Virus record (IMG/VR): IMGVR_UViG_3300035016_000019 | Span: 1-38,135 of that record | DNA: 38,135 bases | Direction: 5' to 3' (one strand) | Source: a virus | Shown: positions 1 to 38,135 of the stretch, in pieces | Position numbering within the stretch: position 1 is the first letter of the stretch | How the letters are laid out: every line of letters starts with the position of its first letter | Made by a program: the position numbers and the translations under genes | The notes under the pieces: model-generated | What the model saw: only the letters and a program-made list of their open reading frames with translations | Database searches by the model: none | Told to the model about the DNA's origin: nothing

Positions 1-244
1 TCAGCCGCACGGCGCGCAGCTCGACCGTCTCCTCGACCTCCGACATCGCCCCGAGGTCGCCGACGCCCTCGAAGGTCAACCCGGCCCAGGTGAGCGGGCC
101 GAGCCCGGTCCAGACCCGGAAGGGGCCAGTGGCGAAGTTGAGCTCGCACAGCACCACGGGCGCCACCACCGGCGCGGTGGCCGCGGCGGCGGCTTGCAGA
201 GTGAGGCGCGGCGTCGCCCAGACCGCGCGATCGCCGTCGGTCAC
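1..244 (-). CDS. Phage distal tail/virion protein, N-terminal part (runs off left edge)
   Basis: Only the first 81 codons are in the window. I read the frame by hand: a GTG start at 244-242 overlaps the TGA of the preceding gene by four bases (GTGA), and the frame stays open to the edge. The protein begins MTDGDRAVWATPRL; its middle contains NFATGPFRVWTGLG and TFEGVGDLG, a glycine- and tryptophan-rich beta-type sequence. Comparable proteins lie downstream of the tape measure gene in siphoprophages, so a tail-tip or baseplate-proximal structural role is likely. That role rests on position and general resemblance; I do not recognise a named family with certainty. The competing frame with a stop at 1-3 has no plausible start and an arginine-rich translation, so I discarded it. 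Confidence 0.6.
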   Translation of the reverse strand, partial: MTDGDRAVWATPRLTLQAAAAATAPVVAPVVLCELNFATGPFRVWTGLGPLTWAGLTFEGVGDLGAMSEVEETVELRAVRL

Positions 245-930
245 GGCAGCGCCTCCTCGAAGCGGCAGGTGATGGCGGTGAAGCGGCCGGGCCGGGTCGG
301 ATTGGCAGCCTCGTCGTCGGAGACGAGGCGCATCGGCACGGTGGCGTTCGTCAGCACCAGCGGCTCGCCGATCGGCGCCGCGGCGCGCAGCGGCGGCGCG
401 ACCGGGATGTTGGCGGTGCCCGTGCCGGAGGCGGTCACCCGCTCGGTCGCCATGTAGAGCCGGCCGGCGATGCCGATGTGGTCGCCAGCCCCGACCGCCA
501 CCGCGTTCGGATACCAGCCCTGGGTCTGGATGGAGAGCGCACCCCTTGGCGCGCCGGCGGCGAAGGCCGGCGTGCCGGAGCCGACCACCAGTCCTGTGCC
601 GTCGGTGAAGATCGTCCCGTCGTCAAAGGAGAACGGTCCCGAGGGCACGTCGCCCTGGCTCCTCGGATCACCCGTGCGGTACTCCCGGCGGAAGTCGCGC
701 AGGCGGACGGTGTTCACCGAGCCGGCGAGTGCCGCGAGCAGCCCCTCCAGCACGCCGGCGAGGCGGGCGTTCAGCGGGTCGAAGGTGAGCTCGGCCACCC
801 AGCGCGCGCCCTCGCGGCGGAGCACCTGCGCCTGGCGGGTGACCGGCGAGACGAAGCGGAGCGTGTTGTGCTGCAGATAGAAGATCTGCCGCGAGGGGCG
901 CAGCTCGGCCGGCCAGGCGTATTCGGTCAT
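241..930 (-). CDS. Phage tail-associated structural protein, 229 aa
   Basis: The ATG at 930 lies three bases after the tape measure stop (TGA GGC ATG), so translation is probably coupled. The N-terminus (MTEYAWPAELRPSRQIFYLQ) is followed by a segment about recognising and framing beta-strands, then GLLAALAGSVNTVRLRDF and a long glycine-rich beta-type C-terminal half with no membrane segment or signal peptide. Proteins of this size and style follow tape measure genes in phages of alphaproteobacteria and are annotated as hypothetical structural proteins. Its place between tape measure and tail-tip genes supports a distal tail role. No catalytic motif is visible. Confidence 0.65.
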   Translation of the reverse strand: MTEYAWPAELRPSRQIFYLQHNTLRFVSPVTRQAQVLRREGARWVAELTFDPLNARLAGVLEGLLAALAGSVNTVRLRDFRREYRTGDPRSQGDVPSGPFSFDDGTIFTDGTGLVVGSGTPAFAAGAPRGALSIQTQGWYPNAVAVGAGDHIGIAGRLYMATERVTASGTGTANIPVAPPLRAAAPIGEPLVLTNATVPMRLVSDDEAANPTRPGRFTAITCRFEEALP

Positions 931-933
931 GCC

Positions 934-3102
934 TCACCCCCGAACCGTGTCGTAGGCCGCGCCGCCGCGACGGATCGCATCCAGCGTCATCGCCGAGGCC
1001 TGCCGGGCGATCTGCCCGGACAGCAGCCGCAGCCGCGCCTCCACGCCCGCGTCGGCGCCGCGCGCGTCAATGGCGATGCTGGTGTGGATCGTGGTGCCGC
1101 CTGGGGCGGCGCCGTTCGGCAGCACCGTCCCGCTCTGGCGCGGCACAAACCACTCCGGCCCGCGCTCGCCGACGACGTAGGGTTTTCCTGAGTCGACCGG
1201 TCCGCCCTCGGCGCGGAACAGGCCACCGAGCCAGGAGCCCATGCCGCTGAACATGCTGTCGAGCGAGAAGCCGGACAGCGCGGAGGAGACCGCGTTGCCG
1301 AGCGGCTCGGTGATGGTGCGGCGGGCGATGACGCGGGCGATGTCCTGCAGCAGGCCCTGCATGACCTTCGACAGCCGCTCGCCGCGCACGATCGCGTCCT
1401 CGAAGGCGCTGCTGAAGCTGAGCCCGAGCTCGCGCACCGTATCCGAGGTCCGCTCCGCCCCCTCCGCGATCCGTCGCTCCGCACGCTCGAGGTCCTCCAT
1501 GGCGCGCTCGGCCTCGCGCTGCACCGTGGCGTCCGGCACGGGCCGGCCGATCCGCTCCGAGCGCTGCACCAGGTCGGACAGCCGCTCCAGCCGGCGCCCG
1601 TAGCGCTCGTAGGCGGTCTCGTTGTCGGCGATCAGCCGCTCGCGCTCGCGGAGGATCTCGTTGACCTCGCGCTCGGCGTCCCGCGCCTCCCGCGCCCCCT
1701 CGTTGCTGGCACGCCGTACGGCGGCGACGCGGGGCTCGAGCCGGCGCAGCGCCTCATCGCGCTCCTGAGTGGCCAGGGTCTCGAGGCGGGTGCGTTCGGC
1801 GGCGGTGACGCCACCGGCGGCCTCCGCCTCGCGCAGCCGGCGCAGGCGCTCCTGATACTCGCGCTCAATACGGAAGCGGTCGTCGAGGTCCTTGGTGAGG
1901 TCGAGCACGTCCTGCGCCGTGCGGCGCCGGCGGGCGTCGGCTGCCTGCTGGCCGGCGCGCTCCCCCTCCTCGATGCGGCGCGCCGTCGCGGCCCGCTCAG
2001 CGGCGCCCACCTCCGCGAGCAGACCGAAATACTGCTGCCGCAGTTCCTCCAGGCGCTGCGCCGGATCCACCCCGGCCTGCTGCTGCGCGGCGCCGACCAG
2101 GCCTGGGCGGATGCTGCCGCGCCGGGGCTGCACGCGGAGGCTCGGGCGGCCGTCCGCCTCCGTCTCCAGCCGCCCGATCTGATTCGCCAGCGCCTGCAGT
2201 TGCCGGCGCTGCTCGGCCAGGCGCTCCGTGTCAGTGAGCAGGCCGGCACCCTGGCGGACGCCGTCCAGGGCGCGGGCGGCGCCGGACAGCGCCCGGGCCA
2301 GGCCGTTGGACAGGCCGATGGCGCGGTCAAGCTGGCCGAGGAAGGCGTCCGTCGCCGCCGAGAGTTGGCCCATGGCGCGGCTGAGCGAGAGCGGCGCTTT
2401 GTCGAGCTCGGCCCCGACCCGCTCGGCGGCACGCAGCAGGGCCGGGAACACCCGCTCGGCAGTGAGCTTGCCCTCCGAGCCGAGCTTGCGCAGCTCGCCG
2501 ATCGAGACACCGAGCTCCCGCGCCAAGCCCTCGGCCAGCAGCGGCATGGCTTCGAGCACGGAGCGGAGTTCGTCGCCCTGCAGCACGCCCGAGGCCAGCG
2601 CCTGGGCCAGCTGGAGCGTGGCCGAGGAGATCTCCCCCGTCGAGGCGCCGGAAACGACGGCGACGCGCTGCAGGCCGGCCACCAGCCGGGCCACCTGATC
2701 CGAGGTGGCGCCGATCGCGCGCGCGGCGATCGAGAAGCGCTGGAAGGCGTCGACGCTCTCCGAAACTGCGACGCCCGTCGAGAGCGCGTTCCGGTACAGC
2801 GCCTCGTAAACCGCACCGGCCCGCTCCACCGAGCCGGTGGCGTTCTGCAGGCGGGAGAGGCTCTGGGTGAGCGCGTCGCCGGCCTGGACCAGCGCGCGGG
2901 CGGCGACCGCGACGCCGGCGAGTTGGATGCCGCGGGCGGCGACGTCCAGCAGCTCGAGGGAGCGGGAGGCGCGCTCGGCGCCGCCCTTGATCTGGTCGAG
3001 CGAGCGCTGGCCGCTCTCGCCGACCTCGCGCAGCCCGGCCTTGACCCGGGCAGCGTCGTCCAGCGAGAGGCGCACCGAGACGCGGCGGGTGGCGTCGGCC
3101 AT
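934..3102 (-). CDS. Tail tape measure protein, 722 aa
   Basis: This protein sets tail length and is threaded through the tail tube during siphophage assembly. The open frame extends upstream to 3201, but ATG 3102 (MADATRRVSVRLSLDD) is preferred: it sits one base after the TGA of the frameshifted chaperone frame. Residues 1-60 are charged and helical; about 60-300 carry the alanine-rich tape-measure N-domain, including the GVAVSESVDAFQRFSIAARA stretch. Residues about 300-580 are Arg/Glu-rich coiled coil (RIEREYQERLRRLREAEA). The C-terminus contains GLSFSSAFEDAIVRGERLSK and RAEGGPVDSGKPYVVGERGP, the sequence typical of the end of lambda-type tape measures. At roughly 0.15 nm per residue it would give a tail near 110 nm. 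Confidence 0.93.
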   Translation of the reverse strand: MADATRRVSVRLSLDDAARVKAGLREVGESGQRSLDQIKGGAERASRSLELLDVAARGIQLAGVAVAARALVQAGDALTQSLSRLQNATGSVERAGAVYEALYRNALSTGVAVSESVDAFQRFSIAARAIGATSDQVARLVAGLQRVAVVSGASTGEISSATLQLAQALASGVLQGDELRSVLEAMPLLAEGLARELGVSIGELRKLGSEGKLTAERVFPALLRAAERVGAELDKAPLSLSRAMGQLSAATDAFLGQLDRAIGLSNGLARALSGAARALDGVRQGAGLLTDTERLAEQRRQLQALANQIGRLETEADGRPSLRVQPRRGSIRPGLVGAAQQQAGVDPAQRLEELRQQYFGLLAEVGAAERAATARRIEEGERAGQQAADARRRRTAQDVLDLTKDLDDRFRIEREYQERLRRLREAEAAGGVTAAERTRLETLATQERDEALRRLEPRVAAVRRASNEGAREARDAEREVNEILRERERLIADNETAYERYGRRLERLSDLVQRSERIGRPVPDATVQREAERAMEDLERAERRIAEGAERTSDTVRELGLSFSSAFEDAIVRGERLSKVMQGLLQDIARVIARRTITEPLGNAVSSALSGFSLDSMFSGMGSWLGGLFRAEGGPVDSGKPYVVGERGPEWFVPRQSGTVLPNGAAPGGTTIHTSIAIDARGADAGVEARLRLLSGQIARQASAMTLDAIRRGGAAYDTVRG

Positions 3103-3103
3103 G

Positions 3104-3795
3104 TCAGCTCGTCTCCCCGTCGCGGCAGGCGGTGGCGCCCTCGGCCATGCCGATGCGGATGGCGAGCAGCAGTTCGGCGGCGGCCCAGCCGGACGCACCA
3201 AGCTCGCGCGCCGCTGCCAGCGCTCCGGCGGTGTCGAGCGTCAGGCCGGGCATCGTCGCCTCGGCGCAGGCAGTCCCTGCGGCCCAGCAGGCGTGGCCCT
3301 CAAGGCTCACGGGGGCATGCGCGGCGTAGGGGCACTCAGCGCCGCAGTCGCGCGCGAGTGCCGTGCAGCCGCGGCAGTATTCGGGCCCGCGGCCGAAGTG
3401 CCAGGCGGCGCGGACCCTCAGGCGTTTCCCTCGGCGGCCACCGCGGCGACGGGCGCTGTGGCGCGATCCCAGAAGGCGGCGGCGATGTCGTCGAGGTCCA
3501 TCAGGCGCTCGACCGCCTCGGCAGAGAGCGGCAGTCGATTGCCGGCGGCGTCGCCGATGCCCTCCCAGGCGGTGACGGCATGCCGGGCGAGCGCCTTGAC
3601 CAGAAAGGCGAAGGCCACGCCGCGCGACACGTCGGGGTCGAGGTCCGGGTCGGCGATCCGGATCGCCGCAAGGCGGCGCGACGCCGCGGCCTGCGCCGCA
3701 GCCATGACGGCAGTGGTCACCGGACGGATCTCCACGCGCACGCCGCGCGGGAGGTCGAGCCAGTACGGCTCTACGGGGAGGTCGAGGGTGAGCAT
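3104..3795 (-). CDS. Tail assembly chaperone, -1 frameshift product (gpGT-like), about 230 aa
   Basis: After AAC at 3426-3424 the ribosome can slip back one base and continue in an open frame (RLRVRAAWHFGRG...) to a TGA at 3106-3104, adding about 106 residues to the 124 preceding ones. The downstream frame has no ribosome site or ATG near its beginning, which argues against independent translation. The extension contains six cysteines spaced C-x2-C-x6-C-x3-C and later C-x6-C, suggesting metal binding, then a helical C-terminus (AAELLLAIRIGMAEGA). The tape measure ATG follows one base after its stop. In lambda the equivalent fusion recruits the tape measure protein; I infer the same here. Confidence 0.8.
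3387..3430 (-). promoter_or_regulatory. Programmed -1 ribosomal frameshift signal
   Basis: The slippery heptamer GGGAAAC occupies 3430-3424 and is in the correct register (GA-G GGA AAC GCC TGA), matching the X XXY YYZ rule and differing from the lambda G/T site (GGGAAAG) in the last base only. Ten bases downstream, CCGCGCCG can pair with CGG-C-CGCGG around a ten-base loop (3413-3387), a GC-rich stimulatory stem-loop. The zero-frame stop lies one codon after the heptamer. Confidence 0.82.
3418..3795 (-). CDS. Tail assembly chaperone, short form (lambda gpG-like), 125 aa
   Basis: The gene starts at ATG 3795 behind a strong ribosome site (CCGGAGGAAC, seven bases upstream). It begins MLTLDLPVEPYWLDLPRG and continues with conserved-looking ADPDLDPDVSRGVAFAFLVK and a C-terminal DLDDIAAAFWDRA. 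It lies immediately before the tape measure gene, the invariant place of the tail assembly chaperone pair that wraps the tape measure before tube polymerisation. The frame ends ...EGNA-stop directly after a G GGA AAC slippery heptamer, so it is the abundant unshifted product of a gpG/gpGT-type pair. The family call rests on position, size and the frameshift signal. Confidence 0.85.
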   Translation of the reverse strand: MLTLDLPVEPYWLDLPRGVRVEIRPVTTAVMAAAQAAASRRLAAIRIADPDLDPDVSRGVAFAFLVKALARHAVTAWEGIGDAAGNRLPLSAEAVERLMDLDDIAAAFWDRATAPVAAVAAEGNA

Positions 3796-3945
3796 GTTGT
3801 TCCTCCGGTTGGGCCAAGTGCTAGGTGCGGCTGCGCGTCCGTGCTCGGCCGACTTGCCGCTGTGCTGCCTGCCCGACCTGGGCGCGGCTGTCGGCGGCGG
3901 CGCTGCTGCACGAATCTGAGGGTCAGGCTCCGCGATTCCACGGCC

Positions 3946-3969
3946 GGGCCTGAGCGGCTGCTCAGGTCC
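3946..3969. terminator. GC-rich hairpin downstream of the membrane cassette
   Basis: GGGCCTGAGC and GCTCAGGTCC form a ten-pair stem (one G-U) around the four-base loop GGCT. It lies about 100 bases past the UPF0114 stop and about 150 bases before the tail chaperone start. No clear U-tract follows on the minus strand, so intrinsic termination is uncertain. The rest of 3796-4070 contains the chaperone ribosome site and nothing else I can identify. Confidence 0.4.
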
Positions 3970-4070
3970 CGCGGACGAGCCAGATCAGATGTTCGCGGCG
4001 TCCTGCGTTACACTTCGAACGCGAGTGGATTACGGCCAACCCCGCGCGTCCGCACGAACGCCAGACGGTA

Positions 4071-4589
4071 TCATACCCTTTCGTTCTTCCCGGCGTCGCC
4101 GTGATGCGCGCCGAGGCGGTCCAGGATGCCGAGCAGCACGGCGCCGACCAGGAACACCACGTGGATGACCACCCGCCAGAAGACAGCGGTGTCGTTCTGG
4201 ACGTCCGCCTGGAGGAACACCTGCAGCAGGTGGATCGAGGAGATCGCCACCATGGCCGTCGCCACCTTGATCTTTAGGTTGCCGTGGTCGGTGCGTGAGA
4301 CCCAACGCATCTGCTGCTGGTCGGCCTCGCCCTGCAGCCGGTCCACCAAGCTGTCGTAGGAGGAAAGCGCCACCATCACGACGAGCGAGGCGACCAGGGC
4401 GCTGTCGAGCAAGTGCAGCACGTCAATGAGCAGGTCCGCCTCACTCTTCTCCCACAGCTGCGTAGTCAGTTCCCAGAGCTTGCCCACGAACCGCACTGCG
4501 AAGAGGGCCAAACCCCACACAAGACCTAGGAAGAAGACGATTAGCAGAAAACGGCCGGCGAGGATGGCCTTGGCGAGTGCGGGCAGCAT
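4071..4589 (-). CDS. UPF0114 (YqhA-like) inner-membrane protein, 172 aa
   Basis: This is a small integral membrane protein of the UPF0114 family, whose biochemical role is not established. Hydrophobic segments lie at about residues 12-36 (AGRFLLIVFFLGLVWGLALF), 62-80, 107-127 and 137-156. The family hallmarks are visible: the first helix, LLDSALVASLVVMVALSSYD, and the conserved loop WVSRTDHGNLKIKVA at about 96-110. Length matches the family. The ATG at 4589 has GAGGATC upstream. It follows the K+ channel gene by about 70 bases on the same strand and sits inside the tail gene cluster, between tube and chaperone genes, where no virion protein is expected. I read the pair as a moron-type cargo cassette; GC content looks slightly lower than in the flanking virion genes. 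Confidence 0.88.
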   Translation of the reverse strand: MLPALAKAILAGRFLLIVFFLGLVWGLALFAVRFVGKLWELTTQLWEKSEADLLIDVLHLLDSALVASLVVMVALSSYDSLVDRLQGEADQQQMRWVSRTDHGNLKIKVATAMVAISSIHLLQVFLQADVQNDTAVFWRVVIHVVFLVGAVLLGILDRLGAHHGDAGKNERV

Positions 4590-4661
4590 GGCTGATCCTC
4601 GAAGGGAGTGGTGGGATGTCGTGCATGATGGTCGAGAGTTCCGGTGTTCGGGCGTCCGTCC

Positions 4662-5798
4662 TCACGCATCCTCGCGCATGCGGTCGGCGTCTGCGGCAGC
4701 GCGCGGGTCTCCATCCCCAGTCACCTCGTCCCAGTCGTAGCCGAGACCGCTGGCGAGCCCCCTCAGCGCGCCCTCCCACCGGGAGCGATGTTCCAGGTAG
4801 GCGCTCGCGGCTGCTGCCTCATTGGGGCGCTGAGCGATGCCGACCTTCGCAAGCCGAGAGCGCGTCCGTTCGATTCGGCCCTCAAGGTGCGTGCGTCCAC
4901 AGCCGGGCGACGCTGCGACTGGTGCAGGGGCCGATTCATGCAAGCGAAGCGAGGCGGCGACCTCTCGCATGGCGTGGAAGGCCGTCTCCTCCAACGTAAT
5001 GAGCGCCGGGTGGTCGCAAGCCTCCGAGTAGCGGTCCGGGTCAGGGAAGGCGCGGAGCACCGCGCCGGTCTCCAGAGCGAGGAACAGCATACGCGGCAGC
5101 CCGTCATGCACCTCGATGGGGTGGAAGTACTGCGTCACCGGATGCTCAACATGGCTCTCCAGCACCGCCTGGAGGTCATGAGCGGCCTGCGAAAGCACCT
5201 CGTCGAGCCCGACAAAGCGCCCGTCCATGTGGCGGCGTGCCAGCAGTGCAGCCGCGGCGTCGGGACCGCGCCCGGCTTCGTGAAACAGGGCAAGCGCTGC
5301 GGCTCGCCGCCGCTCCAGCGCGCCGTTGACGGTCAGGAAGTAGGCGACCGTCAGCGGAATGGCGATGAAGCCGGTTCCAGACTGCGCGAGAGCAATCAGG
5401 CGCACCGGCATGGCGCGCGGCACGATGTCGCCATAGCCGAGCGTGGTTAAAGTTACGCCGCTGAAGTAGAGCGCCTGAAGCCAGGGGGGCGCGTCTTCCG
5501 CGCCCTCGTCCACGCGGAAGCCCTCGGGCATCCAGGGCAGGTAAATGAGCGCGAAGCCGAGGCTGAGCAGCCCGACCAGCGAGGCGAGCAAGGTAGGTAG
5601 CAGCAGCGGCCCGACTCGGTTCAGCGCGCGATGCCGCTGGTCCCGTGGAAGCCGGGCAGCGATCGCCAGGGCCGCCCGCCAGGCGCCGCGGCTTAGCGCC
5701 TCGGCAACTGGCCCAGCGCGCGCTCGCGCGTGCAGAACAGTGGCATAGACCTCGTAGGCCGCCAGGATGAGCAGGGCGCATCCCGCGAGGGTCAGCAC
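4662..5798 (-). CDS. Potassium channel (two-helix pore with extended cytoplasmic domain)
   Basis: The selectivity filter TLTTLGYGDIVP (about residues 116-127) follows a pore helix (PPWLQALYFSGV) and lies between transmembrane helices at about 64-88 and 136-158, the Ion_trans_2 fold. A further N-terminal hydrophobic helix (LTLAGCALLILAAYEVY) gives three membrane segments plus a re-entrant loop. Residues about 160-378 form a soluble domain without a recognisable RCK/TrkA nucleotide site. The GTG at 5798 is the first conventional start, but the ribosome site is 25 bases upstream and better placed for CTG at 5819, which would add seven residues. It is the first gene of the cargo pair with UPF0114, inserted between tail genes. 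A role in host membrane potential, superinfection exclusion or lysogen fitness is inference. Confidence 0.88.
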   Translation of the reverse strand: MLTLAGCALLILAAYEVYATVLHARARAGPVAEALSRGAWRAALAIAARLPRDQRHRALNRVGPLLLPTLLASLVGLLSLGFALIYLPWMPEGFRVDEGAEDAPPWLQALYFSGVTLTTLGYGDIVPRAMPVRLIALAQSGTGFIAIPLTVAYFLTVNGALERRRAAALALFHEAGRGPDAAAALLARRHMDGRFVGLDEVLSQAAHDLQAVLESHVEHPVTQYFHPIEVHDGLPRMLFLALETGAVLRAFPDPDRYSEACDHPALITLEETAFHAMREVAASLRLHESAPAPVAASPGCGRTHLEGRIERTRSRLAKVGIAQRPNEAAAASAYLEHRSRWEGALRGLASGLGYDWDEVTGDGDPRAAADADRMREDA

Positions 5799-5822
5799 GG
5801 TGCCGCTGAGCGAGGGCAGAAC

Positions 5823-5830
5823 GCCTCCTT
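5823..5830 (-). promoter_or_regulatory. Strong ribosome site that favours a CTG start for the K+ channel
   Basis: On the minus strand, AAGGAGGC is followed by GTT and then CTG at 5819-5817, in frame with the channel gene. The spacing to CTG is near optimal (about five bases), whereas the GTG at 5798 is about 24 bases away. A CTG start would give MPSLSGT ahead of the first membrane helix. Confidence 0.5.
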
Positions 5831-5991
5831 CCGGCTGAGGTCCTCACGGCTCGGCGGATCCGCCGGAGGTCTATGCTCAGCGGGGAGCTAGAACGAGCTT
5901 CGACAAGGCCCGGTTGCGTCGGCCAAACCGGCGATGCTGCTGCGACATAGCGCTTCCGAATGGAAACGGGTATGGTATCGCGGCATAAGAG

Positions 5992-6020
5992 GCGCCGCTA
6001 CAGCGTGCTGGCTCCGGCGC
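5992..6020. terminator. Possible hairpin after the tail tube gene
   Basis: GCGCCG and CGGCGC pair across a loop that contains a further short CAG/CTG stem, about 40 bases after the tail tube stop. On the minus strand it is followed by a weakly T-rich CTCTTATG. It lies at the upstream edge of the inserted membrane cassette. The remaining leader, 5831-5990, shows no promoter I would defend. Confidence 0.3.
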
Positions 6021-6057
6021 TGATTGGGCCAGCTATCTGCGTGTCCAGTACGTTCCG

Positions 6058-7014
6058 CTACGCATAATCCGCTCCCGCCTGCTGATTCTTGAGCACGGCG
6101 GTCATCATACGCGTCGCCGTGGCGTTGTAGGCGGCGCGGAACTCGAAGCTCGCCTCGACGCCCGCTGGCCCCTCGATCGGGGTCTTCGCGAGCGCGAGGT
6201 AGACCTCGTGCAGCGTGAAGGTGAGGCTGCGGTTGGCGTCGATGGTGAACGCGAAGGCGAACTCCGCCGCGGTCCCGTTCCCCGCCTGGGTCAGCAGCGT
6301 GGTGTCGGCGAAGCGCGCGGTGATCTGGCCGGTGGCGCGGGCGATGCCGGGATCCGCGCCCTCGATCTTGCGGTCGGCACGGATCGTGCGCACCGCCTCC
6401 ACGCTGTTCGAGTAGGCGAGCCGAGCGCCGGTGACCTGCGCTAGCGCGGAGCCGCCGCGGGTGATCGAGCCCTGCGCCTTGTGGAAAGCGGTGTAGGCGA
6501 CGGTGGTCGGTGTGCCGCCCGACGACGAGCCCGCGCGCGTCGAGCCCTGGGCGATCAGCTTGATCGTGGCCGTGGCCGGCCCGGTCGGGCTGAAGTCGAT
6601 CTCCAGCGCGTCCGCCCGCACGCCGGCGCAGATGTCGTAGCTCGGCACGTCGGGATAGCCGATCTCGATCGCCTGGGAGGGCAGCGTCGCCGCGCCGGAG
6701 CCGAAGGTGTGGGTGAAGTTGGGATTGGTGCCGGTGGTGGTGGGCGCACCGAGCAGCAGCCGCAGCCAGTGGCCGGTATTGATCAAGTCCACCGGCACGA
6801 CGACGTCGCCTTCCACGGTGACGGTGTCGAGGAAGGGCGCGGCGGGATCGCGATTGCCGCCAAGGCCGATGACGTCGGCGTCCAGCAGGGGCTGCTCGGC
6901 ACCGAGATTGCAGGAGAGGAAGGGCACCCGGCGCCAGTTGCCGCCGGGCGCGGTGCCGTAGGTGACCTCCGGGATCATGAGCAGGCGCGAGTTCGCGCCA
7001 ATGGCACGGGGCAT
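6058..7014 (-). CDS. Major tail (tube) protein, 318 aa
   Basis: This is the tail tube protein that polymerises as stacked hexamers around the tape measure. The N-terminus (MPRAIGANSRLLMIPEVTYG) is the pattern seen in phage tail tube families, in which an early E-x-T-Y/F-G-T motif precedes a beta-rich body. The rest alternates beta-strands and glycine turns, with CAGVRADALEIDFSPTGPA in the middle and YLALAKTPIEGPAGVEASFE and FRAAYNA near the end. Length is normal for the family. It starts 12 bases past the tail terminator gene's stop and is the last tail gene before the inserted membrane cassette, leaving it about 2.2 kb from its usual neighbour, the chaperone. Confidence 0.85.
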   Translation of the reverse strand: MPRAIGANSRLLMIPEVTYGTAPGGNWRRVPFLSCNLGAEQPLLDADVIGLGGNRDPAAPFLDTVTVEGDVVVPVDLINTGHWLRLLLGAPTTTGTNPNFTHTFGSGAATLPSQAIEIGYPDVPSYDICAGVRADALEIDFSPTGPATATIKLIAQGSTRAGSSSGGTPTTVAYTAFHKAQGSITRGGSALAQVTGARLAYSNSVEAVRTIRADRKIEGADPGIARATGQITARFADTTLLTQAGNGTAAEFAFAFTIDANRSLTFTLHEVYLALAKTPIEGPAGVEASFEFRAAYNATATRMMTAVLKNQQAGADYA

Positions 7015-7026
7015 CGGAAGCTCCTG

Positions 7027-7455
7027 TCAGGCCAGCGACGAGCCGGCCACGGTGAAGGACAGCGTGACGGGGACGGAGGCGGCATGCGCCGCGGCGGCGC
7101 CCTCGGTCTCGGTGTCGTCGAAGGAGGCCGCGCCGGGCTGCGCCCACTCCACCGCTCCGCCGAGGGTGCGGTCGCCGGCAATCGCGGCGGCGATGTCGAC
7201 GAGCAGCGCGTCGAGCAGCGCGCCCGTTGCGGCGACGACCTCGACCTCCGCCCTGTGCTCGACCGCCCAGGCGAGCGGCGAGAGGATCGGCGTCTCCTCC
7301 ACCGTCTCGCCGTCCCGCACCACCACCAGCCCGCCGGGCGGCAGGCGCTGGGGAACGGTCTCGTTGCGGAGGACCTTGGGGGCTGGGTTCCTCCCCACCA
7401 GGGCGGCGCCCAGGCGCGCGTGCAGGGCGGCGAGCGCCGTCTCGCGCGCACTCAC
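7027..7455 (-). CDS. Tail terminator/completion protein (gpU/DUF3168-like), 142 aa
   Basis: The protein starts MSARETALAALHARLGAALV and has the alpha-beta arrangement of small tail terminator proteins, with a HRAEVEVVAATGALLDALLV segment in the middle and a C-terminal SVPVTLSFTVAGSSLA strand. Similar proteins between connector and tube genes are annotated as tail terminators or, misleadingly, acyl-CoA transferases. The ATG overlaps the stop of the preceding gene by four bases. These proteins cap the finished tube and dock it to the head. The call rests mainly on size and gene order. Confidence 0.6.
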   Translation of the reverse strand: MSARETALAALHARLGAALVGRNPAPKVLRNETVPQRLPPGGLVVVRDGETVEETPILSPLAWAVEHRAEVEVVAATGALLDALLVDIAAAIAGDRTLGGAVEWAQPGAASFDDTETEGAAAAHAASVPVTLSFTVAGSSLA

Positions 7456-8174
7456 CCGGACCTCCCGGCTTCGGCTTCCCAGGCCGCCACGAAGCGCCGC
7501 GGCAGGCGCCGGAGCGCGCGCAGCGACGCGCCGCGCACATCGAGGCGCTTAGCCAGCTTCACCTGCGGCAGCAGCAGGAACATCGGCACCATCCCCCGTT
7601 CGAGCAGGCCGCGGGCCCAGGCCTCGCGGCCCTTGCGGTTGGCCGTGCCGACCTCGGCGACGCCGCCGGCGATGAGGCGGGTGCGGCGGCGCCGGCCGGT
7701 CTGCTCCCCCTGCCGCAGCGGCAGGCACCAGGCGAAGCCGCGGCCCGACTTGAATGGCCGAAAGAAGCCCTGGCGTGAGGCAACCATCTGCGCCGGCGTG
7801 ACGCGCAGGCCCTTGTCCCCGCGGCCGCGCCAGCCGCGGGCGGCGTTGAAGCCGGTCGGGATGGCGAGGAAGCGGCCGCCACCCTTTGGCCGGATCAGGG
7901 CGCCGCGCTCGAAAGCGTCGACCACCAGCTGCGTCTTGCTCCACACCAGCCCGGCGGCGCGCATCGACACGCCGGTGCGCGGGAAGACCTGCGCGCGCCA
8001 GGCATTGGCGATGCCGCGCGCCTTGCCGCCAAGCGAGCCGGTGACCTGCTGGCGGAGTTCCCCTTTGAGCGCATCGGTTTCGGCGCGGATCGCGCGGGTG
8101 GCGGCGCGCTCGCCGGCGCGGACCTCCTCGGCCAGCGCCTTGCGAAGGTCGCCGACGATGGCGGTCAGGCGCAT
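7452..8174 (-). CDS. DUF6441-like head-tail/tail completion protein, 240 aa
   Basis: The N-terminal 60 residues are helical and charged (LRKALAEEVRAGERAATRAI), followed by RAQVFPRTGVSMRAAGLVWS and a basic C-terminal half with FLLLPQVKLAKRLDV near the end. This matches my recollection of DUF6441 phage proteins, which occupy the slot of HK97 gp10-type tail completion proteins. Its position between the head-tail joining gene and the tail terminator gene supports the same function. It is strongly basic (RRRRTR), compatible with contact to DNA or acidic connector surfaces. Confidence 0.65.
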   Translation of the reverse strand: MRLTAIVGDLRKALAEEVRAGERAATRAIRAETDALKGELRQQVTGSLGGKARGIANAWRAQVFPRTGVSMRAAGLVWSKTQLVVDAFERGALIRPKGGGRFLAIPTGFNAARGWRGRGDKGLRVTPAQMVASRQGFFRPFKSGRGFAWCLPLRQGEQTGRRRRTRLIAGGVAEVGTANRKGREAWARGLLERGMVPMFLLLPQVKLAKRLDVRGASLRALRRLPRRFVAAWEAEAGRSG

Positions 8175-8177
8175 GGC

Positions 8178-8486
8178 CTACCGCCGACAGAGCACGCGCC
8201 AGGCAACCCCGGCGGCGTCCTGCTCGGCGCTGTCCACCGTCAGCAGGTCCGCGCCGATGATGAACGTGTCGTCCGCCTCGATCGCCGGCAGCAGGGCCAA
8301 GCCCACCGTCAGCACGTCAGTGGCGCGCAGGATCGGCGTGTCGAAGGCGTCCACCACGCGATCGGGGCTGGAGCGCAGCACGCGGAGAGACACGGGCGCG
8401 CCGCTGCCGCCGGCCCGATAGGTCGCCTCGATGCCGAGGTTCAGGTCGGCCGCGAGCACTGCCAGCGCGTCGTCGAACACGCCCAT
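8178..8486 (-). CDS. Head-tail joining protein, 102 aa
   Basis: A short beta-rich protein starting MGVFDDALAVLAADLNLGIE. The body contains VLRSSPDRVVDAFDTPILRAT and ends DAAGVAWRVLCRR, reminiscent of the small FII/Phage_attach-type joining proteins of lambda-like phages. It sits between capsid-region genes and the tail completion gene, the normal location of the neck. No enzymatic motif is present. Its stop lies three bases before the next gene's ATG. Confidence 0.62.
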   Translation of the reverse strand: MGVFDDALAVLAADLNLGIEATYRAGGSGAPVSLRVLRSSPDRVVDAFDTPILRATDVLTVGLALLPAIEADDTFIIGADLLTVDSAEQDAAGVAWRVLCRR

Positions 8487-8492
8487 GGCGGA

Positions 8493-8813
8493 TCAGCCCA
8501 GCCCGAGCCAGGACGCAAGCTTCGCGCCCACTGCCGCGCCAACGATACCGCCGGCTGCCGCCGCGCCGGTCGCCGGGATCGCCGGCGACGTGCCGGGCAC
8601 CGCGCCGGCCGACAGGGAGAGCCGTGCGGTGAGGCCGGCCATCGCCTTGACCAGTTCCGTGACGGTCCGGGTGAGCTCGCGCATGTCGCGGTCGCCCTCG
8701 GCCAGGCGCCGCTCGATCTCGGTCAGGCGGGCGACGATGTTGCCGAGCTCGCGGTCATGGTCCGTCATCGGGGATCTCCCGCTGCAGCCGCTGTCGTTCG
8801 GATCGCCGCTCAT
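8493..8813 (-). CDS. Small phage protein with coiled coil and hydrophobic C-terminus
   Basis: ATG 8813 overlaps the DUF2190 stop as ATGA and gives 106 residues; an internal ATG at 8768 (MTDHDRELGNIVARL) has a better ribosome site (GGGAG) and would give 91. Residues about 16-60 are a heptad-like coiled coil (ARLTEIERRLAEGDRDMREL). The C-terminus is an Ala/Gly-rich hydrophobic helix (AAAGGIVGAAVGAKLASWLG) that could insert in a membrane or bury in the virion. I recognise no named family. Similar small genes occur beside capsid genes in phages of this type; function unknown. Confidence 0.6.
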   Translation of the reverse strand: MSGDPNDSGCSGRSPMTDHDRELGNIVARLTEIERRLAEGDRDMRELTRTVTELVKAMAGLTARLSLSAGAVPGTSPAIPATGAAAAGGIVGAAVGAKLASWLGLG

Positions 8814-9157
8814 GCGCCAGACGCCGGCACGCGGTTGAGCCACACGCGGACGGTGGCATCAGCCGCCAGCGCCGCCTGGCTGGCGATGCCGATGGAGAAA
8901 TTGCCGGTCGCGGTGGTGGTGACGCGGCGGTTGGTATCGTCCCAGAACACCCGCGCGCCGGCGGTGATCGCCAGGGCCGGTTGCTTGGTGAGGTCGAAGA
9001 CCCCCTTGGTCTGCGCCTCGATGGTGGCGTTCTGGGCGCCATCGACAGCGGCGACGCCGAACAGCGCGCCGACGAGCACGCCCTGGCTGGCGGTGACGCC
9101 GCCCGCATAGGGCACGGCGATGGCCAGGCTGTCGCCCGGCTGGATGAAGTTGCGCAT
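8810..9157 (-). CDS. DUF2190 capsid-associated protein, 115 aa
   Basis: The sequence from MRNFIQPGDSLAIAVPYAGG through VTASQGVLVGALFGVAA and FDLTKQPALAITAGARVFWD is characteristic of DUF2190, a family encoded next to the major capsid gene and usually considered a decoration or capsid-stabilising protein. It is nearly all beta-strand with no catalytic residues. Length (115) is typical. The gene follows the protease-capsid fusion by about 80 bases that contain a perfect hairpin, and GGAG lies upstream of its ATG. Confidence 0.85.
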   Translation of the reverse strand: MRNFIQPGDSLAIAVPYAGGVTASQGVLVGALFGVAAVDGAQNATIEAQTKGVFDLTKQPALAITAGARVFWDDTNRRVTTTATGNFSIGIASQAALAADATVRVWLNRVPASGA

Positions 9158-9182
9158 GGGGAAGCGATCTCCGGAAACGCGA

Positions 9183-9204
9183 AGGGCGCCCCTGCAGGCG
9201 CCCT
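9183..9204. terminator. Perfect 8-bp hairpin after the capsid gene
   Basis: AGGGCGCC and GGCGCCCT pair exactly around a six-base loop between the capsid stop and the DUF2190 start. There is no U-tract, so it may act as a partial terminator or mRNA-stabilising element that sets capsid expression above that of downstream genes. Confidence 0.45.
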
Positions 9205-9240
9205 CTGCGTGGTGTCAGACAGGGAGGATGGTGGCCGGGA

Positions 9241-11601
9241 TCAGCTGCCCGGGTTGAACCAGGCACCACGCCAGTCGATGGCGCCGACGCCGAAGTCGAA
9301 CAGCACGCTGACCTCGATGCCATCGACGCCCGAGACCGGCCCGGTGGTGACCTGCGGGCCTTCGACGCCGTTCAGGTAGCCGTAGACGTAGACCGGCGTG
9401 GTCGGCGGCTCGGCGAACAGATACCAGCGGTTGGCCGGGATCAGCGGCTCCACCACCGGCTGCAGCAGCCCGACATAGGGGTTCACCGCGCCCGAACTGC
9501 CCGGCGTGATCGCTGCGGTGAGCTTGAGCGCCGGGAGCTCCAGCGCCGCCCCCACCAGCACACGCATGCTGCGGCCGAGCGAGATCGGCAGGCCGTCCAG
9601 CGTGCGCTGCTTCATGATGGCCTCGCGGCCCTTGGCGATGTTCGCCTCGTCCAGGGCGGTGCCCGCCAACGCCTTGTTGGCCCGCGCCGCCCCAGTCGCG
9701 AACACGGGTGCAGCGCCGGTGGTCAGCGTCGGGCCATCGCCATTGGCCAGGTTCAGCAGGGCATAGGCGGTGGCGTTCTCGAAGTCGGCCACACGCCGGC
9801 CGATCATCGCGGCGAAGTCGGTGAAGGCGCCGAGGTCGTCGTTGACCAGCATCTGCCGCGTGACCCGGATCCGGCGGGCGAAAGTCTGCAGCAGGACGAT
9901 CTCCTGGCTCTCGGACATGGTGCCGGCCCCGATCTCGCCGTTCTCCAGCAGCGGCTGCAGGACGGGGAAGTCACCGATCCGGAGGTGCCGGTGCGGCTTG
10001 AAGTCCCGAAAATCGCGGCGGAGGAAGAGCTGGCGGTAGGTGGGCGCCGCCGGCTGGTAGGCGGCGAGCAGCATCTTGTTGGCCGCGGCCGAGAGCAGGG
10101 CCGGGAAGTCGGAGGTGGCGTGAAAGGCGCGCTCGGCCAAGCGGACCGGATCGCGCGGCACTTTCTCCGAGTTGCCGTGCAGGCTGAGCAGCTCGCGGAC
10201 CATGTCGGAGGGGCGCCAGCCCATGAACTCGGCGTGGCGGCCATTCCCCTGCGGCTGGTAGCCGGGCATGGCGCGGGCGGCAATCGCCTCGGCCATGGCG
10301 TCGAGGATTTCCCCGCGCGGGGGTGCGGCGTGCGCGGCGGGGTTGGCCGGCACCGAGGGCCGGGGCGCGTGGCGCACCAGGGCGTCGAACAGGGCGCGGC
10401 GGGTGTCGTCGGGGGACCAGCCGCGCTCGACGGCCTCGGCGCGCAGGGCGGCCACCCGGTCGCCCGGCAGCAGGGCGCGGGCCGCCTCGGCGGCGGTGTC
10501 GATGCCGGCGATGCGGCCCCGCTCGGCGCGGGTGGCCTCGACGGCCGGATCGGACGGCGGGCTGGCCGGCGCGGCGGGCACGGACTCGGGGGTGGTGGTC
10601 ACGGTGCTCTCCTGGGGCGGGGTGGCGGGCGGCGCTGCCGGAGGCTCCGGCGTCGTCTCGGGCATGGGCTGGTCCTCGTGCGGCAGGGCGGGTTCGATGG
10701 CGGGCATGGGGGCGCCCTGTTCCCCCTGCGCGCGAACGGCGGCATCGCGATCGACCGGGATCGGCACGACGGAAATCTCGAAGGGCTCCCAATCCACGGC
10801 GCGGTGGACGGTGGTGCCGGTGGCGGCGTCAAACCGCGGCTCGTAGCGATGCACGCGGTAGCCGACGCTGACGGCACGGAGCGTCCCGTCGGCAATCCGC
10901 TGCCAGACCGGCTCAACGTCGGCCGCGCTGCTGAACTGCAGCGTCGCGTAGCCGCGGCCGCGCTCGAGCCGGGCGGCGGTGACGCGGCCGAGCACGTCGC
11001 GGGCGTCGGTGCTGCGATGGGTGTTCAGCACCGGGGCGTTGCCCGAGCGCAGCGCGTCCATGCGCACGGCGTTCGGCGACATCTCCAGCTCCTCAGTGAT
11101 GGGGCCGAGAGCCGGGACGAAGTTGCGGGCGCGGGCGCCGGTCGACCACACCACCTCGACGGTGCGGGCAGTGCGGTCAACCGTGGCCGGCGCAGTGATC
11201 GCGCGATGCGCCACGATCGGCTGCCCAGCGGTGGGTATTCGATCGGGCGCAGGGGGAAACTCCAGCGCGGCATCGGCGCCGGCCGGGTCGATCGGTTCGG
11301 TCATGCAGAGTTCCTCGCGTGCCGGGGTGGCTACGCGCCCCAGCCGGCCGACGATCGTCGGGTCGGCTGTCAGCGCGCCGTCAGGTGCCGGGATCGGCGC
11401 GGCGCGTCGCGTCTGCACCGCCCACATGCCCATCGTGCCGGCCACATCCACCCGCGCCGGCGGCTCGCCCTGCACTGGCACCCACACGCCGGCGCGGCTG
11501 TCGGCGTCGGTGGTGAGCTTGGCGGCGACCGCATCGGCCATGGGCCCAAACCAGCCCTGCCACACCCACTCCTGCGGGTCCGGCTCGGTCGTCTCGCTCA
11601 T
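9241..11601 (-). CDS. Prohead protease-major capsid protein fusion, 786 aa
   Basis: One frame encodes a head maturation protease followed by the major capsid protein. Protease signature, numbering from ATG 11601: His195 in VLNTHRSTDARDVLG and Ser245 in TLRAVSVGYRV, followed by WEPFEISVVPIPVDRDA. Residues about 300-400 are a Pro/Ala-rich linker plus a helical delta/scaffold-like segment. From about 480 the capsid domain includes APTYRQLFLRRDFRDFK, GAGTMSESQEIVLLQTFARR and a C-terminal GAIDWRGAWFNPG, as in Mu gpT-type capsids. Such fusions are known in phages of alphaproteobacteria. The ATG at 11601 has AAAGAGG upstream; a second ATG at 11304 (MTEPIDPAG) has GAGGAA upstream and would omit a 99-residue N-terminal segment of unknown role. 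The frame is open further upstream, but that part overlaps the preceding gene. Confidence 0.88.
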   Translation of the reverse strand: MSETTEPDPQEWVWQGWFGPMADAVAAKLTTDADSRAGVWVPVQGEPPARVDVAGTMGMWAVQTRRAAPIPAPDGALTADPTIVGRLGRVATPAREELCMTEPIDPAGADAALEFPPAPDRIPTAGQPIVAHRAITAPATVDRTARTVEVVWSTGARARNFVPALGPITEELEMSPNAVRMDALRSGNAPVLNTHRSTDARDVLGRVTAARLERGRGYATLQFSSAADVEPVWQRIADGTLRAVSVGYRVHRYEPRFDAATGTTVHRAVDWEPFEISVVPIPVDRDAAVRAQGEQGAPMPAIEPALPHEDQPMPETTPEPPAAPPATPPQESTVTTTPESVPAAPASPPSDPAVEATRAERGRIAGIDTAAEAARALLPGDRVAALRAEAVERGWSPDDTRRALFDALVRHAPRPSVPANPAAHAAPPRGEILDAMAEAIAARAMPGYQPQGNGRHAEFMGWRPSDMVRELLSLHGNSEKVPRDPVRLAERAFHATSDFPALLSAAANKMLLAAYQPAAPTYRQLFLRRDFRDFKPHRHLRIGDFPVLQPLLENGEIGAGTMSESQEIVLLQTFARRIRVTRQMLVNDDLGAFTDFAAMIGRRVADFENATAYALLNLANGDGPTLTTGAAPVFATGAARANKALAGTALDEANIAKGREAIMKQRTLDGLPISLGRSMRVLVGAALELPALKLTAAITPGSSGAVNPYVGLLQPVVEPLIPANRWYLFAEPPTTPVYVYGYLNGVEGPQVTTGPVSGVDGIEVSVLFDFGVGAIDWRGAWFNPGS

Positions 11602-11612
11602 GCTGGCCTCTT

Positions 11613-12884
11613 TCAGGTCGGGAGAGCCGCCACCGCGGCTTGCAGATCGGCATCGGAGAGCGCGGTGGGCAGCACCCGCAGCGTGACGGTCTCGGCCCAC
11701 ATGTTGTTCCCGCCCGTGGCGCTGCCGCCCAGGCGCAACATGCTCAGTCCAGAAGCCGGGCCGCCGGTCTGCACCACGGCTGCGCCGCCATTCATCGAGG
11801 CGGCACGGCGGCCGGTGCCGTCCAGCGCCAGGCCAAGGCGGAGCGGCACGCCGGCAGTGGGAACGCTCAGGTTGCTGAGGCCGCCGGCGCTGTTGACGAG
11901 CCGTGGCATGGCATCGCCGGCGCGGCTGTCGAAATACCAGCGCGTTGCATTGCTGCCGTTGTCGACCTGCAGGACGATCGCGGTGTAGCCGATCGGGATG
12001 ACCGGAAAGACGCCGCTCCACAGCAGCGTGCAGGCCGCCTCAGGACCGATCCCGAGGCTCGACAGCGGCACGCTGACGAAGTCCGCGCCGCGGGTGGACG
12101 CGCCAGGGCTGCCCTCGGGCGGCAGGATCGGCGCGGAGGCGAAGGGACCCTGCTCCAGCTGCGGCCAGCCGTGGCGGATGGTGCAATCCACCGTGACACC
12201 GCTGTCGATGAAAATGCGGCGGATCACCTGGATCTGCGCCGTCGCGGCATCGCTCAGCGTGCGGGTGTGGCTGGTGCGCTGCGCCGCCAGCGGTACCCCG
12301 GTGATGCTGACGAAGGCGGCCGAGCCGCTGCCGTTGACGTTGCTGCTGTCGCGCTCCTGGATGCGGATCTGCAACTGCTCGGGCAGGGTTCCGGCGATCA
12401 GCCGAGCGAAGCTGGAGAAGGTCCAGACCTGGCCAGCTGAGGCCGCCGGCTGCTGCGCGTCGGCCAGGGCGTTCAGGTCGATGTTGCCGCTCGCGGTCGC
12501 AGTGCCGGCATACCGGACGTCCACGTAGTCGATGCCGTCCTCCCGGCCGGTGCCGAGGATGCTGCGCGTGATGCCGCTCGGCGCGGAGTAGGCGCCCCAT
12601 TGCGCGGCAGTGGTGCCCGGCGTGCCGGGGACGATCCCCTCGCCACGCGGATTGGGCAGGTGGTTGATCCGCTGGCCCTCCATCACCAGGCGGCGCGCCG
12701 TGCCGCCAAAGCGGGGCGTATCGGCGTCGAACAGGCCCCAGCTCGCGCCATCCGCGCCGAGGACGGCGGCCTGCACGCCGGGGAGCTGGGCGCGGGTCAG
12801 CGTCAGGCTGCGCAGCAGATTGGGCGCGATCAGGCTGTGCCGCTGGGTGGAGCGGCTGCGCAGCAGGCCGGGATCGACCAGCAT
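11613..12884 (-). CDS. Head spike/fibre-like surface protein, 423 aa
   Basis: The N-terminal third contains ASWGLFDADTPRFGGTARRL and GQRINHLPNPRGEG, a motif common in phage head-fibre or spike proteins, followed by a beta-sandwich segment (VWTFSSFARLIAGTLPEQLQ) resembling a carbohydrate-binding module. The C-terminal half looks like a concanavalin-like/LamG fold ending LRVLPTALSDADLQAAVAAL. It lies between the portal and protease-capsid genes, not in the tail, so it probably decorates the head. Its start overlaps the stop of the previous gene by one base. Binding to host-surface glycan is inference. Confidence 0.65.
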   Translation of the reverse strand: MLVDPGLLRSRSTQRHSLIAPNLLRSLTLTRAQLPGVQAAVLGADGASWGLFDADTPRFGGTARRLVMEGQRINHLPNPRGEGIVPGTPGTTAAQWGAYSAPSGITRSILGTGREDGIDYVDVRYAGTATASGNIDLNALADAQQPAASAGQVWTFSSFARLIAGTLPEQLQIRIQERDSSNVNGSGSAAFVSITGVPLAAQRTSHTRTLSDAATAQIQVIRRIFIDSGVTVDCTIRHGWPQLEQGPFASAPILPPEGSPGASTRGADFVSVPLSSLGIGPEAACTLLWSGVFPVIPIGYTAIVLQVDNGSNATRWYFDSRAGDAMPRLVNSAGGLSNLSVPTAGVPLRLGLALDGTGRRAASMNGGAAVVQTGGPASGLSMLRLGGSATGGNNMWAETVTLRVLPTALSDADLQAAVAALPT

Positions 12885-13213
12885 CAGGTCATCTCGGTGA
12901 CGTTGAGCGTGCCGGCGGCCGCGACACCGCGTGCGGCCACCTTCCAGCCGGCGTTCTGATCCACCCGGAAATACTCGACGGCGAAGGCCGGGAGGTAGGT
13001 CGAGGCGGTGGTGGCGCTGACCGAGGCCGCCGGGCCGATGGCGATGAGGCAGTCGGCGGTTGCGACCAGGCGCAGCACGACGGTGTTGCTGCCGAGGTTA
13101 TCCGCCGTGGCGGTGCTGCCGGCGGTGCTGAAGGCGATGTTCTGCACCGTCCCGGGCTGGAGGGCCTGGATGGCCTGGTTGAAGCGGTCCGTCGCGAGGA
13201 GGGTCTGCGTCAT
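12884..13213 (-). CDS. Small phage structural protein, 109 aa
   Basis: The protein begins MTQTLLATDRFNQAIQALQP and is otherwise beta-rich with alanine and threonine repeats (AFSTAGSTATADNLGSNTVV, IGPAASVSATTASTYLPAFA). No cysteine pair, membrane segment or enzyme motif is apparent. It overlaps portal and spike-like genes by 4 and 1 bases, so it is translated with them. A capsid decoration or stabilisation role is plausible from size and composition, but I do not recognise the family. Confidence 0.6.
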   Translation of the reverse strand: MTQTLLATDRFNQAIQALQPGTVQNIAFSTAGSTATADNLGSNTVVLRLVATADCLIAIGPAASVSATTASTYLPAFAVEYFRVDQNAGWKVAARGVAAAGTLNVTEMT

Positions 13214-14691
13214 GCGGGTGCTCCTGGCGCTGGCTCACTGCGTGCCGGGGCAGCGGCGCCGGTGGCGGCGATCTCGACGGCGGCCATCTGCGCTGCGTCC
13301 TGCGCCGCACCGGACTTCGCGACCCGGCGCGGATCGGTGTCGAGCGAGAGGCCGGCCTCGTCGAGCAGGGCGTTGGCCTCGCGGATCATCTCCACCGCAG
13401 CCCTGAAATCGTAGCCGAAGGCACCGGCCGCCTCGGGCTGCGGCACGAAGCCGGCGCGCACCTGCGCGATCAGGGCGGTGGTGTCCTTCAGCGGGTCGAT
13501 CATCTCGTGCGCCGGCGGGACATGGCTGACGCCGTCCGGCACCTCCGTGCCCCACAGCCCGAGCAGCGCGCCCTGCGCGTGGAAGCGGTCCGCGACCGGG
13601 CGGACCAGCATCGGGATGAGCATGCCGTACTGCACCTGCTCGCAGAGGCGTCGGAACTCGATCTTGCCGGCCCGCAGCGAGGAGTAGTTCGCCTGGGTCA
13701 GGTCACCGGAGACCTGGTCGTAGGTGAGGCCGGCGCCGACCGCAGCCGCCTCAAGCGCGCGGCGGGCAAACGCCGCGTGCGAACCTCCGCCCGAGGGGTT
13801 CACCACCTCGACGGATCCCATGCCACGCCGGTAGAGGATCATGCCGGGCTCGAAGCTCTCGACCGTGCGGCCCTGCGCATCACGCAGCAGACCCGATGCT
13901 GCGCCGGTGAGCGCCTCCTCGCCCTCCTCGGTCACCACCGCGGCGAGGCACGCCTCGATCTTGGCCTTCATCAGCAGCGCGGCCTCATAGTCGCCGAGGT
14001 CACGTAGCCGGAGCAGCACGGGCGCCAGCCAGGAGACGTCGCGGAGCTGGCCCGGGCGGCGCTTGCGATAGACATGCAGCACGTCCCCGGCCGGGATGCG
14101 CTCGCTGCTCAGCCAGGTGGCGCCCGGCAGGATCCAGGCCGCACCCGGATGGACGCGATGCAGCCAGTAGCCGATCGGCTCCCCGGCCTCACCGAGCGCG
14201 ATCCCCTGGATCGTGGCGGCACCCGCCAGCATGCCGTTGCGCGCCGTGTCGAGGTGATCCGCCTCCAGCACCTGCAGCCGGAGGCCGATCGGATTGGCGG
14301 GCGACGGCGGCACCATCAGGAAGCGGACGAAGCATTCCCCGCTCTCGACGACGGCGCGCATGACCAGCGCCTGCAAGCCATACAGGTCGAGGCGGCCCTC
14401 GGCGTCGCAGCCGGTGCCTTCGGTCCAGCGCTGCCAGGCGCGGCTGTGGGCGTCGTCGGGCCAGCGGGTCGTGATGCCGGCACCGACCGCGTTGCCGGTC
14501 CAGAGATCGACGATGCGGCTGGCATAGGGGTCGTTGCGCACCGCATCGCGCGCACGTCGCGCCACCGTCGCCGCGGCCATACCGACCTCCGCCGTCGCGC
14601 TGCCGCCAGACGGCGCCCAGGCGGACGCGCGGCTGTCCTGCGCGGCCGCATAGCCTCGCAGCGCGTGCCAGGCATCGCGGATCCGGCCCAT
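13210..14691 (-). CDS. Portal protein (lambda gpB family), 493 aa
   Basis: The dodecameric portal is the DNA gate and head nucleation site. The N-terminus has RRARDAVRNDPYASRIVDLW and TGNAVGAGITTRW, the recognisable start of lambda-type portals, then RAVVESGECFVRFLMVPPS, LQVLEADHLDTARNGMLAGA and IPAGDVLHVYRKRRPGQLRD, all characteristic. The C-terminal part has QANYSSLRAGKIEFRRLCEQ. ATG 14691 overlaps the preceding TGA by one base; a GTG one codon upstream is the alternative. It lies directly after gpW-like and terminase genes, the lambda order. Confidence 0.93.
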   Translation of the reverse strand: MGRIRDAWHALRGYAAAQDSRASAWAPSGGSATAEVGMAAATVARRARDAVRNDPYASRIVDLWTGNAVGAGITTRWPDDAHSRAWQRWTEGTGCDAEGRLDLYGLQALVMRAVVESGECFVRFLMVPPSPANPIGLRLQVLEADHLDTARNGMLAGAATIQGIALGEAGEPIGYWLHRVHPGAAWILPGATWLSSERIPAGDVLHVYRKRRPGQLRDVSWLAPVLLRLRDLGDYEAALLMKAKIEACLAAVVTEEGEEALTGAASGLLRDAQGRTVESFEPGMILYRRGMGSVEVVNPSGGGSHAAFARRALEAAAVGAGLTYDQVSGDLTQANYSSLRAGKIEFRRLCEQVQYGMLIPMLVRPVADRFHAQGALLGLWGTEVPDGVSHVPPAHEMIDPLKDTTALIAQVRAGFVPQPEAAGAFGYDFRAAVEMIREANALLDEAGLSLDTDPRRVAKSGAAQDAAQMAAVEIAATGAAAPARSEPAPGAPA

Positions 14692-14927
14692 CACCTGCTT
14701 CCCCCGCGCGAGAAGCTGGCCAGTGTCACCGATGGACGGCGCATGGCTGAGACCTCCGCGCCGCGCAGCACGGCCAGCGCGCGGCCGAGCTCGTCGAGGG
14801 AGCGGTATTCCACAGTGCGGCCGTCGAAGGTCACGCGCGTGGTGCCGCCCGTGTAGGCGGCGGCGAGCACGGACGCGCGGGTGCCGACGGGCTGCGCCAG
14901 CGCCCAGGCGAGGACGGTCGGGTCCAT
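14691..14927 (-). CDS. gpW-like head-tail joining protein, 78 aa
   Basis: A short protein of lambda gpW size. The segment TRVTFDGRTVEYRSLDELGR followed by ALAVLRGA matches the gpW pattern of a beta-hairpin followed by a helix. In lambda, gpW stabilises packaged DNA and prepares the portal for tail attachment. Position between TerL and portal is the canonical one. Its stop overlaps the portal start. No competing frame is convincing here. Confidence 0.8.
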   Translation of the reverse strand: MDPTVLAWALAQPVGTRASVLAAAYTGGTTRVTFDGRTVEYRSLDELGRALAVLRGAEVSAMRRPSVTLASFSRGGSR

Positions 14928-14939
14928 GCGCGTCCTCCT

Positions 14940-16850
14940 TCAGCGAAGCCAGCCGCTGCGCGGCGCGAGCCAGCCGCGCGGGCGCTGCGTGTCCGACGCG
15001 ACCTGCGGTGGTGTCGCGGGTGCCATGGGCGGCGGGGGCGCCGCTATCATGGGCGCGTCGGCGATTTGGTCTCGCAACTGCTGCCAGAAGCGATCGCCAT
15101 AGCGATCAGCACCGAGCAGCCACAGCGCCGCACGGGCCAGCACCGCGCAGTCCAGCGCCTCGTTCCTCTCGCGGAGCTTCGCCCATTCCTGCCGCGCAAA
15201 GCCGCGCCGGTCCTTCCTCGTGCGCAGCTGCTCCGCGACCAGCTGCTTGACCCATTCCACCTCGATGGCGCGCGGCAGATGCACCCAACCGGGCGGCCAT
15301 TCCTCCGCATCGCCGCGGCCGAGCCAGAGCCGACGATAGAGATCCGCCTTCCAGGTGGAGACCGACACCGTCCAGAGCTTCAGGCCGCGCCGGAGCTTCT
15401 GGCCGTTCACCAGCGCATCCACCGGCGTCGGGCCCTGGACGGGCTGCGCCCGGTTCCAGCCGTCGATGCCCTTGGTGGGCGCGATGCGCGGATCCCGCAG
15501 GCGGCGGAGGTGGCCATAGACGGCAGCGGTGTCGCGGCCGCCGGTGTCGACGCAAAGCCGGGCGACGCGCATCGCGCCACCACCCTGGCGGGGCCAGTCC
15601 CGCGCCAGCAGCTTTGCCAGTTCGTCCCAGGGCTCCCGGTCCCGCGGGCTGCCGGGGATGACGACGTGATCCACCAGCCAGGAGGAGAACCCCTCCGCCC
15701 ATCCCCAGACGTCGCATTCCAGGCGATCGTCCTGCACGTCCACGCCGGCCGTCAGCACCAGCGCGCCGGTGGGCACGACGCCCATGGCGAAATCCTCGCG
15801 GCGCTCGACCAGGCGCTCCCAATCCGGCGCCTCGCCCTGCTCCTGCCAGGTCTCGCCGAGGACGGTGTTTTTGAAGGTCTTGATGTCCTCGGGCTTGCCC
15901 TGGGCCGCCTCCCAATCTCGGGCGATCTGCGCCCAGGAGAGCCAGCCCACCGGCGAGTAGAGTGCCGAGATGTGAAAGCCGACCGTGTGCGGATCCTGGC
16001 CCTCGGCGGTCGCGCGCCATTCGCCGCCGCCGAGCATCGCGGTCTTGTCGTGCTCCTGCATGGGGTGATCGCAGGCGGTGCAATGATACCGCGCCGTCTC
16101 CGGTGCACCCTTCTCCCAGAGCAGCCGCTCGAAGCGCAGCCACTGCATCTCCCCGCACGCCGTGCACGGCACGAAGAACCGCCGCTGGTCGGAGGCAGCG
16201 TATTCCCGCTCGATCCGGCTGCGGCCGGCGATGGTGGGCGTGCTGACCAGGAAGGCCTTGCGGCGCCAGCCGAAGGTGCGGGCGCGCGCCTCGGCGAGCG
16301 CGATCGGGTCACCCTCGCCGGCGACGTCGCCGGGATAAGCGTCCACCTCGTCCAGGAACAGAAACCGCGCCGTCATCGAGCGCAGCCCGACCGCGCTATT
16401 GGCCCCCGTCAGCACCAGGATGCCGCCGGGGAATTCCTTCGACAGCATGGTGTTGCCGCTGTCACGCGCGCGGGCCGGCGCCACCCGCTCGCGCAGCGCG
16501 GGCGTTTCCTCCAGCAGCGGGTCGATGCGCTGACGCGAGAAGCGCTTCGCCAGTTCCACGGTCGGCTGCACCGCTAGCGCGGGCGCCGGCACGTGGTGCA
16601 TGATGTAGCCGAGCCAGTTGTTTCCGCTTTCCGTCGCGCCCACCTGCGCGCCCTTCATGAACACCACGCGCCGCGCGGGATGCACCGCCGAGAGCGCGTC
16701 CATAACGTCTTTGAGGTAGGGCGTGCGGCTCGTGCGCCAGGGGCCGGGTTCCGCCGAGGCGCGGCTGCCGAGCATGCGATGCCGCTCGGCCCATTCCGAG
16801 ACGGTGAGCTGCGGTGGTGGGCGGAGCATGGCGCCCACGCGACGGCGCAC
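14940..16850 (-). CDS. Terminase large subunit (lambda gpA family), 636 aa
   Basis: This ATPase-nuclease packages DNA into proheads. The ATPase half has a gpA-type P-loop region (FMKGAQVGATESG, about residues 64-76) and Walker B ARFLFLDEVDAYPG (161-174). A zinc ribbon follows with cysteines at about 229, 232, 257 and 260 (CTAC, CTAC). The nuclease half begins LTAGVDVQDDRLECDVWGW, with the catalytic aspartates of the RNase H-like fold, and later has CVDTGGRDTAAVYGHLRR. Length fits the family. The start is GTG 16850, with an internal ATG at 16829 possible. It follows TerS by four bases. A gpA-type enzyme suggests cos-site packaging, but I could not locate a cos site. Confidence 0.95.
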   Translation of the reverse strand: MRRRVGAMLRPPPQLTVSEWAERHRMLGSRASAEPGPWRTSRTPYLKDVMDALSAVHPARRVVFMKGAQVGATESGNNWLGYIMHHVPAPALAVQPTVELAKRFSRQRIDPLLEETPALRERVAPARARDSGNTMLSKEFPGGILVLTGANSAVGLRSMTARFLFLDEVDAYPGDVAGEGDPIALAEARARTFGWRRKAFLVSTPTIAGRSRIEREYAASDQRRFFVPCTACGEMQWLRFERLLWEKGAPETARYHCTACDHPMQEHDKTAMLGGGEWRATAEGQDPHTVGFHISALYSPVGWLSWAQIARDWEAAQGKPEDIKTFKNTVLGETWQEQGEAPDWERLVERREDFAMGVVPTGALVLTAGVDVQDDRLECDVWGWAEGFSSWLVDHVVIPGSPRDREPWDELAKLLARDWPRQGGGAMRVARLCVDTGGRDTAAVYGHLRRLRDPRIAPTKGIDGWNRAQPVQGPTPVDALVNGQKLRRGLKLWTVSVSTWKADLYRRLWLGRGDAEEWPPGWVHLPRAIEVEWVKQLVAEQLRTRKDRRGFARQEWAKLRERNEALDCAVLARAALWLLGADRYGDRFWQQLRDQIADAPMIAAPPPPMAPATPPQVASDTQRPRGWLAPRSGWLR

Positions 16851-16854
16851 ATGC

Positions 16855-17370
16855 TCACGGCTGCGGAGACCGGTCCCCTCCGAGGCCTGCTGGATCGAAG
16901 CGATCGGCCGCCTCCGTCAGCAGGTCGGTGATGTGGCTCTGCAGGATGGTCTGCAGCAGATGCGGATCGACGCCCATCTCGGCGGCGATCAGGCCGGAGA
17001 CGCGGGCGGGCCAGTTCAGCAGCGCGTCACGCATCGTGCTGCCGATCTCATCGAGCGCGGCATTGGCCTCGGTGACATCGAGCAGGCGCCGCTTGGTCTC
17101 ATCCAGCGTGAGCCGCTGCGCCTCCACCTTCAGGGCGAGCTGCGCGACCTTCAGCCGCGCGAAGGGAGTGCCCTCGGCGCCGGCACCGCTGGCCAGGGGC
17201 GAGCGGACAGGATCGGCGGTCTCGGTCAGGCGGCGGCGGGTCTTGTCGATGTCCCACTGGCCGTCCGGCTCGCGGGCAATACGGCCAGCCCGTTCGGCCT
17301 TGTGGATGGCGGTGTCGCTGACGCCGAGGCGGCGGGCGGCCTCGCGCGTGGAGGCGGTCAGTTCCGGCAT
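16855..17370 (-). CDS. Terminase small subunit (Nu1-like), 171 aa
   Basis: The DNA-recognition subunit of the packaging enzyme. Residues 3-50 form a winged helix-turn-helix (STREAARRLGVSDTAIHKAE, RAGRIAREPDGQWDIDKTRR). The middle is a helical oligomerisation region (KVAQLALKVEAQRLTLDETK), and the C-terminus is helical (GVDPHLLQTILQSHITDLL). The ATG at 17370 has GGGAGG eight bases upstream. It is the first gene of the packaging and structural run, directly after a strong hairpin, so a late transcript probably begins near here. I cannot identify its promoter. Confidence 0.85.
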   Translation of the reverse strand: MPELTASTREAARRLGVSDTAIHKAERAGRIAREPDGQWDIDKTRRRLTETADPVRSPLASGAGAEGTPFARLKVAQLALKVEAQRLTLDETKRRLLDVTEANAALDEIGSTMRDALLNWPARVSGLIAAEMGVDPHLLQTILQSHITDLLTEAADRFDPAGLGGDRSPQP

Positions 17371-17410
17371 GGCGGCGACCTCCCGCCGCGCGTGATGGTC
17401 GTGACAGGAA

Positions 17411-17440
17411 AGGGCCCGCTACCCTTCGGCGGCGGGCCCT
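17411..17440 (-). terminator. Hairpin terminator between early/middle and structural genes
   Basis: AGGGCCCGC and GCGGGCCCT pair perfectly (9 bp) around 12 bases, just after the DUF3489 stop. On the minus strand the stem runs into TTTCC, a short U-tract. Its position separates replication/modification genes from terminase and virion genes, where a late antiterminator or late promoter would act. Confidence 0.5.
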
Positions 17441-17460
17441 CAATGTGTCCGACCAGTTTG

Positions 17461-18306
17461 TCAGGCCGGCAGGTGGTAGACCGTATAGGACCCGCGAGCG
17501 CCCTCCTTGTTCGGGCCGACCTGCCGGATGCGCTCCAGCACCTGCACTTCGATGCCCTGGCGCTTCTTCAGGCCCGCGAAGAACCCGCGCACCGTGTGCT
17601 GCTGCCAGCCCGTCGCCTCGCAGATCTGCGCAATCGTCGCGCCCTCCTCGCGGCGGAGCAGGGCAAGCACCGCCTCCTGCTTCGTGCCCTCGCGCGGCTT
17701 GCGCGCAGCGCCTCGCTCGCGCGCGGCGCGGGCAGGTTTGCCTGCGAGGGCGGCGCGAAGGGCCTGCATCGGGGCGTCGAGGGCGGTGATCATGTCCGTC
17801 TCGCGGTTCGCCTCGTCGTCCCAGGCAGCGAGCACCGCCGCGGCGGCGTCGCGCAGGTTGGCGCGCGGGGCGGGCGCGGCCAGGGCGGCGTCCAGCAGGG
17901 CGATCTCCTCCGTCAGGGGCGCGGTCTGGGCGGCTTGGGGGGGCTCGGCGTCCTGTGGGGCGGGCTCGGCATCCGGCGCCACCGTGGGCGTCGTGTCCGG
18001 AACGCTGCCCTCAATCCCGGACGCATCCGGCTCACCAGGCATGGGCTCGTTCGGGTCAATCCCGATCGCGCGCAGCCCGTCGTCGGTGACGCGCGCCACG
18101 ATCCAGGTTCCGTCCTCATCCTGTCGCCAGCCGAGGCCGACATACTCCGCCGGGGCGTTGATCTCAGTGAGCAGCGTGTTCTTGATCATGCTGCGGAACA
18201 CCGCGTTGCGGGCCCCTGCCGGCAGGGTCTTGGGCGCGCGGGCGAGGCCCATCTCGTGCTGTGCGGCAGCGGCGAGGATGGCGCGCTGCGTGTCGGAAAG
18301 CTTCAT
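17461..18306 (-). CDS. DUF3489 domain protein, 281 aa
   Basis: The N-terminus (MKLSDTQRAILAAAAQHEMG) and the C-terminal winged-helix-like segment (GTKQEAVLALLRREEGATIA, QICEATGWQQHTVRGFFAGL) define DUF3489. The two parts are joined by an acidic, Pro/Ala-rich linker of about 100 residues. The C-terminal part resembles a DNA-binding helix-turn-helix, so a regulatory or DNA-packaging-related role is plausible. ATG 18306 has GGAG upstream; the frame is open further up but without family resemblance. It is the last gene before the hairpin and terminase, and such a placement would suit a late-gene regulator, though nothing proves that. Confidence 0.82.
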   Translation of the reverse strand: MKLSDTQRAILAAAAQHEMGLARAPKTLPAGARNAVFRSMIKNTLLTEINAPAEYVGLGWRQDEDGTWIVARVTDDGLRAIGIDPNEPMPGEPDASGIEGSVPDTTPTVAPDAEPAPQDAEPPQAAQTAPLTEEIALLDAALAAPAPRANLRDAAAAVLAAWDDEANRETDMITALDAPMQALRAALAGKPARAARERGAARKPREGTKQEAVLALLRREEGATIAQICEATGWQQHTVRGFFAGLKKRQGIEVQVLERIRQVGPNKEGARGSYTVYHLPA

Positions 18307-18403
18307 CGTCGTGGTCTCCAGCCTTGGGCGGCCGACCCTCGGCCCCCTACTGCCGGGAGCCCCGCCGGCGTGGCCGGTCGGGGCGGTGCGGAAGTGGGCC
18401 GCG

Positions 18404-18640
18404 TCAGGCGCTGTATTCGCCCCGGCGGAAATGCTGATCCGCGACATCCCTGACCTTCGCCGTGGCATCCGCGAGCCAGGCGGCCTCGCCCCAAAGCACC
18501 GCCTCCGGGTCCGCCCCGAAGTGATCCGCGCTGGCCTGCTGCAACTCCGCGAGCAGGGCGTCGAACTCCGCCTTGTGCTTCAGGAAGGCGGCCAGGCTGT
18601 TTTCCTGGCTGCGGGCGGCGCGGGCTTCGCGGTCGGTCAT
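18404..18640 (-). CDS. Small hypothetical phage protein, 78 aa
   Basis: ATG 18640 (MTDREARAARSQENSLAAFL) has GGAG upstream and is preferred over an in-frame start at 18706 whose extension is Thr/Arg-rich. The protein is almost wholly helical and acidic, with KHKAEFDALLAELQQASADH and AVLWGEAAWLADATAKVRDV, and has no cysteine or membrane segment. It lies between the methylases and DUF3489 on the same strand. I do not recognise the family. Confidence 0.65.
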   Translation of the reverse strand: MTDREARAARSQENSLAAFLKHKAEFDALLAELQQASADHFGADPEAVLWGEAAWLADATAKVRDVADQHFRRGEYSA

Positions 18641-18737
18641 GGTCGTCTCCGTCGTGGTGCAGGGCATCCCCTGCGTGTGACGGACCATTCGCGCTGTGGC
18701 GCGCACGAGCCAAGCAAGATGCAGCGTCGCGAGACTG

Positions 18738-20006
18738 CTATGATTCGGCGGTCTGGATCACATCATGATCGACGATGCCGCGCGCCGCGGCGACGTCGGC
18801 GAAGATGCGGTCGTCACCCTCCAGCACCGCGGCTTCGCCGGTCGTCTCCTGCCAGCGCCGCACGATGACGTCGGCATAGGCCGGATCGATCTCCAGCAAC
18901 ACGGCACGCCGCCCGGTCCGCTCCGCCGCGATCATCGTCGTGCCCGAGCCGCCGAAAGAGTCCAGCACCGTGTCGCGCGGCTTGCTGCTGTTGCGGATGG
19001 CGCGCTCGACCAGCGCCACCGGCTTCATGGTAGGATGCAGGTCGTTCCGCGCCGGCTTATCGAAGTGCCAGACGTTCCCCTGGTCACGCGCGCCGCACCA
19101 GTAGTGCTGCGCGCCAGCCTTCCAGCCATAGAGCATCGCCTCGAACTGCTGGTGGTAGTCGGCGCGGCCGAGCGCGAAGGTGTTCTTCGCCCAGATGATC
19201 GTGCTGGACCACTTCCCGCCCGCCTCCTGCCAGACGCGATGCAGCGTTGGCCATTCGGAGGAGGACATGCAGACGTAGCAGGCGCCCTTGGTGACCGAGA
19301 GCAGGTTGGCCAGGGCCGGCCGCAGGAACTCCGGAAAGCCGCCGCCGAGCGCGTCATTCGCGATCGTCATCTTCGCCGCGGTGCCGCCCTCATAGGCGAC
19401 GTTATAGGGCGGATCGACGAAGCCCATGTCGGCCAAATGGCCGGTGCCGAGCGCGCGCTGCACATCGGCCAGCTTCGTCGCATCGCCGCAGAGCAGCCTG
19501 TGTTCCCCACAGCGCCAGAGATCGTCCGTGCGGGTGACGGGCACCACGGACGGCAGCGGCGCGTCATCGGCATCGTCGCCGAGGCCGGCATCGGCAGCTA
19601 CCAGCAGCCGGTCGAGCTCCATCCCCGAGAAGCCAAGCACATCGAGGTCGACCACCGCTTCGTCCCGGATGCGGGCGATCTCGGCGGCGAGCAGGGCTTC
19701 GTCCCAGCCGGAGTTCAGCGCGATCTGGTTGTCCGCCAACCGAAGCGCCCGCGCCTGCGCCGGGGACAGATGGCCGAGCCGCAGCACCGGCACGGACGCG
19801 AGCCTGAGCTGCTTGGCCGCCATGACGCGGCCGTGGCCGGCGATCAACACGCCTTCGGCGTCGACCAGGACCGGGTTCACGAAGCCGAACTCGGCGATGG
19901 AGGCGGCGATCTGCGCCACCTGCGAGGGGGAGTGGGTGCGCGCGTTCTCGGCATAGGGCACAAGGGACGCCAGAGGCAGGCTGGTCACCACGAGGTCATG
20001 CTGCAT
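18738..20006 (-). CDS. ParB-like domain/DNA adenine-type methyltransferase fusion (DPPY), 422 aa
   Basis: Residues 8-110 are a ParB/sulfiredoxin-type domain (LVPYAENARTHSPSQVAQIA, GHGR at 57-60, LADNQIALNSGWD). Residues about 160-405 are an amino-methyltransferase with GEHRLLCGDATK at 168-178, catalytic DPPY at 198-201, HPTMKPVALVERAI at 324-337 and the AdoMet motif FGGSGTT at 351-357; this motif order is that of beta-class enzymes. DPPY usually indicates N6-adenine methylation. The ATG at 20006 overlaps the end of the second fusion gene by 11 bases, with GGAGG nine bases upstream. Such phage enzymes protect DNA from restriction; the target site is unknown. Confidence 0.9.
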   Translation of the reverse strand: MQHDLVVTSLPLASLVPYAENARTHSPSQVAQIAASIAEFGFVNPVLVDAEGVLIAGHGRVMAAKQLRLASVPVLRLGHLSPAQARALRLADNQIALNSGWDEALLAAEIARIRDEAVVDLDVLGFSGMELDRLLVAADAGLGDDADDAPLPSVVPVTRTDDLWRCGEHRLLCGDATKLADVQRALGTGHLADMGFVDPPYNVAYEGGTAAKMTIANDALGGGFPEFLRPALANLLSVTKGACYVCMSSSEWPTLHRVWQEAGGKWSSTIIWAKNTFALGRADYHQQFEAMLYGWKAGAQHYWCGARDQGNVWHFDKPARNDLHPTMKPVALVERAIRNSSKPRDTVLDSFGGSGTTMIAAERTGRRAVLLEIDPAYADVIVRRWQETTGEAAVLEGDDRIFADVAAARGIVDHDVIQTAES

Positions 20007-21465
20007 CGGCGGTGACCTCCGTCCGCGTCGCAGCCACGGCGTTGTAATCGCGCCCGTCATCGGCGAGCGTCACCGGCATGTCCGGATGCAGCATTCGCCA
20101 CCGCGCCACAGCCAGGTCGACATAGGCCGGCGCGAGTTCGACGGCGCGCACGCGGCGTCCGGTCCGCTGCCCGGCCAGGGTGGTGGTGCCGGAGCCGCCG
20201 AAGGGCTCGAACACCACCTCGCCATCGTCCGTGTACGCCCGCATCAGGAACTCCGGCAGCACCACCGGGAACACCGCGGGGTGCTCTGTCTCGATGCCGC
20301 GGCCCTTATGGCGCGTCAGGCGCAGCACGTTGTCGGGGATCCGAAAGTCCTGCACCGGCAGGCCGGCGTGCTGGTATTCCGAGATGGTGCCGTCCGCCGC
20401 GCGCAGCCCGCTGCCCTTGTTCGGCGTGCCGGCCCATTTGCAGGGCACGATCTTGTTCGCCTGCCGGGCCTGCCGGTTGAAGTGGAAGACCAGTTCGAAG
20501 GCTGGCGCGAGACGACCATTCCAGTCACCGGGCAGGCCGGGTCCCTGGTCCCAGGTGTAGAGGCCGAACCGGCGCCAGCCGCGGGCGCGCATCCAGTCGA
20601 GCCAGCCGCCCCAATAGGGCTGCCACTCATTGTCGCGATGGATCAGCCCGAGGTTCACCAGCACCTGGCCGTCCGGCCTCATGGCCGCGTCGAGATGCTG
20701 GAACACGCCCTGCATCAGGGCGTCCCAATCGGTGCCGCCGCCGGTGGTGTAGTCGCGCTGGTTCCCGTAGGGCGGCGACGTGAACAGCAGCGCGGCCCGG
20801 TCCTCGCCCATGACGTGCGCCACACTGGATGCGTCGGTGCTGTCGCCGCATAGCAGGCGATGCTCGCCCAGCAGCCAGAGGTCGCCCGGGCGGGTGACGG
20901 CCTGGCGCGGCGGCTCCGGATCGGCGTCGGCGGGGTCCTCCGCCAGCCCTTCCTCCGCCACCGCCGCGCCTGCCCCACTGGCTCCCTCGGCCGGATCCGC
21001 GGACAGAGCCTCGGGCGCGTCGCCGTCGGACACGGCATCTCCAGCCGCCGCGAGGATGTCCGCGAGCTCATCCGCCGAGAAGCCGAGCGCCGCGAGGTCG
21101 ATGTCCTGCGCTGCCTGCACCGCGGCGAGCGCATCACGCAGCAGCGCCTGGTCCCAGGTGGCGTTCTCCGCGATGCGATTGTCGGCGAGGCGCAGCGCCT
21201 CCTTCTGCGCCGCGGAAAGGTGCCGCAGCACGATCACCGGCACCTTCGCCATGCCGAGCGCCAACGCCGCCTCGAGCCGGCCGTGGCCAGCGATCAGCAC
21301 GCCGTCCTCGTCCACCAGCAGCGGGTTGGTGAAGCCGAAAGCCAGTATGCTGGCCTTGATCTGCTCGATCTGCTCGGCGCTGTGCACGCGGGCATTGCCG
21401 GCATGCGGGCGCAGCTCCGCCAACGGACGCAGCAGGATCTTCGCCGCCATCCAGGGGAGCGTCAT
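19996..21465 (-). CDS. ParB-like domain/DNA methyltransferase fusion (SPPY), 489 aa
   Basis: Same architecture as the next gene but divergent. The ParB-like domain spans about residues 12-125 (LRPHAGNARVHSAEQIEQIK, GHGR at 60-63, LADNRIAENATWDQALLRDA). An acidic linker (about 145-188) follows, then a methyltransferase with GEHRLLCGDST, TSPPYGNQRDY (catalytic SPPY 230-233) and PFGGSGTT at 421-428. SPPY is common in N4-cytosine enzymes, so this one may modify a different base from its DPPY neighbour. ATG 21465 is chosen because family similarity begins there; the frame stays open to 21672 across a repeat-rich leader. It is transcribed first of the pair. Confidence 0.88.
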   Translation of the reverse strand: MTLPWMAAKILLRPLAELRPHAGNARVHSAEQIEQIKASILAFGFTNPLLVDEDGVLIAGHGRLEAALALGMAKVPVIVLRHLSAAQKEALRLADNRIAENATWDQALLRDALAAVQAAQDIDLAALGFSADELADILAAAGDAVSDGDAPEALSADPAEGASGAGAAVAEEGLAEDPADADPEPPRQAVTRPGDLWLLGEHRLLCGDSTDASSVAHVMGEDRAALLFTSPPYGNQRDYTTGGGTDWDALMQGVFQHLDAAMRPDGQVLVNLGLIHRDNEWQPYWGGWLDWMRARGWRRFGLYTWDQGPGLPGDWNGRLAPAFELVFHFNRQARQANKIVPCKWAGTPNKGSGLRAADGTISEYQHAGLPVQDFRIPDNVLRLTRHKGRGIETEHPAVFPVVLPEFLMRAYTDDGEVVFEPFGGSGTTTLAGQRTGRRVRAVELAPAYVDLAVARWRMLHPDMPVTLADDGRDYNAVAATRTEVTADAA

Positions 21466-21489
21466 GGAACCATCCAGATCTGGAGGGGG

Positions 21490-21582
21490 TGCAAACCGTG
21501 CGGCGCGCGACTGCAAACCGAGCGCGCCATGGTTTGCGGCTATCTCTTTGATCGCGCGGAGAAAGGCTGCAAACTGCAAACC
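21490..21582. repeat. TGCAAACC repeat array in the 314-bp leader of the methylase genes
   Basis: Five copies of TGCAAAC(C) occur within 93 bases: at 21490, 21512, 21568 and 21575 on the plus strand and one inverted copy at 21531 (GGTTTGCG). The copies at 21513-21519 and 21531-21537 make a 7-bp inverted repeat around 11 bases; those at 21568 and 21575 are head to tail. A CCAGATCTGG palindrome lies at 21475-21484, next to the start codon. The rest of 21466-21779 has a small hairpin (GTGGCT/AGCCAC, 21691-21706) and no convincing gene. This looks like an operator or iteron cluster. Confidence 0.55.
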
Positions 21583-21779
21583 ATATTTTCGGCCTGGCGC
21601 TAGCGACCTTGCGCGCTTCCGCCCCCCGCATACGCCAGGCCCAGGAAGGACCCTGCGGCTCGCGAGCCACACTGCCGATGATCACGCCGAGTGGCTGGTG
21701 AGCCACCCGGCGGCGAGACCCACGCCTCGCCAGTGATCGGAAGGAAGCACGCCGAATTCACGTGGGTCTATGCACTCGT

Positions 21780-22391
21780 TTAGGCCCGCGCAGATTTTTC
21801 CTCGAGGGCCGCCAGCGAGAGGAACGGCGTTGCAGACGCCGCGGCACGTGAGCGTCGGACGAGCCCGAAGTGCACGCTCAGCACGCCGAGCGCACCGACC
21901 AACGCGCCCTGCGCATGCGCTGGGTTCATCGGCCTGCCGTTCCAGCCCTGCCGCACCGACCAGTCGCGGATCGAGTTCTCGAGGCCGACGACGTGCCATG
22001 CGACGCTGCCGGAGGGGCTGCCGAAGCCACCGAGCGCGTCGATCGCCTGCACGACCCGCTCGCGCGCCACCGCCTGGCTCTCGGTGAGCATATCGGACGA
22101 CGCGCCCGCGATGCGGATCAGCGGCATGGTCCGCACGCGGTTGAGCGCTGCGCGCTGGAACAGCGTCCGGAAGATCACGCCGGCCTCGTGCATCTGCGGC
22201 GTGATGCTGCCATTGGCGAGCAGCACGCCGAGGCTGTCGATGGCGCGGCGATGCTGCACCGGGCAGCCGGTCTCGGGATCCGCAGCGCGGACGTTCTCTT
22301 CGAAGCCGCCGTGCTGCAGCCGCCACTTCGAGGGCTTGGACAGGTCCTCGCCCTCCGCCTTACGCCGCGCGCTCTTCCGCTTACCGGCCAT
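21780..22391 (-). CDS. Hypothetical phage protein (possible DUF6456-like helical regulator), 203 aa
   Basis: ATG 22391 (MAGKRKSARRKAEGEDLSKP) has GGAGGG upstream. After the very basic N-terminus comes KWRLQHGGFEENVRAADPET, a helical middle (HEAGVIFRTLFQRAALNRVR) and a C-terminal helical domain (VVGLENSIRDWSVRQGWNGR, GALVGALGVLSVHFGL). The C-terminal pattern, an acidic helix then a short loop then an Ala/Leu helix ending H-F/Y-G, reminds me of DUF6456, but I am not certain. No enzyme motif is present. It precedes the repeat-bearing leader of the methylases, so a DNA-binding regulator acting there is conceivable. Confidence 0.65.
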   Translation of the reverse strand: MAGKRKSARRKAEGEDLSKPSKWRLQHGGFEENVRAADPETGCPVQHRRAIDSLGVLLANGSITPQMHEAGVIFRTLFQRAALNRVRTMPLIRIAGASSDMLTESQAVARERVVQAIDALGGFGSPSGSVAWHVVGLENSIRDWSVRQGWNGRPMNPAHAQGALVGALGVLSVHFGLVRRSRAAASATPFLSLAALEEKSARA

Positions 22392-22608
22392 GGTTCGTCC
22401 CTCCGTCGCGCCGCCCCCAGCGGCGGTTGGCCTCGTTGATGATCGCCTGGCGCAGCCAGGGATCGGTGATGTCCTCGACCGGGATCGCGGCGACGCCGTG
22501 CCGGTGCCAGGCAGCGGCACGCATGGCGTTCATCTCGGTGTCGGTGGTCGGGCTGCGTGCTCGGTCCAGACACGACCGAGGTAGCCTCGGGGCATCGACA
22601 AGCTTCAT
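22381..22608 (-). CDS. Small hypothetical phage protein, 75 aa
   Basis: ATG 22608 overlaps the HNH gene stop (ATGA) and has GGAGG eight bases upstream. The C-terminal part (VEDITDPWLRQAIINEANRR) looks like a conserved helical segment; the last residues overlap the next ATG by 11 bases. No recognised domain. The longer open frame to 23004 merely shadows the HNH gene. Confidence 0.6.
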   Translation of the reverse strand: MKLVDAPRLPRSCLDRARSPTTDTEMNAMRAAAWHRHGVAAIPVEDITDPWLRQAIINEANRRWGRRDGGTNHGR

Positions 22609-23162
22609 CGGACGTGCCTCCAGCGCCGGCCGTTGACGATGTTGTCGACTACCTGCCGGCACAGGCCGAACCCTTCGGCGGCCACCGTGCGTGGCACGCG
22701 CATGGCGACCATTCTCCTGATCGCCAGCGCGCAAACCTCGTCGATCTTTGCCTGGCCATTGCGGCTGCCGCGGTTGTGCGTGCCGTGCACCACAGTGTCG
22801 GCCATGTTGTCCCGCTGCGTCGCCCAGCGCAGGTTCGTCCAGTGGTTGTTGCCCCGACTGCCATCCCGGTGGGCCACTACGTGCTCCGCCGAGGGCGGCT
22901 TGCCGAGGAAGGCGAGGGCTACCAGGCGATGCACGGTGGTCCGCCAGTCCTGGTTGCCGCGCCAAAGCGAGACCTGGAGGTACCCGGTCTGCTTGTTGCG
23001 CCACGGCCTGAGAATCCGGCCCGCTGTCGCGCCTCGGCCGGGGACGACGCGTCGAACGGCACCGGATTCCGAAACCTCATATTCTGGCCAGCCGGGGACG
23101 GCTCGCCACGCATCGCCGACCGAGGCCACAGACCCGGTAGGGGTCACAGTGGATCGCGTCAT
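22605..23162 (-). CDS. HNH endonuclease with NUMOD4-like domain, 185 aa
   Basis: Residues 19-40 (WRAVPGWPEYEVSESGAVRR) are a NUMOD4-type motif. The HNH core lies at about 78-120: HRLVALAFLG, then EHVVAHRDGSRGNNHWTNLR with His98/Asp100, Asn106 and Asn110. A C-terminal helix-turn-helix-like segment (PRTVAAEGFGLCRQVVDNIV) may contact DNA. Length is right for free-standing homing-type HNH enzymes. It overlaps the RuvC-like gene and the next small gene by four bases each, so it has become part of the operon. Role: either a homing endonuclease or a nuclease recruited for packaging or recombination; the sequence does not decide. Confidence 0.88.
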   Translation of the reverse strand: MTRSTVTPTGSVASVGDAWRAVPGWPEYEVSESGAVRRVVPGRGATAGRILRPWRNKQTGYLQVSLWRGNQDWRTTVHRLVALAFLGKPPSAEHVVAHRDGSRGNNHWTNLRWATQRDNMADTVVHGTHNRGSRNGQAKIDEVCALAIRRMVAMRVPRTVAAEGFGLCRQVVDNIVNGRRWRHVR

Positions 23163-23707
23163 GCCCGACCTCCACGCGCATCGATGACCCACAGCAGCAG
23201 CGCCAGGGCATCTGCCTCGTTGTCGTCTGCCGGCGCGAAGCCGCGAGCCCGCATGGCAGCGATCATGGCTTCCTTGTCGGCGTTGCCGCGTCCCGTTGCA
23301 AAACGCTTGATCGTGCCAACCGGGACGCCCTCGTAGGCGACGTCCGCCTGCTCGCACCAAGCCGTCAGCGTTGCCAGAAAGCCGGCATAGACGTGTGAGC
23401 TATCCGTGCTCACGTGACGCCGCACTTCCTCGAAGGCAATGCGCGTTATGCCGCCGGACAGGGCGGCGATCTCTGCCAGCCATCCACGGAATCGCAGGAA
23501 GCGCATGCCACCGCCTTCGAAGCGGCTCGGCTTGAAGCTCATAGTGCCCGAGGTGATGCCGCCATCCCGGCTGCGCAGTGCCCAGCCGGTGGTGGTGCCG
23601 AGATCCAGCGCGAGGACCGCGTGGTGCGCCAGGCCGACGATCGGGGCCGGCATGATGGGCGGCCCGCTTGCGTCCGCAGCGGGCATGGGGAGAGTCGCGA
23701 GAGCCAT
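23159..23707 (-). CDS. RuvC-like Holliday junction resolvase, 182 aa
   Basis: The RNase H fold signature is complete: Asp35 in VLALDLGTTTGWA, Glu93 in RIAFEEVRRH and the C-terminal acidic cluster DDNEADALALLLW (161-173). The middle holds VPVGTIKRFATGRGNADKEA, typical of phage and bacterial RuvC proteins. The first 25 residues are a short Pro/Ala-rich extension; an internal start is possible, but GGAG sits five bases before ATG 23707. In phage DNA metabolism it would resolve branched replication intermediates before packaging. Its stop overlaps the HNH start. Confidence 0.9.
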   Translation of the reverse strand: MALATLPMPAADASGPPIMPAPIVGLAHHAVLALDLGTTTGWALRSRDGGITSGTMSFKPSRFEGGGMRFLRFRGWLAEIAALSGGITRIAFEEVRRHVSTDSSHVYAGFLATLTAWCEQADVAYEGVPVGTIKRFATGRGNADKEAMIAAMRARGFAPADDNEADALALLLWVIDARGGRA

Positions 23708-23836
23708 GGGGTCTCCGAGAGGGAACGATCGTGGTGAGGGCGGCGACGGCGCGGTTCTTGGCGGAGCTCGCCGTCGCTGCCCGGCTTGCGGGTGGAAGCT
23801 GCCCGAGCGGCGGCCCGGTGCTGTGCGGGCGGCGCA

Positions 23837-26764
23837 TCAGGGCACGCCCTCCAGCCAGGAGGGCGAGGGGAGGGTTGTTAGGGTTGCTTCTGAACCCTCC
23901 CCCGCGGAAACGCCGGTGGCACAAGGGCTTTGTGAGGGTTGATAGGGTTGGGAGGGTTTTTCGGACTCTCCCTGCATCATGTGCGTGCGCGCACCCGCGC
24001 ATGCGTAAGGGGTCGGAAAACCCTCCCCACCCTCACAACCCTCCCCCGGCCCAGGCAGAGACTGGACCGTTTCGGTGTTAGGGTTGTGATCCAACCCTCC
24101 CCGGAGAGGTCGAACCCTAACCGGCGGCGACCCAGCAGGTGAGGGTTGATAGGGTTGCCCGGCGTCTTCGTCTTCAGACACGGCGAGACGCCAACGCTGC
24201 GCGTTGTGCAGCGACGTGCCTGGTCGGACGTGAACAAGCCGATCGCTGACTCGAAAGGCGCGGTCGCGGATCTTCCTGAGCGCGAGCCCGAGGCGCACGC
24301 GCTGCGCACTCTCGTCCTTCGCGCTGATCGGCAGCGGTGGCTCAGCGAGCCGAGCATGTCCGAACAGGTCGCTGACGCTCACCTCGGCGCTGCCGAACCG
24401 GTCCCACCAGGTCTGCACGAAACCGCGCCAGGCGCCGCCCTCAGTGTCTGAGGCGGTCATCAGCTCTTCGAGGTTGCCGAGAAAGCCGGGCACGCCGGCG
24501 ACGGCCAGGATGCCGCCCATCGTCGCCGACCACGTCTCATAGCTGCCAATGCTCCTATCGGTGCCAGGGCGGCCTGCTACGATCCAGGCGCGGCAGAGGG
24601 TCAGGCAGGCGGCTACCAGCCTCGCCCGGCTGGCGCGCACCCACACCATCAGATCGGGATGGCGGAAGCCGTCACGGCGCCAGGGCTGGTCGGTGCGCGC
24701 GTCGAGCCGGATGCGCACGAGCCGCCGGGCGATTTCGTGGGATGAGGTCGGGTTGTTGCCGGTGGCGACCCAGGTGCAGCGGATGGGCAGGCGTGCCATT
24801 TCCGACACGCCGAGGATGCGATCCTCCCAGAAAGGCGCGGTGAGCGCAGCCGCGAGCGCTGCGCTATCGAGCTCGGCGCGCAGATTGTCGATGAGCACGA
24901 GGGAGGGGATCTGGCGCAGCTTCGCCGTGATGCGCTTGCGCCACTCCTCGTCGTCGCGGCCCTCCGTCATCACCGAGGCGCCGCAGCCGGTGTGGATGGT
25001 GGCGATGACGTCGACCATCAGCGTGGCCCCGGTGCCAGGCGAGGGTTTCTCGATGAGGTGCAGCGGCGTCGGCCCGTCGATCATGGCGCGCACGAAGCCG
25101 AGCAGCAGCAGCGCGAGCGCGTGGGCGCGCTCCGCCTCGCCGGTAAAGGGGAAGTCGCCGAGCAGATCGTCGAGGAGGAGGTTGCGCGCGGCGGTTATGT
25201 CGGTTGGCGTCGGCCGCTCCGGCACCGGCGGCAGCACGAAGCCCGGCGACGGCCGATAGAGGAGCCGCGCATCAGGATGGTAGCCAGGCTCGGTGAGCAG
25301 CACGCCGCCGCGGCCGAGCACTGGCGCCGTGACGATTCCGCCCAGCACCGGCAGCGCCGGATCGGGTGTGGCAACCATCGACTTCACCACGCCGGTCGGC
25401 GGCGGCGCCGGCACCAGGTCGCCCTTGGCGTTGAGCTTCCGCCAGTCGGCCAGCTTCGCCAACATGTGCCGAAGGCGCTCGTCGCGGACGGTCACCGGCA
25501 CCGGCCGACCCTCGTCATCAGGAACGACCCAGGATGGCTCTCCACCGAGCCGGAACAGCCAGGGCGAGCGGTTCGCACCGAGCACAAGGCTCCAGGCGCG
25601 GCCGGTCGCACGATCGAGATTGCCCTCGTCGGCCCGGGCGGCTGGGAGCGGGCGTGCCGGTTCGACGAAGCCGATGGGCAGATGGCGGCCTGTCTCCGGC
25701 TCCTGGGGCGGAGGCCTGGAAGCAGAGCCGCGCATCGCCTGGTTCACCAGGGCGGCGATCGCCTCCGGGCCGTCGCGTAGCAGCACGTCGTTGACGTCGT
25801 CGCCCTGCTGCGGCGGGAGGGCGATGCTGACCTGGCGTCCTTCGAGGCGGAGCTTCGCCGCGGCGGCCTCGGCGGCGCGGAGACCTGCGCCGGAGGCGTC
25901 GTGATCGGCCAGGATGACGACGCGCCGCGCCTCGGGCGGCAGCAGCGCCTGCTCGAGGCCGCTGGTGGAGAGCGCGGCCCAGACCGGGAGGCCCGGGCAG
26001 GCCAGCATGGCAGCGAGCCCGGTCTCGATGCCCTCGCACAGCCCGAGGACGCCAGCCGGTCCGATCGGCGCGAGCCGCACCGTGCCGCCGCCGCTCCTGC
26101 CGAGCACCATGCGCGGCTTCGGGATGTCCGCCTTCCGGACCGCCTCGCCGTCTTCCCGGAGATAGGTCCGGTGCGCCGCCACCACCTCGCCGGCGAGGTT
26201 GCGCACGAGCCCGAGCATCGCAGGGTAGCCGGCGCGGGTCTCGAAGTTCGCAAGGTCGGGGTGGAACAGCAGGTCCGCCCCTTCCGGCACGGCGAGGCCG
26301 CGGCCGATCAGATAGCGCTCTGCCGCCGTGCCCTGGATCGGCAGAGCGTGTTCGCGGATGAAGGCGATCTCGTGGGTGGCATCGCGCTCTGGCTTCGGCG
26401 CGGGCGGCGGCTCCTGACGCGGAGGACCTTCGCCGGCCCAGCCGGTCATCCCCGCCGCGTGCGCGAAGAGCGCCCGGTCCGCGAGGCCGGTGCCGTGCGC
26501 CAGCGTCGAGAGCGGCCCGCCGCCATCGCCGCCGTCGAAGTCGTGCCAGTCGCCGGCATGCTCACCGCGCAGCATGATCACGCAGGAGCCGGAGCGGCGC
26601 GGCGGGGCGCCGGCGATGTTGGCCAGCCGCCACTCGTCGCTCTGCCTGCGGCCGTTCGGGAACAGGCCCGGCACCCAGGCATGGGCCGTGTCCCGCAGCC
26701 GGCGGACGATCTCCTCGAGGTCGTAGCGGATCGGCGCTACGGCAATGTCGTTCAGGTCAATCAA
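23837..26764 (-). CDS. Toprim primase with C-terminal helicase-like domain, 975 aa
   Basis: The N-terminal part (residues 15-110) resembles the zinc/CHC-adjacent region of phage primases (WRLANIAG, GDWHDFDGGDGGGPLSTLAH). Residues 135-335 hold the catalytic Toprim domain: GLCEGIETGLAAM (241-253), VVILADHDASGAG (282-294) and GDDVNDVLL (321-329). Residues about 390-860 form an SF3/AAA-like module with SLVLIDNL as Walker B (621-628), but its P-loop reads SPGTGATLM (575-583), lacking the usual lysine. The last 110 residues are Pro/Gly/Ser-rich and are encoded by a DNA repeat cluster. TTG 26764 is the only start after an in-frame stop and overlaps the helicase stop by eight bases. Confidence 0.88.
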   Translation of the reverse strand: MIDLNDIAVAPIRYDLEEIVRRLRDTAHAWVPGLFPNGRRQSDEWRLANIAGAPPRRSGSCVIMLRGEHAGDWHDFDGGDGGGPLSTLAHGTGLADRALFAHAAGMTGWAGEGPPRQEPPPAPKPERDATHEIAFIREHALPIQGTAAERYLIGRGLAVPEGADLLFHPDLANFETRAGYPAMLGLVRNLAGEVVAAHRTYLREDGEAVRKADIPKPRMVLGRSGGGTVRLAPIGPAGVLGLCEGIETGLAAMLACPGLPVWAALSTSGLEQALLPPEARRVVILADHDASGAGLRAAEAAAAKLRLEGRQVSIALPPQQGDDVNDVLLRDGPEAIAALVNQAMRGSASRPPPQEPETGRHLPIGFVEPARPLPAARADEGNLDRATGRAWSLVLGANRSPWLFRLGGEPSWVVPDDEGRPVPVTVRDERLRHMLAKLADWRKLNAKGDLVPAPPPTGVVKSMVATPDPALPVLGGIVTAPVLGRGGVLLTEPGYHPDARLLYRPSPGFVLPPVPERPTPTDITAARNLLLDDLLGDFPFTGEAERAHALALLLLGFVRAMIDGPTPLHLIEKPSPGTGATLMVDVIATIHTGCGASVMTEGRDDEEWRKRITAKLRQIPSLVLIDNLRAELDSAALAAALTAPFWEDRILGVSEMARLPIRCTWVATGNNPTSSHEIARRLVRIRLDARTDQPWRRDGFRHPDLMVWVRASRARLVAACLTLCRAWIVAGRPGTDRSIGSYETWSATMGGILAVAGVPGFLGNLEELMTASDTEGGAWRGFVQTWWDRFGSAEVSVSDLFGHARLAEPPLPISAKDESAQRVRLGLALRKIRDRAFRVSDRLVHVRPGTSLHNAQRWRLAVSEDEDAGQPYQPSPAGSPPVRVRPLRGGLDHNPNTETVQSLPGPGEGCEGGEGFPTPYACAGARTHMMQGESEKPSQPYQPSQSPCATGVSAGEGSEATLTTLPSPSWLEGVP
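23871..24157. repeat. Telomere-like GGGTTG/GTTAGGG repeat cluster (candidate replication origin)
   Basis: Within the 3' end of the primase gene, AGGGTTG-type units occur repeatedly in both orientations. A 19-bp direct repeat GTGAGGGTTGATAGGGTTG is exact at 23932-23950 and 24139-24157; GTTAGGGTTG occurs at 23877 and 24077; inverse AACCCTCCCC/AACCCTAACC units occur at about 23893, 24019, 24038, 24093 and 24113. The plus strand has a four-run G-quadruplex motif at 23936-23956, and the minus strand has five G-runs over 24021-24047. Iterons inside an initiator or primase gene are known for lambda O. Confidence 0.6.
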
Positions 26765-28040
26765 GGATCACCAGCCCGCGCTCCGCGCGCGTGATCGCGG
26801 TGTAGAGCCAGCGCGCGCGCTCCTCGGCTGTCCGCGAGAGGCGGTCGTCATAGACGATCACGTTCTCCCACTGGCTTCCCTGCGATTTGTGACAAGTGAT
26901 GGCGTAGCCCCAGGAGGTCTCGATCAGGCCGCGCAGATCTCGCCAGTCCCGGCGTTCGCGATCGGGATCGCGCTGCACATGGTCGTCGTAGTGGCCCTTG
27001 TAGAAGCGATGCCGACCGGTGATTGCGGCGCCGTCCTCCGTGGTCACCGTCGCGCTGAAGGCGAGCCCGCCCTCATCGCGGGTGTCGGCGAGCGAGACGA
27101 ACATGCCGTTCACCAGGCCGAGGTCGTTCCGGTTCTTTAGGCAGATGATCTTCTCGCTGAGGCCTGCGGGATACGGCGCGGGGAAGCCGGCCGCGGCTTT
27201 CATGCCGCTGTTCAACCAGAGTCGGGTGTTGTTGCGACCGCAGATAACCTGCCCGCCCCGGAGCATCTGCGCCGCGCTGACGGTGTTGCGCGGCAGCTTC
27301 CAGACATGCGCGTCGTGCTCGCCCGGCGGGATCTCGATGCCCTGGCGGGCCATGGTGGCGAGGCGGATGATGGCGCTCTCGCCAGCCTGGCGGTGGATCT
27401 CGGTCAGCCTGATATCGGGCTCCGCCTCGGTGAAGGCGCCGGTCCCCTTGATCGGGGGAAGCTGGCCAGGATCGCCGAGCACCAGGATGGGCTTCCCGAA
27501 CGCGAGCAGGTCGGCCGCCATCTCGGGCCCGACCATGGAGACCTCGTCAAGGACGACCAGCGCGGCGTCGCGCACGCGGGACCGCTCGTTCAGCAGGAAC
27601 GTGGGGCGATGAATGTCGGCGAGGCGCAACTGCAGTTTGCTGATTTGCGTCTCTGCGAAGGCGCGCTCAGCGGGTCCCATGCGCCGCAGGTCGCGTTGCA
27701 GGTCGAAGAGCTCCTTCTCGACCCGGGCGATTTCCTCCGGCGTCGCCTCCGAGACGCGGTAGATGAGGGAGTGGATGGTGGAGGCGGGCGTGCCCTTGCG
27801 GGTCATCACCAGCGCGGCCTTGCCGGTGAAGGCGGCGAAGAGCACGCCGCCAGCGGCATCACCATCGCGCGCCATGGGATCGAGGCCCAGCGCCTCGATG
27901 GCTAGCGCGGTGATGGTGCTCTTTCCCGTGCCGGCGTAGCCGAACAGGCGGAACACCTGCTGCTGGCTGCGGCAATGGCGATACCAGTGCACGATCGCGG
28001 CGATCGCGTCCGCCTGCTGAGGCGAGGGGGTGACGCTCAT
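26757..28040 (-). CDS. RecD/Dda-like SF1 DNA helicase, 427 aa
   Basis: An ATP-dependent 5'-3' type helicase for phage replication or recombination. Motif I: FGYAGTGKSTI (33-43); motif Ia-like TGKAALVMTRKG with STIHSLIY; motif II: LVVLDEVSMVG (161-171); motif III: LVLGDPGQLPPIKG (187-200); motif V/VI region: GYAITCHKSQGSQWENVIV and RARWLYTAITRAERGLVIL at the C-terminus. Size fits Dda/RecD2-type phage helicases lacking extra domains. ATG 28040 overlaps the previous stop as ATGA; the longer frame to 28511 is shadow. The 3' end overlaps the primase start, tying the two replication proteins together. Confidence 0.92.
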   Translation of the reverse strand: MSVTPSPQQADAIAAIVHWYRHCRSQQQVFRLFGYAGTGKSTITALAIEALGLDPMARDGDAAGGVLFAAFTGKAALVMTRKGTPASTIHSLIYRVSEATPEEIARVEKELFDLQRDLRRMGPAERAFAETQISKLQLRLADIHRPTFLLNERSRVRDAALVVLDEVSMVGPEMAADLLAFGKPILVLGDPGQLPPIKGTGAFTEAEPDIRLTEIHRQAGESAIIRLATMARQGIEIPPGEHDAHVWKLPRNTVSAAQMLRGGQVICGRNNTRLWLNSGMKAAAGFPAPYPAGLSEKIICLKNRNDLGLVNGMFVSLADTRDEGGLAFSATVTTEDGAAITGRHRFYKGHYDDHVQRDPDRERRDWRDLRGLIETSWGYAITCHKSQGSQWENVIVYDDRLSRTAEERARWLYTAITRAERGLVILD

Positions 28041-28813
28041 GCAGCCGCTCCGAACTGGACCTGGTAGTCCTTGACGACGCCGCCGCGGGAGGCATCGCCG
28101 ACTGCGCACTCGCGGACAAACACGCGGCGGCCGTCGGCGAGTTGGCGCCAGTGGCCGCGGCGGAGGTGCCAGCGAGGCGAGGCGTGGGTTCCTCCGAGCC
28201 GCGCAGCCGCCGCCTTGACCTGGACTGGATCGATCGCGGCGATGCGATAGGTCCAGCCGCTCGCCACATTCCTGCCGGGCCCACGGCGGCGGAGCGACGG
28301 AACTGCCTGTGGCTGGAAGGCGCAACGCATCGCGAGCAGGGCAAGCGCCCGCCCAACCACTCCGGCGAGGACCTCGGCGTAGACGGTTGCCTCGGCGTCG
28401 CTGGCTACGGCCGGGTGGACGAGGAACTGGTCTTCGCCACCATGCCGGAAGCGAGCGAATGCCATGGCGTCGGTCCAGACGCCGCGCGTCGTCAGGTATT
28501 GAAAAAGGCACGCATCGACCTGGCCGTCGTCGGCTTCAGCATAGGCGACCACGCGGTCACCCGGCGCGTTGCTCTGCACGACCTCGAAGAAGACGGCGGC
28601 GTGGGGAAGACTGAACGGGCCGCTCAGCAGCGCCTGAGACAGGCGGCCAAGCTCGTCGCTATCGAAGCTCACGTCGTCAGGGAAGAGGTAGGCGGGCGCA
28701 GCCAGCATGCGCGGGAGAGTTGGCGCGCACCACTGCCGGCTCGCATGCCGCACAATGTGCTGCTTCAGGCCATAGGCGAGCGGGATTGCCCGTTGTCCAC
28801 TCTGAACGGTCAT
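28037..28813 (-). CDS. AcrVA2-like family phage protein, 258 aa
   Basis: The start overlaps the nuclease stop (ATGA at 28813). The N-terminal half contains PRMLAAPAYLFPDDVSFDS and LPHAAVFFEVVQSN. The C-terminus has a conserved-looking basic segment, HASPRWHLRRGHWRQLADGR followed by RVFVRECAVGDASRGGVVKD. That R-R-G-H-W motif followed by a basic strand-rich tail resembles what I recall of the C-terminus of the Cas12a inhibitor AcrVA2, whose relatives are widespread in phages of hosts without Cas12a. The match is from memory and short. No enzyme motif is seen. Its operon partners are a nuclease and a helicase, so a DNA-metabolism role is an equal alternative. Confidence 0.6.
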   Translation of the reverse strand: MTVQSGQRAIPLAYGLKQHIVRHASRQWCAPTLPRMLAAPAYLFPDDVSFDSDELGRLSQALLSGPFSLPHAAVFFEVVQSNAPGDRVVAYAEADDGQVDACLFQYLTTRGVWTDAMAFARFRHGGEDQFLVHPAVASDAEATVYAEVLAGVVGRALALLAMRCAFQPQAVPSLRRRGPGRNVASGWTYRIAAIDPVQVKAAAARLGGTHASPRWHLRRGHWRQLADGRRVFVRECAVGDASRGGVVKDYQVQFGAAA

Positions 28814-29592
28814 ACGGCGGTCTCCCAGCAACGGGTGGCGTAGGGACAGAAGCGGCAGAGGTGGAAGTCAGGCGTCTGCGCGATGCGCGGCGGCAACTCG
28901 CCCGCCTCGGCGGCACGCAGGATGTCGACGGCATGGTCGGAGAGGCGCTGCGCTTCGGCGGCGTCGAACGGGACGGCCTCGTGCCGCAGCGCGAGCGTGT
29001 CGCGGTTCAGCGCGGTGAGCAGCGCAACGTCGAGGCCGAGATAGGCCATGTAGAGCTGCACCTGCGCGAAGTAGATCGGCTTCGACAGGCGCAGCCCGCG
29101 CTTGACCAGGTCAGTCCACGACTTCTGGCCGAGGGCCTTGTGCTCCCAGAGGGCGGGCCAGCGGACGCCGATGTCCGGCCCGGCGACGATCACCCCGTCC
29201 GCATGCCCCCGCAGCCGGCCACCGGCCGCCGCGAAGCCGAACTGCTCGCCGTCTGCCCCGCGGTCACGCAAGTCGAAGCCGGCCTGGCGGAGCCAGCGGA
29301 TGGACAGCGCCTCGAACTGGTGACCGGCGTCGAACACGCGGAGGATGCCGGCGTCGAAGTCGCGCTCCTTCGGCGCGTGGGTGACCTCGTAGACGAGCTT
29401 GCGCGCGCACGGCTCGCCGATGCGGCTGCCACCGAGATAGTCGCGCGGCACCTGGCTGCGCTGCCGCGCGAGGAGCGCGGCATCGATTGCGGCATTGACG
29501 CTGGCGGTCACCGCCTCCGCGCCGTTGGGCGGCGCATCGCCGCGCCCGTAAACCGCGCCGGAACCGTGATTTAGGTCGAGCAGCACGATCAC
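28810..29592 (-). CDS. PD-(D/E)XK nuclease with Cas4/AddB-type Fe-S cluster, 260 aa
   Basis: The RecB-type nuclease core shows FDAGHQFEALSIRWL (His91/Glu94), GHADGVIV with Asp132, and WEHKA with Glu150 and Lys152. Four cysteines are placed as in Cas4 and AddB iron-sulfur nucleases: Cys62 (RIGEPCARKLVYE) upstream of the core and Cys246, Cys249 and Cys255 at the end (CRFCPYATRC). Between them, KPIYFAQVQLYMAYLG matches the QxxxY motif. GTG 29592 follows the previous stop by one base. With the Sak4-like protein and ssDNA-binding protein upstream, it is the probable exonuclease of the phage recombination system. Confidence 0.9.
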   Translation of the reverse strand: MIVLLDLNHGSGAVYGRGDAPPNGAEAVTASVNAAIDAALLARQRSQVPRDYLGGSRIGEPCARKLVYEVTHAPKERDFDAGILRVFDAGHQFEALSIRWLRQAGFDLRDRGADGEQFGFAAAGGRLRGHADGVIVAGPDIGVRWPALWEHKALGQKSWTDLVKRGLRLSKPIYFAQVQLYMAYLGLDVALLTALNRDTLALRHEAVPFDAAEAQRLSDHAVDILRAAEAGELPPRIAQTPDFHLCRFCPYATRCWETAV

Positions 29593-29593
29593 C

Positions 29594-30049
29594 TCAGAAG
29601 GGAATGGGATCGTCGAGCGGGTCGCGCTCGGCGGCCTGGCGCCGCATCGAGGCCTGGAAGCCGTCGATGCAGGCCTCGATGAGCCGGTCGATCTCAGCCG
29701 CGCTGCGGCCGTGGAACGGGGCCAGCAGGTTCAGCTCGGTGAGCACCTCCGCGAAGGGGCGCCGCGCCTCCTTGATCGCCTGCTGCTCCATCGGCGTCTT
29801 GTCGATCACGCCGCCGCTCCGCCGCGCCAGCGCACTCCCGCTCTGCGCGCAGGGCATGCTGCAGAACTGGTAGTGCGGGAACTCGCCGAAGCGCAGGCCG
29901 TGGACATAGCCATGGCCCTTCGCCTCGCGGCTGCAGAGGGCGCAGACCAGGCGCCGGACCTGATCGTTCGGCGTGCACCGTGGCATCGTCGAGACTGCCA
30001 CGGGTCTGACCGGCGACGCCCGCGGCCTGCTCCAGCGGCGACGCACCAT
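29594..30049 (-). CDS. DUF6511 zinc-finger-like phage protein
   Basis: The conserved part begins at VCALCSREAKGHGYVHGLRF and continues HYQFCSMPCAQ; the C-x2-C and C-x3-C pairs are a likely zinc site. The second half (KEARRPFAEVLTELNLLAPF) is helical and ends DPLDDPIPF. I recognise this as DUF6511, common in alphaproteobacterial prophages. ATG 30049 lies seven bases after the previous stop, consistent with this tight operon, but the first 21 residues are Arg/Pro-rich and atypical; ATG 29986 (MPRCTPNDQVRR) fits the family better and gives 130 residues. Neither has a good ribosome site. Confidence 0.78.
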   Translation of the reverse strand: MVRRRWSRPRASPVRPVAVSTMPRCTPNDQVRRLVCALCSREAKGHGYVHGLRFGEFPHYQFCSMPCAQSGSALARRSGGVIDKTPMEQQAIKEARRPFAEVLTELNLLAPFHGRSAAEIDRLIEACIDGFQASMRRQAAERDPLDDPIPF

Positions 30050-30056
30050 GCCGGCA

Positions 30057-30785
30057 TCAGCCGTTCAGCCATTCGGGGCCGCCCGTCGCCGGGGACGGTT
30101 GCGGCGCGGGCGCGGCCTGGGCGGGGAACGGCGCCGCCGCCGGGGCCCAACTCCGGGGAGCCGGCGCCGGCGCCTGGTTCGCGCCCGTGTTGGCCCAGGC
30201 GGCGGGGGTGGCGGGCGGAGGGGACTGGCGCTGCGGCCGCGGAGCGGAAGGCGACGGCGGCACCACCTCGCCAGCCATGATCCGCGCGTATTCCGGCTCC
30301 CCCGGCAGCACCACGCGTTCCAGCTTGTTCGCGTCGCCGTAGTCGGCATTCTTCGACGTCTCGACGCCGATCTTCGCAGCGAAGGTGATGCCGGAGAGAT
30401 CGGCCAGGCCGCGCAGCATCCGCCTCGCCTTCGCCGCCTCGCTCATGTCGGTCGGATCGAGGCCGAGCGCGCTGTCGATCATCGCGCGGAAGGTCCCCTT
30501 GGAGATCTTCCAGGCGATCGAGACGCCGTGCTCGTCCACCTTGCCGCCCAGGACGGTGAAGTTCTGCCAGAACTTCCGCTTGGTGTGCGGGCCGGTGGCC
30601 ACGGTGAACTCGGCATCAATCATCTTGGTGTCGCTGCCGTTGCGCGAGGCCTTCAGCAGCCCGCGGTCGATCTCGCCCTGGCCGTCGATGCCGCCGGGGC
30701 GGATCACCATCGTCACCTTGGCAAAGGTGCCGTCTGGGATCAGGTCTGAGCTGCGCGGCAGCTCGGCGTCGTTCATGTCGTACAT
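30057..30785 (-). CDS. Putative ssDNA-binding protein of the recombination module, 242 aa
   Basis: ATG 30785 (MYDMNDAELPRSSDLIPDGT) has AGGAG upstream. Residues about 15-165 are a beta-rich, OB-like body (FAKVTMVIRPGGIDGQGEID, KRKFWQNFTVLGGKVDEHGV, SGITFAAKIGVETSKNADYG) resembling DUF669-type phage proteins that accompany single-strand annealing proteins. The last 75 residues are a disordered Pro/Ala/Gln-rich tail ending GGPEWLNG, similar in style to SSB tails. It follows directly on the Sak4-like gene, and Sak4 proteins work with a cognate SSB, which supports the call. The assignment is inference from layout and composition. Confidence 0.62.
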   Translation of the reverse strand: MYDMNDAELPRSSDLIPDGTFAKVTMVIRPGGIDGQGEIDRGLLKASRNGSDTKMIDAEFTVATGPHTKRKFWQNFTVLGGKVDEHGVSIAWKISKGTFRAMIDSALGLDPTDMSEAAKARRMLRGLADLSGITFAAKIGVETSKNADYGDANKLERVVLPGEPEYARIMAGEVVPPSPSAPRPQRQSPPPATPAAWANTGANQAPAPAPRSWAPAAAPFPAQAAPAPQPSPATGGPEWLNG

Positions 30786-30804
30786 GCTGGGGTCTCCTGT
30801 CGGG

Positions 30805-31647
30805 TCAGGTGGTGGGCGCGGCGGGGGCGTTGATCTTGCGGAGCAGCGCAAGGAGGTCCGGCGGCTCGGTCTCGTCGAGGCGGCCGGAGCGGTCCTTCGC
30901 CGCCAGCCCGAAGCGATTGCCGGCCTGGCAGACGAGCCGACGTTCGGTGCCGCGCTGCGGGTCGTGCTGCAGCGTCCCATCCTGGGCGCGGGAGAACTGC
31001 GCGAGCGTCATCACCTGGTCGACGATGCCGGGGAGCTCGCGCCCGGCCTTGCCGCCCTCCATCTGCGGCTGCCAGGTGGTGCGGCCGAACTCGTCGGTGT
31101 GCTTCTCCAGGATGCCGACGAGGATGGTGGTCTTGCCCGCGGCGTGCTGGAGGTGCTTGAGCAGGCCGATCACCTCTCGGCCGAGCAGGCCATAGGCGCC
31201 GCGGGTGTCCGGCTTGCCGGTCTTTTCGGAGAAGGCCTCCGGCTGCTTGCGGGCCCAGGCCATGGCCTGGCGCGTCAGGTCGGTAATGCTATCGACAAAG
31301 ATGATCGACTTCGTCGTCAGCAGCTCGACCAGCTCCGGGTGCTGCGACGCGCAGTGCGCGTAGTGCTCCCTGGAGAAGAAGGCAGCGGGCGGGGCGGCCG
31401 GGTTCGGCCCGCCGACCAGCGCGGCGATGACCACCATGTCCTCGAAGCAGCGGATGGGGATGCTGGCGCCGCGCCAGTCCTGGATGGACTTCATGCCGGC
31501 CTCGAGGTCGATGAACAGCATCGCCGCCTCGGGCAGGGTGCGGGCCAGGGTGGTCTTCCCCGCGCCGCTTTCGCCGACGATCGCCATCGTGGTCTTGTTT
31601 GCCGCGGCGGAGAGCCGCTCCTCGGCGGTGATGATCCGCAGCGCCAT
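30805..31647 (-). CDS. Sak4-like RecA-fold ATPase (AAA_24), 280 aa
   Basis: Walker A GESGAGKTTL at residues 25-34 and Walker B KSIIFVDSITDLT at 113-125 define a RecA-like NTPase of the AAA_24 type. FIDLEAGMKSIQDW (45-58) and TTILVGILEKHTDEFGRTTW follow the family pattern. Phage proteins of this architecture next to an SSB and an exonuclease are the Sak4 group of recombinases. ATG 31647 overlaps the previous stop by one base. It probably drives homologous recombination or annealing during replication. The alternative, a generic phage nucleotide-binding protein, cannot be excluded. Confidence 0.85.
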   Translation of the reverse strand: MALRIITAEERLSAAANKTTMAIVGESGAGKTTLARTLPEAAMLFIDLEAGMKSIQDWRGASIPIRCFEDMVVIAALVGGPNPAAPPAAFFSREHYAHCASQHPELVELLTTKSIIFVDSITDLTRQAMAWARKQPEAFSEKTGKPDTRGAYGLLGREVIGLLKHLQHAAGKTTILVGILEKHTDEFGRTTWQPQMEGGKAGRELPGIVDQVMTLAQFSRAQDGTLQHDPQRGTERRLVCQAGNRFGLAAKDRSGRLDETEPPDLLALLRKINAPAAPTT

Positions 31648-32189
31648 CAGCCGATCCCCCCGAGCATGGAGGGAGCGCCGGCATGCGGGCTGTCGCGCCG
31701 CTCCGTCTCGGACATGATGGTTAGGCGGTAGACCGGCTTGCCCGTCCGCACCGTGCGCGCCGGCTCGAAAGCCTTGCGGATGCGCTCGGGCCAAGCGGTG
31801 TAGGCGCGCTCGGAGACCTTGAAGCTGACCTCGAGATACTCGCCCGGATCCTCGCCGCCAGCGCGGATCTGCTCGGCCAGAGTGGCGAGGCGGCGCTGGT
31901 CCCACTCCACGCGCTTCGGCAGGTCGGCCGCAACCTCGACGCTGCCGTCCTGGAAGCGGACGGTGCCGGTGTCCTTCCTGGCCTCGGCGCGGGCGCCGAT
32001 CGCACGCTGCTCGTAGCGGAGCGCGATGGCACCCTCGATCCAGTCCGCGGAACGTTTGGCGGCGTCGAGTCCGGCGCGCACCTCCTCCTGCAGCAGCGCG
32101 AGATGCTCGGCCGGCAGCGCAAGGACCTCCGAAACCGGCATGCTGCGCGCGGCGTCGAGCGTTGGACGATTCGTCGGAAGCGGATGCAT
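31647..32189 (-). CDS. Hypothetical phage protein of the recombination operon, 180 aa
   Basis: ATG 32189 overlaps the preceding TAA by one base (TAATG). The protein is helical at first (VSEVLALPAEHLALLQEEVR, ADWIEGAIALRYEQRAIGAR), then has a distinctive segment, VEVAADLPKRVEWDQRRLAT, and YLEVSFKVSERAYTAWPERI. I have seen similar proteins upstream of Sak4-type genes in phages, always annotated hypothetical. No catalytic or metal site is evident. The KxSERxYxxWP motif would be a good search anchor. Confidence 0.7.
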   Translation of the reverse strand: MHPLPTNRPTLDAARSMPVSEVLALPAEHLALLQEEVRAGLDAAKRSADWIEGAIALRYEQRAIGARAEARKDTGTVRFQDGSVEVAADLPKRVEWDQRRLATLAEQIRAGGEDPGEYLEVSFKVSERAYTAWPERIRKAFEPARTVRTGKPVYRLTIMSETERRDSPHAGAPSMLGGIG

Positions 32190-32617
32190 TAGGCCGCCTC
32201 CGCCATCAGGGTCATCGCCGGCGCGGCGGCGGACACGGTCGACGGGCTGCCGAGCGTTGCCGCGCCTGGCGTGAGGGTGTTCAGGCGGAGCGCACGGCGG
32301 ATGTCGGCCGGAATGGAGGTGGGCGCGATGTGGCGGAGCACGTGGCGACGGATCACGTCGGGAGCGACACCTGCCGCGTCGCACCAGGCCTCACGCGCGT
32401 CGGCCCAGCCCGCGGAGGGGTCGAGCAGGAAGCGCACCGCTTCCTCACGGTCGCGCGGCTTCAGGCCGACGGTAAAGCCGCGGCGCGGCCCGCCGGGTGT
32501 GGCAATCGCGCGCGGGCGGGCGAGCCGCTCGTCGGGCGTGAGGGCATCCTCGATGGCGCGGTGGATCACCGCAGCGGCGAGATCAACTTCGGGAATCGGC
32601 TGACGATCGGACAGCAC
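32189..32617 (-). CDS. Hypothetical early phage protein, 142 aa
   Basis: GTG 32617 has GGAG eight bases upstream. Residues 8-45 are helical (VDLAAAVIHRAIEDALTPDE), followed by FTVGLKPRDREEAVRFLLD and REAWCDAAGVAPDVIRRHVL, then an Ala/Thr-rich tail. The segment DAAGVAPDVIRRHVLR resembles a short helix-turn-helix. It is the second gene of the leftward early operon, after the Cro-like gene. Function unknown. Confidence 0.68.
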   Translation of the reverse strand: MLSDRQPIPEVDLAAAVIHRAIEDALTPDERLARPRAIATPGGPRRGFTVGLKPRDREEAVRFLLDPSAGWADAREAWCDAAGVAPDVIRRHVLRHIAPTSIPADIRRALRLNTLTPGAATLGSPSTVSAAAPAMTLMAEAA

Positions 32618-32682
32618 GGGGCAATGCTCCGGGACGGGCGAGGACGACGGGGCGGGGGGAAGAGGAGAGAGGCGAGCGACGG

Positions 32683-32952
32683 CTATCCGTCGTCGGCCCG
32701 TGGCTCGGGCGATTGGCCCGCTGCGGGCGGCGCGCCGACCAGGTCGGCGGCGGTCAGCGCGATGCCCTGCTCGGCGGCGAGCGCCAGCAGACGCTGGTGG
32801 TGGCGCGCGGGGATCAGCCCGCCGCTGCCGCCACGCTGCTTGGGCAGAGCCCAGCGATGGACGGCGCTGCGGTCGAGGCGGAGGAGTTGTGCCAGGGGGC
32901 CTGAGCCGCCGAAGCGCGCGAGGACGGTGGCGGCGGGATCAACCGGGGTCAT
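32683..32952 (-). CDS. Cro-like helix-turn-helix regulator, 89 aa
   Basis: ATG 32952 (MTPVDPAATVLARFGGSGPL) starts a protein whose residues about 8-45 form a helix-turn-helix: ARFGGSGPLAQLLRLDRSAV followed by HRWALPKQRGGSGGLIPARH. This F-G-G ... V-x-x-W pattern is the small Cro-like (carph-isopro-type) family of proteobacterial phages. The C-terminus is Pro/Ala-rich. It is divergent from the S24 repressor across a roughly 200-bp gap, the lambda cI/cro arrangement. No ribosome site is visible before the ATG, so the message may be leaderless; a TTG 36 bases upstream is the alternative start. Confidence 0.8.
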   Translation of the reverse strand: MTPVDPAATVLARFGGSGPLAQLLRLDRSAVHRWALPKQRGGSGGLIPARHHQRLLALAAEQGIALTAADLVGAPPAAGQSPEPRADDG

Positions 32953-33160
32953 GGGCGATAGGTAGATCGTCCTTCGCGCGCCCCACAATGCACTATTTTC
33001 TAGGAATCTTGTTGACCATGCCGATGTTGCGGATTACGCAAAACTATCCCCGACATCCACAGCTTTGGCCGGGATTGGGGATGGTCTGAATCCGATATGG
33101 GAGCCACGACATGCCACCTGTCCGACGCGCAGACGGTCCGGATCGGCGCGCCTTCCCAAC
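32953..33160. promoter_or_regulatory. Divergent early control region with operator-like dyad
   Basis: This AT-richer gap separates the Cro-like gene and the S24 repressor and must hold both promoters. A symmetric TTGCG-GATTA-CGCAA lies at 33027-33041, a good candidate operator. TTGACC at 33012-33017 could be a -35 element for the rightward repressor promoter, but I see no convincing -10. A weak CGAT/ATCG dyad is at 32956-32969, next to the Cro-like start. Confidence 0.5.
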
Positions 33161-33820
33161 ATGCTGACGGTCGAGGAGATCCGCGCAGGCCTGGCGCAGC
33201 GAGGCAAGAGCCAGAAGGGCCTTGCTGCCGCGCTCGGCGTCGACAATAGCCAGATCAGTCGGCTGCTCGCGGGCAAGCGCGCGCTGCGCGTGCACGAGGT
33301 GCCGCTGATCCTCGCCTATCTCGAGTCGAACGCCGCCGGCCCGATCATCGGCGGCAAGACGGCAATGCCGGAGGTCGTGCAGATCGGTGGCGACCGGTTC
33401 GCCATGCTGCCGGTCTACGACGCGGCCGCTTCCGCGGGCCCTGGGACCGAAGCCGAGGACGCGGCGCCGATCCACCGGCTTGCCTTCCGGGCCGACTGGC
33501 TGCGGCGCATGACCCGTGCAGATCTGTCGCAACTGGCAGTCATCGCGGTGGACGGCGACTCTATGGAGCCGACCCTGCGGCAAGGCGACAACGTCCTGGT
33601 CGATCTGTCGCAGAACCGGCCCGGCCTGAAGGACGGGATCTATGTCCTGCGCACCGATGGCGGCTTGCAGGTCAAGCGTGTCGCCGTGCATCCGATCACC
33701 GGGCGGGTGACCATCATCTCCGACAATCGGGAGCACTATCCGAGCTACACCGACCTGGCGCCGGACGGCATTGCCGTGCTCGGCCGGGTAATCTGGCTTG
33801 GGCGGCAGATCGGGGTGTAA
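33161..33820 (+). CDS. S24/LexA-type phage repressor, 219 aa
   Basis: N-terminal helix-turn-helix at about residues 3-45 (IRAGLAQRGKSQKGLAAALG, VDNSQISRLLAGKR). The C-terminal peptidase S24 domain has the catalytic serine at about 134 (AVDGDSMEPTLRQGDNVLVD) and lysine at about 172 (GGLQVKRVAVHP). An Ala-Gly (residues 92-93, SAGPG) in the linker is a candidate self-cleavage point. These residues predict RecA-stimulated inactivation and SOS induction of the prophage. ATG 33161 lacks a ribosome site; the frame is open to a TTG at 33065, but that extension is unlike repressors. It is the first plus-strand gene and faces the Cro-like gene. Confidence 0.9.
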   Translation: MLTVEEIRAGLAQRGKSQKGLAAALGVDNSQISRLLAGKRALRVHEVPLILAYLESNAAGPIIGGKTAMPEVVQIGGDRFAMLPVYDAAASAGPGTEAEDAAPIHRLAFRADWLRRMTRADLSQLAVIAVDGDSMEPTLRQGDNVLVDLSQNRPGLKDGIYVLRTDGGLQVKRVAVHPITGRVTIISDNREHYPSYTDLAPDGIAVLGRVIWLGRQIGV

Positions 33821-33889
33821 GGGCAGGGCGCGTAGCTGGCCCAATTCAGTGCATTGCGGTGGGTGCGCGGTATCTGTCATCAGGGCGGC

Positions 33890-34108
33890 GTGCCGAGACA
33901 ATCGTCCTCTCCCGTAAACCTCCACCTGCCGCCTCACCTCCGTGAGGTCTGCGCCATCCTGGCCGCCGGCCTGCTGCGGCTGCGGAGCCGCGCTGCCGAG
34001 GATCTCGCGCGCGATGCCGAAGACGGCCGCGGGCCCGGAGACGTTCGCCTACACTCCACCGCCCGGCAGCGCCGTCATGCGAACCCCAGGAGAGAGGGAG
34101 TCGCATGA
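33890..34108 (+). CDS. Small protein of the recombinase cassette, 72 aa
   Basis: The TGA at 34106-34108 overlaps the DUF2924 ATG as ATGA, strong evidence that this frame is translated. GTG 33890 (MPRQSSSPVNLHLPPHLREV) is the most plausible start; TTG 33854 is possible. HLREVCAILAAGLLRLRSRA is a helix and the C-terminus is basic (ARQRRHANPRREG). Short proteins like this precede DUF2924 genes in alphaproteobacterial recombinase cassettes; function unknown. The gap 33821-33889 shows nothing I can name. Confidence 0.6.
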   Translation: MPRQSSSPVNLHLPPHLREVCAILAAGLLRLRSRAAEDLARDAEDGRGPGDVRLHSTARQRRHANPRREGVA

Positions 34109-34620
34109 CCCGCGGATCCGTGACTCAGCGCCGGCGGCAGGAGGCAGAGCAGCCGGCGCCCACCATCCCGAAGATCGCGCCCGCGCAGGTGCTGTCGCGG
34201 CTGGCCGCGCTGCAGACCGCCACGGCCGCCGAGCTAAAGGAGCAGTGGCGGGCGCTCTTCGGCAAGGAGCCGCCGCCCTTCAACCGGCCCTATCTGGTCA
34301 GTCGCCTCAGTTACCGGGTGCAAGAGCTCGCATATGGGGGCCTCAAGCCGGAGACGCGGGCGCGGCTCGAGGCGCTGGGTGAGCAGCTCGACGGCGGTAA
34401 CGTCGTGCTGCGCCGGATCCGTGCCGACAGCCGGCCGCTGCCAGGCACGCGGCTGGTCCGCGAGTACGACGGCGTGCAGCACGTGGTGACGGTCCGCGCC
34501 GACGACTTCGAGTACGAGGGCCGGCCGTACCGATCGCTCTCCGCCATCGCGCGGCACATCACCGGCACGCGCTGGAACGGTTGGACCTTCTTCGGGCTGA
34601 AGGGGAGGCCTGGGGCATGA
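34105..34620 (+). CDS. DUF2924 protein (recombinase partner), 171 aa
   Basis: The family signature is clear: LKEQWRALFGKEPPPFNRPY, LVSRLSYRVQELAYGGL, then PGTRLVREYDGVQHVVTV and the C-terminal RSLSAIARHITGTRWNGWTF FGL pattern (ending FFGLKG). The middle and end resemble a small DNA-binding AT-hook-like/beta domain. DUF2924 genes almost always sit beside a serine recombinase in alphaproteobacteria, as here; a directionality or accessory role is inferred. A GAGAGGGAG ribosome site precedes ATG 34105, and its stop overlaps the recombinase ATG by four bases. Confidence 0.9.
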   Translation: MTRGSVTQRRRQEAEQPAPTIPKIAPAQVLSRLAALQTATAAELKEQWRALFGKEPPPFNRPYLVSRLSYRVQELAYGGLKPETRARLEALGEQLDGGNVVLRRIRADSRPLPGTRLVREYDGVQHVVTVRADDFEYEGRPYRSLSAIARHITGTRWNGWTFFGLKGRPGA

Positions 34621-35969
34621 GCCGCCGCAAGCTGACGGACGGGGCCATGCCCGCCTCGGTGAAGAAGCTCCGCTGCGCGGTCTACACCCGAAAGAGCACC
34701 GACGAGGGTTTGGACAAGGAGTTCAACACGCTCGACGCGCAGCGCGAGGCCTGCGAGGCGTACGTCGCCAGCCAGCGCGCCGAGGGGTGGGTGCTGGTGC
34801 GCGACCGCTACGACGATGGCGGGTTCTCCGGCGGCACGTTGGAGCGGCCAGCACTGCGCCGCCTCCTGGCCGACATCGAGGTCGGCCTGATCGACGTGAT
34901 CGTGGTCTACAAGATCGATCGTCTGTCGCGCTCGCTCATGGACTTCGCCAAGTTGGTGGAGACCATGGAGGCGCACGGTGTCACCTTCGTCTCCGTCACG
35001 CAGTCCTTCAACACGACCACCAGCATGGGGCGGCTGACGCTGAACATCCTGCTGAGCTTCGCGCAGTTCGAGCGCGAGGTGATTGGAGAGCGCATCCGGG
35101 ACAAGTTCGCTGCGTCGAAGGCGCGCGGCATGTGGATGGGCGGCAAGGTGCCGCTCGGATACGACGTCGCGAACCGCAAGCTGGTCGTGAGCGACACCGA
35201 GGCCGCGCGGGTGCGCCGCGTATTCGAGCTGTTCGTCGAGACAGGCTCCGGCGTTGAGACGGTGCGCCGCCTGCAGGCCGAGGGTGTCACGGCGAAGTCG
35301 GGCCGGCCGCTGGACAAGGGCGATGTCTACAAGATCGTGAACCTGCGGACCTACATCGGCGAGGTCACGCACAAGGGGAGCGTCTACCGCGGCGAGCACG
35401 CGGCGATCGTGCCGCGGGATCTCTGGGACCGGGCGCACGCCGTCCTGCAGGTCAGCCCGCGTAGCCGGGCCGCGCAGAACCGTCAGCATGCGCCGGCGCT
35501 GCTGAAGGGGCTGATCTTCGGCGTGGACGGGCGTGCGCTATCGCCAACCCACTGCGTGAAGAACGGCCGGCTCTACCGCTACTACGTGGCCCAGCGCGTG
35601 CTGAAGTGCGATGCCGCCGGCGACGCCAGCATTGTGCGGAGGGTGTCGGCGGCCGAGATCGAGGCGGCGGTGGTGGATCAGGTGCGTGCACTGCTGCGGC
35701 AGCCCGAGATCGTGGTCGGCACCTGGCGGGCGGCGCGGGCGGAGGCGCCCGACCTGACCGAGGGCGAGACCCACGACGCGCTGCATCGGCTCGACCCGCT
35801 GTGGGAGCAGCTATTCCCGGCCGAACAAGCGCGGATCGTCAGGACGCTGGTGGAGCGAGTGGTGGTCGGGCCCGCCGGCGCCGATATCCGGCTGCGCATC
35901 GAAGGGCTGTCCGGGTTGGTTCGCGACCTCGCGCCGGTGACGCCCGATGGGCTGAGGGCAGCGGCGTGA
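34617..35969 (+). CDS. Serine site-specific recombinase, 450 aa (probable prophage integrase)
   Basis: Resolvase domain at residues 18-165: catalytic Ser27 in AVYTRKSTDEGLD, DDGGFSGGTLERPALRRLL, and VIVVYKIDRLSRSLMDFAKL with the catalytic arginine region. The recombinase domain follows (VPLGYDVANRKLVVSDTEAA, YKIVNLRTYIGEVTHKGSVY), then a beta-ribbon segment (GLIFGVDGRALSPTHCVKNG, YVAQRVLKC) and a helical C-terminus. Length places it among large serine recombinases. GGGGAGG precedes ATG 34617. Being the only recombinase in view, on the opposite strand and next to the repressor at the prophage edge, it is the likely integrase; attachment sites are not identifiable by eye. Confidence 0.9.
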   Translation: MSRRKLTDGAMPASVKKLRCAVYTRKSTDEGLDKEFNTLDAQREACEAYVASQRAEGWVLVRDRYDDGGFSGGTLERPALRRLLADIEVGLIDVIVVYKIDRLSRSLMDFAKLVETMEAHGVTFVSVTQSFNTTTSMGRLTLNILLSFAQFEREVIGERIRDKFAASKARGMWMGGKVPLGYDVANRKLVVSDTEAARVRRVFELFVETGSGVETVRRLQAEGVTAKSGRPLDKGDVYKIVNLRTYIGEVTHKGSVYRGEHAAIVPRDLWDRAHAVLQVSPRSRAAQNRQHAPALLKGLIFGVDGRALSPTHCVKNGRLYRYYVAQRVLKCDAAGDASIVRRVSAAEIEAAVVDQVRALLRQPEIVVGTWRAARAEAPDLTEGETHDALHRLDPLWEQLFPAEQARIVRTLVERVVVGPAGADIRLRIEGLSGLVRDLAPVTPDGLRAAA

Positions 35970-36349
35970 GCGCCACGACGCACGTCACCGTCCGGGTGCC
36001 GCTGGCGATCCGGCACAGGCCGGGGCGGAAGACCGTCGTCATGCCGGTGCACAAGGGCGGCGACGCTATCTCGACGCGCACCGACCCGGCGCTGCTGAAG
36101 GCGCTCGCCCGCGCGTTCCGCTACCAACGCCTGCTCGACGATGGCCGCTACGCCAGTGTCAGCGAGATGGCCAACGCCGAGAAAATCGAGCGCGGCTACC
36201 TCGGCACGCTTCTACGCTTGACGCTGCTCGCGCCGGACGTGATCGAGGCAATCCTGGATGGGCGCCACCGAGACTCGGTTGATCTGCCGGTGCTGATGAG
36301 ACCGTTGCCACTGGCATGGTCGGAACACTTTGAATGGCTTGGCGGTTAG
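35966..36349 (+). CDS. Recombinase-associated helix-turn-helix protein, 127 aa
   Basis: GTG 35966 overlaps the recombinase stop (GTGA). The protein starts MSATTHVTVRVPLAIRHRPG and contains ALLKALARAFRYQRLLDDGR, then YASVSEMANAEKIERGYLGT and LLRLTLLAPDVIEAILDGRH. The latter part is a helix-turn-helix like those found in small proteins after DUF2924-linked recombinases. The longer frame to 35606 is only shadow. It closes a four-gene unit in which each gene overlaps the next by four bases. A recombination directionality or regulatory factor is plausible. Confidence 0.8.
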   Translation: MSATTHVTVRVPLAIRHRPGRKTVVMPVHKGGDAISTRTDPALLKALARAFRYQRLLDDGRYASVSEMANAEKIERGYLGTLLRLTLLAPDVIEAILDGRHRDSVDLPVLMRPLPLAWSEHFEWLGG

Positions 36350-36470
36350 CTGCGGAGTACAACCAACGGCAGCCTGAATATTGCGTTCGCCTGCACAACT
36401 ACGTGCGCACCGCCGACACCCTGCGTGACCCTGATGCGAACGCAGCTCCCTTGCACAAAACCTCGTCCAT

Positions 36471-37790
36471 ATGCCATCGTTCCGGACTCTGTCGAATTTG
36501 GCGCTTAATCCTGGAGGCAATGTGTTCGTTAGTTTCGCCGAATGGACGAGGGGGCGGTCCATCCAGACGTTAGGCACTAACGTCGGAGCTATTGAGTTGC
36601 CTTTCCAGGGTTGGCGACGCTTTAAAGAGGCATTTGCTCCAGAGCTGGTGTTGCGAGCCACCGAAGAAAGCAAGAACTGCGTTAAGCATTGCATTGACCC
36701 GTTTGGGGGATCAGGAACTACAGGCTTGGCATGCCAATTCCTCGGTATTCGCCCAACACTGGTTGAGGTAAATCCATTTCTTTCTGATCTAATTGGGGCT
36801 AAGCTAACGACCTATGACACCGGGCGGCTCGCACGCGATCTCGGTCGCATCGTCAGGAACGCCGCAGTGCCGGCCAACGCACGAACTTTCTTCCGACAAG
36901 CGCCGACGACTTTTGTCGAACCAGGAGTCGCCGGCCGGTGGATCTTCAATGCTGACGTTGCCGAGCGCATAGCCGCTTTCGCTGGGGCGATCTCGCGCCT
37001 TCGGGAACCAGAGCATCGTCGGCTTTTTCGGGTACTTCTCGGAGGAGGCGTCCTGATTGACTTGAGCAACGTCGTCGTTAGCGGCAAGGGCCGTCGGTAT
37101 CGGCGCGGGTGGGAAGCGCGGTCCGTTGACCCCTCCACGGTGGAGAGGCTGTTTTGCGCTTCCGCTACGAGTGCGATTGAGGAGGTGCACCGCTACGGAA
37201 GGCGCTTAGAGCCAGCTTTCACAATGTTGAGGGGAGATGCGAGGAACTTAGATTTTAAAGACACCCAGTTCGACCTAGCAGTGTTCTCTCCACCCTATCC
37301 GAATTCTTTCGATTACACTGACGTTTATAACGTCGAACTCTGGACATTAGGATATCTGTCGAGCAGCGCGGAAAATCAGAGACTACGAACGTCTACGCTC
37401 TGCTCGCACGTGCAAATTGATCGAGAGTTCGCGCCGCAACCAGCAGGGTCGCCCCTGCTTGAGTTGGCTCTAAACGAACTCCGCAGGCGAGCCACGGAGC
37501 TGTGGGACCGCAGAATTCCCTCGATGGTAGCAGGATATTTCTCTGATCTTATGCGTGTCCTCACCGCATTGCACTCAGCATTGCGGCCAAAGAGCAGCGC
37601 GTGGGTGGTGGTCGGGGACAGCCGTTACGCTGGCGTTGGAATTCGCACGGCCGAAATCCTCGTCGAGTTGGCATTGCAGGCAGGGTGGCGCCTACGATTC
37701 TCAGAGCCATGCCGCTCCATGCGGCTCTCGCCGCAGCAGGGCGGGCAGCACGAGCTCGCCGAAACATTAGTAGTCCTGCAAAGAGTCTAG
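36471..37790 (+). CDS. Site-specific DNA methyltransferase (FGGSGTT...SPPY), up to 439 aa
   Basis: AdoMet motif DPFGGSGTTGLACQFLG lies near residues 76-92 and precedes the catalytic FSPPYPNSFDYTDVYNVELW at about 270-289, the reverse of the order in the two phage methylases. SPPY suggests N4-cytosine methylation. The N-terminal GRSIQTLGTNVGAIELPFQG region and C-terminal SPQQGGQHELAETLVVLQ are typical of this type. ATG 36471 has no ribosome site; GTG 36522 has GGAGG four bases upstream and would give 422 residues. Codon use is more AT-rich than in the prophage, and the gene lies past the recombinase cassette. It is probably part of a flanking restriction-modification or defence locus. Confidence 0.85.
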   Translation: MPSFRTLSNLALNPGGNVFVSFAEWTRGRSIQTLGTNVGAIELPFQGWRRFKEAFAPELVLRATEESKNCVKHCIDPFGGSGTTGLACQFLGIRPTLVEVNPFLSDLIGAKLTTYDTGRLARDLGRIVRNAAVPANARTFFRQAPTTFVEPGVAGRWIFNADVAERIAAFAGAISRLREPEHRRLFRVLLGGGVLIDLSNVVVSGKGRRYRRGWEARSVDPSTVERLFCASATSAIEEVHRYGRRLEPAFTMLRGDARNLDFKDTQFDLAVFSPPYPNSFDYTDVYNVELWTLGYLSSSAENQRLRTSTLCSHVQIDREFAPQPAGSPLLELALNELRRRATELWDRRIPSMVAGYFSDLMRVLTALHSALRPKSSAWVVVGDSRYAGVGIRTAEILVELALQAGWRLRFSEPCRSMRLSPQQGGQHELAETLVVLQRV

Positions 37791-38135
37791 ATGCCGCACG
37801 CCTGTTGACGCCGGAGCGCCTCCGACGAGTTGAATATCGGCCAAGACCGCAAGTGCACGCGCCGTGTCGTCGCGTCGGATCGCACGTGGTCGAAGCAACG
37901 GTCACCATCGCAATCGCGTCTCATGTCGAAACAGCAAAGAGCCGCATCGGCGGCGTCTCGTTCGTCCCGGTACGCGGCGGCCTGGAGTACGCCGCCTCGT
38001 ATCCACTCCAGCGTAAGCGAAGCCTCGGCACCCTTCTTTCGCGGGGTGGTATGAATGTGCTGGGTCAGCTCCGGGCGAGATGCTTGGAGTTGGCTGTATG
38101 GACAGCGTTTCGGACAACGCGAAGGGCGGGTATCG
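37709..38135 (+). CDS. Incomplete ORF after the methyltransferase (runs off right edge)
   Basis: This frame is open from an ATG at 37709, inside the methyltransferase gene, to the right edge; a start nearer 37790-37805 (TTG at 37805, before TPERLRRVEY) is more natural. The readable part includes VEATVTIAIASHVETAKSRI, GGVSFVPVRGGLEYAASYPL and GMNVLGQLRARCLELAVW, a balanced composition with GC-rich third codon positions. No family is recognised. By position it could be the restriction partner of the methyltransferase. Competing frames (plus 37830-38054, minus 37902-38117) look less protein-like. Confidence 0.35.
   Translation, partial: MPLHAALAAAGRAARARRNISSPAKSLDAARLLTPERLRRVEYRPRPQVHAPCRRVGSHVVEATVTIAIASHVETAKSRIGGVSFVPVRGGLEYAASYPLQRKRSLGTLLSRGGMNVLGQLRARCLELAVWTAFRTTRRAGI

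Follow-up and report, generated by a model that had tools for sequence, protein, structure and literature searches.

A potassium channel-like gene and a UPF0114 gene as cargo in a hypervariable slot of an Acetobacteraceae phage tail operon

Introduction

Why a gene for a K+ channel-like protein and a gene of the UPF0114 (YqhA) family should lie side by side between two tail genes of a phage is the question raised by the window analysed here, which comprises the whole 38,135 bp of an IMG/VR virus record (IMGVR_UViG_3300035016_000019). A first-pass annotation had read the two genes as a moron, that is, as extra membrane cargo inserted between virion genes, and both were found where it had placed them, on the strand of the tail genes and between the tail tube and the tail assembly chaperone genes (Table 1). 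UPF0114 is widespread, Escherichia coli included, and is without known function. Overexpression of yqhA in E. coli led to H2O2 resistance (PMC8228696), and a W14L change in yqhA arose in inhibitor-tolerant strains (PMC10991953). Literature text searches, whose journal coverage was partial, returned no description of a function for UPF0114, of its pairing with a channel or of the tube–chaperone site as an insertion slot.

Table 1. Coordinates of the features discussed, in positions of the window
Feature	Position	Strand	Match or basis
Tail assembly chaperone, right slot edge	3418-3795	-	phrog_313, 9.4e-13
Cargo slot, tube stop to chaperone start	3796-6057	-	2.26 kb here; conservation drop and variable gap
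UPF0114 (YqhA family) membrane protein gene	4071-4589	-	PF03350, 2.6e-23
K+ channel-like gene	4662-5798	-	Pfam Ion_trans_2 (PF07885), 1.2e-12
Shared two-gene block	4071-5855	-	DNA homology to G1048, 77.7%
Shared two-gene block	4071-5759	-	DNA homology to G1078 contig C38, 74.4%
Major tail tube protein, left slot edge	6058-7014	-	Phage_tube_2, 3.2e-51
Serine integrase/recombinase	34581-35969	+	Resolvase PF00239, 1.7e-42 at 34677-35135

The phage and its relatives

Judged by its gene content, the window is a temperate siphovirus, encoding a terminase, a portal, tail genes, a primase/helicase and the serine integrase on which the assignment as temperate rests; a serine integrase was also found in 15 of 18 relatives. 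A tyrosine integrase was searched for in the window phage and rejected, none being found and the serine enzyme being present instead. A DNA methyltransferase gene (36471-37790, + strand; phrog_18146, 2.1e-33) lies near the integrase gene. The tail tubes of most related loci are 78–97% identical, and the named genomes that hold such loci are Roseomonas-group Acetobacteraceae (Roseomonas, Falsiroseomonas, Neoroseomonas, Siccirubricoccus, Elioraea, Caldovatus and others).

A hypervariable slot between tube and chaperone

The distance between the tube and chaperone genes was measured in 96 related loci carrying both tail genes and ranged from 3 to 5,827 bp; with two divergent loci added (98 loci), 68 distinct values were obtained, with a median of 1,464 bp. 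As controls in the same 98 loci, the tail terminator and tube genes lay 16–41 bp apart, against 0–5,827 bp across the slot, the chaperone and tape measure genes mostly 220 bp apart, and the tape measure and distal tail genes mostly 7–19 bp apart. In an alignment of 56 chosen loci, the final base of the tube stop codon scored 1.8 bits of column conservation and the base after it 0.16; conserved columns did not reappear before the GGAG of the ribosome-binding site and the ATG of the chaperone gene. The tube and chaperone genes had been described as normally adjacent, which held for two empty slots only, of 3 bp (L063) and 17 bp (L042), most relatives carrying an insert. The 95 filled slots, the window's included, fell into 53 unrelated DNA groups, 34 of them singletons, a tally in which the loci are not all independent, since some genomes appear in two collections; no other filled slot matched that of the window. 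Loci L040 and L085 have tubes that are 84% identical and a slot and chaperone that are 100% identical, marking, as read from these identities, a recent exchange and a slot that moves between phage backbones. With fixed edges, sharp boundaries and a high turnover of unrelated content, the site is a hypervariable slot for cargo, and this slot, which the first-pass annotation could not have seen, is the notable feature of the site.

Three related prophages with different slot cargo in each were found within single genomes of Siccirubricoccus phaeus (L094, L097, L098), Falsiroseomonas bella (L091, L096, L102) and Caldovatus sediminis (L108, L112, L113). A second insertion site, between chaperone and tape measure, measures about 1.4–1.9 kb instead of the usual 220 bp in ten phages (L009, L013, L018, L047, L050, L091, L095, L101, L112 and L127).

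Many conflict families were recognised by Pfam and PADLOC in the slots, with host-like cargo alongside. The defence-type and other conflict genes comprised Lamassu LmuA/LmuB (L087), SIR2 with an SMC-like ATPase (L043), TIR-NLR (L083), a caspase (L003), HEPN-Toprim (L101), PRTase-CE with HD (L027) and ABC-3C, together with an IrrE-like M78 protein with HTH (L116) and a weak DarT match (L069). Toxin–antitoxin cargo was represented by ParDE (L015, L046) and a Phd antitoxin (L055), and host-like cargo by the alcohol dehydrogenase, TctC, TPP enzyme, HWE kinase, SMR transporter, NikR, LysR and TauE families. Many slot proteins had no match at all; two very large ones without a Pfam match, at L048:5761-10122 (1453 aa) and L037:9163-11625 (820 aa), are candidates for new systems. 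The GC content was 0.53–0.65 in 14 defence-type slots, 0.66–0.76 in host-like slots and 0.57–0.72 in toxin–antitoxin slots, these being small classes of our own grouping; the window slot, at 0.672, lies within the latter two ranges and above all 14 defence-type slots. Cargo in the relatives is often encoded on the strand opposite to the tail genes and, when so placed, cannot be transcribed together with the tail operon.

Moron status of the pair

Because the slot is base-exact, hypervariable and filled with unrelated cargo in relatives, the pair is, on sequence comparison, a moron in a temperate phage, neither a set of core tail genes nor an assembly error. It is absent from all related phages, including as a core component of their tail regions, and is inserted between genes that adjoin one another at the two empty sites, so that its earlier reading as moron-type cargo stands. 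With the morons of lambdoid and other temperate phages it shares the placement of extra genes between virion genes, the absence from close relatives and the existence of empty sites; it differs from them in that neither promoter nor terminator was detected and that one fixed hypervariable slot holds up to 5.8 kb. The signals proposed earlier for the pair fared less well. The hairpin at 5992-6020 lies in a region (5985-6030) that folds no better than shuffled sequences (z -0.2), that at 3946-3969 in a region (3935-3980) with modest folding (z -2.0), and a simple consensus scan of 3300-6300 gave no terminator-like or sigma-70-like site.

The defence hotspots of P2-like phages and P4-like satellites, which are loci of 1–5 kb whose content turns over rapidly and includes many anti-phage systems (PMC9122126), likewise lie as variable loci between two conserved phage genes. 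The present slot differs in its tube–chaperone position, in its occurrence in an unrelated group of temperate siphophages of Acetobacteraceae and in holding metabolic, transport and regulatory cargo as well.

The channel and UPF0114 proteins

Ion_trans_2 and UPF0114 were the sole matches of the two slot proteins. The channel protein, of 378 aa, has a transmembrane helix followed by a pore with a TLGYGDIVP filter and by a C-terminal part of about 210 aa that matches nothing known. The two-transmembrane pore with a TxGYGD-type filter is present (PF07885 match; TLGYGD in the sequence), and profile matches to K+ channels in the PDB were confined to the pore. The pore helix and the TLGYGD filter are thus common to this protein and the two-transmembrane K+ channels of the Ion_trans_2 family, to which it adds the N-terminal helix and the unmatched C-terminal part; no RCK or cyclic-nucleotide domain was detected in it. 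The start codon is ambiguous, being either GTG at 5798 or an in-frame CTG seven codons upstream, directly after AGGAGG. A Hailong-like system, considered as a candidate, was rejected, as no nucleotidyltransferase was seen beside the channel.

The UPF0114 protein, of 172 aa, matched PF03350 over its full length (profile 1–117 of 117; 82.9 bits against a cut-off of 23.1), with four helices predicted at low confidence; what sets it apart within the family is the adjoining K+ channel. Single-sequence structure models of the channel (pLDDT 44) and of UPF0114 (pLDDT 67) were too poor for fold searches. Single-protein and alignment queries, which scan for short exact patterns and so give weak negatives, found no close relative of either protein in viral contigs. 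The phage collection held no channel relatives and eight distant UPF0114 matches, with no annotated channel beside them in the two annotated records inspected; the matching record LR756500 carries no annotation. Gp237 of the giant Caulobacter phage CcrColossus (L201) is a UPF0114 protein with no annotated channel nearby.

The pair in host-family genomes

A first pairing test, conducted with distant channel relatives and UPF0114 across the class, found almost no pairing. The conclusion that the pairing does not recur was rejected when 299 Acetobacteraceae genomes, searched with the UPF0114 protein of the window itself, yielded G1048 and G1078. In G1048, the channel (77% protein identity) and UPF0114 (90%) are adjacent, in the order and on the strand seen in the window; read by eye, the surrounding genes encode a penicillin-binding protein, an acyl ligase and a dioxygenase. 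Neither a match to window phage proteins nor any recognisable related prophage was found around the pair. In G1078, UPF0114 (87%) follows a frameshifted channel copy on contig C38, and an intact window-type channel (70%) stands alone, without UPF0114, on contig C3. A Cas2-like protein, identified by eye at L261:7856-8134, lies about 4.5 kb from the UPF0114/broken-channel pair of contig C38 and suggests an accessory region.

The DNA matches to G1048 and to G1078 contig C38 both stop at the UPF0114 stop codon, and the leader with the UPF0114 ribosome-binding site is conserved. Pairwise dS values to G1048 were similar (channel 0.82, UPF0114 0.72), and the dN/dS values of 0.18 and 0.087, respectively, which also reflect the host branch, indicate that both genes are under purifying selection. 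Most simply, the pair would be a unit that existed earlier in the host-family gene pool and was then acquired by the lineage of the window phage. The proposal of a two-component unit is accordingly strengthened by recurrence in G1048 and, with a disrupted channel, in G1078, as a conserved and selectively constrained DNA block; the pairing, introduced as unfamiliar, is not unique to the window but is absent from every related phage. The channel can do without UPF0114, given the lone intact copy in G1078 and the more distant channel-family members examined, which had no UPF0114 within 1.5–8 kb. Distant channel relatives adjoin copper, P-type ATPase and DUF308/DUF2382 genes.

Linkage of a UPF0114 subfamily to K+ channels

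Within the subfamily nearest to the window UPF0114, a head-to-head channel gene with a TVGYGD filter was found at no more than 0.9 kb in 24 of 41 loci and a window-type channel in 2 of the 41; neither channel type lay within about 1.5 kb of any of 38 more distant UPF0114 loci (both sets counted after removal of duplicates). The TVGYGD gene differs from the window channel, and its pore matches K+ channels in the PDB. In the tree, the UPF0114 proteins of the window, G1048 and G1078 form one clade (100/99) within the channel-linked subfamily. The rows closest to this clade are those with the other channel as neighbour, a placement of moderate support (95/75). The head-to-head arrangement is conserved on host chromosomes of many roseomonad genomes (L215-L228, L231-L254), with an epimerase gene likewise adjoining the TVGYGD channel in L167 and L129.

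Since the roseomonad linkage sits in a wider conserved gene block that includes the epimerase gene, some of the 24 linked loci are explained by inheritance of gene order. Shared ancestry and the epimerase block weaken that count, not the existence of two independent arrangements. The simplest reading of the tree and gene orders is that the window UPF0114 kept a K+-channel neighbour while the type and orientation of the channel changed, which supports a functional link between UPF0114 and K+ channels with a change of partner. The earlier suggestion that the pairing could be informative about UPF0114 is borne out to the extent that its subfamily shows linkage to K+-channel genes on host chromosomes.

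Discussion

The best explanation of the locus, to which we give a probability of roughly one in two as a whole, is that a two-gene membrane module from the host-family gene pool entered the cargo slot in the tail operon of a phage of Roseomonas-group Acetobacteraceae and benefits the lysogen. The channel would form a K+-selective pore in the inner membrane, with UPF0114 as its putative accessory or regulatory partner. The pair would be expressed in the lysogen, where a stimulus may shift K+ flux and membrane potential, ion, oxidative or envelope stress being the likeliest trigger, and through this shift the lysogen may gain fitness. Against expression in the lysogen stand the consensus scan, which found no promoter-like site, and a same-strand position that would allow late-only expression. 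As to function, tolerance of ion or envelope stress is our tentative choice, ranked above phage exclusion because of the links of yqhA to H2O2 and inhibitor tolerance and the metal and stress neighbours of distant channel relatives.

The main rival, which we regard as unlikely, is that the pair is a superinfection-exclusion or abortive-infection system in which a Rex-like membrane effector depolarises the cell on infection. The many conflict genes of the slot, from Lamassu, TIR-NLR and SIR2 to ParDE and Phd, speak for exclusion, as do known two-gene prophage systems with a four-transmembrane effector, such as lambda RexAB and Sbash gp30/31 (PMC6426596), and RexAB of Pseudomonas putida as another two-gene prophage system (PMC12894663). 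However, the channel matches no PADLOC model, no UPF0114-related model stood among the matches listed (25 of 94 families), the slot GC lies beyond the defence-type range, and the relatives of the two genes lie on chromosomes or plasmids, among metabolic or stress genes. Activation of P. putida RexB, moreover, proceeded without membrane depolarisation (PMC12894663). RexAB and the present pair are both prophage-borne, consist of two genes and include a membrane effector of ion-channel type, but both partners here are membrane proteins, there is no RexA-like sensor or other DNA- or nucleotide-binding partner, and no sequence relation was seen; the analogy bears on how the pair might work, not on membership of that class.

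A role in the lytic cycle of the phage itself, with the tail operon, for example in membrane potential or lysis timing, agrees with the shared strand and the undetected promoter, but is improbable given the absence of the pair from all related phages and the frequent opposite-strand cargo of their slots. There is similarly little likelihood that the pair is a neutral passenger brought in by illegitimate recombination without benefit; host-like cargo elsewhere (alcohol dehydrogenase, TctC, TPP enzyme) and the frameshifted host-family channel copy are compatible with it, but both reading frames of the window are intact and the pairwise dN/dS values, which reflect the host branch too, are low. 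An assembly artefact joining host and phage DNA at 3.8–6.0 kb, suggested by the host-like character of the block, is practically negligible, both junctions falling at base-exact edges shared with independent cargo in 96 other loci, many from isolate genomes.

Beyond the stress-tolerance module, a further-reaching proposal, possible but on balance doubtful, is that near-subfamily UPF0114 proteins are dedicated accessory or gating partners of K+ channels, and that the phage captured a K+-conductance module with an exchanged channel, serving lysogenic conversion from a major undescribed prophage slot of Acetobacteraceae. For the phages, the slot amounts to a natural collection of uncharacterised cargo, with about 50 groups, many without a domain match, beside recognised defence systems, and is a good place to seek new defence or fitness genes. 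For UPF0114, the recurrent linkage of one subfamily to K+ channels, with an apparent change of channel type, offers the first directly testable hypothesis.
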